Shown: one piece after another, positions 1-64,000 of the stretch
Layout: each line of letters begins with the position of its first letter
Numbering within the stretch: the first letter of the stretch is position 1
Program-made: the position numbers and the translations under genes
The notes under the pieces: generated by a model
The model's database searches: none
Told to the model about the DNA's origin: nothing
Seen by the model: only the letters and a program-made list of their open reading frames with translations
Assembly: GCA_012729015.1 (NCBI GenBank)
Contig: JAAYDY010000034.1
Coordinates: forward strand, 1 to 64,000
Source: Phycisphaerae bacterium
GTDB taxonomy: Bacteria; Planctomycetota; Phycisphaerae; FEN-1346; JAACEH01
Length of the DNA stretch: 64,000 nucleotides
Reading direction: 5' to 3'

Positions 1-107
1 CGGGGCTTGAGGTTCTTAAGGAGACCGTGACCGGGGGCTGCGGCTCGACGAAACGGCCGTCGAGCCTTCGCCCCCGGCTAAGCTCTCGTCGGCCCTTCGG
101 GCCTCAG
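1..107 (-). repeat. Intergenic repeat family B, copy 1 (cut by left edge)
   Basis: Read on the minus strand, this stretch matches 39929-40034 over its whole length with scattered substitutions. Shared landmarks are GGCCCGAAGGGCC, a hairpin made of CTCGACGG and CCGTNTCGTCGAG, the CCCCCGG block and a terminal AAGCCCCG. The match runs up to base 1, so the repeat probably continues outside the window. It contains several short palindromes and no credible coding frame. Confidence 0.7.
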
Positions 108-169
108 ATGCTGGCGTGCCAGGGGCTGACCCAGAAAGCCCGAGGCGCAGGACTGTCCACTCCAACGAA

Positions 170-212
170 CGACCGCCGCACATGCCAGAACCTTTGGGCA
201 CACCCGCGTGGC
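170..212 (+). repeat. Intergenic repeat family F, copy 1
   Basis: This segment contains CGCACATGCCAGAA followed by a variant of TCTTCGGGCACACCCGC. The same sequence recurs at 39668-39714 (minus strand), 40288-40312, 49030-49052 and 49634-49660, always between genes. It is not coding. Its function is unknown. Confidence 0.65.
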
Positions 213-256
213 ATGACCGCGCTCGTGTGGCCATGAAGGGCAGCGGGGGCGGCGGG

Positions 257-3067
257 TCACCCCTTGGTCAGCAGGTCCCATGGCCCGGGGCGTGAGGAGA
301 CATCGTCGCGGGTCATGCCGTCGATGCGGTTGAGGTAGGCCTGGGTGGGGCCGTCGCCGGGGCGGGCTTTCAGCGCGTCCTCGAACTTGGCCTTGGCCTC
401 GGCGAGCCATCCCTCCTCGAAGTCCTTCATGGCCGCTTCGTAGAGGTCCAGGCCGGCACGGGCGTCGCCTCGCTGGTCGTCCAGGAGTTCCCAGACGTCA
501 ATCGGCTCGGCGCGGCCCACCACGCGGACCGGGCCGATGTGCCGCAACAGGAACTCGTCGCCCACCTGGCGGCGGGTCTCGCCGGTCATCAGCACGGTGG
601 TGCCGAAGAAACGGTTGGCCCCCTCCAGCCGCGCGCCGACGTTGACCGTGTCGCCGATGACCGTGTAGTCGAACCGCCGCGACGACCCGATGTTGCCGAC
701 GACCATCGGCCCCGTGGCGATGCCGATGCGGATCCGCAGGCTCACGCCCTCGGGCATCAGCCCCTTGTCGCGCAGGCGGCGGTCGATGTCGCCCAGGGCC
801 CGAAGGTGCGCCAGGGCCGCACGCAGGCACCGCGCGGCGTGGTCGATCATCGCCACCGGCGCGCCGAAGAACGCCAGAATCGCGTCGCCCTCGTACTTGT
901 CGAGCGTGGCGTCCTGGTCCAGCAGCCGGTCGGTGGCCTCCTCCAGATACTCCTGGAGAAACGCCACCAGCGTCGGCGCGTCCAGCTTCTCGCTGATGGA
1001 CGTGAAGCCGGCGATGTCGCTGAAATAGACCGTCATCTCGCGACGCTGGCCGCCCAGGCTGAGCATCTCGGGGTTCGTCACCAGGGCGTCCACGAGCTTG
1101 CCCGACGTGTACTGCTTGAAGACGCCCGTGATCCATCGGCGGCTGCGGCCCTCGGTCAGCTCGCGGTATGTCATGACGCCGAGCAGGGCCGTCAGCCCGG
1201 CCAGCCACACGCCCAGGATCGGCACGAGCAGCCCGTCGTGGCGGAACAGGTGAATGCCGAGCAGGTGATACGCGGCCAGGCCGGCCACGCTGAGGACGAC
1301 GGCCCGCAGCGTCGGCAGCGACGCGCTCAGCAGCGTGACCAGCAGGCCGGCGACGAGCATGACGGCCACGGCCGGGGCCATGCCGATCTCCCGGACGAAT
1401 CGGCGGCGGAGGAAGTTGTCGGTGATCGACACGTGGGCCGCCACGCCCGGATACTGTTTGTGAATGGGCGTCGGCTTGAGGTCCGGGGCCAGGCTCGTGG
1501 CGGTCATGCCCACGAAACAGACGCGGTCGCGGACATAGTCGGCCAGGTCGGCCTCCAGGATTCGCCGCCGCTGGCGTTCCCGGTCGCGCGTCTCCTGGTA
1601 CGCCAGGAAGCTCGCGGCCACCTTACGCAGGCGCTCGAACTCGTCGTCGCTCATGCCCGGCGGCCTGCCGTCGCTCAGGGACATCCGCAACTGCATCTCC
1701 ACGTCGGCGTCGATGTCGGCCAGCAGGTCGTCCAGCTCCGTCACCTTCTCCGGCGTCGCCGCGGAGGCCAGGGCCTCCGTCACGCGACGCCAGGCCGCGC
1801 GCCGCTCGTCGCCGCGGCCGAACCGCTCCGCGGCCGACTGCATCATCTCGTGGTACTCGTTCTCCAGACGCTGAAGATCGTACAGCTCGTACACCTTGCC
1901 GATCTGGAGCCGTCGGAACTGCGTCTCGACATCGGAGGCCTTGCCGCGGACGAGCGTGCTCTCGGTCCAGTTGACCACCATCTGCCCGTCGGGGCCGACC
2001 GGCACGGAGATCGTCTCGCCGTCGGGCTGGCGGACCTCCATGCGATCCGCGGCCGTGCGGCGCAGCGTGAAGTCGCCCGCGCCCGCGGCGTGCATCGCCG
2101 TCTGGAGGGCCAGTTGCGGTAGCGTGCGGTCGCCGAACCGGATGGCCAGCGGAATGCGGCGCATGACGCCGTCGCCGTCGGGTTGCACGTTGGCGAACCC
2201 CGTGGCCCGCGCGGCCCGGGTCAGTTCCACCAGGGGCCCGTCGATGCGGGCCGCCTCGGGCACGCGCCATGACGGGTCGTCGCTCTCCAGGCGCACGGAG
2301 CCGGCGGCCAGGACGGCCTGCTGGCGGAGGAAGGCGTCCACAGCCAGCTCGCGCGAGAAGGCCCGCTCGGACCGTTCGGCGTCCGACAGGGCGGCGAAGG
2401 CCTTGTCCAGCACCGCCTGGGCGTCGGCGGCTGTGGCTTCCAGCGGCAGGGCGGCCGTCAGGTGCCGTTCCAGCGCCCGGCGCAGCGCCAGGTGAAAGAA
2501 ACGGTCGATCCTGGCGGGGTCGGCCCCGAGGCGCTCCGCCAGATGCGCGCGGTTCAGGCCCGGCTCGGCCGACAGGGCCTCCTCGATGCCGTGGTACAGC
2601 GGATCGGTGATGGCTTCGCTCGAATGAACGGAGTAGGTGAGGATGACGCGGCCGCTGCGGCGGAGGGCGTCCTCGAGGTACGGCACCGGATCCACGGGAT
2701 GAACCTGCTCGGCGGGCGTCGCCCCGCGAGGAATCTCGTAATCGGGACGCCGCGGAAACGTGATGTCCAGCACGATCAGCCGCGCGCCCAGGTGCGACAG
2801 GCTGTCGATGATGCCGGCCAACTCGCGCCACGACCACGGCCACCGGCCGATCATCTCCAGGGCGTTGTCGTCTACGCCGACGATGGTCACCTCGGGCGAG
2901 ACGTCCTGCCGCTCGCGCAGATCCCACAGAAGGATGTCCTGGCCCTTGGACTCCATGAGGCGGAGCTTGGGGATCGCGCCGCCCAGGGCCGTCACGAACG
3001 CCGTCAGAACGAGGCCGACGATCAGGGCCTTCCAGCGGCTGAAGCTGCGGATGCGGGATTCGGCCAT
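257..3067 (-). CDS. CHASE2-domain class III adenylate cyclase
   Basis: This 936-residue inner-membrane protein should make cAMP in response to an extracytoplasmic signal. An N-terminal transmembrane segment is followed by a large CHASE2 sensor region, a cluster of hydrophobic helices (about residues 570-650) and a class III cyclase domain (about 676-865). The domain keeps the first metal-binding Asp (FSDIAGFT), the second in KYEGDAILAFFG, and the Asn/Arg pair in GDTVNVGARLE. The Lys of DKYEGD and the Asp of FDYTVIGD fit ATP rather than GTP as substrate. A short TPR-like helical tail ends the protein. It is the last gene of a minus-strand series with two FecR-domain genes, but a hairpin with a T-run lies just upstream. 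Family assignment is strong; the signal is unknown. Confidence 0.92.
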   Translation of the reverse strand: MAESRIRSFSRWKALIVGLVLTAFVTALGGAIPKLRLMESKGQDILLWDLRERQDVSPEVTIVGVDDNALEMIGRWPWSWRELAGIIDSLSHLGARLIVLDITFPRRPDYEIPRGATPAEQVHPVDPVPYLEDALRRSGRVILTYSVHSSEAITDPLYHGIEEALSAEPGLNRAHLAERLGADPARIDRFFHLALRRALERHLTAALPLEATAADAQAVLDKAFAALSDAERSERAFSRELAVDAFLRQQAVLAAGSVRLESDDPSWRVPEAARIDGPLVELTRAARATGFANVQPDGDGVMRRIPLAIRFGDRTLPQLALQTAMHAAGAGDFTLRRTAADRMEVRQPDGETISVPVGPDGQMVVNWTESTLVRGKASDVETQFRRLQIGKVYELYDLQRLENEYHEMMQSAAERFGRGDERRAAWRRVTEALASAATPEKVTELDDLLADIDADVEMQLRMSLSDGRPPGMSDDEFERLRKVAASFLAYQETRDRERQRRRILEADLADYVRDRVCFVGMTATSLAPDLKPTPIHKQYPGVAAHVSITDNFLRRRFVREIGMAPAVAVMLVAGLLVTLLSASLPTLRAVVLSVAGLAAYHLLGIHLFRHDGLLVPILGVWLAGLTALLGVMTYRELTEGRSRRWITGVFKQYTSGKLVDALVTNPEMLSLGGQRREMTVYFSDIAGFTSISEKLDAPTLVAFLQEYLEEATDRLLDQDATLDKYEGDAILAFFGAPVAMIDHAARCLRAALAHLRALGDIDRRLRDKGLMPEGVSLRIRIGIATGPMVVGNIGSSRRFDYTVIGDTVNVGARLEGANRFFGTTVLMTGETRRQVGDEFLLRHIGPVRVVGRAEPIDVWELLDDQRGDARAGLDLYEAAMKDFEEGWLAEAKAKFEDALKARPGDGPTQAYLNRIDGMTRDDVSSRPGPWDLLTKG

Positions 3068-3088
3068 GGCGGCGCGACCGGCTCCTGG

Positions 3089-3124
3089 AAAAAGGACAGG
3101 GGCGGCACGTCCTGTGCCGCCCCT
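3089..3124 (-). terminator. Likely intrinsic terminator or attenuator before the cyclase gene
   Basis: On the minus strand an 11-bp perfect stem (AGGGGCGGCAC pairing with GTGCCGCCCCT, 5-base loop) is followed after four bases by five T residues. It lies between the end of the FecR gene at 3198 and the cyclase start at 3067. It may end the upstream transcript or reduce readthrough into the cyclase gene. Confidence 0.6.
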
Positions 3125-3197
3125 GGATTATCCATGGATTCCTGGGTTGGTCAAGCCCGCATCGGCGTCCTTGCGTCTGCCAGATTCCCGGCTGCCG

Positions 3198-4184
3198 TCA
3201 CCACCCCACACTGGGGCCGCACGGGCCGGAATGCGGCGACAACGGCGGCGGCACGTAGTTGGGCAGCCGGTTCGGATTGTTGAGGTAGAACAGGGACGAT
3301 CCCTGTTGGCTGGAGCTGAAGAGGCGACCGTAGCCGCCCAGGCCGCCCATGCCGCCGGGGCCGAACTGTTGGCCGGGGCCGAACCACGTCTGTCCGCCGC
3401 GGTTGGCGCTGCCGGTCTCGCCCAACGTCAGGCCGTTCAGGGCGTACAGCGGCACCAGCGTTCCGTTGTGCAGCGTCTGGACAGGCGGATTCATGCCCGA
3501 GCCCACCTGGTCGCCCACGCCGACGAACTGGCCGCGGCCCGTCTGGTTGTTGCTCGCGTAGAGCAGGCCGCCGCCGAGCAACTGGCCGGTGAATCCCGTG
3601 TCGCGGTGCTGCGTGGCATGAATGCCGTGGGTGCCGTGGACGGCCAGCGTGGCTTCGGGCGACACGACGGCAAAATCGCTCGTGAACCGCGTCGGCTCCA
3701 CGTCGGCCTGGACGGTGCCTTGCTTCAGGTAGATCCGCGTGCGCACCTTGTCGCCGTCGCGGGAAAACTCTCCGATACGCACCGTGGACATGGGCTTGAC
3801 GTCCACGATGCAGGCGTCGTCGTTGAAGACCAGGCGGCACGAGGAGCGCAGACCCGTGCAGATGTCGGCGCCCAGGGGCAGCTTGTCGCCGACCTTCATG
3901 GCCTGCGGCTTGGCGTCCTGGCCGAGCTGCCACATGACCGACCGCTGCACGTCCTTGACGGTGCAGACCGCGGGGGTCTGCGTCGCCTCGGCCGCGGGGG
4001 CTGTCTCAGGGGCAGGCGCGGCCGGCGTCGCCGGTGGCTGGTTGGTCGCCGGTGCGGCCGCGGGGCTCGCCGCGGGCGTCTTGGCGGCTTCGGTTGCCGC
4101 CGGATCGTCGGCACGAACGGCTTCGGCCGCAAGCAGCAGTGCGGCCGCAAGGGTCATCGCTGGGATCATGCGCATGATGAGCAT
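3198..4184 (-). CDS. Exported FecR-domain protein (paralogue A)
   Basis: This protein of about 328 residues has a signal peptide rich in Leu and Ala, a Pro/Ala/Thr-rich linker (to about residue 90), then a FecR-like core. The core begins near VCTVKDVQRSVMW, includes LPLGADICTGLRSSCRL and the strand LKQGTVQADVE, and ends in the family signature VSPEATLAVHGT. FecR domains usually act in the periplasm as signal transducers. The C-terminus is Gly/Asn-rich. The start at 4184 is chosen because AGGAGAGGAA lies just ahead; other ATGs occur at 4175 and 4169. The gene at 4257-5336 is a paralogue 72 bases upstream, in the same direction. No fecI-type sigma factor or TonB receptor is adjacent, so the classical iron-citrate role is unlikely. 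Confidence 0.85.
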   Translation of the reverse strand: MLIMRMIPAMTLAAALLLAAEAVRADDPAATEAAKTPAASPAAAPATNQPPATPAAPAPETAPAAEATQTPAVCTVKDVQRSVMWQLGQDAKPQAMKVGDKLPLGADICTGLRSSCRLVFNDDACIVDVKPMSTVRIGEFSRDGDKVRTRIYLKQGTVQADVEPTRFTSDFAVVSPEATLAVHGTHGIHATQHRDTGFTGQLLGGGLLYASNNQTGRGQFVGVGDQVGSGMNPPVQTLHNGTLVPLYALNGLTLGETGSANRGGQTWFGPGQQFGPGGMGGLGGYGRLFSSSQQGSSLFYLNNPNRLPNYVPPPLSPHSGPCGPSVGW

Positions 4185-4256
4185 TTCCTCTCCTGCAAAA
4201 ACGACATCCAATCGTGTCGCGCCTCGGGGCGCGACGCACGTCTACCCGGTGCCCGG

Positions 4257-5336
4257 CTACATGCCGCTGCCGCCGTGATCGTCCACGACCGGCGCCGGCG
4301 GCGCGAGCGGACTTCCACCCGGCAGCAACTCGGGATGATTCTTGAAGAACTGACGAAGCCCTTCGGCACGGCCTCCGAGACGGCGCCCCAGGTCGCCGGC
4401 GTTGCCCTGGCCGCCCGGGCCCGGCGCCGAACCGCCCGGAGGCCCCGTGAAGATCTGCGGCCGGTTCACGATGCTCAGAATCTCGTGAGGCGTCGTGCCG
4501 CGCTGGTCGTACGTCTGCACGAGCTTCTTCAGCAGCACCATCCGGATCGGCGGCTGGAAGTTCGTGCCCGAGGCCACGGAATCGCCCGGCCGCAGGAATC
4601 GGGACCGGCCGCCGGCGTTCTGGGTGGCCAGGAGCAGGCCGCGCTTCAGCAGGCTGCAATGCGCCCCGGTGTCGCCGAAATGCTTGAACTCGATCCCGTT
4701 GGTGCCCTGGACGGCCAGGGTGACCTCGGGCGACACGATGGCGAAATCGCTCTGGAACCGGGCCTTCTCGACGTCGGCCTGGACGGTGCCCTGTTTCAGG
4801 TAGAGCCGCGTACGGACCTTGTCGCCGACGGTTTCGAACTCACCGATCCGCACGATGGTCATTGGCTGCACGTCCACGACGCTGGAGGCGTCGTTGAACT
4901 CCAGGCGGCAGCCCGCCCGCAACCCGGTGCAGATGTCGGCGCCCAGCGGCAGGCGGTCGTCCACCTTCATGTCCTGCCAGACGGCCTCGCCCGACGAACG
5001 CCAGCGAACCGTCCGGGTTACGCTCGTGACCTTGCAGGCAATCACCGGCTCCGCGGCAGGGGCCTTGCCGGCCTCGGCGGTCGCCGGCGCCGCGTCGGCC
5101 GACGGCGTCTTGTCGGGAGCCGTTGTCTTGTCGGCCGGCTCGGTTGCCTTCGTGTCGGCGGCCGGCGTCGCCTGGGCGTTCTGAGGCCCGGGGGCCTTGT
5201 CCGTTGCCGGCGCTGTCGCGGCGGCCGGGGAGGCGGACGTCTCGGCGCGGTCGGCGGCCGGCGCATCAGCACCCAGGGCCGCACACGCCCCGCAGACCCA
5301 CAGGGCCAGCACTGTCGTCACCCGTGACCATCGCAT
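4257..5336 (-). CDS. Exported FecR-domain protein (paralogue B)
   Basis: This 359-residue protein has the same architecture as its neighbour at 3198-4184. It has a short signal peptide ending near GACAALGADA, a low-complexity Ala/Pro/Thr/Lys linker of about 80 residues, then a FecR-like core with LPLGADICTGLRAGCRLEF, LKQGTVQADVEKARF and VSPEVTLAVQGTNGIEF. The C-terminal part is Gly- and Pro-rich. The two cores are clearly related, so the pair arose by tandem duplication. The gene sits 40 bases after the Ala/Pro-rich secreted protein gene, consistent with cotranscription. A periplasmic location and a partner role with the downstream CHASE2 cyclase are inferences from context. Confidence 0.85.
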   Translation of the reverse strand: MRWSRVTTVLALWVCGACAALGADAPAADRAETSASPAAATAPATDKAPGPQNAQATPAADTKATEPADKTTAPDKTPSADAAPATAEAGKAPAAEPVIACKVTSVTRTVRWRSSGEAVWQDMKVDDRLPLGADICTGLRAGCRLEFNDASSVVDVQPMTIVRIGEFETVGDKVRTRLYLKQGTVQADVEKARFQSDFAIVSPEVTLAVQGTNGIEFKHFGDTGAHCSLLKRGLLLATQNAGGRSRFLRPGDSVASGTNFQPPIRMVLLKKLVQTYDQRGTTPHEILSIVNRPQIFTGPPGGSAPGPGGQGNAGDLGRRLGGRAEGLRQFFKNHPELLPGGSPLAPPAPVVDDHGGSGM

Positions 5337-5376
5337 GCTAAGGTACCCCCTGGCGGCGACTGACAGACGCAGACGT

Positions 5377-6132
5377 TTACGGCTCGACCGGCGTCATTTG
5401 CGGCAGATTCTCGTTGGCGCCGGGACTCCCGGCGGCCGGGGCGACCTGCTGGGCCGGTGCCTCTGCGTCGGCGGCTGCCGGCTGATCGGTCTTCGGCGCA
5501 GCCACAGGGGCCGCTGCCGTGGGTTGCGTGGTCGCAGCCTCGGCGGCTGGGGCCTTCGGCGCCTCCGCCGTGGCGTTCACGGCCGTCGGGGCGGCGGGAG
5601 GCTGCGGCTGGGCTGCCGGTTGAGGCTCCGCGGCCTGTCCCTTCGACTGCCGGTACTGGTCCGCACGGTCGATCACGCTGACCAGCTCGCCGCCGGTCAC
5701 GTGCTCGTAGTCGGCCCCGCCGGTCATCAACTCCAGGTACTGGCACTCGGCCAGACAATAGCGCTGGCTCGGCCCGAACAGCCGCATCGTCACGCCGCCC
5801 TTTATGCCGAGGGCCTGGCAGACCATGTAGGCCAGCCGGCCCTTGGTCAGCGGCGCGTCGGCCGCCGTGGGCCAGCCGCTTCGGGCGATCTTGCTGCCCA
5901 CGAGGTAGTCGCGGGCTGCCGCGGCGTCCCTCAGGTCGAACTGGCCGCGAGACAGCAGGGCCACGGCCTTGTAGCCGTCGTCCATCATGGCCCCCTGCTT
6001 GTACGACAGGGCCATGAAGAACTCGGCGTCGGTGTCGCCCGGCGTGTCGGCCCGGACCGTCGCGGCGACGGCGGCCAGTGCGACACCACCCAGGATCATG
6101 CCCATTACCATTCGACGCGAACCTGTCATCAC
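5377..6132 (-). CDS. Secreted protein with Ala/Pro-rich C-terminus, function unknown
   Basis: The product is about 251 residues with an N-terminal signal peptide (MILGGVALAAVAATVRAD). The folded part (about 30-160) contains PLTKGRLAYMVCQALGIKGG, loosely reminiscent of an S-layer-homology helix pattern, and three Cys residues. The remainder is a Pro/Ala/Gln/Thr low-complexity tail typical of envelope-spanning linkers. GTG at 6132 and ATG at 6129 are both possible starts behind GGGAGAGAAG. It lies between the outer-membrane barrel gene (84 bases upstream) and FecR paralogue B (40 bases downstream) on the same strand. I do not recognise a named family. Confidence 0.75.
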   Translation of the reverse strand: MMTGSRRMVMGMILGGVALAAVAATVRADTPGDTDAEFFMALSYKQGAMMDDGYKAVALLSRGQFDLRDAAAARDYLVGSKIARSGWPTAADAPLTKGRLAYMVCQALGIKGGVTMRLFGPSQRYCLAECQYLELMTGGADYEHVTGGELVSVIDRADQYRQSKGQAAEPQPAAQPQPPAAPTAVNATAEAPKAPAAEAATTQPTAAAPVAAPKTDQPAAADAEAPAQQVAPAAGSPGANENLPQMTPVEP

Positions 6133-6216
6133 CGCTTCTCTCCCAAGGGGAACTATACACGATTGGCCGACGAAGGCAAACCGCCCCGGCGGGGGGCGAC
6201 TGCGGGGCGCGGCCTG

Positions 6217-7638
6217 CTAGAAGCTGTAAATCAGTCCGGCGTACAGATAATCGCGTTTTTCGTCGTCGCGATAGGCTTCGCCGGTCCAGAATCGGCCGTA
6301 GCGCACCATAACGGCCAAGTCGCTGAAAATGCGGTAGTTAGCGTAGATGTCCACTTCGGTGCCCAGCTCGCGGCCGCCGCCGTCGGCCCGGAAATCGCTC
6401 ACGGGACCGTCGATCTGCTGTTTCCAGTACCAGAACAGGTCCGACCCGATCTCCAGCTTGGCCAGGGCGGGGCAGTCGGGCATCGGCTTGAAGCGGAAAC
6501 CCGTCCGCAGGAACTGGAGGTTCGTGAACTCGTAGGCCGACGAGTAGCCCGTGTTGATGTAGCCGAAGCTGCGGAAGGCGTTGTCGCGGCCGCTCCTGTT
6601 GCCGGCCACCGTGTCGGTGGCGCTGGTGCGGTCGGCGTCGCCGGTGGCGACGGCGTACTCGACGCCCAGGACCGGATCGTGCTTGACCGGGATGTAGTAC
6701 TCGAACAACTGGTCGAACGCGAAGGCCGCAATGGGCGACTTGCCCAGATTGTTCTGCCGCTGGCTGGTGCCGGTCTGGAACACGATTTCGGTGGCGTACC
6801 GCACGTTCTGGACCACTTCGCCGTTGGAGCCGAAGCCGAAGTAGTTGGAGTCGTAATCGTATTCCTGGCGATAGTCCTCGGGTTCTTCCTCGGTCGAGTC
6901 GTGCTGGACGAGGAAGTAGGCGAACGGCTGGTGGCCCGAGAGACCCAGGTAATCAATCTGCATGCCGCCGAAGGTCCGGTCCATGTGGTCGGCCACGAGG
7001 GGGCTGTGGTCGATGTTCTCGTCGCTGCGCACCGTCGTGGCGAACAGGCCGGTGGCCCGCCACTGGCCGGTCTCCACGGCGAACGTGCCGCCGTCGAGGA
7101 TCGTCGACAGCGACAGGCCGTTGCCGAACTCGACGAACTGGCGTCCCACGGTGACGCGGGAATCGAACGGCAGGTCAATGCCCCAGTACTTCTTGAGGGC
7201 CTTCGACAGCCGCAACTCGTAGAAGCCCTGGTCGAGGTTCGGCCCTTCGAGGTCCTGGTTCCAGCCGAAGGGGCTGTCGCCGGGACCGAAGTTGGTGTGG
7301 ATGAGCTTCATGCGGGCGTAGAACTGGTGGACCTCGTCCACGACGACGTTGCCCCAGAGCCGCAGGTCGATCTGGCGGAAATTGGACTGTTTGCGGACGT
7401 CGTCGTACTGCTGCCACTGCGGGATGATGTAGCCGCCCCAGGTGGCGACGGTCTTCTGCTCCGTGGGCATGTCGGCGTCGAGCTGGCGTCGGGTGTCTTC
7501 GCGGAGGAACTGCTCCCGCTGGAAGAACTGGTTGGCCTGCGGCGACTGGGCGGCCAGCGGCGACGCCAGGGCCCCAGCCACCACCGCAACCGCCATGCCC
7601 CACCGACACACGTGTGACAGCCCCCTGAATGTTTCCAT
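6217..7638 (-). CDS. Outer-membrane beta-barrel porin, alginate-export-like
   Basis: This protein of about 473 residues has a signal peptide ending in GALASPLAAQS and then alternating polar and aromatic beta-strand sequence up to a C-terminal phenylalanine (YLYAGLIYSF), the usual barrel end signal. Stretches such as VTVGRQFVEFGNGLSLS and the strand pattern around it resemble the alginate-export (AlgE-like) porin family. Start 7638 is preferred because AAGGG lies about eight bases ahead; 7644 is an alternative. It is the first gene of the minus-strand series that continues with a secreted protein, two FecR proteins and a CHASE2 cyclase. The substrate cannot be read from sequence. Confidence 0.8.
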   Translation of the reverse strand: METFRGLSHVCRWGMAVAVVAGALASPLAAQSPQANQFFQREQFLREDTRRQLDADMPTEQKTVATWGGYIIPQWQQYDDVRKQSNFRQIDLRLWGNVVVDEVHQFYARMKLIHTNFGPGDSPFGWNQDLEGPNLDQGFYELRLSKALKKYWGIDLPFDSRVTVGRQFVEFGNGLSLSTILDGGTFAVETGQWRATGLFATTVRSDENIDHSPLVADHMDRTFGGMQIDYLGLSGHQPFAYFLVQHDSTEEEPEDYRQEYDYDSNYFGFGSNGEVVQNVRYATEIVFQTGTSQRQNNLGKSPIAAFAFDQLFEYYIPVKHDPVLGVEYAVATGDADRTSATDTVAGNRSGRDNAFRSFGYINTGYSSAYEFTNLQFLRTGFRFKPMPDCPALAKLEIGSDLFWYWKQQIDGPVSDFRADGGGRELGTEVDIYANYRIFSDLAVMVRYGRFWTGEAYRDDEKRDYLYAGLIYSF

Positions 7639-7896
7639 GCGCATGGCCCTTGCGTTCTTCGGATCGAGTTTCCGCTGGAGGTGAACGGCGTCCCCGGCGC
7701 CCACACAAAACAGGTGTTCAGAGTATACCCCGGCGGCTCAGGCGTCAATCAAAAACATGGACTGACGTTGCTGCGGGGGATGCGGCATCCGCTCGACACG
7801 GTACGGAGGGGGTGCTATGATCCTGTGGCGCAGCGGACTCTGGAATGCGATGGGCTGGGCGGCGCGGGGGCGGCGCGCCGGACGAGGGGCGACACG

Positions 7897-9160
7897 ATGC
7901 CGGACTTGGAGCGGCTGGACGAGAACACCGTTCGCGTACCGCGTCAGGGGCGCATGCTGACCGACGCCACGGTGTTCGTCCGCGAGTCGATTCCGCTGGA
8001 GTCGGACGCCCTGGACCAGTTGTGCGACGCGGCGTCGATCGATCCCGAGGGGCACGTCCTGGCCACCCCCGACATTCACACGGGCTACGGCGTGCCGATC
8101 GGGTGTGTCTGGGCGAGCCGGCGGTACATTTCGCCCGCGGCCGTGGGCTACGACGTCAACTGCGGCATGCGGCTGCTGACGACGCCGCTGGAGGCCTCCG
8201 ACGTGGACGTGCGGCCGGTGGCCGACTCGATCCGCCGCGACATTCCCCTGGGCGAGGGCGGCTGCAACGCCGAATTGCCGCGGGGCCGCATGGCCGAGCT
8301 GCTCTCTCGCGGCGCCGCGGCGGTGGGACTGCTCTGCCGCATGAACCCGCGTTTCGCCAAGGCGTTCCGCGACGACGAACTGGCCGAGGATCTTGCCCAC
8401 ATGGAGGACGGCGGCGCCCTGGCGGCCGATGCTTCGTGCGTGCCCGACCGGGCGGCCGACCGCGGTCGCGTCCAGTTCGGCACCCTGGGCGGCGGCAACC
8501 ACTTCGTCGAGTTGCAGCGCGTGGACCGCGTGTTCGACGCGGCGACGGCCGACGCCTGGGGCCTGTTCGCCGGGCAGTTCGTCATCATGATCCACAGCGG
8601 CAGCCGCGGCCTGGGCCACGAAATCGGCGGCCATTTCATGCGCGAGGCCGCCGACGAGGCCCAGCGGCTGGCCTTGCCGCTGCCGAGCCGCCACCTGGCC
8701 TATGTTCCCCTGGAGAGCGACCTCGGCCGACGGTACCACGAGGCCATGAAATGCGCCGCCAATTTCGCCTACGCCAACCGCCAGGTGATGGCCACCCTGA
8801 TCCGGCACGACGTGCGGCACCTGCTGGAGGGCGATCTGCCGATGCCGCTGGTGTACGACGTGGCTCACAACATCGCCAAGATCGAGGAGATGGACGGGCG
8901 GAGCTACTGCGTGCACCGCAAGGGCGCGACGCGGGCGTTTCCGCCGTCTCGGCAAGTCGGTCGGCGGCGCGGCGATCAGCGACCAGGACTTCGCCCGGAG
9001 CATGGACGGCATCTACCTGCTGTGCCGCGACCGGCGCCGCATCAAAGAAGAGGCGCCGCAAGCCTATAAGGACATCGAGACGGTGATCGACACGGTGGAA
9101 GGGGCCGGCCTGGCCCGCCGCGTGGCCCGGATGGTGCCGCTGGGGGTGTTGAAGGGGTGA
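7897..9160 (+). pseudogene. rtcB: RtcB-type RNA ligase, internal deletion plus frameshift
   Basis: Frame 1 from ATG 7897 encodes an RtcB-like protein with its metal-binding motifs: YDVNCGMRL, GTLGGGNHFVEL, HSGSRGLGHE and AHNIAKIEE. Just after HRKGATRAFPP (about 8945) the family sequence jumps to frame 2, which reads LGKSVGGAAISDQDFARSMD and on to PQAYKDIETVIDTVEGAG and MVPLGVLKG, ending at 9160. The roughly 60 residues that normally lie between these parts are absent, including the HGAGR segment with the guanylated histidine. The remaining frame 1 reading (to 9069) is out-of-frame junk. As it stands the gene cannot make an active ligase. Either it decayed in the genome or the assembly dropped bases; raw reads would decide. 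Confidence 0.8.
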
Positions 9161-9300
9161 GCCATGGCAGGTCGGCACCCAGCGGAATTCTCCGGCCGTC
9201 GGACGGCTTCGCTCGTACCAACCGTGTTCGGGCGCAAGAGTTGCGAGTGTCGTCGTGTCTTGGCAATGCTGTCCGTGGTGAGGATGAAGGGAAAACGGTG

Positions 9301-11100
9301 ATGGATACTCGATGGTGGCGATGTTGGGCGGCGATGTTCGTGTCGGGGGTCCTGGCGGCGGCGTGCGTGCTGCTCTGGAATGGCGCCGCGCGGGCGCAGG
9401 AGGCTGCGCCCTACCGATTCCAGGACTCCGATTCGTATGACGAGGGCGAGGAAGCCACCGACGACGCCCAGGCCGACGATCCCGCCCGCAAACAGGCCAT
9501 CGAGTCGCTGGTTCAGCACTTCCTGGCCATGTACGGCGAGCACCTCCAGAGCAAGGACTGGATTGTCCGGGCGATGGCGGTGATCGGCCTCAGTGCGATC
9601 GACGATCCGCGCGTCTCGGAGAAACTGGTGGAGGTCATGCTCAAGGACGAGGCGCCGCTGGTGCAGGTGTATGCCTGGGAGGCGGTGTTCTCGCGGCACA
9701 AGTCGCTGAGCGACGAGCAGAAACTGGCGTGGAAGACCTGCGGCAAGGATCTGGCCGCCAAGGGGCACCTGCGCGGCGACCTGCGCATCGGGCTCATTCA
9801 GATCATGCAGGACGAGGGGCCGACCGACGAGAACCTGAAGCTGTTCCGCTACTTCTTCGACAACACCAACGCGATGGACCCGTCGGACAATCCGACGCTG
9901 CTGGCGATGCGGCGGTGCCTGGCCCGGTGGAAAGAGCCAAAGCTCATCCGCCAGATGATCGAGGCCATGAGCGACATCAACGCCTGCTGGCGGGCCGAGT
10001 CGCTCCTTCAGAACCTGAACGCCGGCGTTCCGTCGTCCAGGTCGCTGCTTCAGCAGGACTCCCAGAGCATCTGGCGTCAGACCCAGACGGCATGGTCCGA
10101 ATGGTTCAAGACGGTGGACTGGGCGAAGCTCCAGCCGTTTGCCGGCCCGTTCTACGGGGAGGATTCGGTGCTGCTGCCGCGGCCGAAGAAGATTCGCAAT
10201 CCGGCCGATCCCCAGTGGCGCAAGAACCTGGAGCTGCGGGCACTGCGATTGCAGAATCTGGACGTGGCGTTTGTCGTGGACAGCACGGGATCGATGACCG
10301 ACGTGATCCGATGGATCGAGCGGGACGTGGCGAAGATGATGAAGGTGTTCGGCCGCATCAGCCGCGAACCGCGGATCGGGCTGGTGTTCTATCGTGACCA
10401 GGGAGACGAGTACCTGACGCGTCTGGTGCCGCTGACTGACAACGGGGAGGCGCTTCAGCGGGCCATAGCGGCCGTGCAGGCCAAGGGCGGCGGCGACATC
10501 CCTGAGGCGGTGTACGAGGCGATCGCCACGACCGTGAAGAAGCTCCGCTGGGCGTCGAACAACCGCGTCGTGATTACCGTGGGCGACGCGCCGCCGCACG
10601 ACGAGACCAAGGACAAGCTCGTGACGCTGGTCAAGGAGTCGGCCGAGAAGGGGTACCGGTTCCACTTCATCAAGGCCCGCACGGAATGGGGCAGCGGGGC
10701 GGTGGCGATGTTCGACGAGCTGGCCGAGTGGGGCAAGGGGTCGTCGGTGTGGGTGAGTTTCCGGGGCGACCCCGGCGCGCCGCGGACGGTGGAAGTGCGC
10801 GACACGATGGGCCGGCTCCAGGACGTGGAGGTCGGAGCGAGCCGCGAGTTCCTGGCCCGTGTGGCGTCGGCCGATTTCGGCGAGGCGGCCGACCGCCAGG
10901 TGGTGGCCAACGTGCTGCGGTCGGTCCTGAGCGAGGATTACCACGACCGGGTGGATGCGTTCGTGGCGATTCTGCTGGAGTACGTCGAGGACCCGATTCC
11001 GGAGAAGCGGCGGCACTTCGGCCCGGCCCCGGCGCCGACGCCGCACAGGGACGGTCCGCACCGGCATCAGGACATCCCGCGGCCGAATCCGCAGGAGTAG
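9301..11100 (+). CDS. Secreted HEAT-like and von Willebrand factor A domain protein
   Basis: The product is about 599 residues. A signal peptide (through LLWNGAARAQ) is followed by helical HEAT-like repeats (about 50-280) and a VWA domain (about 315-530) with the MIDAS motif DSTGSM, a GGGDIPEAVYEAI loop and the later Asp in TVGDAPPHD, so metal-dependent ligand binding is plausible. A His/Pro-rich tail ends it. The ATG at 9301 follows GAAGGG and precedes the signal peptide; a longer upstream frame has no support. A phosphatase gene follows 34 bases later. VWA proteins of this sort are often extracellular adhesion or protein-assembly factors; the ligand is unknown. Confidence 0.85.
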   Translation: MDTRWWRCWAAMFVSGVLAAACVLLWNGAARAQEAAPYRFQDSDSYDEGEEATDDAQADDPARKQAIESLVQHFLAMYGEHLQSKDWIVRAMAVIGLSAIDDPRVSEKLVEVMLKDEAPLVQVYAWEAVFSRHKSLSDEQKLAWKTCGKDLAAKGHLRGDLRIGLIQIMQDEGPTDENLKLFRYFFDNTNAMDPSDNPTLLAMRRCLARWKEPKLIRQMIEAMSDINACWRAESLLQNLNAGVPSSRSLLQQDSQSIWRQTQTAWSEWFKTVDWAKLQPFAGPFYGEDSVLLPRPKKIRNPADPQWRKNLELRALRLQNLDVAFVVDSTGSMTDVIRWIERDVAKMMKVFGRISREPRIGLVFYRDQGDEYLTRLVPLTDNGEALQRAIAAVQAKGGGDIPEAVYEAIATTVKKLRWASNNRVVITVGDAPPHDETKDKLVTLVKESAEKGYRFHFIKARTEWGSGAVAMFDELAEWGKGSSVWVSFRGDPGAPRTVEVRDTMGRLQDVEVGASREFLARVASADFGEAADRQVVANVLRSVLSEDYHDRVDAFVAILLEYVEDPIPEKRRHFGPAPAPTPHRDGPHRHQDIPRPNPQE

Positions 11101-11134
11101 CCTGGCGGACCGGCGACTGGAAGGAGAAGCTCCG

Positions 11135-12259
11135 ATGCGCATGACGCGACGGTTTCGGGTGTCGGCGGTGCGGCCCTGGGCGGCCTCGATGCTGGTCCTC
11201 ATGGCGACCGCCTCGGCAGCGGTGGCGGCGGACAACGATCGCGCGGCTCCTCCGCCTCCGCCGCCGGAAGCGCCCGCGGCGGCGCAACCGCAGCCCGCCG
11301 TCATCGAGCGCATTGTCGCCGTGGGCGACGTTCACGGCGACCACGCGCAATTAATCCGGGCGCTGCGGGCCGCCGAGGTGATCGACGCCGAGGGCAAGTG
11401 GATCGGCGGCAAGACGCACCTGGTCCAGACCGGAGACGTGTTCGACCGCGGCCCGACCTCGCGCCAGGCGATGGACCTGCTGATGCGGCTGGAGGGCGAG
11501 GCGGCCCGGGCCGGCGGCGGCGTCCATGCCCTGATCGGCAACCACGAGGCGATGGTTCTGGCCGGCAACTGGTCGTACCTGACGGCGGACGAAATCGACT
11601 CGTTCGGCGGCGAGGAGGAGTTCCGCAAAGCCGTCGGGCCGGAAGGCAAGTACGGCAAGTGGATCCGCTCGCACGACGCGGTGCTGAAGCTCAACGACGT
11701 ACTCTTTGTTCACGGCGGTCTCCGCGCGTCGTGGGCCGGCCAGTCGCTCAAGGAGATCAACGACGCCGTGCGGTCGGAGCTGGCCGAGAGCAAGATGGAG
11801 GACGTGGCGGGCGATCCGTCGGGGCCGCTGTGGGATCGCCGCTACAGCCTGGACGAGTCGCCCGAGGTGCTGGAGGAGTTGGACGCGGTGCTCAGGCGGC
11901 ACGGGGCGCGCTTCATGGTCGTCGGCCACACGGTGACGCGCGAGCGCGTGGCCGTGCGCTGCGAGGGCCGCGTGGTCTGCATCGACGTGGGCATGAGTGC
12001 CGCCTACGGCGGTCCGGCGGCGTGCCTGGTGATCGACAAGGACGGGTTCCGCGAGGTCAGTCACGACCGGCCGCCTCGGAAGCTGGAGGTGAGGGCCCCG
12101 GCGGCCGTGCCGGTAGCGCCCATGCCAACGACGCCAGCCCCAGCAACGCCGCAGTCGCCAGCCACGCCGTCGGACACGGTCGCGCCGGCCAAGGCGCCGC
12201 CGACGAAGGCGTCACCGTCCGCGGCGCCCCAGGGTGAGCCGGTTCCGGCGGGGCACTGA
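11135..12259 (+). CDS. Exported calcineurin-like metallophosphatase, Shewanella-like type
   Basis: This 374-residue protein has a signal peptide (ATASAAVAAD) and a metallophosphoesterase domain with the metal motifs GDVHGDH, GDVFDRG, GNHEAM and a late GHTVTRERV. Motif spacing fits the Shewanella-like protein phosphatase (Shelph) branch of the PPP superfamily, whose bacterial members may act on phosphoproteins outside the cytoplasm. The C-terminal 60 residues are a Pro/Ala/Thr-rich tail. The ATG follows AAGGAG by eight bases and starts 34 bases after the VWA gene, so the two are probably cotranscribed. Catalytic residues look intact; the substrate is unknown. Confidence 0.88.
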   Translation: MRMTRRFRVSAVRPWAASMLVLMATASAAVAADNDRAAPPPPPPEAPAAAQPQPAVIERIVAVGDVHGDHAQLIRALRAAEVIDAEGKWIGGKTHLVQTGDVFDRGPTSRQAMDLLMRLEGEAARAGGGVHALIGNHEAMVLAGNWSYLTADEIDSFGGEEEFRKAVGPEGKYGKWIRSHDAVLKLNDVLFVHGGLRASWAGQSLKEINDAVRSELAESKMEDVAGDPSGPLWDRRYSLDESPEVLEELDAVLRRHGARFMVVGHTVTRERVAVRCEGRVVCIDVGMSAAYGGPAACLVIDKDGFREVSHDRPPRKLEVRAPAAVPVAPMPTTPAPATPQSPATPSDTVAPAKAPPTKASPSAAPQGEPVPAGH

Positions 12260-12320
12260 GCGGCGAGGCTTCCTTGCATGGCCGCCCCTCGACGGCACTC
12301 GGGGACTGCGTCGAGCGGCC

Positions 12321-12370
12321 GTGGCACGGGCATCTTGCCCGTGCGTCGCAGGGCCATCCTGGCCCTGCAA
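12321..12370 (+). repeat. Intergenic repeat family E, copy 1
   Basis: Two adjacent palindromes, CACGGGCATCTTGCCCGTGC and CAGGGCCATCCTGGCCCTGC, form paired hairpins. The same doublet recurs at 56383-56432 (opposite strand) and 63684-63732. It sits in the 272-base gap before the creatininase gene, which holds no other feature I can support. Confidence 0.75.
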
Positions 12371-12531
12371 CACGCCGTTCGTCCATGGGGTTCCCGGCCA
12401 ATGTCACGATGTGGTGTTGTAGTACCACGCGCCGCGAGAATAGGGCAAGACGTTTCCCGGCGCCGGCGGTTCAACAAGGGATACGCGCGCCATGGCGGCG
12501 CGGCGGCACAGTGTTCGACAGGAGAGCGATC

Positions 12532-13380
12532 ATGGCGAAGCGTAAGTCGGGCGAGGCGTCGATACCGTTTGCGGACGTTCGCATGGAGCTGATGAGCTCG
12601 CGGGACGTTCAGGCGTACCAGCGTCGCAGCGACCTGGTGGTTCTGCCGGTCGGGTGCTTCGAGATGCACGGGCCGCTCGTGCCGCTGGGGTGCGACGCGT
12701 TCATCGACTGGGCGATGGGGCTGCTGCTGGCGCGGCAGTGGAAGTGTCTCTGCCTGCCGCCGATCTACTACACGTTTCCCGGGGCGTCTGGTCCGTGGCC
12801 GGGCACGGTGGACATCTCGAGCCGCGCGACCGTCGACTACCTTCAGGCCGTGGTGCTGTCGCTGCTGAAGGGCGGGTTCAAGCGGGTGGTGATCGTCGGC
12901 AGCCACGGGCCGCTGGCGGCGATGGCGCAGTGCGTCATTCGCGACGTGTTCCAGGCGACGGGCCATGCGGTGCTGCACGTCCAGCCGTACAACCCGGTCA
13001 TCAAGAAGATGGAGGCCCGGGGCGTGCCGTACGGCGAGCCGGGGCTGGTGCTGGGGTCGATGCAACTGCTGGGGCTGGGCGGGGCGTTCGACCCGTCGTG
13101 CGTCGCGGACCGGCCGCTGGAGTTTCCGGTGCCGTCGATCGGCGCGCTGCGGAAATGCCAGGCCCAGGCGCCGTGGATCTTCTCGAAGGACTACCAGCAC
13201 ACGGGCATGAACAAGCAACTCAAGGCCTCCCACGCCGACCAGATCGCCGAGGCGATGGCCGAAGCGGCGGCGGAGATGAAGGACCTGCCGCGGCACTTCA
13301 AGCAGTACCAGAAGGAGATGGCCAAGCTGTACAAGGACAAGCCGTGGGCGAATCCGAAGGCTTGGACGCGGACGGAGTGA
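12532..13380 (+). CDS. Creatininase-family amidohydrolase
   Basis: This 282-residue cytoplasmic protein shows the creatininase-family metal site near its start, LPVGCFEMHGPLVPLGCD, with Glu, His and Asp ligands, and a later His in VIVGSHGPLAAM. The family includes creatininases, formamide hydrolases of riboflavin and F420 synthesis and mycofactocin maturases; which substrate applies here cannot be told. The ATG at 12532 lies behind AGGAGAG. There is a repeat-filled gap to the phosphatase gene upstream, so it is probably a separate unit. It converges on the secreted unknown at 13535-15010. Confidence 0.82.
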   Translation: MAKRKSGEASIPFADVRMELMSSRDVQAYQRRSDLVVLPVGCFEMHGPLVPLGCDAFIDWAMGLLLARQWKCLCLPPIYYTFPGASGPWPGTVDISSRATVDYLQAVVLSLLKGGFKRVVIVGSHGPLAAMAQCVIRDVFQATGHAVLHVQPYNPVIKKMEARGVPYGEPGLVLGSMQLLGLGGAFDPSCVADRPLEFPVPSIGALRKCQAQAPWIFSKDYQHTGMNKQLKASHADQIAEAMAEAAAEMKDLPRHFKQYQKEMAKLYKDKPWANPKAWTRTE

Positions 13381-13408
13381 GCGGGGACGGGAGGTTTCTG
13401 GGGTTCGA

Positions 13409-13464
13409 CCCTCACCGCCCCTCGCTGAAAGCTCGGGGCACCTCTCCCTGCACGCAGGGAGAGG
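13409..13464 (+). repeat. Intergenic repeat family C, copy 1
   Basis: The element reads CCCTCACCGCCCCTCGC, a short variable part with GCTCGGGGCA, then the hairpin CCTCTCCCTG-CACG-CAGGGAGAGG. Further copies are at 44965-45021 (minus strand) and 59266-59320. It lies between two convergent genes. There is no T-run, so it is not an obvious terminator. A palindromic GGCTGCGGAGCAGCC segment follows. Confidence 0.8.
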
Positions 13465-13534
13465 GGTTGCTCGTCGCGTGGCTGCGGAGCAGCCACCCTA
13501 CGGGTTTTCCTCCGGGGCGACCCTCGCCGCCCGG

Positions 13535-15010
13535 CTACGGCTTGTTGTTGGGCGCCCACTGGCCGCCGCTGCCCTGATTGACCCACTGGCGGTACGGCGG
13601 CCCGTGCATTTTCTGTTCGGGCGCGGTCGCGCGGTAGGCTTTCCACATGGCATCGACGAACGGGTCGTAGGTCTTGCCTTCCTGGGCGGGGCGTTTGTGC
13701 TCGCGGCGCGCCTCGGCGTAGGGGTCGTCGGGTCGCATCCAGCGGTCGCAGTAGTCGAAGAAGGCGTCGTGGCCCCACAGGTCGATGCCCTTCATGAGCC
13801 GCGCGGCCAGGGCGTTGCCGATCCAGCCCTGGGCCACGCTCGAAACGCGGTAGCCCTCGGTCGTCTTGTCCCACTGCTCCCACTGCTCGGGCTGCTTGTG
13901 CTCGTACCGCTCGCGCGGGCCGTGATGGTTGACCATCCAGTACAGCACGGTCTGTCCGTGCCAGCCCTTGCCGTAATAGGTCTGAACGTCCTCCTGGAAG
14001 ACGGCCGTCTCGGGCAGCCGGGCCAACTTCGGCTCGTCGAGCATGAGCGAGGCGAACAGGATGGGCCACTTGCGTCCGTTGCCGTGACCGCCGCCGTGGT
14101 TGAAGTGCATGCCCGTCTGGCAGACGCCCCAGAGGTCGATGCCGCGCTGGATGAGGCCGATCGTCAGTTTCTCCTTGCGCTGGCGCGGCACATCGAGGTG
14201 GACCATGAGGGCGGCGATGGAGGTCGTGCGGCCGTGCTCGCGCCCGTAGGCCGGCTGGTTCTCGTTGGGCGAGACGGACCGCTGGCCCCAGCTCGGGATG
14301 TGGTCGAGCCAGACGCGCTGGAAATACCGCTCGAACTGGTCCCAGTCGGGGGCGGCGCCCGGCGACTTCAGCGCCAGGAGGCGGTCCCAGTGGATGTCGG
14401 AGGCCCGGAGGATGGGCTTCTCGGCGCCGGCGTAGGGCGGTCGGAACGCGTCCTTCGGCGGCGCCGCCGGCAGGCACGTCAGCACGGCGGCCGCCTGGAG
14501 GACCACCTGCTCGGTCCGTTCGGAGCCCCACATCATCGGGGCGACGAAGTTGGGGTTCGTGATGGACCGGTGGCTGATGGTCGAGACCAGCGAGCGGTTG
14601 GGTTCCAGGCGCAGCGGGAACTTGACCGAGGCGGCCTCGTCGTAGGTGCCGCTGCGCGAATCGTACCCCTGGGCGGGCCCGGCCTTCAGGACGATCATGG
14701 ACCCGTTGCGCATGCGGTCGTCGTCGCGCAGGCTGGTGTTGCCCCACTGGTCGCGCCGGATGTCCACCTTCTCGTCCGCCGGGGCCTTGCCGGGAGCCGG
14801 ACTGACGCTGCGGACCGTGACCGGCCCGACGACCCACCAGTCGCCGTTGACGAACTGCCCGGCCAGGGCAGGCTTGTCGAGGGTCCAGGTGATGCCGTAC
14901 TGGCTGACTTCGGTCATCTTCTGACCGTCGGGGTCGCCGGCCGCTGCCGGCGACGCGGCCAGGGCGATGGCCAGACCGAACAGGCTTGCCGCCAGAACCG
15001 GATGTGCCAT
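13535..15010 (-). CDS. Secreted protein of unknown function with a His/Gly-rich motif
   Basis: The product is about 491 residues with a signal peptide (LFGLAIALAASPAAAGDP). The body is rich in Trp, His and Arg and looks largely helical. It contains GMHFNHGGGHGNGRKW, the kind of His-rich cluster that can bind metal or sugar, and aromatic stretches such as WHGQTVLYWMVNHHGPRE. A helical toroid, as in polysaccharide lyases, is one possibility, but I cannot match a named family. The ATG at 15010 directly precedes the signal peptide and has GGAG upstream; the longer frame to 15157 has no support. No clear operon partner is present. Confidence 0.75.
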   Translation of the reverse strand: MAHPVLAASLFGLAIALAASPAAAGDPDGQKMTEVSQYGITWTLDKPALAGQFVNGDWWVVGPVTVRSVSPAPGKAPADEKVDIRRDQWGNTSLRDDDRMRNGSMIVLKAGPAQGYDSRSGTYDEAASVKFPLRLEPNRSLVSTISHRSITNPNFVAPMMWGSERTEQVVLQAAAVLTCLPAAPPKDAFRPPYAGAEKPILRASDIHWDRLLALKSPGAAPDWDQFERYFQRVWLDHIPSWGQRSVSPNENQPAYGREHGRTTSIAALMVHLDVPRQRKEKLTIGLIQRGIDLWGVCQTGMHFNHGGGHGNGRKWPILFASLMLDEPKLARLPETAVFQEDVQTYYGKGWHGQTVLYWMVNHHGPRERYEHKQPEQWEQWDKTTEGYRVSSVAQGWIGNALAARLMKGIDLWGHDAFFDYCDRWMRPDDPYAEARREHKRPAQEGKTYDPFVDAMWKAYRATAPEQKMHGPPYRQWVNQGSGGQWAPNNKP

Positions 15011-15338
15011 GGGGGGAGGCTCCGTGCGACGGGTGAATCGCCAGGCGTTGCTCCGGCCGTCGCTCCGGGCCTCGCCGCTACGAGTTGAAACCCGGCGAGG
15101 GGAGGGGGTTCCCGTCGAAACCAGCGGGCGGTCCGCGACCACGGGGACAGCGACCACTGGGACAGTATACCATTTTCGGGACAGACAAGGACAGCTGGCC
15201 AGTTGAAGGGCTCTCTGCCACGCCGTGCCCGTGGTCTTCAGACGCGGGCAAGCGTTCTTGTCTTGCGGCGCAGCTGGTTTTCAAATGGGCTCGGAATCTG
15301 GCGGCAAGTGGTCACCCCGCGGGCCGGTGGCGACCGGG

Positions 15339-16148
15339 TCACCGTGTGGAGGCAGTCCAGAGGCTCAACATGTCGGTGTTTCTGGGCCATGCCTCACAAC
15401 GCGATGGCGTCGCAAACCCTGCTGCGGTGAGCAAGCCGACCAAACTGTCATCGGGCCAGGCCTGCGTGGTGCTGCGAAAGACTCGCGCCTGGCTGTCACG
15501 TGTCTCGGTCACGATGAACGTCTGTACGGCAGCCTGATGATCCGGCAGCCACTGGTTCTCCGTCCGACAGCGGTGCGGACGATCCGAGAACAATCCGGAT
15601 TGGAATTCCTGTTCCGTCGGTTCGCCGCGTCCGATCGCCTCGACAGCGTCGGCGGACTGCACCTCGACGATCAGGAGACCTTGCGGAGACAGGCTTGCCC
15701 GTGCTCTGCTGAGGATGGCTGACGCCTCCGCTGGAGAGAACGCGTTCAGTTCGCCGTAGAGCACCATCGCCAGTTCGTAGGGTCCGCCGAAGCCCACGCG
15801 GCGGATGTCGCCCAGGATGAAGTCGCACACGGAGCCCTCGGGGCTGTGCCGTCGAGCGTAGTTGATGGAGGCGGGACCGAAGTCGATGCCGCAGCATGCG
15901 TGGCCGAGTCTGGCCAGTCGATGCGAATAGAGCCCCGGCCCACACCCCAGGTCGAGCACTCGTGACGGTTGTGCGGCGAGCAGACGAGCGTGTATCCACG
16001 CCACCTGCCTGTCGATCCATTCGGTGCGACGACTGGCGAGGTCATGCTGCTGCGACAGGTGTTCGTTGAGCATCCGCCTGCTGAAGTCGGGATCGTTCCA
16101 AGGGATCTTGTAGTCGGTGCCCCAGATGTTGCGGCTCGGGTCCGTCAT
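15339..16148 (-). CDS. Class I SAM-dependent methyltransferase
   Basis: This 269-residue protein carries the SAM-binding Rossmann signature VLDLGCGPGLYSHRLA (motif I, about residue 62), an acidic strand end at CGIDFGPASI, and YELAMVLYGELNAFS further on. It fits the Methyltransf_25/Methyltransf_11 group. Small molecules are the likeliest substrates, but nothing in the neighbourhood identifies one. It has weak AAGTAAGGA upstream of ATG 16148. The 328-base gap between it and the start of the secreted protein at 15010 contains no gene or clear repeat. Confidence 0.88.
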   Translation of the reverse strand: MTDPSRNIWGTDYKIPWNDPDFSRRMLNEHLSQQHDLASRRTEWIDRQVAWIHARLLAAQPSRVLDLGCGPGLYSHRLARLGHACCGIDFGPASINYARRHSPEGSVCDFILGDIRRVGFGGPYELAMVLYGELNAFSPAEASAILSRARASLSPQGLLIVEVQSADAVEAIGRGEPTEQEFQSGLFSDRPHRCRTENQWLPDHQAAVQTFIVTETRDSQARVFRSTTQAWPDDSLVGLLTAAGFATPSRCEAWPRNTDMLSLWTASTR

Positions 16149-16227
16149 GTACTCAGTCCTTACTTCCGCAAGGTCAACTCAGGAAGGAGAGCCGGGATGG
16201 GCCTCCAACGGGTCCGCTCGTCCCCGG

Positions 16228-17520
16228 TCACTCGACCGTAGCAGTCAGCGTGTACTTGGCGCCGTTGAGGACGCTGTGCTTGCCGTGGACGCCGAGGTAG
16301 TAGTCGCCGGCCTTCGTCTTGGCGACGGTGACGGTTTCGTCGGCGGTCTTGCCGCGCGTGCCCTTGGCGTCGCTCTTGCGGAAGGTGGGCGGCAGGTCGT
16401 GCCGGACGTACAGGTCGCAGTTCTCGGTCATGCCGGTGAGGGTGACGGTCAGCTTCTTGCCCTGCTCGACGGGCAGGCAGTAGTACTGCATCTGCTGGTC
16501 GCCGGCGACGGCCTCGATGGGTTTGCCGGGTTCGATCACGTGTCGCGGGACCTCGTAGTCGTGATAGACGGCGTACTGGGCCATGGCGAGCAGGAAGTCC
16601 TTGTGGTTCACCTCGGGATGCCCCGTGGCGATGACGCAGCGGCCGGAGCGTCCGTTGTCCTTCGGGCGATAGGCGATGCAGAACCAGTCGCCGACGAGTT
16701 CGCTCATGGCGCCGCCGGCGTACTTGCCGAAGTACTCGGTGTCGGGCACGTCGCCCTGGACGCCGATGGGGCCGCCGCTGTAGAACATGTTCTTCAGGAC
16801 GCCATTGCTGGTGGCTCGAAAGAGCGGGTGCTTGCGGTCAGCCGGATCGAAGACGACGTCGGGAAACGGCTGCCGGCCGCCCGGGCCGATGTTCTGGACC
16901 TTGCCGGGCCAGAGTTCCCATCCGGCGCTCAGGGTGTTGGGAATCAGGTACCCCGAGGTCGCGACGAAGAATCCTCCGCAGCACCCCAGGTAGTTCATGC
17001 CGGTCTTGAACGCGGCCTGCGGCGTCCGGCGATGCTCCACGAACTTGTTCATCTCAGTCCGCGAATCGGTCACGCCGGCAATGTCCTTCATCGTCTTGTG
17101 CCCGTTGCCGCCCGGCATCAGGAACAGCTCTACGCGGGCCGTGCCGTCGGGGTAGACCAGTGCTCCGTTGCTGTCTGCGTCGCTGGGCAGGAGGTCGTCC
17201 TTGTGAATCTCTCTGTACGGTCGCCCGAGGGCCTCGGCCACAGTCTGCCCCACGTTCTCGAAGGCGTCGAGTTTCTGGGCGTAAGGGCCGGTGAAGTAGA
17301 CGGCGCCGAGGCTGCCGCCCTGCCACCAGGGGCCGACGATGCGGCCCTCCTGACGCTGAAAATCGCCTGCCGGGCCGGCCCACGGCTTGGCGGTCGCGGG
17401 CCGCGGCGGGGCGGCTGCCGCCTCGTGCGCCAGGAGGCCGCCCAGGACGACACACATTGCCGCAGTGAAGTCGAGGCCGCAGGGGCGACGGTTTGAGCGG
17501 AATCTCCGTATCGAGTGCAT
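16228..17520 (-). CDS. Secreted BPL_N glutamine-amidotransferase-like protein with PPC domain
   Basis: The product is about 430 residues. After a signal peptide (LGGLLAHEAAAAPPRP) comes a region resembling the BPL_N, glutamine-amidotransferase-like fold: strand LGAVYFTGPYAQKL, then ELFLMPGGNGHKTMKDI and the Cys of GMNYLGCCGGFFVAT at the nucleophile-elbow position, then RCVIATGHPEVNHKDF. The last 90 residues (LTVTLTGMTENCDLYVRHDL to YYLGVHG) match the bacterial pre-peptidase C-terminal (PPC) beta-sandwich of secreted enzymes. The combination suggests an extracellular enzyme or binding protein. ATG 17520 is chosen because it begins the signal peptide; a longer upstream reading frame has no support. 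Confidence 0.8.
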   Translation of the reverse strand: MHSIRRFRSNRRPCGLDFTAAMCVVLGGLLAHEAAAAPPRPATAKPWAGPAGDFQRQEGRIVGPWWQGGSLGAVYFTGPYAQKLDAFENVGQTVAEALGRPYREIHKDDLLPSDADSNGALVYPDGTARVELFLMPGGNGHKTMKDIAGVTDSRTEMNKFVEHRRTPQAAFKTGMNYLGCCGGFFVATSGYLIPNTLSAGWELWPGKVQNIGPGGRQPFPDVVFDPADRKHPLFRATSNGVLKNMFYSGGPIGVQGDVPDTEYFGKYAGGAMSELVGDWFCIAYRPKDNGRSGRCVIATGHPEVNHKDFLLAMAQYAVYHDYEVPRHVIEPGKPIEAVAGDQQMQYYCLPVEQGKKLTVTLTGMTENCDLYVRHDLPPTFRKSDAKGTRGKTADETVTVAKTKAGDYYLGVHGKHSVLNGAKYTLTATVE

Positions 17521-17874
17521 CGTGAATCCTCCCAGCGTGTTGCGGCGTCCATGAATCGCCATCCAGCCGGCACACTGTACCCTGCGGACGCCCCGGGGGT
17601 CAATACCCGCGCCGCTGCCGTCGGATGGAGCGCGGGGGGCGAATTGCTCAAGCCGGCAGCCTTGGGCGGTCGATTCTCGACGGTGGCGCAGGGATGTGTG
17701 CATCACCAACCGCACGGTCGCCGGGGGAATCGTCCAGGGCGACATGCTGTGGGCATTTCCTGTCCAGAGGGTCACAGGTGTACGGGAACCGGGGCGGACC
17801 CGCGGTAGCGGCGTCCCTGTCACGGCGTCCAGCAGCTCAATGCGGGGGGCGGATGGATCACGGGACCTGCTGTC

Positions 17875-20259
17875 ATGCTCCAATGCCGTACGGAGAGGAA
17901 GTGGCCGATCTATGCGGTCGCCTGGATGGCGGCGTTCCTGCTGCTCTGGGGCAGTGTTGACCGCTGGCTGGCGAGCCATGGGCGGCGCATCGCCGAGGAA
18001 AACCTGCTGACCGTCGCCATGACGGCGGCGGCCGGACTGGACGCGTCCCATGTGGCTCGCTTGCACGGCGATCCGCAGGACGTTACCGACAATTCCTATA
18101 ACATTATCCGTCAAACGCTGGTCCGGTACCGTCGCGGCAACCCGCGCTTGCGGTTTGCGTACCTGGTGCGCGAGCGGGACGGGGACGTGGTCTTTCTGGC
18201 GGACGCCGAGCCGGCGGATTCCGAGGACTACTCGGCCCCGGGCGACGTGTACGAAGAGGCGTCGGCTCGGATGAGGGACGCCTGCACGGCGGGCGAAGCG
18301 TTCGTCGAAGGGCCCCTGGAGGACCAGTGGGGCACGTGGGTCTCGGGCCTGGCGCCGATCCGCGATCCGCAGACGGGCGACGTGGTGGCGCTGCTGGGGC
18401 TGGACATCGACGCCACGCGGTGGCGCGAAACCATCGCCGTGTACCGCTGGCTCGGCACGAGCGTCGTGATCTTCCTGATGGTCCTGTCGTCCACGTTCCT
18501 GATTGCCACGTGGCGCGTTCACCGCAACAACGTGTTGCTTCATCGCGAGATCGCCGACCGCAAGAAGGCCCAGGCCGAACTGGTGTTGTCGGCCAAGGTG
18601 TTCGAAAACAGCGGCGAAGGTATCGTAATCGCCGCCGCCGATCGTAGAATTCTTTCAGTGAACAGCATGTTCGCCTTGATGTCGGGCTACAGTGTCGAGG
18701 AAACCGTCGGCCGTCCGCTGAGCATCCTGCGCTGCGACCGGCACGATGAGGCGTTCTACGAGAACCTCTGGCGAACGGCCTACGACAAGGGCATCTGGCA
18801 GGGCGAACTCTGGACGCGGCGCAAGGACGGCGACGTGTTTCTCGCGTGGATGACGGCGGGCGTCGTTCGCGACGAGAACGGTTCCGTCACGCACCTGATC
18901 CTGACGGGCTCGGACATGACGGAGCAGAAGCAGGCGGCGGACCGCATCCGGCGGCTGGCGTACTACGACGAACTGACGGAACTGCCGAACCGAACGCTGC
19001 TGGTGGATCGTCTGGCGACATACCTGGCCCGTGCCCGGCGCAACGGAACGCTCGTCGGGGTGCTCTTCCTGGATCTGGACCGCTTCAAGAACATCAATGA
19101 TTCGCTGGGTCATCGGACCGGCGACCACCTCCTGCAAGGCGTGGCCGAGCGGCTGCGCGACGTCGTGCGCGACGCCGACACGGTGGCCCGCATGGGCGGC
19201 GACGAGTTCGTGGTGATTGTGCCCGACGCCGACGACTCGTCGGCCGTGGCGGCCGTGGCGCTTCGCATCGGGCGGGCGCTGGCCGAGCCGATCCTTGTCG
19301 ATGGTCGCGAACTGGCCGTCCGCGCCAGCATCGGCATCAGCGTCTTCCCGAACGACGGGGCCGACGCCGATTCGCTGATGAAGCACGCCGACGTGGCCAT
19401 GTACCGCTGCAAGGACAGCGCCCACGCGGTGTACCGCTTCTTCACGTCGGACATGAACGCGATGGTGCTGGAGAAGCTGACGGTGGAGAACGAACTGCGG
19501 ACGGCGATCCGGGACGGGCAGCTGTGCCTGCACTTCCAACCGCAGGTGGACGCCCGGACGGGTCGTCTGATCGGGGCCGAGGCCCTGGTCCGCTGGCGTC
19601 ACCCCCAGCGCGGGCTCCTGATGCCGGGGCATTTCATCACCGTCGCCGAGGAGACGGGGCTGATTGTGCCGTTGGGCGAATGGGTTCTCCACGAGGCGTG
19701 CCGTCAGTGCGCGACGTGGCCGGCCGCAGCGCCGTCGTCGGCTGTTCCCGTGGCGGTCAACATCTCGGCCGCACAGTTCCATCGGCACGGATTCCACCGG
19801 ATGATCCTGGACGCCCTGGCCGAGAGCGGCCTGGAGCCGAACCGGCTCGAGCTGGAGTTGACCGAAAGCGCGATTGTGGAGGATGTCGAGGCGGCCGCGG
19901 CCTGCCTGGGCGAACTGAAGGCCATCGGGATTCGGGTGGCGATCGACGACTTCGGCACCGGGTACTCCAGTCTCAGCGCCCTGAGGCGATTTCCCGTGGA
20001 CCGGCTCAAGATCGACCGGATGTTCGTCAACGACCTGACGACCAGCGACGACGGCGCCACGATCACCCTGGCGGTCATCGCCATGGCCAACAGCCTGAAG
20101 CTGAAGGTTCTGGCCGAAGGCGTGGAGACCCAGGAGCAGATCGACTTCCTGCTGCGACACGGGTGCCACGAGATGCAGGGCTACCACTTCGCGCGCCCGA
20201 TGCCCGCCGAGGACTTTGCGGCATGGCTCCAGTCGCGGCAACCGGTTGCGGTGGGGTAG
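17875..20259 (+). CDS. Membrane GGDEF-EAL protein with PAS domain (cyclic di-GMP turnover)
   Basis: This 794-residue protein has a transmembrane helix (about 12-28), an extracytoplasmic sensor of roughly 150 residues, a second helix (TSVVIFLMVLSSTFLIAT, about 200-220), a PAS domain (about 240-355), a GGDEF domain with an intact RMGGDEFVVIV site, and an EAL domain with AEALVRW, ELTESAIVED, DDFGTGYSSL and LAEGVETQEQ. Both catalytic sites look intact, so it could make and degrade cyclic di-GMP; in such hybrids one activity usually dominates. It is divergent from the secreted protein ending the block on its left and convergent with the zinc-ribbon protein, so it stands alone. Confidence 0.92.
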   Translation: MLQCRTERKWPIYAVAWMAAFLLLWGSVDRWLASHGRRIAEENLLTVAMTAAAGLDASHVARLHGDPQDVTDNSYNIIRQTLVRYRRGNPRLRFAYLVRERDGDVVFLADAEPADSEDYSAPGDVYEEASARMRDACTAGEAFVEGPLEDQWGTWVSGLAPIRDPQTGDVVALLGLDIDATRWRETIAVYRWLGTSVVIFLMVLSSTFLIATWRVHRNNVLLHREIADRKKAQAELVLSAKVFENSGEGIVIAAADRRILSVNSMFALMSGYSVEETVGRPLSILRCDRHDEAFYENLWRTAYDKGIWQGELWTRRKDGDVFLAWMTAGVVRDENGSVTHLILTGSDMTEQKQAADRIRRLAYYDELTELPNRTLLVDRLATYLARARRNGTLVGVLFLDLDRFKNINDSLGHRTGDHLLQGVAERLRDVVRDADTVARMGGDEFVVIVPDADDSSAVAAVALRIGRALAEPILVDGRELAVRASIGISVFPNDGADADSLMKHADVAMYRCKDSAHAVYRFFTSDMNAMVLEKLTVENELRTAIRDGQLCLHFQPQVDARTGRLIGAEALVRWRHPQRGLLMPGHFITVAEETGLIVPLGEWVLHEACRQCATWPAAAPSSAVPVAVNISAAQFHRHGFHRMILDALAESGLEPNRLELELTESAIVEDVEAAAACLGELKAIGIRVAIDDFGTGYSSLSALRRFPVDRLKIDRMFVNDLTTSDDGATITLAVIAMANSLKLKVLAEGVETQEQIDFLLRHGCHEMQGYHFARPMPAEDFAAWLQSRQPVAVG

Positions 20260-20296
20260 GGGCGCCGCGCGTCGGCGGGCTTTCGGCTGTTGCCGT

Positions 20297-21565
20297 TCAG
20301 TCGGACACCCGTGGTCCGGCCTGCGAGTTGCCTTCGATGGCCAGGTCGTACTTCGGGTCGGCCAGGACCCGCCTCAGGGCGCGGCGGTAGACGCCGTGGC
20401 TCGTCAGGGCCATCAGCGGCACCATCAGCCCGCCCACCAGCGGCACGAGCTGCAGCACCAGCAACAGCAGGTAGAACAGCTTCAGCAGCCACCGTGCGGC
20501 GATGCTCCGCCATCGCGGCAGGTAGTGCAGGTACGGCATCACGACCCGGAATCGGTAGTAGACGATGCCGACCATGGCGCCGAGCATGGGCACCAGGCTG
20601 ATGCCGAAGCAAATCGGCAGAACGCGGACCAGCCGTTGCTGAACGTAGGCCACGTAGCCGGCCTCGAAATCCCGGTCCTCCATCACGCGGTGGCCGCACG
20701 CCGCACACGTCTGCCGCGGCAGGCGCGGCCGGAGGCGCGTCGCGCACACCGGGCACCGCAGCCACTCGACCAGGCGGTAGCGATGGACGGCCATGTCGGC
20801 TGCGCGGCCGAGCTTCACGCTGCCGAGAAAACCCACCGCCTCCACGTGCGGGTTCCCGGTGCGGCACTTCGGACACGTCACGGCCGTGCGGTAGATCATC
20901 TCGCCGCACGACGCGCAGGCGATCTTGCGTTTCTCCTCGCGACGCTCCAGGAGCTTGCGCAGCAGGGCCGTCAGCAGCACCAGCAGCGCGCTGACCGCCA
21001 GGACGAACACCGGATAGGCCACCAGGATGATCAGGGCGACCAGCACCCAGGCGTCCTCGGCCCAGCTCAGCAGTTTCATCAGGCCTGTACTGTCGTCCGG
21101 GTCGGCGTCGTCGAGGAACTCCATCAGCGCGTTGCGGAGCCCGGCCAGGGCGAACACCCCCGCGCCGATGGCCAACGCCAGGGCCGTCGAGGCGAATCCG
21201 GCCTGTTGGATCGCCTGCACCGTTTCGACGTCCACCACGCTCTGAAGGCCCAGCAGGGTGACGACGGCCATGGCCGCCTTCAGGTACCGGTCGAGGCCCT
21301 GCATCATCTGGCGGACGTCGGCGTCCTTGGTGGCCCAGATTTCCGCCGCCGCCAGCAGACCCAGCACCACCATCGTGATGTCGTGCGTGAACCACGTGGT
21401 CCCCTTGCCGGCCAGACTCAGGCTCTGCACGAACTCGCTGTGCGACAGGATCGGAATCTGGTGGCCCCAGCGCAGCAGAACCGATGTCAGAAACGCCGGG
21501 ACGAACGCCCGCGACGGGAAGATGCCGACCGACGCCACACTGTGAATTGCCGCCGAAACGCTCAT
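20297..21565 (-). CDS. Zinc-ribbon integral membrane protein, function unknown
   Basis: This 422-residue protein has several hydrophobic helices in its first half (for example VVLGLLAAAEIW and VLVALIILVAYPVFVLAVSA), then two likely zinc ribbons: CASCGEMIYRTAVTCPKC and CPVCATRLRPRLPRQTCAAC. Two more membrane helices follow (SLVPMLGAMVGIVYY and LLLLVLQLVPLVGGLMVPL). The ribbons lie between membrane segments, which suggests a cytosolic zinc-binding loop. No enzyme motif is visible. AAGGAG lies seven bases before ATG 21565. It is convergent with the GGDEF-EAL gene and divergent from the fucosidase gene. Confidence 0.75.
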   Translation of the reverse strand: MSVSAAIHSVASVGIFPSRAFVPAFLTSVLLRWGHQIPILSHSEFVQSLSLAGKGTTWFTHDITMVVLGLLAAAEIWATKDADVRQMMQGLDRYLKAAMAVVTLLGLQSVVDVETVQAIQQAGFASTALALAIGAGVFALAGLRNALMEFLDDADPDDSTGLMKLLSWAEDAWVLVALIILVAYPVFVLAVSALLVLLTALLRKLLERREEKRKIACASCGEMIYRTAVTCPKCRTGNPHVEAVGFLGSVKLGRAADMAVHRYRLVEWLRCPVCATRLRPRLPRQTCAACGHRVMEDRDFEAGYVAYVQQRLVRVLPICFGISLVPMLGAMVGIVYYRFRVVMPYLHYLPRWRSIAARWLLKLFYLLLLVLQLVPLVGGLMVPLMALTSHGVYRRALRRVLADPKYDLAIEGNSQAGPRVSD

Positions 21566-21752
21566 ACAGGGGCTCCTTGTGGCCGTTACGATAGCCGCTG
21601 CGCAGGCGTTCTGTCAAGCGGCCGAGGAGCCGCGGGTCGAAGGGCCGGAGAATCGCGTTGACCCTCAACGGCCGCGGGACTATAAGGATTTGGCGGATTC
21701 GTCGATGGGGCGGCCGCGCAATGCAGGGTCCGACGCTGGGAAGGACGAACTT

Positions 21753-23024
21753 ATGGCACACGGCATTCCGTCGCTGAACGAACGTATGGCCTGGTGGCGC
21801 CAGGCCAGGTTCGGCATGTTCATCCATTACGGCCTCTACAGTCTGCTGGGGCGGCACGAGTGGGTGATGAATCGCGAACGCATTCCTGTGGACGAGTACG
21901 CGCGGCTGGCCGACCGGTTCACGGCCGAGAAGTGCGACATGCGGCACTACGCCCGCCTGGCACGCGAGGCCGGGCAGAAGTACATGGTCCTGACGACCAA
22001 GCATCACGAGGGCTTCTGTCTGTGGGACACGAAACTGACGGACTTCAAGAGCACCCGCGCGCCGGCACGTCGCGATCTGGTGGCCGAGTACGTCGAGGCC
22101 GCGCGAGCCGAGGGGCTCCGCGTGGGCCTCTACTACAGCCTCATGGACTGGCGGCACCCGGACGGGGCTCAGTGTTACCGCGACGAGGCCGCGCGGCAAA
22201 GGTTCGTCGAGTACACCCACGGCCTGGTCCGCGAACTGATGACAAATTACGGGCAGATTGACGTGCTGTTCTACGACGTGCCGTGGCCGCTGAAGCCCAA
22301 CGGCTGGGAATCCACGCGGCTGAATCACATGGTCCGCACCCTTCAGCCGCAGATCATCATCAACGACCGCAGCGGCTGGGGCCGCGGCGGCACCCTCATG
22401 CCCGAGGACTACGATACGCCCGAGAACCACGTGAAGGCCAGCCCGCCGTACCGCGACTGGGAATCGTGCGACACGCTGAACCACACCTGGGGCTACAACC
22501 GCGTGGACCACGACTGGAAGACCGTGCCGCAACTGCTGTCGATGCTGGTCTCGTGCGCGAGCCAGGGCGGCAACCTGCTGCTGAACATCGGCCCCATGGG
22601 CGACGGGACCGTGCAGCCTGAGGCGGTCGCGCGGCTCAAGGGCATCGGCGCGTGGCTGAAGCGCAACGGCGACGGCGAGTCGATCTACGGCACCGAGCGG
22701 GCCACGTGCGAGTGGATGAACTTCGCGTTCGGCCAGAGCCCGGCGACGGTGCGCGGCCACACGATGTACTGGCACGTGCCGCGATGGTACGGGCGGGAGC
22801 TCACGATGGGCGGCATGGAGACCAAGGTGCTGCGGGCGCGGATTCTGAGCACAGGGCAGGAGGTGACGTTCAAGCAGTCGTTCGAGCCGACGATCCGGCT
22901 GCAATTCGGCGATCTGCCCGAATCGCCGCCGGACCCCGACATGACGGTGATCGCCCTGGAATGCGACGGCCCGCCGGTGCACCGCCTGGGCGCCGGCTGC
23001 GTCGTCATGCCCGACGTGCCGTGA
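21753..23024 (+). CDS. Alpha-L-fucosidase, glycoside hydrolase family 29
   Basis: This protein of about 423 residues begins WWRQARFGMFIHYGLYSLLG, the family's conserved strand, followed by YMVLTTKHHEGFCLWD (active-site His pair) and GLYYSLMDW. The catalytic Asp is predicted in IDVLFYDVPWP. The later LLNIGPMGDGTVQPEA is also typical. It would remove terminal L-fucose from glycans by a retaining mechanism. The usual signal peptide is absent from ATG 21753, which follows GGGAAGGA; the longer frame adds nothing like one, so the enzyme may be intracellular. There is no adjacent fucose catabolism gene. Confidence 0.9.
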   Translation: MAHGIPSLNERMAWWRQARFGMFIHYGLYSLLGRHEWVMNRERIPVDEYARLADRFTAEKCDMRHYARLAREAGQKYMVLTTKHHEGFCLWDTKLTDFKSTRAPARRDLVAEYVEAARAEGLRVGLYYSLMDWRHPDGAQCYRDEAARQRFVEYTHGLVRELMTNYGQIDVLFYDVPWPLKPNGWESTRLNHMVRTLQPQIIINDRSGWGRGGTLMPEDYDTPENHVKASPPYRDWESCDTLNHTWGYNRVDHDWKTVPQLLSMLVSCASQGGNLLLNIGPMGDGTVQPEAVARLKGIGAWLKRNGDGESIYGTERATCEWMNFAFGQSPATVRGHTMYWHVPRWYGRELTMGGMETKVLRARILSTGQEVTFKQSFEPTIRLQFGDLPESPPDPDMTVIALECDGPPVHRLGAGCVVMPDVP

Positions 23025-23117
23025 CAACGCATTCCGCGTGGGTCCGGGGGACCCACCTACACGCTGACGGTGCAGGCATGCCATCTGGCGGCGCTGGCCC
23101 GGATTCACCGAGCGGCG

Positions 23118-25370
23118 CTACGGCAGCCTGGCAGGCTGAGGCGACGCGGCTTCGACCCTGTAGATCAGGTCGTTGGCATGCTTCGCAGCGTACAGACCTG
23201 CCGCGACGAGGTTGTGGTACCGCAAGGCCAGCTCGCGAGCGGTGGCATAGTCTCGTGCCTTCAACAGTCGGGCAATCGCCGCCGCAAAGGCCCCAGGCGG
23301 CACGCTGTTGCGCACGTCGCGGTCACGCTTCCTCGCGTCGCTCTCTCGCAGGGCGTCCGGCCAGCGTTCCGGCGGGTACGGCTCCAGGATCTTGAGCAGT
23401 TCCTCGGCGGTCAAGCTTTCGCCCTTGGGCGTGCGCCGGCGGAAGTCGGCCACCGCCTGCCTGACCCACGGGTCCTCGGGATGGACCCACTCCAACGCAT
23501 CGTAGAAGCTTGCCGAACGCGGGTCGGGCCAGCGTCGGTCGAAGGCGTCAAACGCCACCCACAGCAGCCGGAACTCGGGGTCGGACCTCAGGGCATTCGC
23601 CAGTCTCTCGCGGCCATCGAGGTCGCTTTGCGCATAGCAGGCCTGCGCGTGCAGAAGGCGACGATGACCCGACGCACCCAACGCTTCTCCCTTCTGGCTG
23701 GCCAGAATCGCGACCGAGGTGTCCACCTTCTTGCCGTCCAGAAGATCCAGGTAGGATTGCAGAATGGACAAGCACTTGCCCTTCTCTAGCGTCTCGCCAT
23801 GGGTCTGAATGAGTTCCGCCAGACGGTCGCGCTGCCCCGACAGCGCCAACGCCACCCCCAGACACAACTGCACGGCTGCCCTGTGGTTCTCCCTCACGCG
23901 GTTATTGGCCTTGGCAAACGTCTGCGCTGCCGTTTCGTATTGCCCCAACTGCATCAGCGCGTTACCGAGAAGCCACAGGTTGATGCCCATCTGGTTCGCG
24001 TTCTGCGCCTCTCCCGCCTCGTCGGATTCGTCCGGAGCGAGGCCCGCCGCCCAATCAGCCCGACCGCAACCGTGAAGCAACTCGGAGGCCAGTTCGTAGT
24101 AGTCCGATCGTCGGCTGCAGGTGCCGGTCATGAAACGGTTTTCCAGTGTCACGATCTTCAGGGCGACGGCTGCATTGGCGTCGGCAAACCGGATATCGTT
24201 GGTCATGGCGTTCGCCGCCGCGTCGGCCAACCGGTAATCATTCGGGTATCTGGCCACCGCCGCCATGACTCGCGCTCTCAGCGACTCGACGTTGTGCTGG
24301 TCGCTCTTGAGAGCCGCATCCAGTTCGCTGCGCAGCAGCAGCGGGCTGTCCGGCCCCGTCAGACGGCGGGTCTGCTCCAGCAGGCGGTTGAACCGTTTCG
24401 GATCCTTCGGGTCGGGCTCAACTTGCCACAGATGCGGCAGAAGAAACGAATCCAGAGACCTGTAAATGCTCCGGTGGTAGGCGTCGTCGTCGCCGTTCAT
24501 CCAGTACGCCTGGTTGGCCCACCAGTAGCGAAGGATCCCGAAGTCCGGGTCGCGATCCAGTATCTCCTTGTACAGGCCAAACTCCTGCCGGCTGCGCTCC
24601 TCCAGAAATGCGGCTCTTCCCAGGTCGATCAACGATTGATTCTGGCACTGCGTGCGACGCAGGTGGTGGGCCAGCTCCTCGCCGGGCGCCTGGTCCAGAA
24701 CGGTCATGGCCTCGACCGCCATGTCGCCCAGCAGCGTGAAGTAGTTTCGCGGCTCCACAAACTCCTTCCGGTGCGCGACGCCCCCGCGGTTGTAGATCAG
24801 CAAGGTGCCGCTATAGCCGTTCCTGGCGGCCATGATCGTCCCGCCAATGGCGTGCGTCGCCGACCAGTGGCGGATGGCGCGGAGAATGGCCGGGTCGTCG
24901 TAGCGCTCGGCCAAGGCGGTCATCGTCGTCCGGCTGCGCTTGAAGACGAAGTAGGCGTGTCGCGAGCAATAGCACCCCGGCGACCAGTCCATCGCGTACG
25001 ACAGCAGGAACGAGAAGGACAGCGCTTCGGCCGGATCGCCCGACCCGTCCTCACTGACGAACAGAAACGGCAACGCCAGGGCGTTGAACCCGGACTCGTG
25101 GAAGGGGCGATGCTGGATCAACGGATACGCCGCCTTCAACTCCTCGAAGGACGGCCTCACCGCCGGTTGCGGCCGCAACCGCGACAACACCAGAATCTCC
25201 GTCGGACGTTGGGCCATGACGTCCGGCTCGTCCGTCGTGAGGATAGGCGGTATGGCCTTCGCCTGCGGCAAGCAGGGAAGCAACGTCACGAGAACGGAGC
25301 ACAGGCACCATGCGGCAACTCGTCGCTTCCGGCCCGACCCGAATGACCCTGACTGCTGGATGCAGAACAT
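23118..25370 (-). CDS. Large exported helical-repeat-like protein
   Basis: The product is about 750 residues, starting with a signal peptide (CLCSVLVTLLPCLPQAKAIPP). The body is helical with Arg, Leu and Ala repeats; segments such as MGINLWLLGNALMQLGQYET and the following TFAKANNRVREN look like TPR-style helical hairpins. No catalytic motif is recognisable. Start 25370 is used because it begins the signal peptide; the longer frame to 25550 is unsupported. It might be a scaffold or a stress-related envelope protein, but that is conjecture. About 240 bases with a family D repeat separate it from the kinase-like gene. Confidence 0.7.
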   Translation of the reverse strand: MFCIQQSGSFGSGRKRRVAAWCLCSVLVTLLPCLPQAKAIPPILTTDEPDVMAQRPTEILVLSRLRPQPAVRPSFEELKAAYPLIQHRPFHESGFNALALPFLFVSEDGSGDPAEALSFSFLLSYAMDWSPGCYCSRHAYFVFKRSRTTMTALAERYDDPAILRAIRHWSATHAIGGTIMAARNGYSGTLLIYNRGGVAHRKEFVEPRNYFTLLGDMAVEAMTVLDQAPGEELAHHLRRTQCQNQSLIDLGRAAFLEERSRQEFGLYKEILDRDPDFGILRYWWANQAYWMNGDDDAYHRSIYRSLDSFLLPHLWQVEPDPKDPKRFNRLLEQTRRLTGPDSPLLLRSELDAALKSDQHNVESLRARVMAAVARYPNDYRLADAAANAMTNDIRFADANAAVALKIVTLENRFMTGTCSRRSDYYELASELLHGCGRADWAAGLAPDESDEAGEAQNANQMGINLWLLGNALMQLGQYETAAQTFAKANNRVRENHRAAVQLCLGVALALSGQRDRLAELIQTHGETLEKGKCLSILQSYLDLLDGKKVDTSVAILASQKGEALGASGHRRLLHAQACYAQSDLDGRERLANALRSDPEFRLLWVAFDAFDRRWPDPRSASFYDALEWVHPEDPWVRQAVADFRRRTPKGESLTAEELLKILEPYPPERWPDALRESDARKRDRDVRNSVPPGAFAAAIARLLKARDYATARELALRYHNLVAAGLYAAKHANDLIYRVEAASPQPARLP

Positions 25371-25564
25371 GGCAGACTCCCGAGGTGTCTCCAGCCGATG
25401 CTTTCCATTGGGCCTCGCCCGACGCTGCGGCGGGGCTTTCCTGATGTCAATATGACACATCCCCGCACACTTCTCAAGCCGATTTGGCCCGACTTGCACG
25501 CTTCTGCGGCCAAGCGGACGCGCGCGGGCACGGGCACGGATGCCCGCCATGGCACCAGAGGCGT

Positions 25565-25588
25565 AGGGGCGGCTCGCGAGCCGCCCCT
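25565..25588. repeat. Intergenic repeat family D, copy 1
   Basis: A perfect palindrome, AGGGGCGGCTCGCGAGCC extended to GCCCCT, recurs at 28243-28264 and 52261-52282, with a relative at 49131-49156. It lies between genes and has no T-run. Confidence 0.7.
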
Positions 25589-25611
25589 GCGGCGCTATTC
25601 TGTCCCAGCGA

Positions 25612-26424
25612 TCACCGCGCGCCGAGTTTCGTGAGCACCCATCGCCGCACGCGCTGGAAGGGGTGGGCGAACTGGCGGTGGAAGCTCAGGAGGAAGGACC
25701 GCTGGTAGCTGCGGCGCAGCTCGTGGTCGGTCATCAGGTCGCGGCGGAACTTGCGTTTGAGTTTGCGAACGTGGTAGAGGTCTTCGCGGCACAGGACGCC
25801 GAAGAGCCAGCGGCCGAGGAGGTTCCATCGGCGGCGCGGGCGGCGGTAGGAAATCTGGAAGTCCACCAGGTACGGTCGCCCGTCGTCGCCGACGAGGACG
25901 TTGTCGGGCTTGTTCAGGTCCACGTAGGCCACGTCGCGCTGGTGCAGCGTCAGGGCCAGTTGGTCCAGGCGGTCGAAAAAATCGTCGGCCACGCGGCGCT
26001 CGGGGCGCCCCATCCGGGCGTCCTGGGCGTAGTCCAGCAGGTCGCAGCCTTCGATCCACTCGTGGACCATGCCGCTCTCGCCCAGCTTGCCGACCAGGGC
26101 GGGCACGCCCTCGACGTCGGCCAGGTGGCGGTAGAAGCCGATCTCGCGGTTGCACATATAGCGGCCGGCCCAGCCCAGGGGGATCAGCAGGCAGGACTCG
26201 GTGTGGAAGTGCTTGAGGCAGACGCGGCGGCCGTGGTCGCCCCGGTAGCGGGCCGTCGAGGCGAAGAAATCGTGTTTGAGGTGCTTTTCGAGGGTGTAGA
26301 CGGCTCCGTCGAGGGTGAACGTGTCGGGGCAGAGCCGGCCGCGCAGGGATCGCGGCGGAATCCGCGCCACGTCGTACTGACCTTTGGGGGGCGCAGCGGA
26401 AGAACGGTCGTTCGTGTCGCTCAT
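25612..26424 (-). CDS. Divergent protein kinase-like protein (lipopolysaccharide kinase type)
   Basis: This 270-residue soluble protein has a kinase-like core. VCLKHFH supplies the Lys of the N-lobe, REIGFYRHLADVEGVPALV fits helix C, and the catalytic loop reads DVAYVDLNKPDNVLV, with the usual Asp and the Lys-Pro-Asp-Asn pattern. The DFG position is DFQ (YLVDFQISY), and the N-lobe is short, as in the Kdo/lipopolysaccharide kinase family (Kdo kinase, WaaP-like) rather than Ser/Thr kinases. It may phosphorylate a lipid-linked sugar. It is unlinked to other lipid genes here. There is no convincing ribosome site before ATG 26424. Confidence 0.75.
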   Translation of the reverse strand: MSDTNDRSSAAPPKGQYDVARIPPRSLRGRLCPDTFTLDGAVYTLEKHLKHDFFASTARYRGDHGRRVCLKHFHTESCLLIPLGWAGRYMCNREIGFYRHLADVEGVPALVGKLGESGMVHEWIEGCDLLDYAQDARMGRPERRVADDFFDRLDQLALTLHQRDVAYVDLNKPDNVLVGDDGRPYLVDFQISYRRPRRRWNLLGRWLFGVLCREDLYHVRKLKRKFRRDLMTDHELRRSYQRSFLLSFHRQFAHPFQRVRRWVLTKLGAR

Positions 26425-26489
26425 GGTCAGGGCGGAAGTGTAGCCGCCTTGGGGCGAGGCGTCAAGCCAGGGGAATTCGAGGAAGCAAA

Positions 26490-26588
26490 GGGGGCATTGA
26501 CGTTTTGGGGGCCGTACCGTGGCATGGGCATCCTGCCCATGAGTGGCAGGGCATTTTGCCCCTGCTCCCCCAAAACGTCAATGCCCCC
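26490..26588. repeat. Long nested inverted repeat upstream of carA
   Basis: Perfect 22-base arms, 26490-26511 and 26567-26588, contain GGCATTGACGTTTTGGGG and its complement. They flank two further palindromes (ATGGGCATCCTGCCCAT and CAGGGCATTTTGCCCCTG). EcoRI-like GAATTC sequences lie outside each arm. The transcript would fold into a large hairpin. It is in the roughly 590-base gap between the kinase gene and carA, where I see no coding frame. It could be a mobile repeat remnant or an attenuator-like structure. Confidence 0.8.
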
Positions 26589-27019
26589 GAATTCTGGGGC
26601 GCGATCTTGCCTTTGGTGGCGAGAATGTTATTGTATGGCGACGGCAGGGAGCTGGAAGCCGGGGCTGGGGCGACAGAAATGTGGCTCGACTCCCGAAGAG
26701 GCGACAATAATGTGCCAAACTGTTGGCCCATTGGCGAGCTGCCGGAATCGGATTATTCTCTAAGATCTGTGTGGTGAGGTGGTTGCGCACAAGGTCTGCG
26801 CCGCTGGCATGTGGGTTGCTCATAGACTCTCGCTGGACTCTATGCACTCAGCGCGGGGTCTGCCGCACGCACGCCACGGTCGGACTTGACAAGAGTTCCC
26901 GGGGTTGGGTCCGAAGGCGTGCGGTGGACCCCGCCTTTATGCGCCTCGCCGGGCGTCCGCATCAGGGCGGCCCGGCGGTGGCAGAGCGGACCCGAGCAGT
27001 CTGAAGAAACGGAACGCCG

Positions 27020-28135
27020 ATGATGTCCAGCCGTGAAGCTCTCCTGGCCCTCGAAGACGGAACCACGTTTCGAGGGCGTTCTTTTGGCGCCGTCGGCACC
27101 GCCGCCGGCGAAGTCGTCTTCAATACCTCCATGAGCGGCTACGTCGAGGTGCTGACCGATCCGTCCTATCGCGGGCAGATGGTCACGATGACGTATCCGC
27201 TGATCGGCAACTACGGCGTGACGCCGGAGGACTTCGAGAGCCGCCGGACGTTTCTGTCGGCCTTCATCGTCAAAGAGTGCAGCCGGAGGGTGTCGAACTG
27301 GCGGAGCCGCACAAGTCTGCCGGAGTTCCTGGCCGCCCAGGGGGTGATCGGCCTGGAGGGGATCGACACTCGGTCGCTCGTGCGGCACATCCGCGAGGCC
27401 GGGGCGATGAAGGCCATGGTCTCGACCGAGGTGCTGGACGCCGACGGTCTGGTGGCGATGGCGCGGGAGAGCCCCGGCCTGGTGGGGCGCGACCTGGTGC
27501 GCGAGGTGACGTGCGAGGCGGCCTACGACTGGACCGAGCCACTGCCGGACCTGCCGCCGGCGGAGCCGCGATTCGACGTCGTGGTGATGGACTACGGCGT
27601 GAAGTACAACATTCTGCGGCTGCTGGTGTCGCACGGGTGCCGGGTGCACGTGGTGCCGGCGTACACGGCGGCGGCCGAGGTGCTGGCTCGGGAGCCGGAC
27701 GGCGTGTTCCTGTCGAACGGGCCGGGCGATCCGGCGGCGCTGCCGGGAATCGTGGCCGAGGTGCGTGCGATGCTCGGCAAGCGGCCGATCTTCGGCATCT
27801 GCCTGGGGCACCAGTTGCTCGGTCAGGCGATGGGCGGCACGACGAGCAAGCTGAAGTTCGGTCATCACGGCGGCAACCAGCCGGTGATGCACCTGCGCGA
27901 CCGCCACGTGGAGATCAGCTCGCAGAACCACGGATTCGTGGTGGACATGGACTCGCTGCCGGCGGGGGCGGTGGACGTGACGCACGTGAACCTGAACGAC
28001 CAGACGGTCGAGGGGTTGCGGTGCAAGGACATTGCGGCGTTCAGCGTGCAGTACCACCCCGAGGCGGCGCCGGGACCGCACGATTCGCGGTACCTGTTCG
28101 GGATGTTCACGGAGCTGATGGCGGCGCAGAAGTAG
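27020..28135 (+). CDS. carA: Carbamoyl-phosphate synthase small subunit (glutaminase)
   Basis: This 371-residue subunit releases ammonia from glutamine for carbamoyl phosphate synthesis, the step shared by arginine and pyrimidine pathways. The N-terminal domain starts [18 protein letters not shown]. The C-terminal class I amidotransferase domain has the nucleophile in [18 protein letters not shown] and the His/Glu pair in [14 protein letters not shown]. The length is normal. Two ATGs, 27020 and 27023, are possible. carB follows 152 bases on, separated by repeats A and D. It begins an arginine/pyrimidine group together with argC and argJ further along. Confidence 0.97.
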
Positions 28136-28202
28136 GGTGGCTGCTTGACGTGGTTGCCGAGCACCGTCGAGGGGCAGCCGCGCGGAGGGTTCAAGCCGCT
28201 CG

Positions 28203-28264
28203 GCATGCCTGACGGGGCAGGCATGGCACCCGGCGCAGACGTAGGGGCGGCTCGCGAGCCGCCC
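28203..28264. repeat. Repeat families A and D between carA and carB
   Basis: The carA-carB gap holds a family A palindrome (GCATGCCTGACGGGGCAGGC, 28203-28228) followed directly by family D (28243-28264). Repeats inside an apparent operon mean the transcript probably carries these hairpins. Confidence 0.8.
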
Positions 28265-28287
28265 GCAGGAACAGAGGGAAGGCATCG

Positions 28288-31539
<3,252 letters not shown>

Positions 31540-31611
31540 GCGGCAAGGCTCATCGCGCGGCACAGGTCGCGGCGCTGCATGGCCATGCAGCGACATGGCG
31601 GATTGCGTGTC

Positions 31612-33387
31612 TCACGGTCCGGTTTCGGGCGTCGTCCGCGTCTTGACCTCGAAGATCAGTGAGTGCCGCACCTTCTGTCGCTGCTCCTCCGTGAGCGGCA
31701 CCTCCCGGAGTATCCGCGACGTGGCCTGGCGATAGGCCTCCAGCAGGGCAGGGGCGGCGGTCTGGACGGGGTCGTCCGTCAGGGACCAGGACGCGGTGGA
31801 GACTGTGGGATAGCGGTCCACGGCTTCGGCCAGTTCGGCGCTGATCGGCGCCAACGTTGTTTCCATGCTGGGATCCAGTTGGTAGGCGCTGATCCACCGG
31901 GCGGCGATGTTTCTGGCACGATCGGGGAGCGGGGTGTTGCTCCCGTCCAAGAAGACCTGCGTCTTCAGCCGCGGCGGCGGCGTCACGGTCACCAACTGGG
32001 CCATCGTCAGCTTCTCCATGGCTTCCTCGCCGAGCACGTCGCGAAGGCGGCCCTTGGCGTCGGCCGCCGCGACCAGGAAGTCGTACACCGGCAGTTCCGC
32101 CTCGTCGAGATGCTCGCGGACCGATTGGACGCTGCGCATGATGGCCGCGACGTCGCCGGCCTGGGCCGCAGTGAGCTGGACGCCCGCCAACTCGCGTGCG
32201 TAGATCGGGATGACATAGGCCTGAACCAGGTCGTGATCGAACAACTCCTCGATCGTCGCTGCGCCCAGAGCCTTTTGCAGCGCCAGGAGCTTGGGCAGGT
32301 GCGGCAGCAGCGCAGCCACCAGCTCGGCCGACGTGCCGGCATTGTCGGGGTGTTCCCGAGCGTCTTTGGCGACCGCGGCGCCGATGACGTCCCAGGGCAT
32401 CTCGTCGAGGAGCTGCGCGACGTCCGCCTCGGCCTCGGGCGGCCGATCCGTCGCAGGGGCCGCGATCGGTTGCCGGGTCGTGTCGGCGTCGCCGGCCATG
32501 AGCGCCTTGCGAAGCGCCTGGTTCTCTTCGTCCAGAGCCGACAAGTAACCCTGAAGGAGGGCCAGGTCCATGGCGCCGCCGGATGCCGCCTTGTCCGGCG
32601 TCGGCGTTCTGGCCAGATGCACCGCCACGGGCGCCGTGACCCCCACGGACAGCACGATGGCCAACGCCACCACCGCGACCACTTGTGTCTTCGACCAGAA
32701 CACCGTGCTCATGACTCCCTCCAGAATGAGCTGAACTCCTGTTGTGCCGCCGGCCGCTCCCACGCCGGCGCCTGTCAGGGCCGCTGGGGCTGCCATTTCG
32801 GCTCCGTGGCTGGACAGTACGGCTCCCAGTGCCGCCGGCGACAGGGCCAGTGCCTGGCCCGACAGCCTGCGTCGCAACCGGTCGAGCCCCTTGGCCAACC
32901 GATCGTAGAATGTGCGTTGCGGCAGGCCGAGAAGTCTGGCCGCCTCGGCGCCCGGCTGGCCTTCCAGGTGCACCAGCACGATCGGGGCTCGCAGCCGCTC
33001 GGGAAGCTCGGCCATGGCACGGTCCAGCGCAGGACGGATGTCGGCCCACGCTTCCTCGGTCGCCGGGGTGGTATCGGGCTTGGACATGGTTGCCGCCGCC
33101 CTTTCGTGTGTGATCCGTCGCCTGTGTGCTCGCAGGGCGTTGCGGGCCACGAACTCCGCCGCCCGGTAGAGCCACGGGCCCAGCAGGGTCTTCTCGCCGA
33201 GGAGTCGCTGCTTCTTCAGGAGCAGGACAAAGACGGCCTGGGCCGCGTCTTCGGCCAGATCGGTCCTGCCGAGAACCCGGTGGCAGACGTTGCACACCAT
33301 CCGGCCATGGCGCTGCACGACGGCCTGCATGGCGTCGGGGTCGCCGCGGCGCAATCGCGAGAGAATGTTCGAGTCGTCACAAGTCAT
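31612..33387 (-). CDS. ECF-type sigma factor with long membrane-anchored C-terminal extension
   Basis: The product is about 591 residues. Region 2 is near residues 18-85 (LGRTDLAEDAAQAVFVLLLKK) and region 4 near 115-165 (LPERLRAPIVLVHLEGQPGAE with AARLLGLPQRTFYDRLAK). After region 4 comes an Ala/Gly-rich stretch, a predicted transmembrane helix (VVAVVALAIVLSVGVTAPVA, about 215-235) and a 350-residue helical domain with no recognised family, topologically on the far side of the membrane. Such extended ECF factors are known from planctomycetes. The extension may hold or sense a signal and control sigma release. ATG 33387 is used; the longer frame upstream is unsupported. No separate anti-sigma gene is visible. 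Confidence 0.85.
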   Translation of the reverse strand: MTCDDSNILSRLRRGDPDAMQAVVQRHGRMVCNVCHRVLGRTDLAEDAAQAVFVLLLKKQRLLGEKTLLGPWLYRAAEFVARNALRAHRRRITHERAAATMSKPDTTPATEEAWADIRPALDRAMAELPERLRAPIVLVHLEGQPGAEAARLLGLPQRTFYDRLAKGLDRLRRRLSGQALALSPAALGAVLSSHGAEMAAPAALTGAGVGAAGGTTGVQLILEGVMSTVFWSKTQVVAVVALAIVLSVGVTAPVAVHLARTPTPDKAASGGAMDLALLQGYLSALDEENQALRKALMAGDADTTRQPIAAPATDRPPEAEADVAQLLDEMPWDVIGAAVAKDAREHPDNAGTSAELVAALLPHLPKLLALQKALGAATIEELFDHDLVQAYVIPIYARELAGVQLTAAQAGDVAAIMRSVQSVREHLDEAELPVYDFLVAAADAKGRLRDVLGEEAMEKLTMAQLVTVTPPPRLKTQVFLDGSNTPLPDRARNIAARWISAYQLDPSMETTLAPISAELAEAVDRYPTVSTASWSLTDDPVQTAAPALLEAYRQATSRILREVPLTEEQRQKVRHSLIFEVKTRTTPETGP

Positions 33388-33517
33388 GTTGAGTCTATAG
33401 CCGTTGTCGTCGGGCGATGCCCGCACAGGTTCCGCCAGGCGGACCGCCGCGACCGCGCGTATCATCATACTGTGTCCGATGGCCCGGGAGAACTGCAAGA
33501 GAAACCGACTTTGGGGC

Positions 33518-33593
33518 GACGGCGCAGCCGGCGCCAGAATGTGCCGGGCGGAACACGACGCACACCTGGTCCGGACTTCGTCCGGCCTCCAAC
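33518..33593 (+). repeat. Intergenic repeat family G, copy 1
   Basis: Shares GGCGCAGCCGGCGCCA, TGTGCCGGGC and GAACACGAC with 63576-63650, and carries a hairpin of TCCGGACTTCGTCCGG type. It lies upstream of the ECF sigma gene and downstream of the gene at 33684. It is non-coding. Confidence 0.7.
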
Positions 33594-33683
33594 GTGACGC
33601 CCCGAGGACGCCTCATGGGCCATCGGTCTCACCCACGACGCTCGCTCACGGGGGTGGTCTGCGGAGGGAACAGGCAGGAGACA

Positions 33684-34475
33684 TTACGGCTCGAAACGTT
33701 TCTTCGGCTTCGCGTCCGGAGGAAGGAACTCGAATGCCATGCTCGGCTTGACGAGCATCAGTTTCCAGCGGCCGTCCTGTTCGGCGAAGATGAAGTTCAG
33801 GTCCACCGCGCCGCGTTTGAACAGGAACCGGTGCGTCACGTAGCCACGGATTTCCCCGCCGTCCGCCGCATCGTCGGGCACCGTGACGCCCTGATTCTGG
33901 AGCCGGCGGCCGTAGTAGTCGCCGCCTCCCTTCAACCTGCTGCCGACCATCTCGCCGAAGACCGTCGGCGACAGCCCTTCGCTCACGATACCCGGGTTGT
34001 TGGCGGCCATTTCCCGGTACACGCTCTCGTAATCGCCGTTCAGGAGGCGATCCAGGTACCCCTGGGTCTCGGTCAGGAGGGCCTGATTGAGCGAGTACTG
34101 CCGGTGCTGAAGGTACCCGTGCAGCGCCACCGACCCCGCCACAAAGACCGCCGACAGCGTCACGGCCGCCGTGGCCGCACGAAGACCCACAAGGGTTCCT
34201 TCGCTGCGGACGATCTTGCGACGCGCCACCAGCGCGAACAGCAACGAAGCCACCGGAAGCACCAGCAGAATCGGCGCCCGGTACGTGACTCCTGGAATCC
34301 CGACGTAGGCCTGTCGCGGCAGCATCGCCAGGGCCCCGACGCCTGTCAGAATCAGAGCCAGGATGGCCATGACGCTGACGGCGGCATACTCCGGCTCCAC
34401 GGCCCGGTCCAGGTGCGCGTCGTCCCGCGGCGCAGCCGGTTCTTCGCTGATCGTGTTCGGGGGCAGGTCGGTCAT
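33684..34475 (-). CDS. Membrane protein of unknown function, coupled to RsbU-like gene
   Basis: This 263-residue protein has two or three hydrophobic segments in the first half (VMAILALILTGVGALAML, ILLVLPVASLLFALVA and ATAAVTLSAVFVAGSVALHG), the first resembling the DUF4190-type membrane module, and a soluble C-terminal domain with EIRGYVTHRFLFKRG and VDLNFIFAEQDGRWKLM, which looks like an NTF2-style strand pattern. Its ATG overlaps the stop of the phosphatase gene (ATGA at 34472-34475), so translation of the two is probably coupled. The domain fold is a guess; no catalytic motif is visible. Confidence 0.78.
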   Translation of the reverse strand: MTDLPPNTISEEPAAPRDDAHLDRAVEPEYAAVSVMAILALILTGVGALAMLPRQAYVGIPGVTYRAPILLVLPVASLLFALVARRKIVRSEGTLVGLRAATAAVTLSAVFVAGSVALHGYLQHRQYSLNQALLTETQGYLDRLLNGDYESVYREMAANNPGIVSEGLSPTVFGEMVGSRLKGGGDYYGRRLQNQGVTVPDDAADGGEIRGYVTHRFLFKRGAVDLNFIFAEQDGRWKLMLVKPSMAFEFLPPDAKPKKRFEP

Positions 34476-35749
34476 GGCTCGTCGGTTCTCTTGATCACGA
34501 TGGCCGTCCGGTCGTCGCGGAACGGTTCTCCGGCGGCAAACTCCTCCGTCATCCGGGCGATGGCCGCCACCATCTCACTGGCCGGCTGGTCGCGGTGTCG
34601 CCTCATCTCGGCCACGAAGCGGTCCGCGCCGATCATGTCGTTGGCCGCGTTGGCGCATTCCAGAATCCCGTCCGACACCACCAGCAGCAGGTCGCCCGGG
34701 GCCATCGTCAACGCAATCTCCGGCCACTCGGGCCCCACCATGATGCCCAGCGGCAGGCCCGTCGGTTCCAGCGTCTCCACCCTCTCGCCCTCGCGGCGAA
34801 GCAGAAACGTCGGTCCCTGGCCCGCCGAGCTGTATCGCACCCGTTTCGTCTTGCTGTCGATCATCCCCGCCATCAGCGTCACGAACCGCCCATCCGAGGC
34901 GTCGTTGACCAGGAGCTCGTTGGCCACGGCCAGAATCTTCGCCAGGTTGCTGCAATCCGCCGCCACCGCACGAACGGCCGCACGCGTCTCCGAGATCATC
35001 AACGCCGGCCCGATGCCGTGCCCCGTGGCGTCGCCCAGCAGGAACCCCACCTCGCCGCACGCCGTCGCAAACAGGTCGAACATGTCGCCGCCGGTCTGGT
35101 CCGCCGGCTCGCTCCAGCCGGCAATGTCGAACCCCGGCGTCGGCGGCACCTCGCGCGGCATCAGTGCCTTCTGTATCCGCCGCGCCACGTCCAGATCCCG
35201 CTCGATCTCAACCTTCGCCTGGTATTCCTCCTGCAACCGCGCCCGGTCCAGCGCCACGCCCGCCTGGCTGCCCAGCACGGCCATCAGGTACTCGTCGGCC
35301 AGCGTGAACGGGCCGCCGCTCTTGTTCAACACCTCCAGCACGCCCACCAGGTGGCCTTCCAGGTCCAGCATCGGGCAACCCAGAATGCTCCGCGTCCGAT
35401 ACCCCGTCTTCTTGTCCGGCTCCGGATTGAACCGCGGATCCTGGTACGCGTCCGGAATATTCACGCACGCCTTGTTCCGGGCGATGAACCCGGCGATTCC
35501 CTTGTCCGCCGGAAAACGGATCTCCCCGATCTCGCTCTTCTGGGCGATTTTCGAGTACAATTCGTCCGTCCGTGCGTCGTATAGAAACAAGGTGGCCCGC
35601 TCGGCGCTGAGCAGCTTGATCGCCTCGTCCAGAATCAGCGCCAGCAACGGGTCCAGCGACCGCTCGCTGCCCATGCGGCGGGCGATCTCCAGCACCTTGT
35701 GCAGGCTGGATTCGTCCACCTGGTGAGGGATTGTCGGTTCAACACTCAT
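34472..35749 (-). CDS. GAF-domain PP2C phosphatase, RsbU/SpoIIE type
   Basis: This 425-residue cytoplasmic protein has a GAF domain (about 25-165; FPADKGIAGFIARNKACVNI) and a PPM/SpoIIE phosphatase domain (about 180-420) with AGWSEPADQTGGDMFDLF, LLGDATGHGIGPALMIS and LVVSDGILECANAANDMIG, the Asp positions expected for its Mn site. Family members dephosphorylate anti-sigma-factor antagonists in partner switching. No antagonist or anti-sigma kinase gene is adjacent, so the target is unknown. ATG 35749 lies behind a TTGTCA-N17-TATACT promoter. The downstream membrane protein is translationally coupled. An ECF sigma gene is the next unit, which may be coincidence. Confidence 0.9.
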   Translation of the reverse strand: MSVEPTIPHQVDESSLHKVLEIARRMGSERSLDPLLALILDEAIKLLSAERATLFLYDARTDELYSKIAQKSEIGEIRFPADKGIAGFIARNKACVNIPDAYQDPRFNPEPDKKTGYRTRSILGCPMLDLEGHLVGVLEVLNKSGGPFTLADEYLMAVLGSQAGVALDRARLQEEYQAKVEIERDLDVARRIQKALMPREVPPTPGFDIAGWSEPADQTGGDMFDLFATACGEVGFLLGDATGHGIGPALMISETRAAVRAVAADCSNLAKILAVANELLVNDASDGRFVTLMAGMIDSKTKRVRYSSAGQGPTFLLRREGERVETLEPTGLPLGIMVGPEWPEIALTMAPGDLLLVVSDGILECANAANDMIGADRFVAEMRRHRDQPASEMVAAIARMTEEFAAGEPFRDDRTAIVIKRTDEP

Positions 35750-35804
35750 GACACGCCGCCTGGCCCAAGGACGTGTCGCGCCGTGACCGCACGCGACAGG
35801 CATG

Positions 35805-35833
35805 AGTATAGGAGGCTTCGTACCGTCTGACAA
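35805..35833 (-). promoter_or_regulatory. Sigma-70-like promoter for the RsbU-type gene
   Basis: On the minus strand TTGTCA is followed after exactly 17 bases by TATACT, about 55 bases before the ATG at 35749. It faces a plus-strand candidate for the protease gene. Confidence 0.7.
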
Positions 35834-35872
35834 GGGCGAAAGGATCTCCCGGCAGGAACCGCCTGCCAACCC

Positions 35873-35901
35873 TTGCCCGAACCGCCCGAGACGATTACAC
35901 T
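35873..35901 (+). promoter_or_regulatory. Candidate promoter for the HtrA-type gene
   Basis: TTGCCC, 17 bases, then TACACT lies about 30 bases before the protease ATG at 35931. Each hexamer matches four of six consensus positions, so it is weaker than the opposite promoter. Confidence 0.5.
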
Positions 35902-35930
35902 GCGCCATTCGATTGGAGGCTCGTGTGACC

Positions 35931-37325
35931 ATGAAGAGAGTGTTCCTGGCCGCTTCGCTGGTCCTGGCCGTTCAGGCCGTCGGGGTCGCCCGCCTGCTTG
36001 CCGCCGAGGACGCCGTGCCCCTGGACCGGCGCACGCCCATCGTCCGGGCCGTCCAGGCCTGCGGGCCGGCCGTCGTCAACATCGCCACCCAGCGCGAGAC
36101 GCTCGACCGCGACCCGTTCTTCCTCGGCCTGCCCGACATCTTCCTGCGCCACGTGCCGCGCGACATGGTCGAGCGCCGCCGCGTCAGCCGCAGCCTCGGC
36201 TCCGGCGTCCTCATTCACCACGAGGGCTACATCGTCACCAATGCCCACGTCGTCCAGCAGAGCGACCAGATCAAGGTCGTTCTGGCCGACAAACGCGAAT
36301 TCGACGCCGAACTGGTCTCCGCCGATGTCGACAACGACCTGGCCATCATCAAGATCAGCGACGACAAGCCGCTGCCGTTCGCCCGCCTCGGCACCTGCTC
36401 CGACCTCATGATCGGCGAAACCGTCATCGCCATCGGCAACCCCCTCGGCTACGCCAACACCGTCTCGGCCGGCATCGTCAGCGCCACCGACCGCACCCTC
36501 GAGTTCTCCGGCGGCGTCGCCTACGCCGGCCTCATCCAGACCGACACCGCCATCAACCCCGGCAACTCCGGCGGCGCGCTGCTGAACATCCACGGCGAGA
36601 TCATCGGCATCAACACCGCCATCCGGGCCGACGCCGAGGGCCTCAGTTTCGCCATCCCCGTGGACCATGTCCGCGACCAGTTGGCCGGCCTCCTCAGCGC
36701 CCGCAACACCAAGCGCCTCTGGCTCGGTCTCGACGTGGCCGGCGCCGGCCGCCGCGGCCCGGACGGCCTCTGGGTTGCCGAGCTGCGCATCACGGAAATC
36801 GAGCCCAAGAGCCCCGCCGACGCCGCCGGACTCCGCGCCGGCGACACCCTCCTCGGCGTCAACGGCCACGCCATCGAGTCCATCGTCGATTTCGAGACCG
36901 CGCTGCTGAAGCGTAACGTCGGCGACAAGGTCGAGTTCAAGGTCCGCCGCGACGACGCCTCCACCTCACTCGCCGTCACCCTCGGCGAAGCTCCCAAACG
37001 CGACGGCGGCCGGTTGGCCCTCGATCGCATCGGCCTGCACGCCAGCGCCATGACCGAGGAACTGGCCCAACGCTTCCGCACCGCCGTCGGCTACGGAGCC
37101 CTCGTCACCGGCGTCGAGGACGGCAGTCCGGCCGCCGACATCGGGTTCCGCGCCGGCGACGTCGTCATCCAGGCCGGGCCGCAGTCCGTCCGCAACCTCG
37201 ACGACCTGGCCGTCGCCCTGGCTCGCGTGCCCGCCGGCGCCAAGATCGTCCTTCGTGTCGTCCGCGGCCGCTACGCCGTCCGCGTCTCCGTCGCCGTTCG
37301 CGGCAAACCCGAAATCCGTCACTGA
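35931..37325 (+). CDS. HtrA/DegP-type periplasmic serine protease, two PDZ domains
   Basis: This protein of about 464 residues has a signal peptide (FLAASLVLAVQAVGVARLLAA) and a trypsin-like protease domain whose triad is clear: His in GYIVTNAHVVQ, Asp in DVDNDLAIIKI, Ser in NPGNSGGALL. PDZ1 (about 275-350) contains AGLRAGDTLLGVNGHAIES and PDZ2 (about 370-460) contains DIGFRAGDVVIQAG. It would degrade or refold misfolded envelope proteins. GGAGG precedes the start; GTG 35925 is an alternative to ATG 35931. A glycerate kinase gene follows 15 bases later, probably on the same transcript, though their functions do not obviously connect. Confidence 0.93.
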   Translation: MKRVFLAASLVLAVQAVGVARLLAAEDAVPLDRRTPIVRAVQACGPAVVNIATQRETLDRDPFFLGLPDIFLRHVPRDMVERRRVSRSLGSGVLIHHEGYIVTNAHVVQQSDQIKVVLADKREFDAELVSADVDNDLAIIKISDDKPLPFARLGTCSDLMIGETVIAIGNPLGYANTVSAGIVSATDRTLEFSGGVAYAGLIQTDTAINPGNSGGALLNIHGEIIGINTAIRADAEGLSFAIPVDHVRDQLAGLLSARNTKRLWLGLDVAGAGRRGPDGLWVAELRITEIEPKSPADAAGLRAGDTLLGVNGHAIESIVDFETALLKRNVGDKVEFKVRRDDASTSLAVTLGEAPKRDGGRLALDRIGLHASAMTEELAQRFRTAVGYGALVTGVEDGSPAADIGFRAGDVVIQAGPQSVRNLDDLAVALARVPAGAKIVLRVVRGRYAVRVSVAVRGKPEIRH

Positions 37326-37340
37326 GAAAGCCGCCCCCGC

Positions 37341-38504
37341 ATGAAAATCATCCTGGCTCCCGATTCGTTCAAGGAAAGCCTCTCGGCCGCGGACGTGGCC
37401 CGCGCCATGGGGCGCGGCGCGGCCGAAGCCTGCGCCGATGCCGGCCGCACCACGCCTGCCCTCGTCCACCTGCCCATCGCCGACGGCGGCGAGGGCACCG
37501 TCGAGTGCCTCGTCGCGGCCACCGGCGGACGACTCATGACCGCCACCGTCACCGGCCCCCTCGGTGAACGCGTCGAGGCCGCCTGGGGCATGCTCGGCGA
37601 CGGACGCACCGCCGCCATCGAAATGGCTGCCGCATCGGGGTTGCCCCTGGTGCCCCCCGATCGGCGCGACCCCATGCTCACCACCACCTTCGGCACGGGC
37701 GAACTGATCCGTGCCGCCCTGGACGCCGGCGCGCGGCGGATCCTCATCGGCATCGGCGGCAGCGCCACCGTCGATGGCGGCGTCGGCATGGCCCAGGCCC
37801 TCGGTGCGTCATTCCGCGACGCCCAGGGCCACGAGACGCCACGCGGCGGCAGGGGACTGGCACAGATTGCCGCTGTCCGCATCGACAAACTCGATCCGCG
37901 GCTCGCCCAGTGCGACGTCCTCGTTGCCTGCGACGTGCGCAATCCGCTGACCGGCCCCGAAGGCGCCGCCGCTGTGTTCGGACCCCAGAAAGGCGCCACG
38001 CCCGACCAGGTCGCGGCCCTCGACGCCGGCCTGCGCAACCTCGCCCAGCGCCTCCGCGACGACCTGGGCCGCGATGTCGAGTCAGTGCCCGGGGCAGGGG
38101 CCGCCGGCGGACTCGGTGCCGCCCTCATGGCCCTCCTGGTGGCCGAACTGCGGCCCGGCATCGACCTCGTCCTCGACGCCACCCGGTTCAATGACCACCT
38201 CGCCGGGGCCGACCTTGTCCTCACGGGCGAGGGACGCCTCGATGCCCAGAGCCTCCACGGCAAGGCCACCGTCGGCGTTGCCCGCCGCTCACGCGACGCC
38301 GGCGTCCCGTGCATCGTCATCGCCGGATCCCTGGCCGGCGATCCCGCCGCCTTCCGACGCGAAGGCATCGTCGATGCCCGCAGCCTCGTTGCCGCCGACG
38401 TCACCGTCGCCGAGGCCATGCGCCACGCTGCCGCCCTCGTCCAACGCCGCGCCGCCGAGGCCGTCGCCGATTTCCTCGCCGCCCGACCGTCCACGTCGCC
38501 GTAA
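37341..38504 (+). CDS. Glycerate 2-kinase (GlxK/GarK family)
   Basis: This 387-residue enzyme phosphorylates glycerate with ATP to give 2-phosphoglycerate, feeding glycolate, serine or sugar-acid catabolism into glycolysis. It opens with the family pattern KIILAPDSFKESLSAADVA and has the Gly-rich segments ADGGEGTVECLVAATGG and GIGGSATVDGGVGMAQALGA. Near the end come LVLTGEGRLDAQSLHGKATV and the following VGVARRSRDAGVPCIVIAGS. The length is normal. GAGAAAG precedes ATG 37341. It is cotranscribed with the protease gene to judge from spacing. Confidence 0.92.
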   Translation: MKIILAPDSFKESLSAADVARAMGRGAAEACADAGRTTPALVHLPIADGGEGTVECLVAATGGRLMTATVTGPLGERVEAAWGMLGDGRTAAIEMAAASGLPLVPPDRRDPMLTTTFGTGELIRAALDAGARRILIGIGGSATVDGGVGMAQALGASFRDAQGHETPRGGRGLAQIAAVRIDKLDPRLAQCDVLVACDVRNPLTGPEGAAAVFGPQKGATPDQVAALDAGLRNLAQRLRDDLGRDVESVPGAGAAGGLGAALMALLVAELRPGIDLVLDATRFNDHLAGADLVLTGEGRLDAQSLHGKATVGVARRSRDAGVPCIVIAGSLAGDPAAFRREGIVDARSLVAADVTVAEAMRHAAALVQRRAAEAVADFLAARPSTSP

Positions 38505-38786
38505 TCCCAAAGGCGGGGTCACGCGGCTGCGCTCGCCCAGCCATGACGGGCGTCTTGCCCCTCGACGAGGCTCAGGACCTGCTGCGAGCCACCCCTACGG
38601 TTGGCGATCGGAGAGAACGAAATGAGTTGGTGTGGCGGCGCTGCCGTCATCTGTGTGTGGTGGTGGGGCGGGTTGGCATGGCCACGCTTGTCGTAGACCC
38701 CGAGCCCGTCGAGGGACGTGGCCATGAGGAGCGTCTCGCCCCTCGACAGGACTCGGAACGTGCAGGCGTAGGGCGGTTCGGCGGCT
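38505..38786. other. Intergenic stretch with degraded repeats, no gene
   Basis: The gap between the glycerate kinase gene and the PEP-CTERM gene contains a fragment ending CCCCTACGGTTGGCG, shared with 49210-49230 and 52275-52293. It also has the phrase CCCTCGACGAGGCTC, found again near 49190. No open frame here has credible start or composition. Confidence 0.5.
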
Positions 38787-39536
38787 CTATTTCCTTCGGC
38801 GGCAGATCAGTGCCGCACCGCCAAGCACCAGAAATGCCATTGTCGCAGGCTCAGGAACCACATGAGGTTCCATGGTGACGTTGTTCAAGCCAAGAACGAT
38901 GATCTCCGGCGTGTCTGTGCCTTGCACATCCTCATACCACTTCAGGGCAGCCCACACGTTGCCTGAATTGCTCTGGGAAGCGAACTCCAGGTAACTGCAA
39001 TCGTAGTAGCCGCCGGGCCCTTCGTAGGCTGGGAAGGCGTAACGCAGGGCCTCGTAGATCTCCGGATGGCCGTTGGGGAAATCCTGTGTCAATTCGCCGG
39101 CAGCGGTGAACCAGCCCAACTGGCGATAGCTGTCGTGGGATGCCACCGAGAAATCCACCGCAAACGTTCGCGTGCCGCCCAAGGCCGTTGGCAGATTGAT
39201 GACGGCGCCGGTGACCCGCCACCCGTCCACCGCAAAATCGCGATCCATCTCGTACTCGCCGGGCGTGTACTCACTTTCCTTGTATTGAGTCTCCAGCGTG
39301 ATCGTCCCGGTGAACGTGCCGTTGTACGCCAGGCCCAGAACGTTGATCCCGCCCTGGTAGGTCGCGTCGGCATACACGCTATCCGCGTACAGCGTGGAAT
39401 TGACGGTAATCTGCCCATCGTTGTTGCCGTTGAGCGTGCCGGACACGTCGATCTGCCAGGTCTGATGGATCGAAGCCTCTGCTGCGCCGGCACACAACAC
39501 AACTCCCACCAACGACATCCACAGTTTCAACCTCAT
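38787..39536 (-). CDS. PEP-CTERM sorting-signal protein
   Basis: This 249-residue exported protein has a signal peptide (LWMSLVGVVLCAGAAEA), a beta-rich body with segments such as ISVNSTLYADSVYADATYQG-like strands, and a C-terminal sorting tripartite signal: VPEPATMAFLVLGGAALI followed by CRRRK. PEP-CTERM proteins are anchored and processed by exosortase; exosortase genes are outside the window. The body is probably a carbohydrate or matrix component of the cell surface. ATG 39536 starts the signal peptide and a clear promoter lies upstream at 39594-39621. Confidence 0.9.
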   Translation of the reverse strand: MRLKLWMSLVGVVLCAGAAEASIHQTWQIDVSGTLNGNNDGQITVNSTLYADSVYADATYQGGINVLGLAYNGTFTGTITLETQYKESEYTPGEYEMDRDFAVDGWRVTGAVINLPTALGGTRTFAVDFSVASHDSYRQLGWFTAAGELTQDFPNGHPEIYEALRYAFPAYEGPGGYYDCSYLEFASQSNSGNVWAALKWYEDVQGTDTPEIIVLGLNNVTMEPHVVPEPATMAFLVLGGAALICRRRK

Positions 39537-39593
39537 TGGACGCTCCTCCCTGTTGAGCAGATCAATGCACCTTCCTTGGCGATTGTCGTTAAT

Positions 39594-39621
39594 ATGATAC
39601 ACTGTCATACCGAGTTGTCAA
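39594..39621 (-). promoter_or_regulatory. Sigma-70-like promoter for the PEP-CTERM gene
   Basis: On the minus strand TTGACA, a 16-base spacer and TATCAT lie 58-86 bases before the ATG at 39536. It matches consensus in all six and five of six positions. Confidence 0.7.
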
Positions 39622-39667
39622 GCTCGTGATTCCGGCCGGGCTCGTTGCCGGTGCCATGCCTGCCCTG

Positions 39668-39714
39668 CCAGGCGGGTGTGCCCGAAGATTCTGGCATGTG
39701 CGGCGGTCGTGCGC
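39668..39714 (-). repeat. Intergenic repeat family F, copy 2
   Basis: Read on the minus strand it gives CGCACATGCCAGAATCTTCG then GGCACACCCGCCTGG. It matches 170-212 closely and sits beside the other repeats in the 830-base gap from 39622 to 40452, which has no gene. Confidence 0.7.
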
Positions 39715-39744
39715 CAGAGCGAGCGTGGCGGTTGTTGTTGGAGG

Positions 39745-39925
39745 CGTAGGTCGGGTCAACGACCCGACGGATACGTCGCACCGTACCCGCTTCGGGGTGT
39801 CGGGTCTGTTGAGGTTGTGAAGAAACCGAATGGGGGCCGCTCTGGGCCACATTATCAGTATTGGCAATGGTGGCTCTTGGCTCCTCTGGGGGATTTCTTC
39901 ACAACTTCTGTTGACCCGACCTACG
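39745..39925. repeat. 16-base inverted repeat bounding a 150-base stretch
   Basis: CGTAGGTCGGGTCAAC (39745-39760) is repeated as its exact complement at 39910-39925. The stretch between them holds a shorter ACGACCCGACGG palindrome next to the left arm and has no coding frame. Confidence 0.7.
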
Positions 39926-39928
39926 CAC

Positions 39929-40034
39929 TGAGGCCCGAAGGGCCGACGAGAGTGTAGCCGGGGGCGGAAGCTCGACGGCCGTATCGTCGAGCCGCAGCCC
40001 CCGGTGACGGCCTTCTTACGAATCCGAAGCCCCG
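39929..40034 (+). repeat. Intergenic repeat family B, copy 2
   Basis: Matches the reverse complement of 1-107 along its length, with the hairpin CTCGACGGCCG and its mate CGTCGAG, and CCCCCGG. It begins TGAGGCCCGAAGGGCC. A shorter relative (GAGGCCCGAAGGGCCGATCG) occurs near 49418. Confidence 0.75.
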
Positions 40035-40287
40035 CAGGGGCGTGACCTGTTCTGTGGCCAAACAGGTCGCGCCCTTTCAGGGCTTAAGGGAGAGGTGGGG
40101 TTCGGATACCGGAGGCTCGGTCCGGCCAACGGCGGCCGGCCCAGCGCCTCCGGCTACACTCTTGCCGGCCCTGTCGGGCCTGGGTTTTCGGTCCATGTGC
40201 GGAGTTCGGCAGAACGCAGGCCATTCTCACGCTCGACCACCGCCGTTCGGCTTGTCACCTGCCGGGGCACGACCACCTCTGTCATGC

Positions 40288-40312
40288 TGCCAGAAAGATC
40301 GGGCACACCCCT
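40288..40312 (+). repeat. Intergenic repeat family F, copy 3 (diverged)
   Basis: GCTGCCAGAAAGATCGGGCA followed by CACCC is a diverged copy of the family F core. The palindrome GTCACGTTTGTGAC with a CGTCACG phrase follows; a relative is at 49075 and another near 49262. Confidence 0.5.
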
Positions 40313-40452
40313 GCCTTGGGGTGTACGTCACGTTTGTGACGTGCCCCCGCATGCCCATGACCTGACGGTTTGCGCTGGAACCCTTCTGGCGTCGGCAGTA
40401 TATTCCCCGTGCGCAGAATCACCGAACGCCCCGCTTCCAGGAGACTCCGGCC

Positions 40453-41280
40453 GTGAGACTGGCCTTCAGCACCAACGCCTTCAAGAAAGTGAGCCTCGAA
40501 GAGGCCATCGACCAGATCGCCGACGCCGGCTACGAGGGCGTCGAAATCATGGCCGACGTGCCGCATGCCTATCCGCCGCACATGAGCCGCCGACGCACCA
40601 AGGCCCTGGTGACCCAGATGCGCGACCTGCGGCTCGAGGTCAGCAACGTCAACGCCTTCACCTTCTTCGCCCTCGGCGACACGTGGAACCCCTCGTGGAT
40701 CGACCCGTCGCCGAAGGTCCGCGCCCAGCGTGTCGAGCACACCGAGAACTCGCTCCGACTCGCCGCCGAACTGGGCGCCGCGGCCATCAGCACCGAGCCC
40801 GGCGGCCACGTCTCGCCCAAGCTCACCCACGGCCAGGCCATGGAGTTCTTCCGTCTGGGCCTCCAGATGGTCTACCCGCTGGCCCGCCAGCTCGACGTGA
40901 CGGTCCTGATCGAGCCCGAACCCGAGCTGCTTCTGGAGTCGGCCGACGATTTCCTCGAATTCATCGGCACCGTGCCGCACGGGCACGTGGGCCTGAACTT
41001 CGACGTCGGCCACTTCTTCTGCGTCGGCGACGATCCGGCCGAGGCCGCCCGCAAGCTCGCCCCGTGGATCCGCCATGTCCACATCGAGGACATCGCCCCC
41101 AACCGCGAGCACAAGCACCTCGTGCCCGGCCGCGGCGCCATCGACTACGCCGCCGTGTTCCGCGCCCTGCGCGACATCGGTTACAATGGCTGGGTGACCG
41201 TAGAGCTCTACCCCTACGAGTCCACGGCCCGCCAGGTGGCCGACGAGGCCCTGCTGTTCCTTCAGAGCTACGTGCGCTGA
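40453..41280 (+). CDS. Xylose-isomerase-like TIM-barrel sugar-phosphate isomerase or epimerase
   Basis: This 275-residue cytoplasmic protein belongs to the AP endonuclease 2/xylose-isomerase-like barrel group. Metal ligands are predicted at the Glu of LIEPEPELLLESADDF, the Asp of GLNFDVGHFFCVGDD, the His of RHVHIEDI and the Glu of GWVTVELYPYE. Such enzymes isomerise or epimerise sugars and inositols; the substrate is not deducible. It starts at GTG 40453 behind GGAG. thiL follows 15 bases later, and tsaE overlaps thiL, so the three form a transcription unit. The 5' region is rich in repeats. Confidence 0.85.
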   Translation: MRLAFSTNAFKKVSLEEAIDQIADAGYEGVEIMADVPHAYPPHMSRRRTKALVTQMRDLRLEVSNVNAFTFFALGDTWNPSWIDPSPKVRAQRVEHTENSLRLAAELGAAAISTEPGGHVSPKLTHGQAMEFFRLGLQMVYPLARQLDVTVLIEPEPELLLESADDFLEFIGTVPHGHVGLNFDVGHFFCVGDDPAEAARKLAPWIRHVHIEDIAPNREHKHLVPGRGAIDYAAVFRALRDIGYNGWVTVELYPYESTARQVADEALLFLQSYVR

Positions 41281-41295
41281 TCCTTCGAGGCGACC

Positions 41296-42225
41296 ATGAC
41301 CGAGCCGCGCGGCGAACTGGCCTTCATCCACTGGATCCGCTCGCAACTGCCGAGCGCCGATCCGCGCGTCACGATCGGCCCCGGCGACGACATGGCCGAG
41401 CTGCGCCTCCCCGACGGCGGCCGCGTGCTCGTCGCCACCGACACCATTCTCGACGGCACGCACTTCGACGCCCGCCGCGACCCGCTGCCCGACATCGGCT
41501 GGAAAGCCCTGGCCGAAAACCTGTCGGACATTGCGGCCATGGCCGCCGTGCCCGTCGGGGCCGTCGGCACGCTGGCCCTGCCGCGCGACTTCACGATGGC
41601 CCAGGGACAGGACCTCTTCACCGGCCTGAAACGCTGCGCCGACGAGTTCGATTGCCCCTGGGTCGGCGGCGACATCACCTCGTGGGACCAGCGGCTCGCC
41701 ATCACCGTCACCGTCCTGGCCCACGCCGAGCGCCCGGTGCGCCGCAGCGGCGCCCGAGCCGGTCACTGCGTCTGCGTCACCGGGCGGCTGGGCGGATCGC
41801 TGCTGGGCCGGCACCTGACGTTCCGCCCGCGCCTGGCCGAGGCCCGGCGACTGGCCGAGGCCGCGCCTCTTGCCGCCATGATCGATCTCAGCGACGGCCT
41901 GTCCACCGACATCGGCCACCTCTGCCGCGAAAGCGGCGTCGGCGTGTGCCTTGAGGCCGCCCGGGTGCCCGTCTCCGATGATGCTGTGCAGTTGGCTGCC
42001 CGCGACGGCCGCACGCCCCTCGACCATGCCCTCAACGACGGCGAGGACTTCGAGCTCCTCTTCGCCGTTGCCGAATCCGACGTCGCGAGGGTGCTCGTCC
42101 TCGACCTCGGCGTCGAGGTCACGGTCATCGGCCGCTTCGTTCCGGCCGCCGAGGGCTGCACCCTGGTTGATTCCCAGGGCCACGCCCTGGACCTGAAGCC
42201 CGGAGGGTACGAGCATTGGCGATAG
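41296..42225 (+). CDS. thiL: Thiamine-monophosphate kinase
   Basis: This 309-residue enzyme makes thiamine diphosphate from thiamine monophosphate with ATP. It contains the metal-binding loop ITIGPGDDMA-like TIGPGDDMAELRLP, LVATDTILDGTHF, the hydrophobic AMAAVPVGAVGTLALP, GGDITSWDQRL and the C-terminal AMIDLSDGLSTDIGHLC. It resembles PurM-fold kinases. ATG 41296 follows CGAGG. Its stop overlaps the start of tsaE by ten bases. No other thiamine gene is nearby. Confidence 0.93.
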   Translation: MTEPRGELAFIHWIRSQLPSADPRVTIGPGDDMAELRLPDGGRVLVATDTILDGTHFDARRDPLPDIGWKALAENLSDIAAMAAVPVGAVGTLALPRDFTMAQGQDLFTGLKRCADEFDCPWVGGDITSWDQRLAITVTVLAHAERPVRRSGARAGHCVCVTGRLGGSLLGRHLTFRPRLAEARRLAEAAPLAAMIDLSDGLSTDIGHLCRESGVGVCLEAARVPVSDDAVQLAARDGRTPLDHALNDGEDFELLFAVAESDVARVLVLDLGVEVTVIGRFVPAAEGCTLVDSQGHALDLKPGGYEHWR

Positions 42226-42725
42226 TCCGGGCCCGCGCCTCCTGTCTCTGTGACGGCATCGACCAGACGCAACTCCGCGCCGCCGCCCTGGCCGCGCGGC
42301 TCGTCGCCGGCGACGTCGTCTGTCTTTGCGGCCAGCTCGGCGCCGGCAAGACCTACTTCACCAAGGGACTTGTGCGCGGCCTCGGCGGCGACGCCGACGA
42401 CGTCACCAGCCCCACCTTCGTCCTGATGCAGGTCTACGAGGCCCGCCTCACGGTCAGCCATTTCGACGCCTACCGTCTGACCTCCAGCGCCCAGATGCTC
42501 GACATCGGCAGCGACGAAACCTTTGCCGGCGACGGAGTCAGCGTCGTCGAGTGGGCCGACCGCGTGCCCGAGGCCTTGCCCGACGAGCGGTACGAGGTGC
42601 GCCTGGCCGTCCGGGGGCCGACCCAGCGGTTCCTGGAAATCACCGGCCGCGGCCGCCGACAGGCCGATGCCGTGGCCTTTCTGGTCTCCCAGGGGCTTTT
42701 TCAGCCCACAGACCCCGTCCTTTGA
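42216..42725 (+). CDS. tsaE: tRNA threonylcarbamoyladenosine ATPase TsaE
   Basis: This 169-residue P-loop ATPase works with TsaB/TsaD in making t6A at position 37 of tRNAs that read ANN codons. The Walker A motif is LCGQLGAGKTYFTKG, followed by SPTFVLMQVYEARL and VSHFDAYRL and then VVEWADRV, all family signatures. The start is TTG at 42216, overlapping the end of thiL, with CGGAGGG eight bases ahead. It is a little longer than many homologues at the C-terminus. tsaB and tsaD are not in this window. Confidence 0.92.
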   Translation: MAIVRARASCLCDGIDQTQLRAAALAARLVAGDVVCLCGQLGAGKTYFTKGLVRGLGGDADDVTSPTFVLMQVYEARLTVSHFDAYRLTSSAQMLDIGSDETFAGDGVSVVEWADRVPEALPDERYEVRLAVRGPTQRFLEITGRGRRQADAVAFLVSQGLFQPTDPVL

Positions 42726-42727
42726 CC

Positions 42728-42756
42728 TTGACAGACCCCCACCGGGTGTCTATAGT
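42728..42756 (+). promoter_or_regulatory. Strong sigma-70-like promoter for rplM-rpsI
   Basis: TTGACA, a 17-base spacer and TATAGT lie just after the tsaE stop. The predicted leader of about 65 bases before ATG 42829 contains a six-base stem (TGCCGC with GCGGCA, 42770-42786). Ribosomal protein L13 is autoregulated in some bacteria; whether this leader acts so is inference. Confidence 0.82.
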
Positions 42757-42828
42757 ATCCAGTCTGCGCTGCCGCCCGATGCGGCAACGGTGTGGCTGTA
42801 TTGCGTTTTTTGTAGGCCTGGAGACGTC

Positions 42829-43272
42829 ATGGCAACCAAGACGATGAAAACGACCCTTGCCAAGCCGGGTGAACAGGTAGCCGCCTGGCACGTGGTCGAT
42901 GCAACCGACAAAACGCTGGGGCGGTTGGCCACCAAGATTGCCCGCATCCTCATGGGCAAGCACAAGCCGATCTACACCCCGCACGTGGACGTGGGCGATT
43001 TCGTGATCGTCATCAACGCCGAGAAGGTGCGCGTCACGGGCAAAAAGCGGACCGAGAAAATCTACGAGTGGTACACCGGCTATCACGCCGGCCGCCACTG
43101 GTACACCTTCGACAAGGTCATGCAGACGCACCCGACGTGGCCCATCGAATGGGCCGTGCGGCGGATGCTGCCCAAGGGCAAGCTCGGCCGCGCCATGTTC
43201 TCGAAACTGAAAGCGTATGCCGGCGCGGAGCACCCGCACCAGGCTCAGATGCCCGAGCCCCTCGAACTGTAA
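42829..43272 (+). CDS. rplM: 50S ribosomal protein L13
   Basis: This 147-residue early-assembly protein of the large subunit has the typical core WHVVDATDKTLGRLATKIAR, VGDFVIVINAEKVRVTGKK, and WAVRRMLPKGKLGRAMFSKL, ending KAYAGAEHPHQAQMPEPLEL. It has a short extra N-terminus. GGAG precedes ATG 42829. rpsI follows 33 bases later, the usual L13-S9 order of bacteria. Confidence 0.98.
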   Translation: MATKTMKTTLAKPGEQVAAWHVVDATDKTLGRLATKIARILMGKHKPIYTPHVDVGDFVIVINAEKVRVTGKKRTEKIYEWYTGYHAGRHWYTFDKVMQTHPTWPIEWAVRRMLPKGKLGRAMFSKLKAYAGAEHPHQAQMPEPLEL

Positions 43273-43305
43273 GCCGGGCCGAATCGATTTAGGGAGGATT
43301 TGTAC

Positions 43306-43815
43306 GTGGCCGACAGCCAAGAAACCAAGGCCTCTGCATCGCAAGCAGCCCCCGGCGAAACCGCCGCGGATCAGACCAGCATTCCCGCCCGGCCGCAACG
43401 CCCCGCCGCGTCGCCGTCCGTTCAGGGACGCCGATACACCTGGGGCACCGGCCGTCGCAAGACGTCCGTCGCCCGCGTCCGTATCGCCGAAGGCAAAGGC
43501 GAGATGAAAGTCAACGGCCGCGAGGTCAACAACTACTTCAGCGAGGAGAAGGACCGCAGCGCGGTCGTCGCCCCGCTGAAGACCGTGGACCTGCTCGGCA
43601 AGTTCGACGTCTTCGCCAACGTCGAGGGCGGCGGCTACACCGGCCAGGCCGGAGCCGTCCGCATGGGCCTGGCCCGCGCGCTGCTGAAACTCATGCCCGA
43701 ACGGCTCGAAGCCCTGCGCGAGGGCGGACACATGACCCGCGACAGCCGCATGAAGGAACGCAAGAAATACGGCCGCCGCGGCGCTCGGCGCAGCTTCCAG
43801 TTCAGCAAGCGATAA
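43306..43815 (+). CDS. rpsI: 30S ribosomal protein S9 with N-terminal extension
   Basis: The product is about 169 residues. A 45-residue low-complexity N-terminal extension precedes the S9 core, which starts RRYTWGTGRRKTSVARVRI and ends in the canonical ERKKYGRRGARRSFQFSKR. The tail's Arg/Lys residues contact P-site tRNA in known ribosomes. The start is GTG 43306 with AGGGAGG eight bases before it. The extension is Ala/Pro/Gln-rich and likely disordered; extensions on S9 are not usual in model bacteria. An intrinsic terminator follows. Confidence 0.97.
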   Translation: MADSQETKASASQAAPGETAADQTSIPARPQRPAASPSVQGRRYTWGTGRRKTSVARVRIAEGKGEMKVNGREVNNYFSEEKDRSAVVAPLKTVDLLGKFDVFANVEGGGYTGQAGAVRMGLARALLKLMPERLEALREGGHMTRDSRMKERKKYGRRGARRSFQFSKR

Positions 43816-43848
43816 CCGAACGGCTATTGCCGACGATTGCCATTCAGG

Positions 43849-43878
43849 GCCCGACGCCACCGTGGCGTCGGGCTTTTT
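43849..43878 (+). terminator. Intrinsic terminator after rpsI
   Basis: An 11-base-pair stem, GCCCGACGCCA with TGGCGTCGGGC and a 3-base loop, is followed immediately by five T residues. It ends the rplM-rpsI transcript before argC. Confidence 0.9.
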
Positions 43879-43937
43879 CCTTACTCGTCTGGGGGCGGCC
43901 CTCTATATAATCGCCGCCGCCTCTTAAGGAGCCGACC

Positions 43938-44954
43938 ATGTCCAGAAAACTCCGCGTGGGCATTCTGGGTGCGACGGGCTATGCCGCCGCAGAACTGATG
44001 CGCATCCTCCTCCGCCACGACCGCGTTGAGGTGACCGCCCTGGGCGCGCTGCCGCAGGAGTGCGGCCCCCTGAAGACCATCTACCCCGAATTCGCCGGAC
44101 GACTCGACCTGAACGTCGAGCCGCACGATGGCGCTTCCCTCGGCGCCCTCTGCGACATCGCTTTCTGCGCCCTGCCGCACGCCGTCAGCTACAAGTTCGT
44201 TCCCGGCCTCCTGGCCGCCGGCGTCAAGGTCATCGACTTCTCGGCCGACTATCGCCTCAAGACCGACGGCCTCTACGAAAAGTGGTACGGCCACAAGCCC
44301 GACGCCGAGAACCTCGCCCACGCCGTCTACGGCCTGCCCGAGCTCTATCGCGATGCCGTCAAGGGGGCGCGCCTCGTGGCCAATCCCGGCTGCTACCCCA
44401 CGAGCGTCATCCTGGGCCTGGCGCCGCTGGCGGCCAAGGGTCTCATTCGGCCCGACCAGGTCCTCGTCAACTCGGCTTCCGGCACGAGCGGCGCGGGACG
44501 CTCCGTCAAACGCGATTTCCTCTACTGCGAAGTCAACGAGGGGTACAAGGGCTACGCCGCCGGCGGACACCGGCACCAGCCCGAAATGGCCGAACAGTTG
44601 TCGCGCATCGCCGGCGCCGACGTGAGCGTCCATTTCCAGCCGCACCTGGTCCCGATGGACCGCGGCATCCTGTCCACCCTCTGGACCTGGCCGACGAAGG
44701 AACTGTCCCAGGCCGATGTCACGACGCTTTATCGCGACATGTACGACAAGGAACCCTTCGTCGTCGTCTGCGACGTGCCACCCAGCACCAAGCACGTCGT
44801 CGGCACCAACTACGTCCACGTCTGCCCGGTGGTTGCTCAAGGCAAGATTCTGGTCTTCTGCGCCATCGACAACCTGACCAAGGGCGCCGCCGGCCAGGCC
44901 GTGCAGAACATGAACCTCGTCTGCGGCTTCGAGGAGACCAAGGCGCTCCTCTGA
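43938..44954 (+). CDS. argC: N-acetyl-gamma-glutamyl-phosphate reductase
   Basis: This 338-residue enzyme reduces N-acetylglutamyl phosphate to the semialdehyde with NADPH in arginine synthesis. It has an N-terminal NADPH Rossmann motif (GILGATGYAAAELMRILLRH), the catalytic Cys in ANPGCYPTSVILGLAPL and LVNSASGTSGAGRS. The length fits the shorter type-1 form. AAGGAG precedes ATG 43938. A TATAAT-like hexamer is at 43906-43911 but its -35 partner is not obvious. argJ follows after a repeat-bearing 198-base gap. Confidence 0.96.
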   Translation: MSRKLRVGILGATGYAAAELMRILLRHDRVEVTALGALPQECGPLKTIYPEFAGRLDLNVEPHDGASLGALCDIAFCALPHAVSYKFVPGLLAAGVKVIDFSADYRLKTDGLYEKWYGHKPDAENLAHAVYGLPELYRDAVKGARLVANPGCYPTSVILGLAPLAAKGLIRPDQVLVNSASGTSGAGRSVKRDFLYCEVNEGYKGYAAGGHRHQPEMAEQLSRIAGADVSVHFQPHLVPMDRGILSTLWTWPTKELSQADVTTLYRDMYDKEPFVVVCDVPPSTKHVVGTNYVHVCPVVAQGKILVFCAIDNLTKGAAGQAVQNMNLVCGFEETKALL

Positions 44955-44964
44955 CGGAGCAACC

Positions 44965-45021
44965 CCTCTCCCTGCGTGCAGGGAGAGGTGCCCCGAGCGC
45001 AGTCGCGAGGGGCGGTGAGGG
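44965..45021 (-). repeat. Intergenic repeat family C, copy 2
   Basis: Read on the minus strand it repeats the CCCTCACCGCCCCTCGC start and CCTCTCCCTGCACGCAGGGA hairpin of 13409-13464. It lies in the argC-argJ gap. Confidence 0.8.
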
Positions 45022-45152
45022 TCGAGCGGAGAAAGGCTCTCGATGTCGTCGCACCAGGTGCAGGGATAGTCGTTCACTCGTGTGCCACGGCGGGTCTTGC
45101 CCGCCGTGCGAGTCCGGAGTATGCCGCCACAGCATGGCGGGGAGACCCAACG

Positions 45153-46358
45153 ATGTCCGATGCGTCGATTCTCAGCCCGAAGGGGTTCCGTGCCGCGGGC
45201 GTGGCCTGCGGTCTGAAGTCCGTGGCCGGCAAGAAGGATCTGGCGATTCTCGTGGCCGACCAGGCCGCCGGGGCCGCCGCCGTGTTCACCACCAACCAGG
45301 TGGCCGCCGCGCCGGTGCTCCTGAGCCGCGAGACGATCAAACGTGGTCGGCCCCGGGCCGTCGTCGTCAACTCCGGCAACGCCAACTGCTGCACCGGCGA
45401 GCAGGGCTTGGCCGACGCCCGCGAGATGGTTCGCCTGGCGGCCGAGGCCGTGGGCGCCCAGCCCGACGAGATGCTCGTCTGCTCCACCGGCAAGATCGGC
45501 GAGCCCATGCCCATGGACAAGGTGGCCGCCGGCATCCGTGACGCCGCCCAGGCCCTGCGCTCGGACGCCCAGGCCGCGGCCGACTTCGCCGCCGCCATCA
45601 TGACGACCGACACGGTCACCAAGACCTGCTGCCTGACGGACCGCATCGGCAAGGCCGACGTGACCGTCGCCGGCGCGTGCAAAGGCTCGGGCATGATCGC
45701 CCCGAACATGGCCACGATGCTCGCCTTCATCACCACCGACGCCCACATCGGGTCGCGGGCCCTGACGGCCGCCCTGCGCACCGCCGTCGCCGGAAGCTTC
45801 AACCTCGTCTCCGTCGACAGTGACACCTCGACCAACGACACGGTGATCGCCCTGGCCAGCGGCGCCGCCGGCCGCCGCGAAATCCAGCAGGGCAGCGACG
45901 AGTACGTGGCCTTCTCGGCCCTGCTCCGCAAGGTGTGCCTCGACCTGGCCCTCCAGATCGCCGCCGACGGCGAGGGCGCCACGCGCGTCATCGAGGTCCG
46001 CGTCGAAGGCGCCGCCACGGAACAGGACGCCCGCGCCGCCGCACGGGCCATCGTCGATTCGCCCCTGGTCAAGTGCGCCGTCCACGGCGGCGACCCCAAC
46101 TGGGGTCGCGTCGTCGCCGCCGCCGGACGCAGCGGCGCCAGGGTCGATGTCGCCCGGATGAAGCACTGGATTGGCGACACCCTCGTCTTCGACGCCGGCA
46201 CCCCGACCGATTTCGACGTGGCGGCCTGCGAGCAACACATGAAAGGGCCGCGCGTCCTGCTCCGCGTGGACCTCGGCGTCGGCACCGAGGACCACACCTG
46301 CTATGGCTGCGACCTGAGCCGCGACTACGTCACCATCAACGCCGACTACCACACATGA
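45153..46358 (+). CDS. argJ: Bifunctional ornithine acetyltransferase/N-acetylglutamate synthase
   Basis: This protein of about 401 residues transfers the acetyl group from N-acetylornithine to glutamate, recycling acetyl in arginine synthesis; many homologues can also use acetyl-CoA. It self-cleaves at a Thr, here in IAPNMATMLAFITTDA (Ala-Thr bond), to give two chains. VVNSGNANCCTGEQGL and VDSDTSTNDTVIALA are also family signatures. ATG 45153 is chosen because the ArgJ homology begins there. A GNAT gene follows 16 bases later. Confidence 0.96.
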   Translation: MSDASILSPKGFRAAGVACGLKSVAGKKDLAILVADQAAGAAAVFTTNQVAAAPVLLSRETIKRGRPRAVVVNSGNANCCTGEQGLADAREMVRLAAEAVGAQPDEMLVCSTGKIGEPMPMDKVAAGIRDAAQALRSDAQAAADFAAAIMTTDTVTKTCCLTDRIGKADVTVAGACKGSGMIAPNMATMLAFITTDAHIGSRALTAALRTAVAGSFNLVSVDSDTSTNDTVIALASGAAGRREIQQGSDEYVAFSALLRKVCLDLALQIAADGEGATRVIEVRVEGAATEQDARAAARAIVDSPLVKCAVHGGDPNWGRVVAAAGRSGARVDVARMKHWIGDTLVFDAGTPTDFDVAACEQHMKGPRVLLRVDLGVGTEDHTCYGCDLSRDYVTINADYHT

Positions 46359-46374
46359 CCCGAACGGCCGAGCC

Positions 46375-46914
46375 ATGACGATCCGCCTGACCACCGCGCG
46401 GCTCCTGCTCGTGGCCGCCGACGAAACGCTGCTTCGCGCCGAGCGCGACGCCCCCGAACGGTGGGCCGCCATGCTCGGTGCCATCGTTCCCACGGGTTGG
46501 CCGCCCGGCGAGTACGACCGCGGCGCCCTGGAGTTCTTCCTGGAGCGGCTGCATGCCGAAGGACACGCCGCCGTCGGGTGGTACCTCTGGTACGCCGTTG
46601 GCCGCGCCGAACCGGGCCGCCCCGCGACGATGATCGGCGCCGGCGGCTACTTCGGCCCCCCCTCCGGCGACGGCACCGTCGAAATCGGCTTCTCGATTGT
46701 CGCCGCGGAGCAGGGCCGTGGATACGCCACGGAATTGGCGGCCGCCCTGGTCGCCCGCGCCCTGGCCGACGCCCGCGTGCGGATCGTCGTTGCCCACACC
46801 ACGCCCGACAACACCGCCTCCTGCCGCGTGCTGGCCAAGTGCGGCTTCCATCCCGCCGGAACCAACGTCCAGACCGGCGCATCCCGCTTCGAAATCCGAA
46901 GATGCCACCAATAA
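46375..46914 (+). CDS. GNAT-family N-acetyltransferase
   Basis: This 179-residue protein has the acetyl-CoA motif EQGRGYATELAAALVARAL and the following strand RIVVAHTTPDNTASCRVLAKCGF, typical of the RimJ/RimL-like group. Substrate is unknown. It lies 16 bases after argJ, suggesting cotranscription; that alone does not show a role in arginine synthesis. Confidence 0.88.
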   Translation: MTIRLTTARLLLVAADETLLRAERDAPERWAAMLGAIVPTGWPPGEYDRGALEFFLERLHAEGHAAVGWYLWYAVGRAEPGRPATMIGAGGYFGPPSGDGTVEIGFSIVAAEQGRGYATELAAALVARALADARVRIVVAHTTPDNTASCRVLAKCGFHPAGTNVQTGASRFEIRRCHQ

Positions 46915-47247
46915 GCGGGCCGACAGGCCTTCCCGCTTGTGGTTACGAACCCGTTCAGGGGCATTCTGCCCCGTGAGCTGCATCCAGTCCCGGCATCCGT
47001 GAGGTGCCCGCGGTCGAATAGTGGAAGAAAACCGTTTTTCCACTTCCACCCAATCTGTTGCGGGGTTACACTTGGTGTCCAAAACGGAGTCGCTCCGTGG
47101 TTGTGACGGTCGGCATGTGGCAACCGACGCGTCGTTAGATGATGTTGAACAGGCAGTTATGAGGCCTTCCGGCCTCTGTGATCAGATCTGGTGCCATTGG
47201 GGCAATCACCCGGCAGCCTTGGTGCTTCTGAGTACCCTGAGGAGGTT
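46915..47247. other. Gene-free stretch before the beta-helix gene
   Basis: This 333-base region is less GC-rich than its surroundings. It holds a short GAAAAACGG/CCGTTTTTC-type pair near 47028 but no gene, clear promoter or repeat family. It probably contains the beta-helix promoter, which I could not place. Confidence 0.5.
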
Positions 47248-49014
47248 ATGACGATGCGTCGCGAACTGGCTTCACTGATCGTGCTGGCTTTCCTGCTGAG
47301 TGTCGTGGAGCCCCTGCCGGCGGCTGACATCGTGGTGGACATCCAGCATCCGGCGGCCAGCGACGATACCGGCGACGGCAGCCCGGAAAAGCCGTTCAAG
47401 AGCATCCGTGCGGCCTTTGGCCGTGCCACGCCCGGGGACACCGTCCTGGTGATGCCCGGCGACTACGGCGCGAAGATGGATCTGCACAAATCGGGCGAGA
47501 AGGACAAGCCCATCGTCGTGCGTTCGGCTGTTCCGCACGAGGCCAGGATCGCCGGGTTTGACGTGGCTCCCTGGAACAGAAACAACTCGTTCCTCCGAAT
47601 CGAGGGCTTCACGTTCGCTCCGGGTGAGACCCAGGGCGCGGGCATCGATATCAGCCTCGGCGACCACATCGATATCGTCGGCAACCGCTTCATACGATGC
47701 GGCATTGGCGGCGGGCGCATTCGCAAAGGCTCCGAGGACGTCAGCCAGGCACGCCACATCCGCATCGCTTACAACTACATGACCGATATGGCCATTGCCA
47801 TCAGCATTGCCGGGCACGACTTCACCATCGAGTCCAACGAGATCTTCTCGCTCAAGCTCCGCGGCCCTGGCGACGCAGATCATGCCCGCCTCTTCGGCAT
47901 CGGCCATACCGTCCGCTACAACTACTTCCACGGCACCCAGCCGGCGAACATCGGCAAGGCCCATGTCGACATCGTCCAGTTCTTCGACCAGAACGGCGAC
48001 ATCCTGCGCGACCTCACGGTCCACGACAACGTCTTCTTCGACTTTCACCAGATGTTCATGGCCACCGCCCTGAAGGCCGAACCTCATGCCGCCAACATGA
48101 CCTTCACCCGCAATATCGCCTCCAGCCCCTGGGGGGCCTGGGGCGTCTGCGCCGCCGGCATCCCCGGCGTCAAGGTCTTCAACAACACCTTCCACGATAT
48201 CATCTGGTATGGCACCGGCATCAGCCGCCAGCGCGGCGAGGGAGTGATCCAGAACAACATCTATTCCAAGATCAATCAGGCGGTCCAGATCGACCAGGGG
48301 GCTACCGCCGTCTGTGACCACAACCTCATCTTCCAGGCCAAGCCCGGCGACGCCGGCAAGGACAACCTGGTCGACGTCGATCCGAAGATGGTCGATCCCG
48401 CCGGGGGCAACTTCCGCCTTGCCCCCGACAGCCCGGCCATCGGCGCCGGGGTCGGCAAGGTCGCCATCGGGGCACTCGATTATCCCAACGTCTACTACGT
48501 GGACCCGCGACATCCCGGCGCCGCCGACGACGGTTTCGGATATGCCGGCCGCCCGTACCGCACTATCGCCGCAGCGATGGCTGTCGCACGCAAGGGCGAG
48601 ACGATTCTGCTTCGCGGCGGCACGTACCGCGAGGCAATCGTTCCGGCCGCCACGGCCGCCGGGGTCGTCATTCAGCCGATGAAAGACCAGGAACCGGTCG
48701 TCATCAGCGGCGCGGACCTGATCGCCGGTTGGACGAAGACGGGCGACATGTGGTCAGCTCCGTTGGCCGCCAAGCCGACCGCCGTGCTGTGCGACGGTGC
48801 CCCGTGGACGGGCTTCACCTATGACGAGGACAAGAAGCAACTCGTGATGACCGGCGCCGAGGATCCCCGGCTGCACACGTTCGAAGCCGTGGTTCGAGAA
48901 CGGGCGATTGATCTGACGAACGTTCGCGGCCTGACAATCAGGAACGTGCGAACCGCTCACACGGCCGGCGACCCGGTCGCGAGCGGCGAAGACAATCACA
49001 TCACGCTGGAATGA
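47248..49014 (+). CDS. Secreted right-handed parallel beta-helix protein
   Basis: The product is about 588 residues with a signal peptide (LASLIVLAFLLSVVEPLPA). It carries a DUF1565-like start, SPEKPFKSIRAAFGRATPGD, and parallel beta-helix coils (about 90-400; EGFTFAPGETQGAGIDISLG and IVGNRFIRCGIGGGRI). A second, related start, GRPYRTIAAAMAVARKGETI, begins near residue 430 but only about 150 residues follow, so the second helix is short. Such proteins are often polysaccharide lyases or binding proteins. ATG 47248 follows GAGGAGG. No transporter or sulfatase is adjacent. Confidence 0.85.
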   Translation: MTMRRELASLIVLAFLLSVVEPLPAADIVVDIQHPAASDDTGDGSPEKPFKSIRAAFGRATPGDTVLVMPGDYGAKMDLHKSGEKDKPIVVRSAVPHEARIAGFDVAPWNRNNSFLRIEGFTFAPGETQGAGIDISLGDHIDIVGNRFIRCGIGGGRIRKGSEDVSQARHIRIAYNYMTDMAIAISIAGHDFTIESNEIFSLKLRGPGDADHARLFGIGHTVRYNYFHGTQPANIGKAHVDIVQFFDQNGDILRDLTVHDNVFFDFHQMFMATALKAEPHAANMTFTRNIASSPWGAWGVCAAGIPGVKVFNNTFHDIIWYGTGISRQRGEGVIQNNIYSKINQAVQIDQGATAVCDHNLIFQAKPGDAGKDNLVDVDPKMVDPAGGNFRLAPDSPAIGAGVGKVAIGALDYPNVYYVDPRHPGAADDGFGYAGRPYRTIAAAMAVARKGETILLRGGTYREAIVPAATAAGVVIQPMKDQEPVVISGADLIAGWTKTGDMWSAPLAAKPTAVLCDGAPWTGFTYDEDKKQLVMTGAEDPRLHTFEAVVRERAIDLTNVRGLTIRNVRTAHTAGDPVASGEDNHITLE

Positions 49015-49769
49015 GGGGATCGCCGCAGGCGCCAGAATCTTCGGGCACACTCGCTCTACTGTCCGTCCGGGTGGACGTCACGTTTGTAGGTACGCAGGCT
49101 CTCGCACCGCAGCAACGGCGGGAAGCGACGTAGGGGTCGCTCGCGAGCGACCCGCGGGGAACAAGGCCCCCTGGGAGGGCGGCTCGCCCCTCGACGAGGC
49201 TCGGGACTTGCAGCGAGCCGCCCCTACGGTTGGCGCTATTCCCAGACCCGTGGCCCGCCACAAACGTGACGTGCACCCCGCGCCCGTCGGGTGTGCCTGG
49301 TTTTTCTGGCACCCGGATCGACGTGGTCCAACTGCGGTGGATCACAGGGGATAGGCTCGTCGTCGAGGGTCGCGGCGTCTGCGTCTTGCCGGCAACCGCA
49401 CGACGACCGAAGACCGAGGCCCGAAGGGCCGATCGTGAATAGCCGGCGGCGTGAGCCGCCGGAGCTGTCGCCCCGAGCGACCCGAGCCCCGCACGGGGCG
49501 GCAGTGCGCGTGCCATCGCGGACGTCTGCCGCCCCTGGCGGGGCTTGCGGTGCCGGGGAGGCTGTCTTCCGGTGGCTCACGCCACCGGCTATTGACTGTT
49601 GCCCCGTTCGGGGCTACAGCAGCGGGCCGTTCCACGTGCCAGAATCTTCGGGCGCACCCTCCACCGTCCGCCCGGTCGCTTTCGCGTTGCTAATGCGTCC
49701 GTATCGTGGTATATCTCTTGGGGCACATCGGGGCGATTGTTGCCTTGACGGTCCCCGGAAGGTCCCTCG
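49015..49769. repeat. 755-base repeat-rich intergenic region
   Basis: No gene is visible. In order it contains a family F copy (49030-49052, GCCAGAATCTTCGGGCACAC), a family D relative (49131-49156, GGGTCGCTCGCGAGCGACCC), the CCCCTACGGTTGGCG phrase (about 49214), a short family B relative (GAGGCCCGAAGGGCC, about 49418), the hairpin CCGGCGGCGTGAGCCGCCGG (49443-49462) and its inverted relative CCGGTGGCTCACGCCACCGG (49569-49588), a CCCCGTTCGGGG palindrome, and a second family F copy (49634-49660). The inverted pair shares AATAGCCGG flanks. Confidence 0.75.
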
Positions 49770-50639
49770 TTGGCGGAGCCACTGACCCCGATCATGGACG
49801 ATCGTTCTCTCGACAGCCGCCCGAAACCGCCCGAAAAGCCGCCCGCGGACCCGTCCGCCGGCCCGGCCGTGCTCGTTGTCTGCCCGCCACCACACCCGGT
49901 GTGCGACCCCTTGGCTGACAAACTGGGCAAGCTGGGGTGTTCAATGGCCCGCGTCAATGACGTGTACGCGGCGACTGTTCTGCTGGCTTGCGGCGACGGC
50001 CGGTTTGCCGCCGTGGTTGTGGCCGTGGACTTTCTGAACCGGGACGAGTTTCGGCTCCTGCCGATGGCCAAGCGCCGTTGGCCGCACGTGCCCCTGGTGG
50101 CCGTATCGCGGCCCGCTTTTGCCTACAAGGCCGCCGTGGCCGACCTGGCCGGCGCCGACCTGGTCATGACCGACGCCGACGCCGACGACCTCCTGCTCGA
50201 GCGTCTCGGCCTTGGCTCCGGCAAGGCCCGTCGTCTTGATGCCGCCGACGAATTGGCTCCACCGGCCGCAACGTCGCCCGCGATGCCGCCCAAGGCCACC
50301 GCCGCCTCGCGGCCGGCCGCGGTCCCGCACGCTGTGTCGCCGGTGGCGGAATCGCCGGCCCCCTCGGTGCCGCACGACGCCGCTCCGGTGCAGCCGACCG
50401 CGCCAGCGGCAAGGCCCGCCGCCGCGCCGGGACGCCTCGACTCGGAGCTGCCGCCCGTGCCGCCGCGGCGCAAGCCGCCCGTACCGGCGCCGGCCCTGCC
50501 CGAATCGCCGCCGCAGGCCATGAGGTCCGCGACGACGCACGACATTCTGACGGAAGAGGAAATCGCGGCCCTGATGGACGATCTGGACGACCTGAACGAC
50601 GAACCGCCGCAACGCTTGAATGGAACGGAGCATGACTGA
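49770..50639 (+). CDS. Receiver-like protein with FliM-type C-terminal motif
   Basis: This 289-residue protein has a degenerate response-regulator receiver domain (about 30-140): strand AVLVVCPPPH, strand AAVVVAVDFLNRDE with a possible phospho-acceptor Asp, and LAGADLVMTDADADD where the conserved Lys is replaced. A Pro/Ala-rich linker of about 100 residues follows. Near the end is HDILTEEEIAALMDDLDDL, closely resembling the N-terminal EIDALL peptide of FliM that binds phosphorylated CheY. TTG 49770 follows GGAAGG; ATG 49794 is the alternative. It overlaps the next gene by eight bases. No flagellar genes are nearby; the role is unknown. Confidence 0.7.
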   Translation: MAEPLTPIMDDRSLDSRPKPPEKPPADPSAGPAVLVVCPPPHPVCDPLADKLGKLGCSMARVNDVYAATVLLACGDGRFAAVVVAVDFLNRDEFRLLPMAKRRWPHVPLVAVSRPAFAYKAAVADLAGADLVMTDADADDLLLERLGLGSGKARRLDAADELAPPAATSPAMPPKATAASRPAAVPHAVSPVAESPAPSVPHDAAPVQPTAPAARPAAAPGRLDSELPPVPPRRKPPVPAPALPESPPQAMRSATTHDILTEEEIAALMDDLDDLNDEPPQRLNGTEHD

Positions 50640-51951
50640 CCCGGCCCCGGACATGATCCTGCTGGCCCACGAGGGCGACCTGACGCGCACGGTCCGCCGG
50701 CGTCTGCCCGCGACGGTCGTCTACGACGCGCCGCTGGAGGCCCTGGCCGATTTTGCCGCAGCCAGGACGCCACCGGTGTTCGTCGCCACCATGGATCGGC
50801 TGGGGTACCGCTGGCGGGAGATCCTCGGCGCGGCTCGGACGGCGCACCAGGACGCGACGATCCAGGTGATTGCGCGACCCGACCAGGAAGCCCAGATGCC
50901 CGACTGCTTGCGCGCCGGGGCCGACGATTACCTGTTGTGGCCCTACGGGTTGCACCGTCTGGCGGAGCTGGTGGCGGCCTCGCGGCCCGTGCCGGCCCCC
51001 ACGATTCCGCTGGCGGCTGCCGGCCGCCGGCCCGGCGAATTGCGGTTGCACACGGTCTCCCGTGACGCGACCCCCGGCGGCACGTCGGCCACGGCCGCCC
51101 TGCGACGTGTCATGCGGACCCTGGCCCGGCTGGCCGAGCTTCCAGCCGCCCGGATTGCCGCCGAAGGCGTCGACGTGATGCTGGAATTCGACGAACTGGC
51201 CGGCGTCGCCCTGGTGGACGCCTCGCGGGCCGCCTCGCCGCTGGCCGCCGCAGGGCAACCCGTGGACGTGCCCGCCGTGGTCGGAGCACTCACCCGCATC
51301 GCCTTGCCGCTGGACCGCTGGACCCGCATCGAGGAGACCACGTGGCTGCTGCCGGCCGCCTCGCGCGAAGGCGCGGGCCTGGCCGTGGCCGCGCGGCTGT
51401 TCGACGGTCCGGTCTCGGCGGCGCTGCTCGACGAGCTCACGGCCTCGTGCCAGGTGCTCATGGCCTTGTGCTCGGCCGCACGGCAGCGAGAGGCCGCCGT
51501 CCGCGTCCTGGCTACCGACGCCGAGACGGGACTGGCCAGCCGCCGGTACTTCGAAGCGTACCTGGAAGCCGTCTTCCGCCGCGCCACCGAGAAACGGCGC
51601 GAACTGACCGTTGCTCTCTTTGCGCCGCAAGGCCAAGCGGCCCTCGGACATGCGACGATCGTGCCGTTGGCGTCGATCCTGGCCGAGCGGTTGCCGGGCG
51701 CCAAGCTGGCCCGGTTCGACGAAGGCGTCCTGGCGGCAGCCATGCCTGGGACCGGCCGCGACGGCACGACGGCCGCTCAACGATTGGCCGACCTGGCCCG
51801 CGCGATCGACGAGGCCGGCCTGCCGGCCCCCGTGGCCATCGGCAGCGCCTCGTATCCGTGGCACGCCGCCGACGCCAAGGCCCTCGTGGCCCACGCCCAA
51901 CGCTGCCTCGACCAGAGCCGCAACGCCCACTGCCGCCCCGTGATCGACTGA
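50632..51951 (+). CDS. Receiver-like protein with degenerate GGDEF domain
   Basis: This 439-residue protein starts with a receiver-like domain; its fifth strand reads AGADDYLLWPYG, the classic GADDYL..KP pattern with Lys replaced by Trp, so phosphotransfer is doubtful. A middle region (about 130-290) contains a GAF-like helical segment. The C-terminus is a degenerate GGDEF: DAETGLASRRYFEAYLEAV matches the domain start, but the GGDEF site reads KLARFDEGVLAAAM, so no cyclase activity is expected. It may bind cyclic di-GMP or act as a scaffold. ATG 50632 follows GGAA by six bases and overlaps the previous gene's stop, which implies coupled translation. Confidence 0.75.
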   Translation: MTDPAPDMILLAHEGDLTRTVRRRLPATVVYDAPLEALADFAAARTPPVFVATMDRLGYRWREILGAARTAHQDATIQVIARPDQEAQMPDCLRAGADDYLLWPYGLHRLAELVAASRPVPAPTIPLAAAGRRPGELRLHTVSRDATPGGTSATAALRRVMRTLARLAELPAARIAAEGVDVMLEFDELAGVALVDASRAASPLAAAGQPVDVPAVVGALTRIALPLDRWTRIEETTWLLPAASREGAGLAVAARLFDGPVSAALLDELTASCQVLMALCSAARQREAAVRVLATDAETGLASRRYFEAYLEAVFRRATEKRRELTVALFAPQGQAALGHATIVPLASILAERLPGAKLARFDEGVLAAAMPGTGRDGTTAAQRLADLARAIDEAGLPAPVAIGSASYPWHAADAKALVAHAQRCLDQSRNAHCRPVID

Positions 51952-52109
51952 GTCCAGGGAGTGGGGCACCCGCCGCCTGTTCACCACGCCGATACGATGG
52001 GATGCCTATTGTGGATCGCTTGGTGGGTATCACTCGGTTCCCCCGTGTTCCCGCAGCAGCGCGTAGGGTGGCTGCTTGCAGCCACGCGGAGGACGATGAC
52101 CGGTGCTAT

Positions 52110-52237
52110 CAGCCCGTTGAAGACGTGTGGCACAGCCGCCCTCGGCTGTGCGGGCGCGGCACAAACGGCCGTTTTCGGTCTGACTCCACGCCCGAGGGCG
52201 GGCGTGCCACACGGGCCCTGACTTCTTCAACGGGCTG
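52110..52237. repeat. Inverted-repeat element of about 128 bases
   Basis: Outer arms CAGCCCGTTGAAG (52110-52122) and CTTCAACGGGCTG (52225-52237) are exact complements. Inner arms CGTGTGGCAC (52124-52133) and GTGCCACACG (52204-52213) are too. A CAGCCGCCCTCGGCTG hairpin lies between. The 370-base gap here has no gene. Confidence 0.78.
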
Positions 52238-52260
52238 CTATGGCCGCCTGCGCTCATGAC

Positions 52261-52282
52261 GGGCGGCTCGCGAGCCGCCCCT
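52261..52282. repeat. Intergenic repeat family D, copy 3
   Basis: GGGCGGCTCGCGAGCCGCCC followed by CTACGGTTGGCG; the same combination occurs in degraded form near 38590 and 49214. Confidence 0.7.
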
Positions 52283-52324
52283 ACGGTTGGCGCAGCGAGT
52301 ATGCTCAATCCGCTATCGACTGAA

Positions 52325-53458
52325 TCAGTAGTCCCGCAGCACACCTTGGACCAGCAGGTCGTCGCCGATGGGGGTGTAGGTGGGTCGCAGGACGGCTCGG
52401 GCCAGGCTCATCCGGTCCAGGCCGCTCGGCCCCGGGGCCACGTGCGACGGCTGGCCGCCGATCAGCTTTGGCGCCACGAACACCGCCACGGCATCCACCA
52501 GGTCGGCGGCGAAGAACGACGTGAGCGTCCGGCTGCCGCCCTCGACCAGCAGATGCGTCATGCCGCGGCGGCCCAACTCGTCGAGCAGCAGGCCCAGGTT
52601 CACCGCGTCGCCGTCGGCGGTCCGCAGGGGAAGCACCTCCGCGCCCAGATCGGTCAGCGTCGCGGTCTTCTGCGGATCGGCGTTCTGCCCGGTCGCCACG
52701 ATCAGCGGCACGCTGCCGGCCGTCTGCACCAGGAGCGACTGCGGCGAGAGGGCGAGCCGGGGGTCCAGCACCAGGCGCGTGGGTCGGCGTCCGTAGTCGG
52801 TGTCGCCCGGGTTGAGCCGCACCGTCAGTTGCGGGTTGTCGCAGGCGGCGGTGCCGCTGCCGATGCAGATGGCGTCCATGCGGCTGCGAAGGCTGTGGAC
52901 CCACTGCCGCGCCTCGGCCGAAGAGACCCATTTCGAGTCGCCCGAGGCGGCTGCCAGGCGGCCGTCGAGGGTCATCGCCCACTTGGCCGTCACGTAGGGC
53001 CGGCCGCAGAGCTGCCGCTTGATGAACGGGGCATTCAGCCGTCGGGCCTGCGGCTCCATCAGGCCGACATCCACGGTCAGCCCTGCCTCGCGCAGCCGGG
53101 CCAGCCCGCGACCGTGGACCTCGGCAAACGGGTCTTCCATGGCCGCCACGACGCGACGGATGCCCGCGGCCAGGATTGCCTCGGTGCAGGGGGGGGTCTT
53201 GCCATGGTGGCAACACGGTTCGAGCGTTACGTAGAGGGTCGCGTCGCGTGCGGCGTCGCCGGCGGCGGCCAGGGCTGCCGCCTCGGCGTGCGGGCCGCCG
53301 AAGGCCGCATGGTGCCCGGTGGCCACCACGCGCTGCCCGTCGGCCACCACGGCCCCGACCATGGGGTTCGGCTCCACGCGGCCCAACCCGAGCCGGGCCA
53401 GCTCCAACGCGCGGGCCATGTGCTGATGGTCGATGGGCGAGAATCCCGGTTCCGACAT
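52325..53458 (-). CDS. ribD: Bifunctional riboflavin deaminase/reductase
   Basis: This protein of about 377 residues catalyses the second and third steps of riboflavin synthesis from GTP. The N-terminal cytidine-deaminase-type domain has the zinc motifs GGPHAEAAAL and TLEPCCHHGKTPPC. The C-terminal reductase begins VTAKWAMTLDGRLAAASGDS and has LLVEGGSRTLTSFF. The length is normal. ATG 53458 follows GGAG. It lies 35 bases after lspA and probably belongs to the dksA-lspA-ribD transcript. Other rib genes are absent from the window. Confidence 0.95.
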   Translation of the reverse strand: MSEPGFSPIDHQHMARALELARLGLGRVEPNPMVGAVVADGQRVVATGHHAAFGGPHAEAAALAAAGDAARDATLYVTLEPCCHHGKTPPCTEAILAAGIRRVVAAMEDPFAEVHGRGLARLREAGLTVDVGLMEPQARRLNAPFIKRQLCGRPYVTAKWAMTLDGRLAAASGDSKWVSSAEARQWVHSLRSRMDAICIGSGTAACDNPQLTVRLNPGDTDYGRRPTRLVLDPRLALSPQSLLVQTAGSVPLIVATGQNADPQKTATLTDLGAEVLPLRTADGDAVNLGLLLDELGRRGMTHLLVEGGSRTLTSFFAADLVDAVAVFVAPKLIGGQPSHVAPGPSGLDRMSLARAVLRPTYTPIGDDLLVQGVLRDY

Positions 53459-53493
53459 GGGCGCATCTCCGATCGGTGCCTGGAGTGCGGCGA

Positions 53494-54096
53494 TCAGCTC
53501 TTCTTCGGCGATGCGTCGGCCTGCGGGCGGCGCTGGCGGATCATCGCCACCAGCCAGATCACGAACAGCCCCGCGACACCCACCGTGATGAACACGTCGG
53601 CGATGTTGATGACATAGGGCCACAGGTAATGGCTGCCGTTGTCCCACGGCACCCAGTCGGCCCGGAAACTGAAGCGCAGAAAATCGCGGACGTGCTGATA
53701 GACCAGCCGATCGTACAGATTGCCCAGGGCGCCGGCCACGATCAGGCTCAGGAACAGGTGCAGGAATCCCTGGCTTCGGTGGCTGTCGGCGAACAGCCAC
53801 ACCAGCAGCGCCAGGGCCAGCAGGTTGAAGACCACCAGTGCCGCCGTTTTGCCCTCGGCCATGCCGAAGACGGCTCCGGGGTTCCATTGCCAGACGAATT
53901 CAAGACAGAGGAAATGCCGCTGGAATTCCAGGACACGATCGGCGGCCCATCGGGTGGGCGATTCGGGATCAAAGGCTCCCTGCGCCCAGGCCTTGGTCGT
54001 CAGGTCCAGAACGGTCCCGATGACGATGGCGACGGCGAACCGCACCCACGCGGTAGGCGATCTTAGAGCAGACCCTTCTCTTCCAGTCGTTTGCAT
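53494..54096 (-). CDS. lspA: Lipoprotein signal peptidase (signal peptidase II)
   Basis: The membrane protease cleaves signal peptides from lipidated prolipoproteins. It has four hydrophobic segments and both catalytic Asp motifs, AGALGNLYDRLVYQHVRDF and YVINIADVFITVGV. The exact start is uncertain: ATG 54096 gives 200 residues and overlaps the end of the upstream zinc-finger gene by 34 bases, without a strong ribosome site; a start nearer the first helix (FAVAIVIGTVLDLTTK) is possible. The C-terminus has a short Arg/Gln-rich tail. The predicted HEAT lipoprotein at 55513 would be one substrate. Confidence 0.93.
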   Translation of the reverse strand: MQTTGREGSALRSPTAWVRFAVAIVIGTVLDLTTKAWAQGAFDPESPTRWAADRVLEFQRHFLCLEFVWQWNPGAVFGMAEGKTAALVVFNLLALALLVWLFADSHRSQGFLHLFLSLIVAGALGNLYDRLVYQHVRDFLRFSFRADWVPWDNGSHYLWPYVINIADVFITVGVAGLFVIWLVAMIRQRRPQADASPKKS

Positions 54097-54440
54097 TCTA
54101 TGCAGTATCTGGCGTGCGGCTTTGCCTTCAGGCGAGCGACGGGAATGCTCTTCTCGCAGTGAGTGCATTTCCCGAACGTCTGGTCGTCGATGCGTTTCAG
54201 GGCCTCGTCGATCTCGCGGAGCGTCGTTTCCTCGTTCTCGATCAGGCCGAGCGTGAATTCCTGCTCGAAGTTGTCGGACCCGACGTCGGCCATGTGGATC
54301 GGCATGTTCGAGAGGTCGCCGGAGGCCTCGTGGCGGTTCTTTCGCAGAGCCTCGTTCTGAAGCGTCGAGACGTCGCCGGACAGCAGTTCACGCTTCAGCA
54401 TCAGAATCTTGCGGAACCTTGCCAAGTCTTCCTTGCGCAA
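54063..54440 (-). CDS. TraR/DksA-family zinc-finger protein
   Basis: This 125-residue protein has an N-terminal coiled coil and the four-Cys zinc finger CTHCEKSIPVARLKAKPH with CIEC after it, typical of DksA/TraR proteins that bind RNA polymerase through its secondary channel. The acidic tip characteristic of DksA is not obvious (TTLREIDEALKRIDDQTFGK), so it may belong to the broader family. The start is TTG 54440; AAGGAG lies seven bases ahead. A strong promoter is upstream at 54507-54536. It is followed by lspA and ribD. Confidence 0.88.
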   Translation of the reverse strand: MRKEDLARFRKILMLKRELLSGDVSTLQNEALRKNRHEASGDLSNMPIHMADVGSDNFEQEFTLGLIENEETTLREIDEALKRIDDQTFGKCTHCEKSIPVARLKAKPHARYCIECKRLEEKGLL

Positions 54441-54506
54441 CGTGTGGCTCCTTAAGCAGCGTCATCCGTCCATCCATCTTGGCGCAGGACAGCCCCCGAG
54501 CCATGT

Positions 54507-54536
54507 ACTATATGCCAACTCCGGCCTTGATGTCAA
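54507..54536 (-). promoter_or_regulatory. Sigma-70-like promoter for the dksA-lspA-ribD group
   Basis: On the minus strand TTGACA, an 18-base spacer and TATAGT lie about 65 bases before the TTG start at 54440, close to consensus. It faces murI, which starts at 54595. Confidence 0.8.
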
Positions 54537-54594
54537 GTGGCGCGGCCCATTCGAACGATAAACTACGGTGTCAATGCGAAAGGATGGTCCACCC

Positions 54595-55428
54595 ATGGGA
54601 CAGACCCGCCCCATCGGGGTGTTCGACAGCGGTATCGGCGGACTCACCGTGCTGGCCGCTCTCAGACGCCGGTTGCCCAACGAGCATTTCGTCTATTTCG
54701 GCGACACCGCCCGCGTGCCCTACGGCATCAAGAGCACCCTCACGGTCCGCCGCTACAGCCACCAGAACGCGGTTTTCCTGCGCCGGTTCAATCCGAAACT
54801 GGTCTGCGTGGCCTGCAACACGGCCACGGCGGCCGGCCTGGACGTCGTCACCGACGTGGTCGGCGTTCCGGTGGTCGGGGTGGTGGAGCCGGGCTCGCGG
54901 CGGGCCGTCCAGGACTGCCCCGACGGCGCCATCGGCATCATCGCCACCGAATCCACGATCGCCTCGCGGTGCTACTACCGGGCCATCCGGGCCCTCCGGC
55001 CGCAGGCCGAACTCTGGGAAAAGGCCTGCCCGCTGCTGGTCCCCATGGTCGAAGAGGGCCGCGACTGCGACGACCCGCTCGTTCTGGCCGCCGTCGCGGA
55101 GTACCTGGCCCCGTTGCGCCAGCGCGTCGGGTCGCTGGTTCTGGGCTGCACTCACTATCCCCTCCTGAAGGACGCCCTGGCCAGGGTCATGGGCCCCGGC
55201 GTCCGCCTCGTGGACTCCGCCGAGGAAGTCGCCGGCGAGGTGGCCCGCGTCCTGGAAAACCAGGGGGCGCTTGCCTCCGACGGCCCCGGTACGGTAACAT
55301 GCTACGTCAGCGACAACCCGGATCGCTTCCGTGCCATCGGGCAGCGGTTCATGGGAACCCCGCTCAGGGACGTCACCCTGGTCGAGCCGGAAGAGTTCTT
55401 CCAGGGCGGCCAGACGGGCGGCTTCTAG
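54595..55428 (+). CDS. murI: Glutamate racemase
   Basis: The enzyme makes D-glutamate for peptidoglycan from L-glutamate. It is about 277 residues, with IGVFDSGIGGLTVLAAL, the first catalytic Cys in CVACNTATAAGLDV and the second in VLGCTHYPLLKDAL. ATG 54595 is chosen because AAAGGA lies ten bases before it and homology begins there; 54574 is another ATG in frame. Presence of murI and pgeF implies peptidoglycan in this organism. It is divergent from the dksA group. Confidence 0.95.
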   Translation: MGQTRPIGVFDSGIGGLTVLAALRRRLPNEHFVYFGDTARVPYGIKSTLTVRRYSHQNAVFLRRFNPKLVCVACNTATAAGLDVVTDVVGVPVVGVVEPGSRRAVQDCPDGAIGIIATESTIASRCYYRAIRALRPQAELWEKACPLLVPMVEEGRDCDDPLVLAAVAEYLAPLRQRVGSLVLGCTHYPLLKDALARVMGPGVRLVDSAEEVAGEVARVLENQGALASDGPGTVTCYVSDNPDRFRAIGQRFMGTPLRDVTLVEPEEFFQGGQTGGF

Positions 55429-55512
55429 TACTCCAACGCTGCATCGTGGCATGGGCATCCCGCAGAATGCGAAGAGACGGCGATTCGGCGACCAACCGAC
55501 GAGAGGGCTGAC

Positions 55513-56304
55513 GTGCGACACACACTCTGGATATCGGCAACGCTTCTTCTGGCGTCGGGCCTCATCGGCTGCGATCGCGAGAAGGAGTATCGGCTGGACG
55601 ATGTGTTGCGGCTCCTGGGGCCGCGGGACAAGTCGGCCGTCATTCAGGCCTCGGTGACGGCCGACGACGCCGACGCACGGCGGAAGGCCCTGTACCAGAT
55701 GCGCAAGTGGAAGGAGCCCTCGGACGAGCTGGTCGAGCTGGTCGGCCTGACGCTTCTGGGCGACGACGACCGCATGGTCCGCGCCCAGGCGGCCGGCACG
55801 CTCGGCGCGTGGGCCCGGCCCGCCAGCGCCGAGCCGCTGGCCAAGGCCCTTCGCAACGACGAGGACGCCTTCGTTCGCGCCGACTGCGCGAAGGCCCTCG
55901 GACAGATTCCCGGGCAGGCCTCGGTCGAGGCCCTGGTGGAGCGGCTTCGCTTCGACCCCGAGGCCGACGTCCGCGTCGCCTGCGCCCGGGCCCTGCGTCT
56001 GCATCGCGACGTCGCGGCCGCCAAGGGGCTCGTCTACGGCCTCGTCGATCCGCGGCTCGCTGTGCGCGATGCGACCGAGGAATCGCTTCGCTACGTGACG
56101 GGCGAGGATCGCGGCTTCGATCCCGAGGCGTGGCACGCCCACTTCACCGGGACCGACGATCCGCTGGCCGGCTACGGTCATCCGCCGAAGCGCACCGCCC
56201 GCAGCGACCAGCGCGTGGACGTGGACGCACAGAAAAAGGCCAAGCTTCAGGAGATTCTCTCGGACCTCTTCCCGCTGGAGCGAAAGAAGGGGCCGTTTGA
56301 TTAG
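55513..56304 (+). CDS. HEAT-repeat lipoprotein
   Basis: This 263-residue protein starts at GTG 55513 with a lipoprotein signal peptide, LLLASGLIGC (lipobox Cys near residue 20), followed by about four HEAT-like repeats, for example DDRMVRAQAAGTLGAWARPA, DAFVRADCAKALGQI and DVRVACARALRLHRD. The C-terminus is basic. It probably sits in the periplasm or on the outer membrane as a protein-binding scaffold. Function is unknown. An A/E repeat cluster separates it from the small membrane protein. Confidence 0.85.
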   Translation: MRHTLWISATLLLASGLIGCDREKEYRLDDVLRLLGPRDKSAVIQASVTADDADARRKALYQMRKWKEPSDELVELVGLTLLGDDDRMVRAQAAGTLGAWARPASAEPLAKALRNDEDAFVRADCAKALGQIPGQASVEALVERLRFDPEADVRVACARALRLHRDVAAAKGLVYGLVDPRLAVRDATEESLRYVTGEDRGFDPEAWHAHFTGTDDPLAGYGHPPKRTARSDQRVDVDAQKKAKLQEILSDLFPLERKKGPFD

Positions 56305-56339
56305 TGTAGTGTGTCTGAATGAACGCCCGCTATGCGGGG

Positions 56340-56432
56340 TGCCATGCCTGCCCCGTCAGGCATGCCCGTGAGAGGCACGGAAAGCAGGGCCAGGATGACC
56401 CTGCGACGCACGGGCAAGATGCCCGTGCCACG
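56340..56432. repeat. Repeat families A and E side by side
   Basis: A family A palindrome (GCCATGCCTGCCCCGTCAGG, 56340-56364) is followed by the reverse of family E (56383-56432). The small-membrane-protein start at 56446 lies just beyond, so reading frames extended upstream here encode only repeat. Confidence 0.8.
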
Positions 56433-56445
56433 ATCAGGAGGCCGT

Positions 56446-56682
56446 TTGACTAAGCCGCGCGGAAAGTTTCGACGCCGGGCCCTGGTGCTGCTGGGCGTCA
56501 TCGCGGGCCTGGCCGCCGGCTGGATGGTCGGACGCTGGGTGAGTTCCGGCGGCGAGGGGCCGTCGGGCGACCCGCCGTGCGCCTGCGAGCGTCGCGCGGA
56601 CCCGGACGGTGCGGCGGCGACCGCGACGGATTCCGGCGGTGCGTTGGACTGCGCAACACCCTGTGACAAGGAGCAACCGTGA
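56446..56682 (+). CDS. Small single-pass membrane protein, function unknown
   Basis: This is a short protein of about 78 residues from TTG 56446 behind CAGGAGG. It has a basic start (KPRGKFRRR), one transmembrane helix (ALVLLGVIAGLAAGWMVG) and a Cys-containing polar tail (PPCACERRAD). Its last codon overlaps the GTG start of the alcohol dehydrogenase gene (GTGA), so they are translationally coupled. I cannot name a family. The longer reading frame upstream is repeat sequence. Confidence 0.6.
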   Translation: MTKPRGKFRRRALVLLGVIAGLAAGWMVGRWVSSGGEGPSGDPPCACERRADPDGAAATATDSGGALDCATPCDKEQP

Positions 56683-57644
56683 AAGCCCTGGTGTTCCGAG
56701 GCGGCCGCCTGGCCGTGGTGGACGATCATCCCGAGCCGCAGCCCGCGGCCGACGAGGTGGTCATCGACGTGACGTTGGCCGGCATTTGCCGCACCGACAT
56801 CGAGGTGACGCGCGGCTACATGAATTTCGAGGGCGTTCTGGGGCACGAGTGCGTCGGCGTGGTCGGTCAGGCCGGCGGCGCAGCCGGCAAGAAGTGGGTC
56901 GGCCGCCGCGTGGTCTGCGAGATCAACTGCGTGTGCGGCAAGTGCGACATGTGCATGGCCGGGCTGAAGACGCATTGCCGCCGCCGCACGGCCATCGGCA
57001 TCGAGGGCCGCGACGGCTGCTTTGCCCAGCGCATTGCCGTGCCGGCCGCCAACCTGCATGCCGTGCCCAACGGCGTAGCCGACGACGTGGCCGTCTTCGC
57101 CGAGCCGCTGGCGGCGGCCCTTCAGATTATCCAACAGGTGCGCCCCAGCCCGCGCGACACGGCCGTCGTCATTGGCGACGGCCGCCTCGGCCAGTTGACG
57201 GCCCAGGTGCTGGCGTCGCGCGGCCTGCGGCCGATGGTCGTCGGCAAGAGCCGCGACAAACTCCGCCGCCTCGAGCGCCTCGGCATCGGCGTTCTGGACG
57301 TGGCCGAAGCCAGGCCCCGCGGCGAGACGCACCTGGTCGTCGAGGCCAGCGGCAGCGTCGAAGGGCTCCGCATGGCCATCGAGTTCGTCCGGCCGCGCGG
57401 CACGATCGTCCTGAAGAGCACGCTGGCTGTCGGCGAGCCGCTGAACCTCAGCCCCGTTGTGGTCAACGAGGTCACGATTCTCGGTTCGCGTTGCGGGCCA
57501 CTGAACGAGGCCCTGGTCACGCTGGCCAACGGGGCCGTCTCGACCGACGGGCTCGTCTCGGCTGTGTACCCGCTGTCCGATGGCGTCAAGGCAATGGACG
57601 CCGCCATGCGCCCCGAATCGCTCAAAGTCCTCATCCGCCCGTGA
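56679..57644 (+). CDS. Zinc-dependent alcohol dehydrogenase (MDR family)
   Basis: This 321-residue enzyme belongs to the medium-chain dehydrogenase family. Catalytic-zinc residues are Cys in LAGICRTDIEV and His/Glu in VLGHECVG; the structural zinc site is the four-Cys lobe CVCGKCDMCMAGLKTHC. The nucleotide-binding motif is VVIGDGRLGQLTAQVL. Specific alcohol or polyol substrate is unknown. It starts at GTG 56679, overlapping the small membrane protein, and pgeF follows after 22 bases. Confidence 0.9.
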   Translation: MKALVFRGGRLAVVDDHPEPQPAADEVVIDVTLAGICRTDIEVTRGYMNFEGVLGHECVGVVGQAGGAAGKKWVGRRVVCEINCVCGKCDMCMAGLKTHCRRRTAIGIEGRDGCFAQRIAVPAANLHAVPNGVADDVAVFAEPLAAALQIIQQVRPSPRDTAVVIGDGRLGQLTAQVLASRGLRPMVVGKSRDKLRRLERLGIGVLDVAEARPRGETHLVVEASGSVEGLRMAIEFVRPRGTIVLKSTLAVGEPLNLSPVVVNEVTILGSRCGPLNEALVTLANGAVSTDGLVSAVYPLSDGVKAMDAAMRPESLKVLIRP

Positions 57645-57666
57645 CGTGCCGCCGGAGGCGCCGCCC

Positions 57667-58470
57667 GTGAACGCCCGCTGGACCCTTTGCAACGGACCGA
57701 TCCGTCTCCGCGTGGCCGAGTCGGCGCGGCGCGACGGCGTGCTCGTGGCCGTGACGTGCGGCGACGGCGCGGGGTCCATGCCGGACCTTGGGTTCGGCGA
57801 AGGCGACGCCGCGGCGAGCCCCAAGGACCGGCGGCGCTTGGCCGACGCCGTGGGGGTGGAGCCCGGCCGCCTGGTGTTCATGCAGCAGGTCCACGGCGGG
57901 CAGGTGGCTGCCGTGGACGCATCGCGCGCCGGGGCCGGGTTGCACTGCCGCGGCGACGCTGTAGCGGCGGCGGATGCGATGACGACGACCTCGGCGGCGG
58001 TGGCGCTGGTGGCCTTGTCGGCCGATTGTCCGCTCGTGGCCCTGTGGGACGCCCGGGCCCGCACGGTTGCCGTTGCGCACGCCGGCTGGCGCGGATTGGC
58101 CGCAGGCGTCTTGCCGCACACCGTGGCGGCGCTCGTCGGGCTCGGCGCCGACGCGGGCCGCATGGCGGCCGCCGTCGGGCCGGCCATTGGCCCGTGCTGC
58201 TACGAGGTGGGTCGGGACGTGGCCGACGAATTGCTTGCCGCCGGGGCTGTGCTGCCCGAGCACGTCCTCCCGCGGGGAACGTCCCTGCACCTGGACTTGC
58301 CCGGGGCGGTGCGGCATCAGTTGCTCGCGGCGGGTCTGGCGGCCGACCGCATCGACGTCGAGCCGTCGTGTACGATGTGCTCGCCCGGAGTGCTGCACAG
58401 CTACCGCCGCGACGGTCGCCGCGCCGGGCGACAGGCCATGGTCGTGCGACTTCAGCCGTGTAAGGAGTGA
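57667..58470 (+). CDS. pgeF: Peptidoglycan editing factor PgeF (polyphenol oxidase/laccase domain)
   Basis: This protein of about 267 residues contains the DUF152 signature: LSADCPLVALWD, AVAHAGWRGLAAG and AVGPAIGPCCYEVG, with the Cys/His zinc ligands, and a final Cys pair in PSCTMCSPGVLHSY. The family corrects peptidoglycan by hydrolysing wrongly incorporated Ser in the peptide stem, and some members act on adenosine. It starts at GTG 57667 behind CCGGAGG. queC follows after six bases in the same transcript. Confidence 0.92.
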   Translation: MNARWTLCNGPIRLRVAESARRDGVLVAVTCGDGAGSMPDLGFGEGDAAASPKDRRRLADAVGVEPGRLVFMQQVHGGQVAAVDASRAGAGLHCRGDAVAAADAMTTTSAAVALVALSADCPLVALWDARARTVAVAHAGWRGLAAGVLPHTVAALVGLGADAGRMAAAVGPAIGPCCYEVGRDVADELLAAGAVLPEHVLPRGTSLHLDLPGAVRHQLLAAGLAADRIDVEPSCTMCSPGVLHSYRRDGRRAGRQAMVVRLQPCKE

Positions 58471-58476
58471 CACGCG

Positions 58477-59172
58477 ATGTCTGCGTATGAATTGTCGAAA
58501 CCCATAGCCGTCGTTCTGGCCAGCGGCGGCATGGACTCGTGCGTGGTGACGGCCCTGGCCGTGGATCGCGGCTACGAGCCGGCCATGCTGCACGTCAACT
58601 ACGGCCAGCCGACCGAGGCCCACGAACTGGCGAGTTTCCATCGTCTGGCCGACCACTACGCCGTCCGGCGGCGTCTGGTGGCCGACGTGCGGTACCTGGC
58701 GGCCATCGGCGGCAGCAGCCTGACCGACCCCGCGCTGCCCATCGAAACGCCCGCCGAGCACGTCGAAGGCGCCGTGCCGCACACGTACGTTCCGTTCCGC
58801 AACGCGAACCTGCTGGCCATCGCCGCCTCGTGGGCCGAGGTGCTTCGGGCCCGGCGGATCATGATCGGCGTCGTCGAAGAAGACGCCTCGGGCTACCCCG
58901 ATTGCCGCAAGGCCTTCATCGACGTCATGAACGAGGCCGTGCGCCTCGGCACGCGGCCCGAGACCGACGTCGCCATCGACGCGCCCCTGGTGGCCATGAG
59001 CAAGGCCGACATCGTGCGGCTCGGAGCCCGGCTCAAGGCGCCGTTCGAGCTCACCTGGTCGTGCTATCGGCGCGACGACGTGCCGTGCGGCCGCTGCATG
59101 AGCTGCGAATTGCGGGCCCGCGCCTTCGCCGCCGCCGGCGTGCCGGACCCCCTGGTTCCGCCCAGCCAATAA
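58477..59172 (+). CDS. queC: 7-cyano-7-deazaguanine synthase
   Basis: This 231-residue ATP-dependent enzyme converts 7-carboxy-7-deazaguanine to preQ0 in queuosine synthesis. It has the PP-loop VVLASGGMDSCVVTALA, KAFIDVMNEAV and a C-terminal zinc site SCYRRDDVPCGRCMSC. The length is typical. ATG 58477 follows AAGGAG. queD, queE and queF are not in the window, so the rest of the pathway must lie elsewhere. Confidence 0.94.
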   Translation: MSAYELSKPIAVVLASGGMDSCVVTALAVDRGYEPAMLHVNYGQPTEAHELASFHRLADHYAVRRRLVADVRYLAAIGGSSLTDPALPIETPAEHVEGAVPHTYVPFRNANLLAIAASWAEVLRARRIMIGVVEEDASGYPDCRKAFIDVMNEAVRLGTRPETDVAIDAPLVAMSKADIVRLGARLKAPFELTWSCYRRDDVPCGRCMSCELRARAFAAAGVPDPLVPPSQ

Positions 59173-59265
59173 GCTGTTGACGCCTGGAGAGCGTGGCCCG
59201 AAGGGCCGGGTGACGCAAGGAGGGTAGGGTGGGTCCACCGGACCCACGCGGATTCTGGCGCTCCA

Positions 59266-59320
59266 CCCTCACCGCCCCTCGCTGACGCTCGGGGCACCTC
59301 TCCCTGCACGCAGGGAGAGG
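59266..59320 (+). repeat. Intergenic repeat family C, copy 3
   Basis: Matches 13409-13464 and 44965-45021 (minus strand), including CCTCTCCCTGCACGCAGGGA. It lies between queC and the prepilin gene. The phrase GGCTGCGAGCAGCCACCCTA next to it recurs near 13485 and 52065. Confidence 0.8.
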
Positions 59321-59408
59321 TGTGGGGGAGCGTGCTTCGCACGCGGCGTTTCACGGGGAACGCGTGGCTGCGAGCAGCCACCCTACATGGTGCGGTTGGC
59401 GCGGCGGT

Positions 59409-60230
59409 TCACGGCACGAGCCACGAGTCCTTGCGCGATCCGATGCGGTCGGTCGGGCTGCCGTACTCCTCGGCGTCGCTCCACGGCTGGTCCCAGTCGG
59501 ACAGGTCGAACTCGCTCCGCACCCAGATGTTGTTGCCGCCGATGCCGCACTGCGGCGTGGTCTGCCACGCGACGTGGCCGTCCACGTACAGGCAGTTCTG
59601 CCCCTGGAACTCGTGGTTCGGGCTGTTGAGCTGGTGCCGCTGCTTGTTGCGGTCCTCGCTGCGCGACGACGGTTCCTCGAACACGTCGATGCGGAACGGG
59701 TTGACGTCGGCTGCCACGACGAGCATCGGGTCGGCGCTGTCGGTCGTGCCGCGGCCGAGCTGGTTCTGATAACTGTAGCTGACGTTCCGCACGTCGCGGA
59801 AACTCCAGCGGCGGTCGAAGGCGATGGTGTCGATGTCCTCGTCGTTGTCGGCGCTGGGGCACAGGAAGACGCCCGGCACGCTCATCGTCTTGCGGATCAG
59901 CAGCCACCAGCACGACAGGTTGCACGTGAACGGGCCCAGGTCCTCGGCGGCCACGTCCTGCCGCCGGTCGATGATCTCGGTGTTGTCCTCGGTCCAGGCC
60001 TCGGCCCACTGCTCGCCGCCGTCGCCGCGATACACCGTGGGCCAGCGTCCGCCGTGGCCGGCGGCATAGACGCGGATGGACTGGCCGATGCCGCGCAGAT
60101 TGGCCGCACACTGCGCCCGGCGCGCCTGCTCCAGCGCCGCCGCCAGGTTCGGCAGCAGAATGGCCATCAGGGCCCCGATGATCGCCACCACGACCAGCAG
60201 TTCAATGACCGTGAACCCGCCGCGCCTCAT
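59409..60230 (-). CDS. Prepilin-like secreted protein, type II secretion/DUF1559-like (paralogue 1)
   Basis: This protein of about 273 residues has a type IV prepilin leader and helix, RRGGFTVIELLVVVAIIGAL, with the Gly before Phe for prepilin peptidase and the Glu at +5. A large globular domain follows with Trp-rich LSCWWLLIRKTMSV and HEFQGQNCLYVDGHVAWQT, which resembles the H-X9-DG motif but with ten residues between His and Asp-Gly. The C-terminus GSRKDSWLVP is shared with the paralogue at 62506. Start 60230 begins the leader. Many planctomycete genomes carry families of such proteins. Confidence 0.88.
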   Translation of the reverse strand: MRRGGFTVIELLVVVAIIGALMAILLPNLAAALEQARRAQCAANLRGIGQSIRVYAAGHGGRWPTVYRGDGGEQWAEAWTEDNTEIIDRRQDVAAEDLGPFTCNLSCWWLLIRKTMSVPGVFLCPSADNDEDIDTIAFDRRWSFRDVRNVSYSYQNQLGRGTTDSADPMLVVAADVNPFRIDVFEEPSSRSEDRNKQRHQLNSPNHEFQGQNCLYVDGHVAWQTTPQCGIGGNNIWVRSEFDLSDWDQPWSDAEEYGSPTDRIGSRKDSWLVP

Positions 60231-60337
60231 GGCCGTCGCCTCCGCCTCCCGCGCCACGACACTCCCCGCCTGCTCATTGCGGCCATGCTAACACTCCACG
60301 TAACGGGTGTCCATCCATAAAGTTAGAGTTGCGGGGC

Positions 60338-60508
60338 GCCATGCCTGCCCCGTCAGGCATGCGGCTCGTCGGTTGACTTTCGCTGGTCTACGGGTGATAC
60401 TCTCTGCCGTGAGTGCCACCACCAGCGCGGCGGCGGATGCACCGTTGCCGATTGACCGGGAGCGTCTTCCCGCGTTGTGACAAAGACCATGCCTGACGGC
60501 ATGGCACC
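60338..60508 (+). mobile_element. Internally deleted RAYT derivative (non-autonomous)
   Basis: Bases 60338-60413 match the left end of the RAYT element at 61379-61453: family A palindrome, then GGTTGACT, a spacer and the start of the coding frame (GTG instead of ATG). Bases 60437-60488 match its right end: CCGTTGCCGATTGACCGGGA and on to TTGTGA, then CATGCCTGACGG. The roughly 500 bases between are gone. The joint keeps frame, leaving 23 codons with PLPIDRERLPAL. Scattered substitutions show the split is not recent. Confidence 0.85.
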
Positions 60509-60577
60509 TGTCTACGGGATTGATTGACGGTTTGCGCTTGGGCAGGGTGCGGGCACTCTCAAGACATGTGAGGCACT

Positions 60578-61417
60578 ATGGCGAGACTGCATGAGAAGAC
60601 AGCGCTGGTGACTGGCGCCGCACAAGGCATTGGCCTGGCTATCGCTCGTGCTTTCGTGGACGAAGGCGCTCTGGTCGTCCTGTCGGACATCCAGATCGAA
60701 AAGGGCCGTGCCGCCGCAGCGACTCTCGGGGAGCGAGCGAGTTTCGTTTCCCTGGATGTCCGTGTGGAGGCGGACTGGGAGCGGGCGATGGCGTCCGTCA
60801 TCGACCGGTACGCAAGACTGGACGTGTTGGTGAACAATGCCGGGATCACCGGCTTCGCCGATTGCCAAGGGCCGCATGATCCCGAGCACGCGACGGCTGA
60901 GGCCTGGCGTGCCGTGCATGCGACGAATCTCGACGGGGTGTTCTTCGGCTGCAAGCACGCGATACAGGCCATGCGGCCCCATCGCAAGGGGTCGATCATC
61001 AACCTTTCCTCGCGGTCGGGCGTTGTCGGCATCCCACGTGCGGCCGCCTACGCGTCGAGCAAAGCAGCCGTGCGACATCACACCAAATCGGTAGCGCTGT
61101 ACTGCGCAGAGGAGGGGCTGGCGATCCGCTGCAACTCCATCCAGCCCGCGGCGATTCTCACGCCGATGTGGGAGGCCGTTCTGGGCGATGGGCAAGAGCG
61201 AGAGGCAAACCTCCGCCGCTATGCGGCAAGCGCGCCCTTGAATCGATTCGGCACCGTGGAAGAGGTCGCGGCCTTGGCGGTCTACCTCGCGAGCGACGAA
61301 TCCGGCTTCACGACAGGAGCGGAGTTCACTATCGATGGCGGCATGCTTGCCGGCGTCAGCGAACCGCCCAAGCCGGGTGCCATGCCTGCTCCGTCAGGCA
61401 TGCGGTTCGGCGGTTGA
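60578..61417 (+). CDS. Short-chain dehydrogenase/reductase
   Basis: This 279-residue enzyme is a classical SDR: cofactor motif [18 protein letters not shown], the Ser of IINLSSRSG, the Tyr/Lys pair in [11 protein letters not shown] and a C-terminal [15 protein letters not shown]. The acidic residue at the end of strand 2 (LSDIQIEK) favours NAD(H). The substrate is unknown. Normal family members end soon after IDGGMLAGV; here the frame runs on through [14 protein letters not shown], coded by family A repeat sequence at the left edge of the RAYT element, so the insertion changed the C-terminus. Confidence 0.9.
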
Positions 61418-61442
61418 CTTACGTTAGTCCACAGGTAATATC
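61414..61442 (+). promoter_or_regulatory. Promoter of the RAYT gene, probably leaderless
   Basis: TTGACT, 17 bases, then AATATC ends six bases before the ATG at 61449, so transcription would start at or near the start codon. The deleted copy has TTGACT-N17-GATACT at 60373-60401. Confidence 0.6.
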
Positions 61443-61448
61443 TCCTGC

Positions 61449-62021
61449 ATGAGTGTGACCGACAACCATCATAAGGCCTGCCGCCGCTACGACGAGCCCG
61501 GTCACGCCCATTACCTGACCTTCTCGTGCTTTCGGCGTCAGCCGTTTTTCCGCGGCCGCCGCAGTCCCGGCTGGTTTCTTGATGCCGTGGCTCAGGCGCG
61601 ACAGGAACTCCGGTTCGACCTCTGGGCCTGGGTGATTATGCCCGAACACGTTCATCTGCTGCTGCGGCCGGCCCCCGAGTCGCAAATCAGCGGCATCCTC
61701 TGGCGGATCAAGCGCCGCGTCACCCACGAAGCCACCCGTTATCTGGCTGCCGCCGATCCGGAGTTTCTGGAGCGGCGCCTGCTCGATGGTCAGCCCAACG
61801 GCCGGTTCACGCACCGTTTCTGGCAGCGCGGCGGCGGATACGACCGGAACCTCTGGCGTGTCGGCGAGCTGCGCGAGAAGGTCGATTACATACACGCGAA
61901 TCCCGTGCGCCGCGGCCTCGTGGCCCACCCGCGCGACTGGCCGTGGTCAAGCTGGCGTGCGTGGAATGAGGAGGCAAACGATCCGTTGCCGATTGACCGG
62001 GAAAGTCTTCCCGTGTTGTGA
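61449..62021 (+). CDS. REP-associated tyrosine transposase (RAYT), Y1 family
   Basis: This 190-residue protein is related to IS200/IS605 Y1 transposases. It has the conserved start HYLTFSCFRRQPFF, the HUH motif in MPEHVHLLLRP, and the catalytic Tyr predicted in REKVDYIHANPVRRGLV, with WPWSSWRAW at the end. RAYTs are linked to REP palindromes and can cut and join them in known examples. Family A repeats flank it on both sides. A shortened copy lies 1 kb upstream. Chance of activity: the key residues look intact. Confidence 0.93.
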   Translation: MSVTDNHHKACRRYDEPGHAHYLTFSCFRRQPFFRGRRSPGWFLDAVAQARQELRFDLWAWVIMPEHVHLLLRPAPESQISGILWRIKRRVTHEATRYLAAADPEFLERRLLDGQPNGRFTHRFWQRGGGYDRNLWRVGELREKVDYIHANPVRRGLVAHPRDWPWSSWRAWNEEANDPLPIDRESLPVL

Positions 62022-62119
62022 CGAAGCCCATGCCTGACGGGGCGAGGCTGTCCGACAATTCGCCGAGGCACGTACTCATCTGTGGCAGAGGCGCGTGCAT
62101 GCGGCGAGTCAGAGTTGGG

Positions 62120-62352
62120 TGCCATGCCTGCCCCGTCAGGCATGGGCGATTCCCCTTGCCCTTCTGCGTGGCTGCCCTCGACGGGCTCGGGACCTGCGTC
62201 AATCAGCCATCCTGCGCCTGAGGGGCCGTAATGCCATGTTCCACAGCGTATGGCCCATGGCGAGTGGTCGGACAGCCTCGACGGGGCAGGCGTCGCACCC
62301 AACGCGAGTCAACCGACGAGCCGCATGCCTGACGGGGCAGGCATGGCACCCG
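62120..62352. repeat. Family A repeat cluster downstream of the RAYT gene
   Basis: Family A palindromes occur at 62120-62144 and 62333-62352. Bases 62309-62352, read on the minus strand, give GCATGCGGCTCGTCGGTTGACT after the palindrome, matching the left end of the element at 60338, so this is a solo element end. A variant (GACGGGGCAGGCGTC) sits at 62279. Confidence 0.75.
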
Positions 62353-62440
62353 ACGGAGCCATCGGACATGAGTTTGCTCGTCAACATCCTCAATGGCATC
62401 CCGATGCAGTGACGATGTGCGGCGGCGACAAGGGCAGTAG

Positions 62441-62477
62441 AAAAGCAAGGGCGGCCGGGATGGTTCCGGCCGCCCTT
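62441..62477 (-). terminator. Intrinsic terminator after prepilin paralogue 2
   Basis: A 12-bp perfect stem, AAGGGCGGCCGG with CCGGCCGCCCTT and a 7-base loop, is followed on the minus strand by GCTTTTC. It lies 29 bases past the stop codon at 62506. Confidence 0.85.
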
Positions 62478-62505
62478 GGGCGTTACAGCATGCTACTACA
62501 CGTGG

Positions 62506-63360
62506 CTACGGAACCAGCCAGGAATCCTTCTTCGAGCCGATGGGATCGCCGGTGTTGTCGTTGCTGCGGTCTTCTTCTGACCACGGCTCCTCATCCTCAG
62601 AGGCATCGTAGGTGCTTTGCAGCCAGATGTTGTTGCCGCCGATGCCGCAGTAGGGAGTGTTCTGCCACGTGACGTGGCCGTCGGCATACAGGCAGTTCTG
62701 CCCCTCGAAATCGTGGTTCGGGCTATTCAGCCTGTACCGCTCCTCCTTTTCCATGGCATCTCTGTCCTCGGCGCGAGTCGACGGCTCCTCCGCAACATCG
62801 CCGCGATACGGGTTCACGTCGGCAGCCACGATCATCTCGGCGTCGGCGTTGTCGGTGGTGCTCTTGTCAAGCTGGTTCTGGTAGCTGTAGCTGACGTTGC
62901 TCAGATCCTTGAAGCTCCACCACTTGTCGTAATCGACGATATCCTCGTCTACGGACTGGTCGGCACTGGGGCACACGAAGACGTTCGGGTTGCTCATGCC
63001 CTTGCGAATCAGCAGCCACCAGCAGGACAGGTTGCACTGGTACGGATAGTCATCGTCCTTCATCTCCTCCGGCGTCTTGCCTTCGTTGGCTATGGCATCG
63101 GCAATCTCCGTGTCTTCGGCGGTCCAGTCCTCGCCCCACGCCTCGCCATCCTCGCCCTTGTACACGCTCGGCCACTTGCCGCGGTTGCCGGCGGAGTAGA
63201 CCTTGATGGACTGGCCGATGCCTCGCAGGTTCGCGGCACACTGGGCGCGTCGGGCCTGTTCCAGCGCTGCCGCGAGGTTCGGCAGCAGGATGGCCATCAG
63301 CGCGCCGATGATCGTGACGACCACCAGCAGCTCAATGACGGTAAAGGCTTGCTTTCTCAT
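62506..63360 (-). CDS. Prepilin-like secreted protein, type II secretion/DUF1559-like (paralogue 2)
   Basis: This protein of about 284 residues has the prepilin leader MRKQAFTVIELLVVVTIIGA and the same body plan as the one at 59409-60230: LSCWWLLIRKGMSN, HDFEGQNCLYADGHVTWQN, GIGGNNIWLQST and a GSKKDSWLVP end. An acidic insert (DEDIVDYDKWW and TPEEMKDDDYPY) distinguishes it. The residue at the cleavage site is Ala before Phe rather than Gly, unusual for a prepilin peptidase site. A terminator lies downstream. Presumably both proteins use the same secretion machinery. Confidence 0.88.
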   Translation of the reverse strand: MRKQAFTVIELLVVVTIIGALMAILLPNLAAALEQARRAQCAANLRGIGQSIKVYSAGNRGKWPSVYKGEDGEAWGEDWTAEDTEIADAIANEGKTPEEMKDDDYPYQCNLSCWWLLIRKGMSNPNVFVCPSADQSVDEDIVDYDKWWSFKDLSNVSYSYQNQLDKSTTDNADAEMIVAADVNPYRGDVAEEPSTRAEDRDAMEKEERYRLNSPNHDFEGQNCLYADGHVTWQNTPYCGIGGNNIWLQSTYDASEDEEPWSEEDRSNDNTGDPIGSKKDSWLVP

Positions 63361-63527
63361 GACCACAACCTCCATTAAGACAGAAATGAGAGTAAGAGAA
63401 CCGTGCCGTGCGACATCCGCGCGGCACAATACCATTATCGTAGGCCGGACGCCGTGCCGTGTCCAGCGAAAACCCGCCCTTTTTGTCGCCTAACCAGTTG
63501 GGGACGTGAGTCTTAGGGCGGTGCGCC

Positions 63528-63662
63528 GGGGTGCCACACTTTGGAGCGGCGGCCTGGCCCGAGCACAGTCGAGGGGCGCAGCCGGCGCCAAAGTGTGCCG
63601 GGCAGAACACGACACACACTTTGGTCCCCGACTTCGTCGGGGCCTCCAAAGTGTGGCACCCC
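63528..63662. repeat. Family G element between perfect 19-base inverted repeats
   Basis: Outer arms GGGGTGCCACACTTTGGAG (63528-63546) and CTCCAAAGTGTGGCACCCC (63644-63662) are exact complements. The interior 63576-63650 matches 33518-33593 (GGCGCAGCCGGCGCCA, TGTGCCGGGC, GAACACGAC) and carries the hairpin CCCCGACTTCGTCGGGG. It is non-coding. Confidence 0.8.
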
Positions 63663-63683
63663 CCCCCGCAATCGGGCTTCGGC

Positions 63684-63795
63684 CGTGGCACGGGCATCCT
63701 GGCCGTGCGTGGCAGGACCATCCTGGCCCTGCGCAACGTTGTTCATCCACGGGCAAGATGCCCGTGGGACACATGGGCAGGATGCCCATGCCACG
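63684..63795 (+). repeat. Intergenic repeat family E, copy 3 (extended)
   Basis: GGCACGGGCATCCTGGCCGT, then CAGGACCATCCTGGCCCTGC, then further hairpins ACGGGCAAGATGCCCGT and CATGGGCAGGATGCCCATG. It fills the space before the DUF362-like gene. Confidence 0.7.
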
Positions 63796-63804
63796 GGGTT
63801 TGGT

Positions 63805-64000
63805 CTAGAAGCTCACATGTCGGCGGGGGATGCGGCCCAGGTCGGCCAGGCCAAGGCCGCGGCGCGACGCCTCGGCCAGGTAGGCCGGGTCGCGGCCGAC
63901 CTCGGCCAGGGCGCCCACGCCCCGGCTGAGTCGCGCGGCGTCCAGCAGGTCCAGCGCCACCCGGTCCACGGCCACCACGTCGGTCCCGGCCAGGATCGAG
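63805..64000 (-). CDS. DUF362-like protein, C-terminal fragment (cut by right edge)
   Basis: The minus-strand frame ending at the TAG at 63805-63807 stays open to the right edge. It reads SILAGTDVVAVDRVALDLLD and later LGRIPRRHVSF, about 65 residues. The segment AGTDVVAVDRVALDLL matches the C-terminal pattern of DUF362, a family often fused to iron-sulfur domains and of unknown function. The 5' part is outside the window, so the start and the rest of the protein cannot be judged. Confidence 0.6.
   Translation of the reverse strand, partial: SILAGTDVVAVDRVALDLLDAARLSRGVGALAEVGRDPAYLAEASRRGLGLADLGRIPRRHVSF

Follow-up and report, generated by a model that had tools for sequence, protein, structure and literature searches.

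The locus analysed here raises the question of how a RAYT transposase gene, a much shorter copy of its two ends and a solitary third end came to lie within some 2 kb of each other, and whether together they document how a full transposon gives rise to a small dependent element. The locus lies near the end of a 64,000-nucleotide stretch of DNA from a Phycisphaerae bacterium, hereafter the window, which is part of contig C17 of an assembly of 4.45 Mb in 122 contigs. A preliminary description had proposed that the short copy was derived from the full RAYT by loss of its interior, and had linked the surrounding family A palindromes to this transposase. The explanation that we favour, at a probability of about 80%, is that the RAYT unit (R) is a REPtron, that the short copy (D) and the solo end (S) are remnants of other copies of such a unit, and that a MITE-like insert in the right hairpin of R is a separate matter. 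The features concerned are collected in Table 1.

Table 1. Features of the RAYT locus and its surroundings, in window coordinates.
Feature	Position	Strand	Remarks
R, RAYT unit	61375..62300	+	inverted family A palindromes at both ends, the right one interrupted by the MITE-like insert
R, left family A palindrome	61375..61402	+	hairpin CATGCCTG-CTCCGT-CAGGCATG, with GTGC directly at its foot
rayt gene in R	61449..62021	+	190 aa; EHVH, WQ and YIHANP motifs intact
R, right family A palindrome, inner part	62029..62043	-	ends in the 8-bp duplication GACGGGGC (62036-62043)
R, right family A palindrome, outer part with foot	62280..62300	-	includes the second copy of the duplication (62280-62287)
MITE-like insert	62044..62279	+	236 bp; 19-bp terminal inverted repeats GAGSCTGTCCGACAATTCG; own family A palindrome at 62117-62144
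D, apparently decayed RAYT unit	60334..60508	+	175 bp; in order: left end with palindrome, promoter-like TTGACT-17-GATACT, 16-nt block from inside R, final 58 bp of the RAYT, right palindrome in shortened form
D, left family A palindrome	60334..60361	+	foot GCGC, not GTGC
D, right palindrome	60488..60508	-	loop and stem shortened (CATGCCTGACGGCATGG), GTGC foot kept
S, solo inverted left end	62299..62351	-	53 bp; palindrome plus 25 bp of RAYT leader
Short-chain dehydrogenase gene	60578..61417		
DUF1559 pilin-like gene	59409..60257		
DUF1559 pilin-like gene	62506..63435		
Solo RAYT end of the C67 type	45076..45111		

The product of the gene in R scores 103.2 bits against the NCBIfam model NF047646 (cut-off 80), and bears a distant likeness to the solved TnpA-REP structure 4er8. 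It carries the HUH motif, the W and the catalytic Y with NP by which RAYTs are recognised, including all six residues (H67, H69, W125, Y147, N151 and P152) that are invariant across 21 aligned RAYT proteins, and its gene is flanked by two inverted REPs of a dispersed family, the left one complete and the right one split by the insert. Judged by its sequence, the protein is a RAYT, a Y1 HUH transposase. Canonical REPs have GT[AG]G at their foot; the foot of family A, and that of the hairpin family of a second RAYT on contig C67 (see below), is instead GTGC. Since GT[AG]G is absent from RAYT classes 2.6 and 3 as well (PMC6006769), this foot bars the term canonical REP, but not the term RAYT. The window locus is of a known kind, the RAYT/REP unit, in a GTGC-guided variant. 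It resembles the RAYT/TnpA-REP REPtron (Nunvar 2010, PMC2817692; Quentin 2018, PMC6006769) in that a Y1 HUH gene lies between two inverted REPs, in that each RAYT has a REP family of its own, and in the tetranucleotide at the hairpin foot. It differs in that this tetranucleotide is GTGC (GTGG in some relatives) and not the GT[AG]G of the published rule, in that the HUH motif EHVH and the Y motif YIHANP fit no row of the published subclass table, and in that the relatives of the window RAYT include multi-copy mobile units.

According to the preliminary description, all copies at this locus are bordered by family A palindromes, which holds with two qualifications: the right palindrome of D is shortened, and that of R, which appears to end after CATGCCTGACGGGGC, is complete only once the 236-bp insert and one copy of the flanking duplication are removed. 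The palindrome within the insert belongs to the insert and not to the RAYT. As expected of a MITE, the insert, which the preliminary description had overlooked, has terminal inverted repeats, exists in several copies, contains no gene, and is flanked by an 8-bp target duplication. Genome-wide, 68 MITE ends were found within two mismatches, and 31 of 42 distinct ends examined lie directly against half of a family A palindrome that is interrupted at its loop; among 57,223 random positions, 65 do so. A family A palindrome is present inside most, though not all, of the MITE copies. The insert is a REP-seeking MITE that targets the loops of family A, and is a matter separate from the RAYT. It shares site-specific insertion into REPs with REP-targeting insertion sequences such as ISPpu9 of Pseudomonas putida (PMC8450116), but differs from ISPpu9 in being a MITE with 19-bp terminal inverted repeats and 8-bp target duplications, in hitting the loop, and in mostly carrying a REP itself. 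A search of the genome for an autonomous partner of the MITE found none; an IS256-type transposase was considered as its source and rejected, as the sole intact copy (on contig C20) has different ends. Near-identical copies of the MITE end many contigs of the assembly (loci L137-L154).

The left palindrome of R overlaps a neighbouring gene. The frame of the short-chain dehydrogenase crosses this palindrome, which encodes the last residues of the enzyme, and its stop codon lies in the promoter-like TTGACT of the RAYT; promoter-like hexamers are present in the left ends of both D and R. The dehydrogenase gene and the RAYT cluster are together enclosed by two paralogous DUF1559 pilin-like genes, which are 73-85% identical in blocks.

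The proposed link between family A and the window RAYT is borne out by the distribution of both. Within two mismatches, the family has 141 copies in this genome (70 + 71) and none in 100 relatives, and the window gene is the only one of the genome's four RAYT genes that is directly bordered by it. The RAYTs on contigs C31 and C78 have the motifs DHLH and YIHWNP or YVHWNP and lie amid GTAG-tagged repeats, and the RAYT on contig C67 is flanked on either side by a hairpin family of its own, GTGCCACGGCGGGTCTTGCCCGCCGTG, with 22 dispersed copies. A RAYT of the window kind is found in 33 of the 100 relatives, mostly with other adjoining hairpins; these RAYTs have hairpins of their own in the same arrangement, and share the GTGC/GTGG foot. 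On this pattern of occurrence, family A is identified as the REP of the window RAYT. Most family A copies are single palindromes with inner flanks that do not come from R, which counts against the explanation favoured here, and the idea that they are deletion derivatives of R was rejected on account of these differing flanks. The window also holds a solo RAYT end of the C67 type, with 97% identity over 36 bp.

What, then, are D and S? That D shares both ends with R, as described previously, is confirmed by identities of 81% over 85 bp on the left (E 2e-19) and 91% over 58 bp on the right (E 2e-20). The third, inverted left end is likewise real, S being 92% identical to the left end of D and 90% identical to that of R, and all of these matches are far beyond chance. 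The loss of internal sequence from D is also genuine, but the single deletion that had been assumed is not: D keeps 16 nt of sequence from mid-R, CAGCGCGGCGGCGGAT (E 1e-4), and their retention implies two deletions, of roughly 370 and 140 bp. These shared sequences also bear on the notion that D, R and S came to resemble each other secondarily, through repeated insertion of the family A-carrying MITE. The MITE does contain a family A palindrome, and one of its copies sits inside the right hairpin of R; however, the three features share the RAYT leader, and D also shares coding sequence, none of which is present in the MITE, so that we consider this notion refuted and its probability negligible.

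D could, on the other hand, be a functional non-autonomous element that was made from R and is mobilised by the R transposase. It has hairpins at both ends, two inverted REPs around a short spacer as in a REPIN (the right one shortened), and in layout and near size it matches the 166-167-bp elements of the C67 RAYT. However, D does not occur in several dispersed copies. Searching the 4.45-Mb genome returned neither D nor S a second time, the remaining matches being to the palindrome alone and at most about 37 bp long, although it should be noted that the assembly is fragmented, with many contigs ending inside the MITE, and that copies may be missing from these counts. The preliminary description had itself named a lack of further copies as evidence against its proposal, and this is what was found for D and for the solo end alike. 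In addition, D has suffered two deletions in place of one clean loss, its left foot is damaged, its right stem is shortened, and its ends have diverged from R by 9-19%. Thus, it is improbable that D is a working element, and the earlier claim does not hold for it in this sense; D is more aptly described, from its sequence features, as a relic that has the layout of a non-autonomous element and shows no sign of spread.

Because D and S are single-copy, an origin by tandem duplication or by recombination between palindromes has to be weighed against one by transposition. D and R form a direct repeat with a spacing of 1041 bp, which fits a duplication followed by decay, and the literature portrays RAYTs as genes that occur in one copy and do not move themselves (PMC3116915). 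All three features might therefore stem from tandem duplication and recombination between family A palindromes, without any transposition of the unit, the RAYT being an immobile domesticated gene. The relative G076 does contain a tandem RAYT array, but the same genome also has units at several unrelated sites with identical boundaries, which implies that units of this clade can move; moreover, S is inverted and is not a product of tandem duplication. We regard this account as a minority view deserving some weight, and as less probable than the one in which D and S are remnants of other copies of the unit.

The units of G076 are particularly informative. Seven full RAYT units of 753 bp, with 90-100% identity, are present, several of them at unrelated sites, and all have identical terminal bases (GGGCGGGGTGGCACTG and its complement), with no target duplication visible around them. 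From this distribution of copies, the G076 RAYT unit is a mobile transposon. At one locus (L123, C1:2612660-2621410), three units lie in direct tandem at a spacing of exactly 1578 bp, with a fourth, inverted unit beside them. G076 also contains five internally deleted units from which the middle is missing (L323, L324, L325, L326 and L327). L323 and L324 extend to both outer ends and L327 nearly does so; L325 and L326 are complete to the outer end on the left, but on the right go no further than the inner palindrome.

A comparable family has arisen around the C67 RAYT. Three elements, on contigs C93 (167 bp), C105 (167 bp) and C69 (166 bp), have both ends of this RAYT, to which they are 79-95% identical over 38-89 bp per end. 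The interiors of the three are 75-77% identical to each other, and such a common interior points to the spread of a single deleted copy from which all three descend. A fourth, related element on C59 has an interior with 62-70% identity; a fifth, likewise on C105, is weaker, and the MITE interrupts it. The C67 family therefore comprises several dispersed copies with both RAYT ends. Hence, the claim that a full RAYT unit can produce small dependent elements is supported in principle, by the C67 family and G076. Bertels and Rainey (PMC3116915) had proposed the passage from an autonomous unit to a dependent element as a possibility. The G076 and C67 elements show this step, in contrast to the view, in the same work, of RAYTs as single-copy and immobile. 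They can also be compared with REPINs, which are non-autonomous, consist of two inverted REPs, need a RAYT in trans, and for which derivation from REPs flanking an ancestral element has been offered as a possibility (Bertels and Rainey 2011, PMC3116915). The C67 and G076 elements differ from REPINs in that they retain subterminal or coding sequence of the RAYT beside the REPs, which makes their origin by internal deletion visible.

The explanation that we favour for the window can be put as follows. R would be a REPtron, in which two inverted family A hairpins, each with a tetranucleotide of the GTGC type at its outer foot, enclose the gene of a Y1 HUH transposase. By analogy with IS200/IS605 and TnpA-REP, the biochemistry of which (PMC8266576) is our source for single-strand binding, guide-directed cleavage and the lack of a target duplication, the protein would bind family A hairpins on single-stranded DNA, the GTGC foot would select the cleavage site, and the transposase would move its own unit as well as hairpin-ended fragments. 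D would be what is left of an older copy of the unit after two deletions had removed most of the gene, and S the left end remaining from another copy. Separately, a MITE that inserts into hairpin loops has split the right hairpin of R. In sister and related RAYTs, internally deleted copies were amplified into non-autonomous elements. The idea that REPs and REPINs originated from a transposon reduced to its hairpin ends has so far been a conjecture; in one genome and a relative, the intermediate stages are visible as full units, spread internally deleted units, relics and single hairpins.

The GTGC foot is not peculiar to the window. A de novo search with no preset tag detected an inverted repeat between the flanks of 117 of 129 RAYT loci, the other 12 having none. 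The motif GTG[CG]C is present at or near the hairpin foot in 92 of these 117 loci, a count that depends on the rules of the hairpin-finding script, rests in part on weak hairpins, includes the C31 gene through its GTAGGGTGG repeat although that gene is better seen as GTAG-type, and contains a few duplicates because the sets of relatives overlap in part (e.g., L066 and L173 denote a single place). Where the hairpin is clear, the stem is immediately preceded by GTGC or GTGG, in the position that GTAG takes in canonical REPs. The loci come from Planctomycetota, Acidobacteria, Armatimonadetes and Zixibacteria. The same tag stands on both sides in 81 loci (64 with GTGC and 17 with GTGG), and about nine changes of tag are placed on a 47-protein tree. 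The published search rule for REPs is GT[AG]G, with atypical feet in classes 2.6 and 3 (PMC6006769), and GTGC thus falls outside this rule. The GTGC/GTGG foot is a natural variant of the guide, and the behaviour expected of it follows definitely from the published cleavage-site model. In guide swaps with the TnpA-REP of Marinomonas, GTGG gave cutting at CC, and GTAC at GA or GT (PMC8266576); on this basis, cleavage at GC or GA is predicted for GTGC.

Residue 30 of the protein (window 61536-61538), a column that was chosen after looking at the data, is R in 54 of 59 GTGC rows and in 5 of 16 GTGG rows, where it is often N, G, S or H. This is a lead for guide recognition, but too weak for a claim that the residue reads the fourth guide base: over five independent supported-branch pairs, the direction is consistent (3.2 versus 0.1 pairs), and the median p of 0.25 is not significant. 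Somewhat short of even odds, and hence tentatively, we put forward a RAYT clade spanning several phyla (Planctomycetota, Acidobacteria and others) that may use a GTGC/GTGG guide instead of GTAG, with the fourth base partly read by residue 30, and with self-mobile units that spawn amplified internal-deletion elements and so show the origin of REP-type repeats from a transposon.

Acidobacterial relatives in this group recall the TIRYTs and TIRtrons (Di Nocera 2013, PMC3733652), RAYT-like genes that have long inverted repeats in place of GTAG REPs and include a sharply defined acidobacterial group. The motif described for TIRYTs is GGGGWSAS, whereas the ends found here are hairpins with a GTGC or GTGG foot. 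The acidobacterial TIRYTs may overlap with the GTGC/GTGG group.

As for the GTAG-tagged repeats of the present genome, six tandem 40-bp copies (GTAGGGTGGCTGCTTG) lie directly before the C31 RAYT (L061, 1222-1528), and the GTAGGGTGGCTGCTTG hairpin is also found inside the MITE, next to family A.
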